A DNA stretch of 10,574 bases from Anaerolineaceae bacterium (GTDB taxonomy: Bacteria > Chloroflexota > Anaerolineae > Anaerolineales > Anaerolineaceae): NCBI GenBank assembly GCA_014860845.1, contig JACZIY010000200.1, positions 1 through 10,574 of the forward strand, in the 5' to 3' direction. Shown piece after piece: positions 1-10,574 of the stretch. The notes under the pieces are model-generated. The model was not told the origin of the DNA and made no database searches. It was given only the letters and a program-made list of their open reading frames with translations. Made by a program: the position numbers and the translations under genes. Each line of letters starts with the position of its first letter. Position 1 is the stretch's first letter.

Positions 1-531
1 GATGTGGTGTATTTACGATTTGATAAGCAGGGAATTCCACGCCCATTATTGTTAGACTTAGGTGTAGGAGATTTGAATAACAATATTTCTCAAATCTGGA
101 ATGATCAGTACAATTTACCAGCGTACACTGCACCTGAAATCCTTAATCAAAATAACACCATCAACTATTCAGCTGATGTTTACGGTATTGGTTTATTATT
201 GTACGAGATGTTGACCGGAAAACCAGCCTATGAATATCACCTGAAAAAAGATGGTATTGTTGCTTTTTCAGTAAAAACTGGAGTTTTTAAACCGACCGGC
301 AGGATTGATTTAAAAGATATTCCCACCATTGTAGAAAAAGCGATTAATATCCAACCGCAGGCTCGCTATCCGGATGTTTTATCTTTGGTAAATGCACTAA
401 AACCGTATTTTCCTCCCATACCAGCTGAGAAAAAATCAAGAGGTATTAACTGGAAAATTGTTTTTATTGTTTTAGCTGCTCTGTTGGCTATCTCACTCAT
501 TCTAAGTTTTGCAATTTCGCTCGTTTCATAG
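1..531 (+). CDS. Ser/Thr protein kinase-like protein, C-terminal part, tail-anchored (5' end outside window)
   Basis: This is the C-terminal lobe of a eukaryotic-type protein kinase; the frame is already open at base 1, so the N-lobe and catalytic loop lie outside the window. Counting from the first codon, visible landmarks are the DLG version of the Mg-binding DFG motif (residues 19-21), the APE motif closing the activation segment (44-46), the DVYG of helix F with its invariant Asp (59-62) and the subdomain XI arginine (122). After a short Pro/Lys linker, a hydrophobic helix (about 152-174) ends almost at the stop, so the kinase domain should be cytoplasmic and anchored by its tail. The retained DLG and APE motifs argue for an active enzyme, but the catalytic HRD and the ATP-binding lysine cannot be seen. 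The gene lies 18 bases upstream of an EssC-like ATPase, in the place where the pseudokinase EssB/YukC sits in Firmicutes type VII loci. Whether it is an EssB counterpart or a true kinase is inference. Confidence 0.85.
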   Translation, partial: DVVYLRFDKQGIPRPLLLDLGVGDLNNNISQIWNDQYNLPAYTAPEILNQNNTINYSADVYGIGLLLYEMLTGKPAYEYHLKKDGIVAFSVKTGVFKPTGRIDLKDIPTIVEKAINIQPQARYPDVLSLVNALKPYFPPIPAEKKSRGINWKIVFIVLAALLAISLILSFAISLVS

Positions 532-538
532 AAAACGG

Positions 539-543
539 GGAGG
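539..543 (+). promoter_or_regulatory. Ribosome binding site fixing the TTG start of the EssC-like gene
   Basis: GGAGG, within the longer GGGGAGGT at 537-544, ends six bases before the TTG at 550, which is good spacing. The ATG at 545 abuts this site and is followed after one codon by TGA, so it cannot start the protein. There is no other start codon between the preceding stop and 550. Confidence 0.75.
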
Positions 544-549
544 TATGAA

Positions 550-3500
550 TTGACAGAAAAAATATATATCGATCGACCACCCCGCATTGAACCGGAACTA
601 CCATCAGGTGTTCGCGAAATTCCTAATCCACCCGATGTAGAAACCAATCCGGGTGCGATTATGGCGCAAGCGTTTTTACCCATGATCATGATCTTCGGTT
701 ATATTCTGGTATCTATGTTTGGCCAGAGTACCAGCATGCTGATGATGATCCCCATGGCACTTTCTGTTGTTGCCTCTGTTGCCCTGGCATTTTATACCAA
801 CCGACAGGAAAAAGTTCGACGTGAACAATTAAAAGAGACATATCAACGTCGCATCAGTGAACTACGGCGGCAAATGGAGAGTGAACAGGAGCAACAAAAA
901 ATTTATTATTACTATAATTATCCAAATCCAGATGTGTCTCTGGCAATGGCAGAAGATATAGCTCGCGATGAACCATTACGTCGAGAAGATATTCGTTCCG
1001 GTACCCGTATTTGGGAACGCAGACCTACTGATCATGATTTTTTATACTTACGATTGGGTATTTCCACACGCGCTTCGACTGTGGTCTACAAAATTTCTGA
1101 TAATGAGCAGGTGGAAAATCCACTGACGCGTGAAGCCACCCGGCTGGCAGAATCATCTCGTCTATTGTTTGATGTGCCAGTTACCATCCCTTTGTATTTT
1201 CAAATCGATGAAAAGGAACAAAAGAAAGTTGAAGCGAAAGCACAGGACAATGAAGAGGGTGGGGAGTCTTCCGGGGAAGAAAAAAAGGTCACCATCCGGC
1301 ATTCAATAGGAATCGCAGGGGATTCTGAAGAAATTGTGCATTCCTACCTGCGCACCATGCTGGTGGATTATGCCACTTTTCACAGTCCACAGGACACCAT
1401 GTTATATGTAGCCGGTACCAGTGAGATGCGTAAACATTGGCGTTGGGCTTATTCACTTCCCCATTGTAAAGAAGCTGATAAAAGTGAAACCCTGTGTTTT
1501 GAGAGTGAAGAAAGACCCGGTGAAAACGAAGTTGACCGCATGCGCCTTTTCTGGAAGAATTTACGCACCATCCTCGAACGCAGACGAATGCGTTTGCAGG
1601 ATAAGGAAAGTGGTGTGGATGTTAAATTACCATTTTTGTTGGTGATTGTGGATGTGCAAACAGTTGCTCCTGAATGGTCCATAATGAGAGATCTTGAAGG
1701 AGAAGCAACCATTTCCACCATTCTTTTGGATGGTCAAACTTTAGGGGCTGGAATTCTGTTTGTTGTACCGGACCGTAAGAAGGTCCCCAGCCGCGCTCAG
1801 GCAGTTATCGAAGTGGGTATTGATCCGATTGATCAAGAAAGTGCCATCTTTCGTTATGCAGAGACCGGCTTTAATACTGTTCGATATGTAGGTTCAACGA
1901 AATTAGTCAGCACCCAGGAGAAAGCGCGTGCTTTTTCAAAAGCCCTGGAACCACTGGATATCCGGCGTGGTTATGGTTCCAGTCTGGCATCTACGGTAAC
2001 ATTGTTGGAAATGCTAAATGTTTCCACCATCGATGAGTTGCAAGAAATGGCGGCTGAAAACTGGAAACGCAGCATGACACCCAACCAGGCTGATTGGTTA
2101 TACACAGCTGTCGGTTTACTTTCCGGCAACGAACCCAGAACATTGACCTTTTCAGCCAAAGCAGATGGTGTGCATGGATTGATCGCTGGATCTACCGGAT
2201 CTGGAAAATCAGAATTGTTGATGACGATGATCATTGGTATGGCACTGAATTTTAATCCCGATGTGCTCAACTTTGTCTTGATTGACTATAAAGGTGGTTC
2301 AGCATTCGAGCCTTTCAAAAAATTACCCCATAAAGTGGATATTGTCACCAACCTGGATCAATCCGCCACCGCGCGTGTCTTTGCTTCGATCATTGCTGAG
2401 CTGGATCGTCGACAGAAATTAAACACCTACACCAACTCGAAAGACATTGTGCATTATCGTAAGAAGGGGTTGAACCTCGAACCGGGACGTCCTCCTTATC
2501 CGCACCTTTTCATTATTATTGATGAATTCGCGGAAATGATTTCCGGAAACGCAGAATATAAAGCCCAATTAGAGAGTATTACGCGTTTGGGTCGTGCTTT
2601 GGGTGTGACTTTGATCTTAGCCGCACAACGTCCGGTGGGGGTAACCGACCAGATGCGTGCCAATATTAAATTCAGGATCTGTCTGCGTGTGGAAACTCCG
2701 GATGACAGCCGGGAATTATTACGTCGTGCTGATGCTGCCTTCCTGCCACCTGGTATTCCGGGTCGTGGGTATTTGCAGGTTGGTAATGAGAATATTGAAT
2801 TAATTCAAACGGCTTATACAGGCGGTGATTACAAAGGCCCGCAGGAAGAGAATGTTACCCCGAATGTGATCTGGCTGGATCGAGCTAAAAAATCCGCGGC
2901 TCAAAAAGCGGTAGAACCGCCAAAATTGTACGATGTGATTGTGGACATGCTTGCCAATCTGGCGACTACCGAATCCCGTCCTCAATGGCGGCCATGGCCG
3001 GAGTTTCTACCTCCTCAAACAGTCAAGAATGTGCTCAGCCTTGAAACCCCACTGGATACTGCTTACATGACAGATGATGATATCGACATGCTGAAGCAAA
3101 CGGACGCTGTGGGTGTCACTGGTATGTCTCTGAACGAAAAAGCAATTACTTTCTGGAAGGATGATTTCAAATGGGAAGGTCTGATTTGGGGTAAAAACAC
3201 CATGCGACCGCTTATTGGTCTGGTTGACAATCCTTATCTTGCCAGCCAAAAACCATTGATGATAAACTTCCCCAATGGTCATGCGGCTGTATTTGGTGCA
3301 TCTGGGCGTGGAAAAACCACTTTTGTTAGAACAGTCATTTCATCTCTGGTATTGACGCATTCACCAGATGATTTACATATTTATATTCTGGATTTTGGAG
3401 GCCGTGCGTTAAACGTCTTCCTGGATTTACCGCATGTAGGTGCAATCATTACCTCTGAGGAAGAAGAACGGGTCATGCGCGTACTTCGCAAGGTCAATGA

Positions 3501-5079
3501 AATCATTGAACAGCGCCAGGTCCTTTTCAGTGAAGAACGCGTGAATAGTCTTGAAACACATAATCATAATTATCCTGACAAGAAATTACCTGCTGTACTG
3601 GTAGTTATTGATAATTTTGCTGAATTCAGAGAGTATTACGATGGTTTGATGAGCCCATTGATTGGTCTGATACGAGAAGCAAGGGCGTATGGTGTCTATT
3701 TCCTGATAACTGCTGACGTTGCGAATGCGTTGACGGGAAAATTATTCAACCTGATTGCAGAAAGATTCACACTCAAACTTTCTGATCCCAGTGAATATGG
3801 AGATATAGTGGGTCGGGGCGTACCAGCTGATCTATCGAATGTCCCAGGCCGTGGATATGTCAGAATGGGAAATATGCCGCTGGAGTTTCAGACCGCATTA
3901 TCATTCAATCCCGAAGAAAATGACTCTGATAGTCTTGGTAAATTGAACAAGATGTGCTTGAAAATGCAAGCGTTATGGAATAATAACTGGCAAGGTGAGA
4001 AACCATCCACGATTGAGACATTGCAGTTGAGAATCTCACTGGAACGGTTAATGCAGGAAGCGACATGGCCAATTGGCAAACGTTTGAACATCTTAATGGG
4101 TATAGATGATCGTTCATTGGAACCAGCATTTATTGATATTGAGCGCCAAGGTCCACATATTGTGGTACTTGGTCAACCTTTCTCCGGTAAAACCACCACA
4201 TTACAGACCATGATCTTTTCTCTGGCAGCTAATTATGATCCTGATACATTAGGCATGGTGTTAATCGATTATTCTCGGAAATTGTGGAAAGGTAGTGACC
4301 ATTCCATGAATGAACTTCCACATGTATTGGATGCGATTGAGGAAATTGATCAATTAGATGATTTATTAGAGAATGTACGAGAGGAATGTCTTGATTTTGA
4401 GAAGAATCCGAAGAGAAGAAAATTATTACTGGTCATTGATAATTATGACTCCTTCTCCGATGAATCCAGTAGAAAGAAGATGAATTTCTTTGAAGAACTT
4501 TCTGGTTTGGTGCGCAAGTATCAAACAGCTGGTGTCTATATTATCGCTGCCGGTTCGATTAGCATGATGAATGCATCTGATGATTTACGCAAGGTTATTA
4601 CAGCGCCCAATTTTGGTATTGCGTTGAAGAGCTCTGACGCAGTCAACCGCTTGAATGGTCGCTTCCCACGAAGCCTCAATGAAGTGGAACTTCCAATGGG
4701 TCGTTCCTTCATTGTAAGATCTGGTATCACCACCATGCTTCAAATCGCAACTCCTCACTCCAGCGATGATGATATGGAAGGATCGGTAGATCATTGGGTC
4801 AAGAAGATTACCAAACAATACCCGAAAAAACAAGGGAAGTGGATTCGCGTACCCAAGCCAAAAGATGGAAAAAAGGAAGAGGGTGGTTCTGGCAAAAGTA
4901 GTGTCAGTTCGACATCTGGGGTGGATATTTCTAAATACAATATTGAAGAAGTCAAACAAAAATTACGTGATGCCGGTATGGATGAAGATATGATGAAGAT
5001 TCTCTCGAATAGCGATTTGATTGAAACAGCTAGATCATTGGGACTTTTCGATGAAGGTAAAGAAACCCCTGAGGATTAA
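550..5079 (+). CDS. essC: EssC/EccC-family FtsK/SpoIIIE ATPase, type VII-like secretion motor
   Basis: This 1509-residue membrane ATPase belongs to the family that powers export of WXG100-type substrates in type VII secretion. Two transmembrane helices (about 37-57 and 62-81) are followed by a charged coiled coil (86-117), a D0-like region (about 120-470) and three tandem FtsK-type ATPase modules. Module 1 has Walker A GSTGSGKS (547-554), Walker B LFIIIDEF with the catalytic Asp-Glu at 658-659, and the family motif AAQRP (691-695). Module 2 has GASGRGKTT (916-924) and module 3 GQPFSGKTT (1208-1216), but both have Asp-Asn instead of Asp-Glu in Walker B (1021-1022, 1297-1298). Only module 1 therefore looks fully catalytic, as known for EccC/EssC. 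Unlike Firmicutes EssC there is no N-terminal FHA pair; the protein reaches its membrane helices within 40 residues. A Ser/Gly linker leads to a small C-terminal helical domain (about 1455-1500). The start is TTG with a strong ribosome binding site. The FHA protein gene follows after three bases. Confidence 0.9.
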   Translation: MTEKIYIDRPPRIEPELPSGVREIPNPPDVETNPGAIMAQAFLPMIMIFGYILVSMFGQSTSMLMMIPMALSVVASVALAFYTNRQEKVRREQLKETYQRRISELRRQMESEQEQQKIYYYYNYPNPDVSLAMAEDIARDEPLRREDIRSGTRIWERRPTDHDFLYLRLGISTRASTVVYKISDNEQVENPLTREATRLAESSRLLFDVPVTIPLYFQIDEKEQKKVEAKAQDNEEGGESSGEEKKVTIRHSIGIAGDSEEIVHSYLRTMLVDYATFHSPQDTMLYVAGTSEMRKHWRWAYSLPHCKEADKSETLCFESEERPGENEVDRMRLFWKNLRTILERRRMRLQDKESGVDVKLPFLLVIVDVQTVAPEWSIMRDLEGEATISTILLDGQTLGAGILFVVPDRKKVPSRAQAVIEVGIDPIDQESAIFRYAETGFNTVRYVGSTKLVSTQEKARAFSKALEPLDIRRGYGSSLASTVTLLEMLNVSTIDELQEMAAENWKRSMTPNQADWLYTAVGLLSGNEPRTLTFSAKADGVHGLIAGSTGSGKSELLMTMIIGMALNFNPDVLNFVLIDYKGGSAFEPFKKLPHKVDIVTNLDQSATARVFASIIAELDRRQKLNTYTNSKDIVHYRKKGLNLEPGRPPYPHLFIIIDEFAEMISGNAEYKAQLESITRLGRALGVTLILAAQRPVGVTDQMRANIKFRICLRVETPDDSRELLRRADAAFLPPGIPGRGYLQVGNENIELIQTAYTGGDYKGPQEENVTPNVIWLDRAKKSAAQKAVEPPKLYDVIVDMLANLATTESRPQWRPWPEFLPPQTVKNVLSLETPLDTAYMTDDDIDMLKQTDAVGVTGMSLNEKAITFWKDDFKWEGLIWGKNTMRPLIGLVDNPYLASQKPLMINFPNGHAAVFGASGRGKTTFVRTVISSLVLTHSPDDLHIYILDFGGRALNVFLDLPHVGAIITSEEEERVMRVLRKVNEIIEQRQVLFSEERVNSLETHNHNYPDKKLPAVLVVIDNFAEFREYYDGLMSPLIGLIREARAYGVYFLITADVANALTGKLFNLIAERFTLKLSDPSEYGDIVGRGVPADLSNVPGRGYVRMGNMPLEFQTALSFNPEENDSDSLGKLNKMCLKMQALWNNNWQGEKPSTIETLQLRISLERLMQEATWPIGKRLNILMGIDDRSLEPAFIDIERQGPHIVVLGQPFSGKTTTLQTMIFSLAANYDPDTLGMVLIDYSRKLWKGSDHSMNELPHVLDAIEEIDQLDDLLENVREECLDFEKNPKRRKLLLVIDNYDSFSDESSRKKMNFFEELSGLVRKYQTAGVYIIAAGSISMMNASDDLRKVITAPNFGIALKSSDAVNRLNGRFPRSLNEVELPMGRSFIVRSGITTMLQIATPHSSDDDMEGSVDHWVKKITKQYPKKQGKWIRVPKPKDGKKEEGGSGKSSVSSTSGVDISKYNIEEVKQKLRDAGMDEDMMKILSNSDLIETARSLGLFDEGKETPED

Positions 5080-5082
5080 AGT

Positions 5083-6099
5083 ATGGATGATTATATTGAT
5101 GTAAAAATAAATGTTTTTGAACATACCGGGCAGCATGCTCGGGTGCGTAGATCAATTACTGTTAAAACGTTAATTGACGAGATCCTGAAAGAATTTGACG
5201 ATGTTGATGCTGAATCACCTGAAAAATACAGTATCCAATTAAAAGGTGTAGAAAAACCACTGAACCCTAATCAAACCCTTACCCAGCTGGATATCCAACC
5301 TCAGGATGAGTTGAATGTAGGCTATCTGCATCAAACCATCCGAAAAATGCTGGATCCAAAAGACCATGCTACCTTGCGCGAAGAAACTTCCAATATCACT
5401 TTTGATATCCAATGGACGCCTGCCATCATTGGTCGCCCGAGTACCGATGTCAATCACAACATCATGCTGGCGGTCAACATGCAGATTCTGGCCATTGGAA
5501 TGACCATTTCGCGCAAACATGCTCAAATTGTGTTCTCAGAAGGTTCGTTTTTTATCGAACCGGCTGCAGCCAATAATCCGACTTACCTGAATGGAAAATT
5601 GTTAGCGGTAAACACCATGAACAAACTCAAAAGTGGTGATCGATTGGCATTTGGTCAACACAAGGTCAGCTTTGTTTTCACGACCAAATCACAACCTGTT
5701 TCGTATGGCATGGACCCCTCCGAGCCGATCAGTAAACCGGTTGCTACTCCAGCAGAGGAATTTCACACTCGCGTGGCACCTTCTAAAACCGGGATGGCAA
5801 CCCTGGTGATTGAAAAATCATTGAATCTATCTAATATTGGGCAACGAATTCCACTCCAGAATTTACCCTTGGTAGTTGGACGTATCATTCCATTTTTCTC
5901 CAGTGAGGGCGATATCTCCAGGCAACATGCAGAGATCAATTTTGATCCAGGAACGAACATGTATACTATCCAAGATTTGAATAGCACCAATGGTGTTACT
6001 TTAAACGGACAGAGAATAGAACCGCAAAAAGTGTACCAATTACATTCTGGAACGAAGATCGGGCTTGGGAAAGTGATGGTATTAGAGTTTCAAACTTAA
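5083..6099 (+). CDS. YukD/EsaB-like ubiquitin-fold protein fused to two FHA domains
   Basis: This 338-residue soluble protein has three domains. Residues 1-83 look like the ubiquitin-like YukD/EsaB protein of type VII loci: the start MDDYIDVKINVFEHTG resembles the first strand and turn of YukD, and LDIQPQDELNVGYL the last. Residues about 103-200 form FHA domain 1, with GR at 117-118, SRKHA at 143-147 and NG at 170-171. Residues about 239-336 form FHA domain 2, with VGR at 265-267, SRQHA at 279-283, and STNG (301-304) followed by a second NG (308-309). The Arg, Ser and Asn positions that contact phosphothreonine in known FHA domains are present, most clearly in domain 2. No signal peptide or membrane helix is seen, so it should be cytoplasmic. 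GAGGA at 5071-5075 sits seven bases before the ATG, inside the end of the ATPase gene, which indicates close translational linkage. Inferred role: a phospho-dependent adaptor between the kinase and the ATPase. The fold calls are firm for FHA and good for the ubiquitin-like part. Confidence 0.85.
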   Translation: MDDYIDVKINVFEHTGQHARVRRSITVKTLIDEILKEFDDVDAESPEKYSIQLKGVEKPLNPNQTLTQLDIQPQDELNVGYLHQTIRKMLDPKDHATLREETSNITFDIQWTPAIIGRPSTDVNHNIMLAVNMQILAIGMTISRKHAQIVFSEGSFFIEPAAANNPTYLNGKLLAVNTMNKLKSGDRLAFGQHKVSFVFTTKSQPVSYGMDPSEPISKPVATPAEEFHTRVAPSKTGMATLVIEKSLNLSNIGQRIPLQNLPLVVGRIIPFFSSEGDISRQHAEINFDPGTNMYTIQDLNSTNGVTLNGQRIEPQKVYQLHSGTKIGLGKVMVLEFQT

Positions 6100-6131
6100 G
6101 CTTCAATTTTTCAATAAGCTGAATAAATAAT

Positions 6132-6175
6132 AAAATCCGGTTCCGAGGTGAAAATTACTCACAGAACCGGATTTT
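6132..6175. terminator. Bidirectional rho-independent terminator between the secretion operon and katG
   Basis: A 12-bp perfect stem pairs AAAATCCGGTTC (6132-6143) with GAACCGGATTTT (6164-6175), and the loop contains a smaller GTGA/TCAC pairing. The T-run continues to 6177 on the plus strand. On the minus strand the stem is followed by the T-rich ATTTTATTATTTATTC. It lies 32 bases after the FHA gene and 39 bases after the katG stop, so it can end both converging transcripts. Confidence 0.9.
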
Positions 6176-6214
6176 TTGTTGATTATTTACCCAATTTTAA
6201 GTGAACCTCATTCA

Positions 6215-8413
<2,199 letters not shown>

Positions 8414-8419
8414 TTATTT

Positions 8420-8426
8420 CCTCCTC
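8420..8426 (-). promoter_or_regulatory. Ribosome binding site of katG
   Basis: On the minus strand GAGGAGG lies six bases before the katG ATG. It is near-perfect and suggests efficient translation of katG compared with the weak initiation region of the upstream perR gene. Confidence 0.8.
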
Positions 8427-8473
8427 AATAATTTATTTATATATGCAGCAATTCAAAGGCAAGGTATCTTATG

Positions 8474-8899
8474 TCATTGATCAAGATGTCCTGACCTTTT
8501 CGATTTGCAGTTTGGACAAAGACCATAAAATGCAAATTGGGATCGTATGATCTCAAACCGAGAATTTTCTTCTAATCGTTGAATCGTTTCAACATCCAGG
8601 TCAAAATCACCATCTACGATTTGATTACACTCAGTACATATGATGTGGGGGTGAGGTTCGGGACGATTGCCATCATAATGACTGTCCCCATGTAAATCGA
8701 TTTCCAGAATTTGATTCAAATCCTTAAGCAGTCCTAATGTATTGTAATCCGTTGCCTGACTCATGGATGGAAATTGATGTTTAATGGTTTCATAGATCTG
8801 TGCAGCACTGGGGTGTCCATTACTGGCTGCAATGATCCGAACCAATTCAAGCCTTTGGGGTGTCATCCGGTAACCTTGGTTTTTCAAACCAGTAATCAA
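8474..8899 (-). CDS. perR: PerR-type peroxide-sensing Fur-family repressor
   Basis: This Fur-family metal-dependent repressor has an N-terminal winged helix and a C-terminal dimerisation domain. Numbered from the TTG at 8899 (141 residues), two CxxC pairs for structural zinc are at Cys88/Cys91 and Cys128/Cys131. The regulatory-metal ligands expected for PerR are His29 (equivalent to oxidisable His37 of the Bacillus subtilis protein), Asp76, His83, His85 and Asp96. Asp rather than Glu at 96 favours PerR over Fur. Two features are odd. The frame stays open for 19 codons upstream of TTG, and the codons just before it (HPDVRFDE) look like the missing part of Fur helix 1, yet that stretch has no ATG, GTG or TTG. 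An ATT at 8947-8945, six bases after AAGGA, is a possible start giving 157 residues. In the recognition helix the usual ATVY is ATDY (Asp51). It is followed by katG and preceded by a Per box, which supports peroxide-responsive autoregulation. Confidence 0.92.
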   Translation of the reverse strand: MITGLKNQGYRMTPQRLELVRIIAASNGHPSAAQIYETIKHQFPSMSQATDYNTLGLLKDLNQILEIDLHGDSHYDGNRPEPHPHIICTECNQIVDGDFDLDVETIQRLEENSRFEIIRSQFAFYGLCPNCKSKRSGHLDQ

Positions 8900-8960
8900 T
8901 TCATCAAATCTGACATCCGGATGATTTATGGGGGATTTGATTTCAATAATAATTCCTTAT

Positions 8961-8975
8961 TTAGAATTATTATAA
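8961..8975. promoter_or_regulatory. Per box (PerR operator)
   Basis: TTAGAATTATTATAA matches the Bacillus PerR consensus TTATAATnATTATAA at every defined position except the fourth, keeping the 7-1-7 inverted repeat. It overlaps the putative -10 hexamer of perR, so bound repressor would block RNA polymerase. Binding is inferred from the known consensus. Confidence 0.75.
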
Positions 8976-8996
8976 TTAATGATTTTAATAAATCAA
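8969..8996 (-). promoter_or_regulatory. Putative sigma-70-type promoter of perR-katG
   Basis: On the minus strand TTGATT (8996-8991) and a perfect TATAAT (8974-8969) are separated by 16 bases in an AT-rich stretch. Transcription would begin around 8961, leaving only a short leader before AAGGA (8958-8954). This supports a translation start just downstream of that site rather than at 8899. Confidence 0.6.
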
Positions 8997-9044
8997 ATTA
9001 ATCTACATTAAAAGATTGTACATTTTCCAAATGTTAGATTAATT
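8996..9044. repeat. Imperfect inverted repeat over the end of the ferredoxin-like gene
   Basis: AATTAATCTACATT (8996-9009) pairs with AATGTTAGATTAATT (9030-9044) with one bulged base, around a 20-base loop. The right arm contains the ferredoxin gene stop codon and the left arm abuts the putative perR -35. It might be a weak terminator for the ferredoxin transcript, or a regulator site, but it is AT-rich and lacks a clean T-run. Confidence 0.4.
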
Positions 9045-9978
9045 GACTGATTTCTAATGGAACGCCTTTCGTGGGTTCCAAAACAAGAGATATAGCTCCT
9101 TCAGGACATTTAGAAACACAAACACCACATCCCATACACTGTTCAAAATCTATAAATGAGTTGTAATGATCATCAAAACCTAACGCTGAAAATTGACAAT
9201 AATCATGACAGGTCCCGCAATCCATACACAAATCATGGTCAATTTGAGCAACATAACCAGATGATGCCAGCATCGGGATGTGGTTTTGATGAGCTTTCAT
9301 AGCGCCACAACAGCAGCTACAACAGTTACAAATGGCGTAATAACGGCCTAGCATCGCATCCTTGAAGAACATATGGTGTACATGCCCACGAGCATCTTCT
9401 TCCTCCAGAATTCTGACGGCTTCTTTCTGTGTAATCCAGCGCGATTTTTGAGGTTGATGTTCGTTGATAAAACTGGCGAATGGTTCCCCTACAACCAGAC
9501 AGACATCAATCGGGGAACAATGTTCATCCTTGGATGCTCTACAAGGACAATCCAGGGCAACAATATGATCGGGATTTTCTAAGATAATGGCTCTTGCCTT
9601 TGTATAAGGCACCACATATTCCAGATCCGGTTTGTTGATGGGTTCATTAATCATGATCAATTCACGAGCAGTTTGTAATGGGATGGCTTTCCCATGATAC
9701 CCGTCGGCAACGGTATGGCTGGCAAGGTTGACAGAATGTTGATCACTGGACTGTTTTTTGAAGGGATTTATTTTCGTCAGAAATGAAATAAAAGGTAGAA
9801 AGGGTTTGATAATTGGGTGATCACCTTTCCCAATGCCGATGTAAAGGTGTGGCCAGCGGCCATAAATATAACCATGGAGGAACCGAAAGAATGAAAAATT
9901 CTCTGATTTACGCGAATATTTCACAAAACTTCGTGTAGATTTCGAAATAAACCGAAATGAATGTCGATTTTCTTCCAT
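9034..9978 (-). CDS. Cysteine-rich dicluster [4Fe-4S] ferredoxin-like protein
   Basis: This 314-residue protein carries two C-terminal ferredoxin motifs, CMDCGTCHDYC (Cys251, 254, 257, 261) and CMGCGVCVSKCP (Cys281, 284, 287, 291), each able to hold one [4Fe-4S] cluster. It has two further cysteine sets: CPCR with later cysteines at 144, 146, 154 and 160, and the dense CNCCSCCCG (217-225), which could bind another cluster or metal. The N-terminal third is basic and aromatic (for example GYIYGRWPHLYIGIG, 36-50), with no clear signal peptide or membrane helix. An electron-transfer or redox-sensing role fits, but the partner and reaction are unknown. The start used is the ATG at 9978, with AGGA six bases upstream. 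An in-frame ATG at 10017 lies inside the likely -10 element and palindrome and has no ribosome binding site, so it is unlikely. The gene runs towards perR-katG and is divergent from an AraC-family regulator. Confidence 0.85.
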   Translation of the reverse strand: MEENRHSFRFISKSTRSFVKYSRKSENFSFFRFLHGYIYGRWPHLYIGIGKGDHPIIKPFLPFISFLTKINPFKKQSSDQHSVNLASHTVADGYHGKAIPLQTARELIMINEPINKPDLEYVVPYTKARAIILENPDHIVALDCPCRASKDEHCSPIDVCLVVGEPFASFINEHQPQKSRWITQKEAVRILEEEDARGHVHHMFFKDAMLGRYYAICNCCSCCCGAMKAHQNHIPMLASSGYVAQIDHDLCMDCGTCHDYCQFSALGFDDHYNSFIDFEQCMGCGVCVSKCPEGAISLVLEPTKGVPLEISQLI

Positions 9979-9984
9979 TTTAGA

Positions 9985-9988
9985 TCCT
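9985..9988 (-). promoter_or_regulatory. Ribosome binding site deciding the ferredoxin start
   Basis: AGGA on the minus strand lies six bases before the ATG at 9978, supporting this start over the in-frame ATG 13 codons upstream. Confidence 0.6.
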
Positions 9989-10016
9989 AACGATAAAAGG
10001 AGGAATTGAATTCTCA

Positions 10017-10036
10017 TTATACAATATATTGTATAA
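10017..10036. promoter_or_regulatory. Perfect 20-bp palindrome, likely operator in the divergent promoter region
   Basis: TTATACAATATATTGTATAA is identical to its reverse complement. It lies between the ferredoxin-like gene (minus) and the AraC-family gene (plus). One end supplies the hexamer TATAAT on the minus strand (10021-10016), about 38 bases before the ferredoxin ATG and a plausible -10, though no good -35 accompanies it. A dimeric regulator bound here would cover that promoter. The regulator is not identified. Confidence 0.65.
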
Positions 10037-10162
10037 GCATGATGTGATTGCGGTATTCAGGAAGATTTGGCAGTAGAAGATACCCTAGATTTCTCTCAAT
10101 CCAGCAAGATTGGAATAGCAGGAATAAGAATTATCAGGTTTAATAAGAACATACCGGCAGAG

Positions 10163-10574
10163 ATGAGACCACACCACGCGATGGATCGTAACCAGATGAT
10201 AGCTCAGATGCGCATCAATGAGATGATTCTATACGTCCAGGAGCATTTGGAACAACGTATGACATTGGAAGAACTGGCAAGTGTGGCAGGTTATTCTCCG
10301 TTCCATGTACATCGCATCTTTCATGCGTTTGTAGGTGAGACTTTGGGGGACTTTATTCAGCGATTGCGCATGGGTAGAGCGCTGGATGCTCTGATCAACA
10401 GCCAGCAATCTATCACAGATATCGCGCTACAATCTGGATATCAGACACCCGCTGCCTTTTCCAAAGCTTTCAAACAACTGTTCCAAACCACCCCCAGCCA
10501 AGTGCGGAAGACAGGTCAAAGACCTGGTATGTTATTCAATCCATTGGAAATCGTTCATGAATTAAGGAGAAGTA
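10163..10574 (+). CDS. AraC-family transcriptional regulator, N-terminal part (runs off the window)
   Basis: The frame is open from 10043 to the window end, with no stop. From the ATG at 10163 the 137 visible residues hold a complete AraC/XylS DNA-binding domain at the N-terminus: first helix-turn-helix LEELASVAGYSPFHVHRIF (about 35-53), second helix-turn-helix ITDIALQSGYQTPAAFSKAF (84-103) and the family end motif TTPSQVR (109-115). The following NPLEIV (126-131) resembles the entry to a GyrI-like effector domain, as in Rob/BmrR-type regulators that sense small hydrophobic or cationic compounds, but that domain would lie outside the window. The start is uncertain. ATGs at 10163 and 10181 lack a clear ribosome binding site, while an in-frame TTG at 10067 follows AGGA by four bases and would add 32 residues. 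The gene is divergent from the ferredoxin-like gene and may regulate it; that is inference from position. Confidence 0.85.
   Translation, partial: MRPHHAMDRNQMIAQMRINEMILYVQEHLEQRMTLEELASVAGYSPFHVHRIFHAFVGETLGDFIQRLRMGRALDALINSQQSITDIALQSGYQTPAAFSKAFKQLFQTTPSQVRKTGQRPGMLFNPLEIVHELRRS

What the first reader, a model, noticed from the sequence alone, without database searches (positions are those of the whole stretch)
1..6099. Type VII-like secretion core with rearranged domains
Three abutting genes encode a tail-anchored kinase-like protein, an EssC/EccC-type ATPase with three modules, and a ubiquitin-like/FHA/FHA protein. In Firmicutes, EssC itself has two N-terminal FHA domains, YukD/EsaB is a stand-alone ubiquitin-like protein and EssB/YukC is a pseudokinase membrane protein. 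Here the same parts appear, but the FHA pair has moved to the ubiquitin-like protein and the kinase-like domain keeps DLG and APE motifs. This suggests a distinct, possibly phospho-regulated type VII lineage. No WXG100 substrate or EsaA-like protein is in view.
Basis: partly seen in the sequence, partly recalled or inferred. Interest (0 to 1): 0.72.

Follow-up and report, generated by a model that had tools for sequence, protein, structure and literature searches.

The report
Type VII secretion variant in Chloroflexota
This stretch holds the end of an operon for a protein-export machine of the type VII kind, in a bacterial group where such machines have hardly been described; its regulatory parts are put together differently, and its relatives carry four distinct small export partners instead of the usual one or two.

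Summary
The three genes are real and correctly located. They are the 3' end of a type VII secretion (T7SS) operon; the window starts inside the first gene. Relatives with upstream sequence show the missing part: a vWA-TM-FHA protein, a WXG100-headed Gly-rich protein and four tandem WXG100 proteins. All four WXG100 types occur in 52 of 58 loci with at least 5 kb upstream; their order follows their tree. The 44 window-type ATPases I placed form one clade apart from the EccC and EssC references, from Chloroflexota except one probably misbinned MAG. EssB/YukC and EsaA reach their cut-offs in 0 of 20 genomes. FHA on the ubiquitin-like protein is confirmed in 67 of 67 loci, but 47 have one FHA and only 20 the pair; 'moved' is not shown. 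The 'kinase that keeps DLG and APE' is a pseudokinase: the catalytic HRD Asp, just outside the window, is absent in 48 of 48 relatives, while the FHAs keep the phosphothreonine contacts that EssC lacks. Best reading: a new T7SS subtype in which a ubiquitin-like/FHA adaptor bridges a tail-anchored pseudokinase and the ATPase. New variant of a known kind.

The parts
1..531 (+). C-terminal half (176 aa, 5' end cut by the window start) of a tail-anchored, Hanks-fold pseudokinase; relatives add an N-terminal C4 zinc-ribbon-like motif and the N-lobe
436..528 (+). single C-terminal transmembrane segment of the pseudokinase (residues 146-176 of the ORF), nothing after it
   Evidence: hydropathy scan; C-terminal helix 330-353 of 355 in the L017 model
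550..5079 (+). EccC/EssC-family FtsK/SpoIIIE ATPase, 1509 aa, TTG start after GGGGAGG; no N-terminal FHA domains
   Evidence: TIGR03928 718.3 bits, TIGR03924 451.2 bits, TIGR03925 349.4 bits over its cut-off; PDB sequence relatives 4nh0, YukB, EccC5; no FHA hit, hydrophobic stretch begins at residue 35
652..798 (+). membrane region of the ATPase (residues 35-83), long enough for two helices
   Evidence: hydropathy scan
2188..2211 (+). Walker A of FtsK module D1, GSTGSGKS; the only module with an Asp-Glu Walker B (IIIDEF at residue 655)
   Evidence: motif scan
3295..3318 (+). Walker A of module D2, GASGRGKT; Walker B-like VVIDNF lacks the Glu
   Evidence: motif scan
4171..4194 (+). Walker A of module D3, GQPFSGKT; Walker B-like LVIDNY lacks the Glu
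   Evidence: motif scan
5083..6099 (+). ubiquitin-like (YukD) - FHA - FHA protein, 338 aa, the proposed adaptor
   Evidence: Pfam FHA 100.5 bits, YukD 24.9 bits under its cut-off of 27; AlphaFold2 model pLDDT 83.5
5083..5325 (+). ubiquitin-like domain (residues about 1-81); the least firmly identified of the three domains
   Evidence: YukD match 21-72; strand-strand-helix-strand-strand order in the model; close relatives such as P0002 carry PF08817; YukD over cut-off in the second-type proteins of L088 and L092 but 19.0 bits in L047
5362..5691 (+). FHA1 (residues about 94-203), pThr contacts R118, S143, N165 kept
   Evidence: fold match to FHA domains; R 67/67, S 66/67, N 60/67 across loci
5791..6096 (+). 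FHA2 (residues about 237-338), present in 20 of 67 proteins, pThr contacts R267, S279, N303 kept

Best explanation
The window holds the last three genes of a type VII secretion operon of an Anaerolineales-type Chloroflexota bacterium, one member of a T7SS lineage that I found almost only in that phylum. Proposed working: the ATPase (membrane stretch, degenerate D0, D1-D3) forms the hexameric motor-pore, with D1 as the only module bearing a complete Walker B. Four upstream WXG100 proteins act as two complementary heterodimers: A1 and A3 carry the WxG turn, A4 carries the Tyr-xxx-Asp/Glu export motif. They lead out the WXG100-headed Gly-rich protein and other WXG100-headed proteins. The ubiquitin-like domain of the third protein docks on the ATPase, as the EccD ubiquitin-like domain does on EccC; its FHA domain(s) hold the tail-anchored pseudokinase, doing the work that EssC's own FHA domains do with EssB in T7SSb. 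A membrane protein with a probably extracytoplasmic vWA and a cytoplasmic FHA stands in for EsaA/EccB-type envelope parts. Shown: gene content, order, clade, pseudokinase motifs, FHA residues, no EssB or EsaA match over cut-off. Inferred from homology: ATPase motor and export of WXG100. Inferred only, about 45% likely: the adaptor bridging step. Inferred only, about 30%: that FHA binding is switched by phosphorylation by another kinase.
For: Operon and gene families. Relatives with the full cluster vWA-TM-FHA / WXG100-headed / four WXG100 / pseudokinase / ATPase / UBL-FHA; vWA+FHA confirmed by Pfam in L010, L021 and L050. Quartet: all four in 52 of 58 loci with at least 5 kb upstream; on a tree of 120 members labelled by position, 3 label changes, the minimum, against 66.9 in shuffles, positions 1, 3 and 4 each one side of a branch. 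WxG in 50/55 A1 and 55/55 A3, Y-xxx-D/E in 43/56 A4 against 11.3 expected. 19 of 20 genomes with WXG100 over cut-off. EssB/YukC over cut-off 0/20 (B. subtilis control over cut-off) and EsaA 0/20 (one of four ringing controls over cut-off, B. subtilis among the four). ATPase tree: the 44 window-type rows used in one clade, SH-aLRT 98. Catalytic Asp absent 48/48 while Lys69, Glu82 and Asp198 are invariant. FHA residues kept. Precedents in print: EssC FHA binds EssB pseudokinase (PMC9600267, passages); EccD ubiquitin-like domain binds the first NBD of EccC (PMC11217815, Discussion).
Against: No secretion has been shown for any member. The window's own upstream genes are not visible, so the quartet and the vWA protein are inferred from relatives. 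TIGR03928 and TIGR03924 cut-offs are missed. A2, A3 and A4 score under the Pfam WXG100 cut-off in L010, and A1 rarely carries Y-xxx-D/E (6/55), so the heterodimer pairing is a guess. Five of the 58 well-flanked loci lack the whole quartet and one lacks A4. The quartet tree rests on 98 columns with long branches, and position 2 needs two changes. The system is patchy: 11 of 400 phylum genomes with a full-length UBL-FHA match, 22 of 301 order genomes with an ATPase match. T7SSc-j reference ATPases were not in the tree, so it may be the sister of one of those.
Confidence: 0.8

Rival explanations
1. Phospho-switched T7SS: the tail-anchored protein is an active kinase that phosphorylates a component recognised by the FHA domains.
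For: VAIK Lys, alpha-C Glu and DLG Asp are invariant and the fold is a full PknB-like kinase; both FHAs keep pThr contacts.
Against: The HRD Asp is Cys, Gly, Asn or Ala and the Mg-binding Asn is never present in 48 of 48 relatives; the Gly-rich loop is not kept. The one HRD exception among 59 neighbours (L033) lacks the zinc ribbon and looks like a different, ordinary kinase.
Confidence: 0.07
2. Trans-phosphorylated version: a separate genuine Ser/Thr kinase phosphorylates the pseudokinase or the vWA-FHA protein, and the UBL-FHA adaptor binds the phosphothreonine, as FhaA does with the phosphorylated MviN pseudokinase in mycobacteria.
For: FHAs keep pThr residues, unlike EssC (PMC9600267 passages). 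ORFs of the kinase cluster with an HRDxKPxN motif lie in the fetched flanks of 17 of 79 loci, and ORFs of a PP2C cluster in 13 (Pfam confirms one such kinase, L022, and two such PP2Cs, L026 and L028). Precedent: PMC11898655 passages; PDB 3oun among the FHA fold matches.
Against: No such kinase was found in the flanks of the loci closest to the window (L001, L002, L010, L017, L018). No invariant Thr in the pseudokinase; the best is T222 in 39 of 48. Chloroflexota genomes hold many FHA proteins, so flank counts are weak evidence.
Confidence: 0.3
3. It is a Chloroflexota branch of one of the published variants T7SSc-T7SSj, most likely T7SSh-like (ATPase without FHA, kinase-like protein with one C-terminal TM and no extracellular domain).
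For: Those two features match T7SSh as described (PMC11217815, Results parts 1-2 of 3 read).
Against: T7SSh is described with one WXG100 component and a separate ubiquitin-related protein beside Tad pilus genes; here there are four WXG100 and a UBL-FHA fusion. The paper names only Bacillota and Actinomycetota and its text does not mention Chloroflexi.
Confidence: 0.15
4. A DNA-translocation or conjugation module that only resembles T7SS because of its FtsK/SpoIIIE domains.
For: FtsK, HerA and TraB-type models give weak hits.
Against: TIGR03928, TIGR03924 and TIGR03925 outscore the FtsK model (72 bits) by hundreds of bits; WXG100 genes sit in the cluster of relatives.
Confidence: 0.02

Closest known systems
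T7SSb (Ess/Yuk system of Bacillota)
   Same: EssC-family ATPase, ubiquitin-like protein, membrane pseudokinase next to the ATPase gene, WXG100 proteins, an FHA-pseudokinase pair among the subunits
   Different: FHA sits on the ubiquitin-like protein, not on the ATPase; no EssB/YukC or EsaA family member passes its cut-off in 20 genomes; the pseudokinase has a full PknB-like fold, a zinc-ribbon motif and nothing after its TM; four WXG100 instead of one
T7SSa (ESX systems of Actinomycetota)
   Same: ATPase without FHA, non-identical WXG100 partners with WxG and Y-xxx-D/E on different members, ubiquitin-like domain fused to another part
   Different: Ubiquitin-like domain fused to FHA, not to a polytopic EccD; no EccB or EccD match over cut-off in 20 genomes, though no control genome rang, so absence is not proved
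T7SSh of Bacillota (PMC11217815)
   Same: ATPase without FHA; kinase-like protein with a single C-terminal TM and no extracellular domain
   Different: Separate ubiquitin-related protein, one WXG100 component, Tad pilus neighbours; ATPase relationship not tested
T7SSc of Bacillota (PMC11217815) and further Chloroflexota T7SS loci (L088, L092)
   Same: ATPase without FHA, kinase-type and phosphatase genes about, vWA component in T7SSc
   Different: In the window type the vWA domain follows a signal-peptide-like segment and the protein ends in an FHA, whereas TscE is described as cytoplasmic; the kinase-like protein is dead, TscD's site is described as conserved. L088 and L092 have ATPases on other branches but also a YukD-FHA fusion
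FhaA - MviN of mycobacteria (not a T7SS)
   Same: FHA protein paired with a membrane-tethered pseudokinase
   Different: There the pseudokinase is a phosphorylated PknB substrate (PMC11898655 passages); here untested

Membership tests
Type VII secretion system (general) | membrane-bound EccC/EssC-family ATPase with tandem FtsK modules | tested here: met
   TIGR03925 over cut-off, TIGR03928 718.3 bits, PDB relatives T7SS ATPases, three Walker A motifs, membrane stretch
Type VII secretion system (general) | WXG100 family protein(s) in the cluster | tested here: met
   in relatives, not in the window itself, which is cut: L010 WXG100 42.5 and 35.0 bits, cut-off 27.3, three more under it; quartet in 52 of 58 loci; 19 of 20 genomes
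Type VII secretion system (general) | secretion of WXG100 proteins through the ATPase | not testable with these tools
   needs a secretome with and without the ATPase
T7SSb | N-terminal FHA domains on EssC | tested here: not met
   no FHA hit in the ATPase, membrane stretch starts at residue 35
T7SSb | EssB/YukC | tested here: not met
   PF10140 over cut-off in 0 of 20 genomes of relatives, one 20.5-bit stop-ridden match; B. subtilis control over cut-off
T7SSb | EsaA | tested here: not met
   TIGR03929 0 of 20; four controls ring, one over cut-off, B. subtilis among them
T7SSb | ATPase in the EssC clade and over the EssC model cut-off | tested here: not met
   718.3 against 778.4 bits; 0 of 20 genomes over cut-off; separate clade from three EssC references
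T7SSa | EccB and EccD | tested here: inconclusive
   0 of 20 over cut-off for each (one EccD match at 23.6 bits), but no control genome rang for either
T7SSa | ATPase in the EccC clade | tested here: not met
   two EccC references (L080, L083) fall on the other side of a branch with SH-aLRT 98; long EccC branches make their exact place unsure
T7SSh | kinase-like protein with one C-terminal TM and no extracellular domain | tested here: met
T7SSh | stand-alone ubiquitin-like protein | tested here: not met
   UBL and FHA1 regions both filled in 67 of 67 aligned proteins
T7SSc-T7SSj | ATPase in the matching TsxC clade | not tested
   no TsxC reference sequences were at hand
Active Hanks-type Ser/Thr kinase | catalytic Asp of HRD and Mg-binding Asn | tested here: not met
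   0 of 48 relatives; the window's own copy is cut just after this motif's place
Active Hanks-type Ser/Thr kinase | VAIK Lys, alpha-C Glu, DFG Asp | tested here: met
   K69, E82, D198 invariant in 48 rows; the window itself shows the DLG
Phosphothreonine-binding FHA | Arg, Ser and Asn of the binding site | tested here: met
   FHA1 67/67, 66/67, 60/67; FHA2 R and N 20/20; which residues matter is recalled; binding itself untested

The most novel reading that the evidence does not exclude
Chloroflexota carry a T7SS subtype of their own in which export obliges an ancient quartet of four WXG100 proteins (two heterodimers), and in which a ubiquitin-like/FHA adaptor is a detachable phospho-switch that clamps a nucleotide-binding pseudokinase to the motor, so that T7SS activity is gated by kinases elsewhere in the cell. 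The dead but Lys-Glu-Asp-preserving pseudokinase would be the readout of nucleotide or phospho state rather than the source of it.
Probability: 0.25. Interest if true: 0.8.

Novelty: new variant of a known kind. Interest (0 to 1): 0.6.

Why it matters
T7SS is discussed almost wholly for Actinomycetota and Bacillota; the 2024 survey of variants (PMC11217815) names T7SSa-j only there. The papers whose passages I saw mention Chloroflexi as holders of some WXG100 sequences or of predicted or listed T7SS/ESX systems, without describing their gene clusters. A third phylum with its own subunit set tells which parts are essential (ATPase, ubiquitin-like domain, WXG100) and which are exchangeable (EssB, EsaA, the place of FHA), and makes testable what the ubiquitin-like domain and the FHA-pseudokinase contact do, because here both partners of that contact are separable from the ATPase. 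The conserved WXG100 quartet is, on my reading of that survey's Discussion (most systems one EsxA; T7SSe and T7SSg a pair like T7SSa), without parallel.

Tried and rejected
Whole genome of the window: none held, so the upstream genes of this very organism could not be read. 'FHA moved from EssC': rejected as unproved; one FHA is the commoner state and FHA-less T7SS ATPases are known. 'Phospho-regulated because DLG/APE are kept': rejected as an argument. DNA-transfer module: rejected. EspG identity of the 265-aa neighbour family (f5): a profile of 21 members had no PDB sequence match at E up to 1, and the members scanned had no Pfam or NCBIfam hit; left open. EssB does not appear among the 50 listed fold matches of the pseudokinase model, which are PknB, PknA and eukaryotic kinases; this does not exclude kinship. 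The ubiquitin-like part is not among the listed VIA matches; Foldseek lists only linear ubiquitin at high rmsd. UBL-FHA profile across the phylum: 271 of 400 genomes matched at E up to 0.001, but nearly all listed matches cover the FHA part alone; 11 genomes exceed 190 bits over the full length. In the class-wide search 6 of 396 reached 1e-35. In both, at most 5-7 candidates per genome were scored, so counts are lower bounds. The order-wide ATPase count (22 of 301) includes three (G829, G845, G913) at 31-34% identity that are of another type. The locus scan kept the best 80 of 160 relatives, and the protein searches list 120 of 287 and 120 of 209 hits, few with an organism name, so 'only in Chloroflexota' is what I saw, not a survey of all phyla. 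A search with the L088 UBL-FHA protein gave 63 hits, of which 6, the query's own record among them, carry both YukD and FHA; the others match by FHA, so I cannot say whether the fusion exists outside Chloroflexota. The FtsK outgroup branch is very long and several rows have odd composition, so the root of the ATPase tree is unsure; L074, labelled Bacteroidetes, sits next to L071 and is probably a binning error. The vWA label of the second-type neighbour in L093 failed: Pfam finds only FHA there. Rows dropped: ATPase tree 44 of 80 window-type sequences (79 loci and the window); kinase alignment A3 48 of the 59 neighbours (L033, copies over 390 aa and four near-duplicates left out); quartet tree 30 of 49 four-member arrays.
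Full report
What is there. The window carries three co-directional genes at its start: a C-terminal kinase-like fragment (1-531), a 1509-aa FtsK/SpoIIIE ATPase (550-5079) and a 338-aa protein with a ubiquitin-like domain and two FHA domains (5083-6099). The two downstream genes begin 18 and 3 nt after the previous stop, each after a purine-rich stretch (GGGGAGG before TTG 550, GAGGA before ATG 5083). The rest of the window is an unrelated set: convergent catalase-peroxidase KatG, a Fur-family regulator closest to PerR models and a 4Fe-4S protein, then an AraC-family regulator on the plus strand.

Type VII membership of the core. The ATPase scores 718.3 bits against the T7SSb EssC model (cut-off 778.4), 451.2 against EccCa (cut-off 509.15) and 349.4 against EccCb, over its cut-off of 346.55; the FtsK model reaches 72 bits and conjugation models less. 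The best solved relatives by sequence are 4nh0, YukB 9qks and EccC5. It has an N-terminal hydrophobic stretch (35-83) and three Walker A motifs; only the first module has an Asp-Glu Walker B. No FHA domain is found on it, and 34 residues before the membrane leave no room for one.

What lies upstream. No whole genome is held for the window. A scan of GTDB genomes with an alignment of 15 ATPases gave 79 loci (the best 80 of 160 relatives were kept), all titled as Chloroflexota lineages except L074. ORF clustering showed, in relatives with intact upstream sequence (for example L001, L002, L010, L017, L018), the order vWA-TM-FHA protein (759-778 aa), a WXG100-headed Gly-rich protein (325-375 aa), four small proteins of 97-115 aa, the kinase-like gene, the ATPase and the UBL-FHA gene. 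Of the five WXG100-type proteins of L010, two pass the Pfam WXG100 cut-off and three score below it; NCBIfam gives the same picture. The vWA+FHA make-up is confirmed by Pfam in L010, L021 and L050; the cluster has members in 49 of 79 loci. In L010, L015 and L017 the same KatG and Fur-family genes, and in L010 and L015 the Fe-S gene, follow as in the window, so the window is a 5'-truncated view of this locus. The absence of WXG100 'in view' is a window-edge effect.

A WXG100 quartet. With profiles started from L001, L010 and L017, four classes A1-A4 were found in 55, 55, 55 and 56 loci. Of 58 loci with at least 5 kb before the ATPase, 52 have all four; L030, L033, L040, L064 and L076 have none and L035 lacks A4. 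In a tree of 120 proteins labelled only by position in the array (30 of 49 four-member arrays), the labels need 3 changes, the minimum, against 66.9 in shuffles; positions 1, 3 and 4 are each one side of a branch and position 2 lies between them with two changes. The tree has only 98 columns and some long branches. A1 and A3 carry WxG (50/55, 55/55), A2 and A4 do not (1/55, 0/56); Y-xxx-D/E near the C terminus is in 43/56 A4 (11.3 expected), 6/55 A1 (2.2), 2/55 A2 (4.7) and 1/55 A3 (4.1). That split recalls the two-part signal of EsxA/EsxB pairs (the motif's role is from memory), hence my proposal of two heterodimers, of which A3-A4 is the better founded. The 2024 survey describes one WXG100 in most systems and a pair in T7SSa, T7SSe and T7SSg (PMC11217815, Results part 1 and Discussion).

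The adaptor. UBL and FHA1 regions are both filled in all 67 proteins collected; the second FHA is present in 20. The ten two-FHA loci that were in the ATPase tree form one clade (SH-aLRT 100), with one-FHA loci L021, L024 and L027 as the next branches, so the pair is best read as a later addition. FHA1 keeps Arg 67/67, Ser 66/67 and Asn 60/67; FHA2 keeps Arg and Asn in 20/20. The YukD profile is under its cut-off in the window (24.9) and in L047 (19.0), over it in L088 and L092. In T7SSb the EssC FHA domains lack the phosphate contacts and bind the EssB pseudokinase, presumably without phosphorylation (PMC10765036 and PMC9600267 passages). The UBL of EccD interacts with the first NBD of EccC. 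Hence the reading of the third protein as a bridge between ATPase (through UBL) and pseudokinase (through FHA). Whether the FHA contact is phospho-dependent is open: kinase-cluster ORFs with HRDxKPxN lie in the flanks of 17 of 79 loci and PP2C-cluster ORFs in 13, but not near the closest relatives of the window (Pfam check of three of these). FhaA with the phosphorylated MviN pseudokinase is a precedent (PMC11898655, passages).

What is missing. In 20 genomes of relatives, EssB/YukC and EsaA give no match over cut-off, with controls ringing. EccD and EccB also give none over cut-off, but no control rang, so that is not proof.

Place in the family. In a tree of 60 ATPases (1082 columns; quick method, no bootstrap) the 44 window-type rows used form one clade (SH-aLRT 98) apart from two EccC, three EssC, three Streptomyces and seven other Chloroflexota sequences. 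Those seven are not one group (four label changes); two of their loci, L088 and L092, strikingly also have YukD fused to FHA, both domains over cut-off. T7SSc-j references were not available. The window-type system is patchy: 11 of 400 phylum genomes with a full-length UBL-FHA match, 6 of 396 class genomes at 1e-35, 22 of 301 order genomes with the ATPase, three of these of another type.

Literature. Nine searches of the held library (one search was on FhaA-MviN; two searches listed 30 of 329 and 10 of 333 papers) gave no description of a Chloroflexota T7SS gene cluster or of a YukD-FHA fusion among the papers whose passages I saw. Those mention WXG100 sequences, or predicted or listed T7SS/ESX systems, in Chloroflexi and WXG100-containing calpain homologues in Herpetosiphon; one states that Thermobaculum terrenum lacks type VII secretion. 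PMC3415414 only cites the 2011 survey of WXG100 systems, which is not held, so prior notice cannot be excluded. PMC11217815 was seen in its outline and Abstract, Results parts 1-2 of 3, Discussion and passages; its text has no mention of Chloroflexi.

Verdict.

Noticed in passing
L037, L047, L063 and other long-type loci: Chloroflexales, Herpetosiphon and some Anaerolineae relatives have ATPases of about 2900-3000 aa; the three examined for motifs have seven Walker A motifs, as if the D1-D2 pair had been tripled between the membrane part and D3.
   Followed up: partly
L088 (genome of L004), L089 (of L050), L090 (of L063), L091 (of L071), L092, L093, L094: Further T7SS-like ATPase loci of other branches exist in Chloroflexota, four of them in genomes that also hold the window type; L088 and L092 carry a YukD-FHA fusion, L088 WXG100 and an ordinary kinase, L092 a PP2C.
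   Followed up: partly
G014 and G015 (Herpetosiphon, loci L047 and L048): 19 and 18 WXG100 matches per genome, most in ORFs of about 340-470 aa, against 0-7 in the other 18 genomes: a likely large set of exported proteins in a genus known (recalled) for predation.
   Followed up: no
relatives, e.g. L022, L028, L037, L047: The kinase-like gene lies on the opposite strand to the ATPase in 33 of 59 loci (L033, an unrelated kinase, counted) and on the same strand in 26.
   Followed up: no
L082:1987-6152: In an Agathobacter rectalis plasmid T7SSb locus the FHA part is annotated as a separate gene between YukD and a shortened EssC, a natural case of FHA detached from the ATPase.
   Followed up: no
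window 6215-8413 and 8474-8899 (minus strand): KatG catalase-peroxidase beside a Fur-family, PerR-like regulator, an ordinary peroxide-response pair, convergent to the T7SS operon and syntenic in L010, L015 and L017.
   Followed up: no
L010:6205-7332, L017:6280-7362, L001:6338-7315: WXG100-headed Gly/Ser-rich protein before the WXG100 array, found in 15 loci; in L010 and L017 it has repeated FGAGQFG-like units and a small-residue-rich C terminus: candidate main substrate.
   Followed up: no
L074: A contig labelled Bacteroidetes carries an ATPase close to Chloroflexota L071 in the tree, probably a binning error.
   Followed up: no
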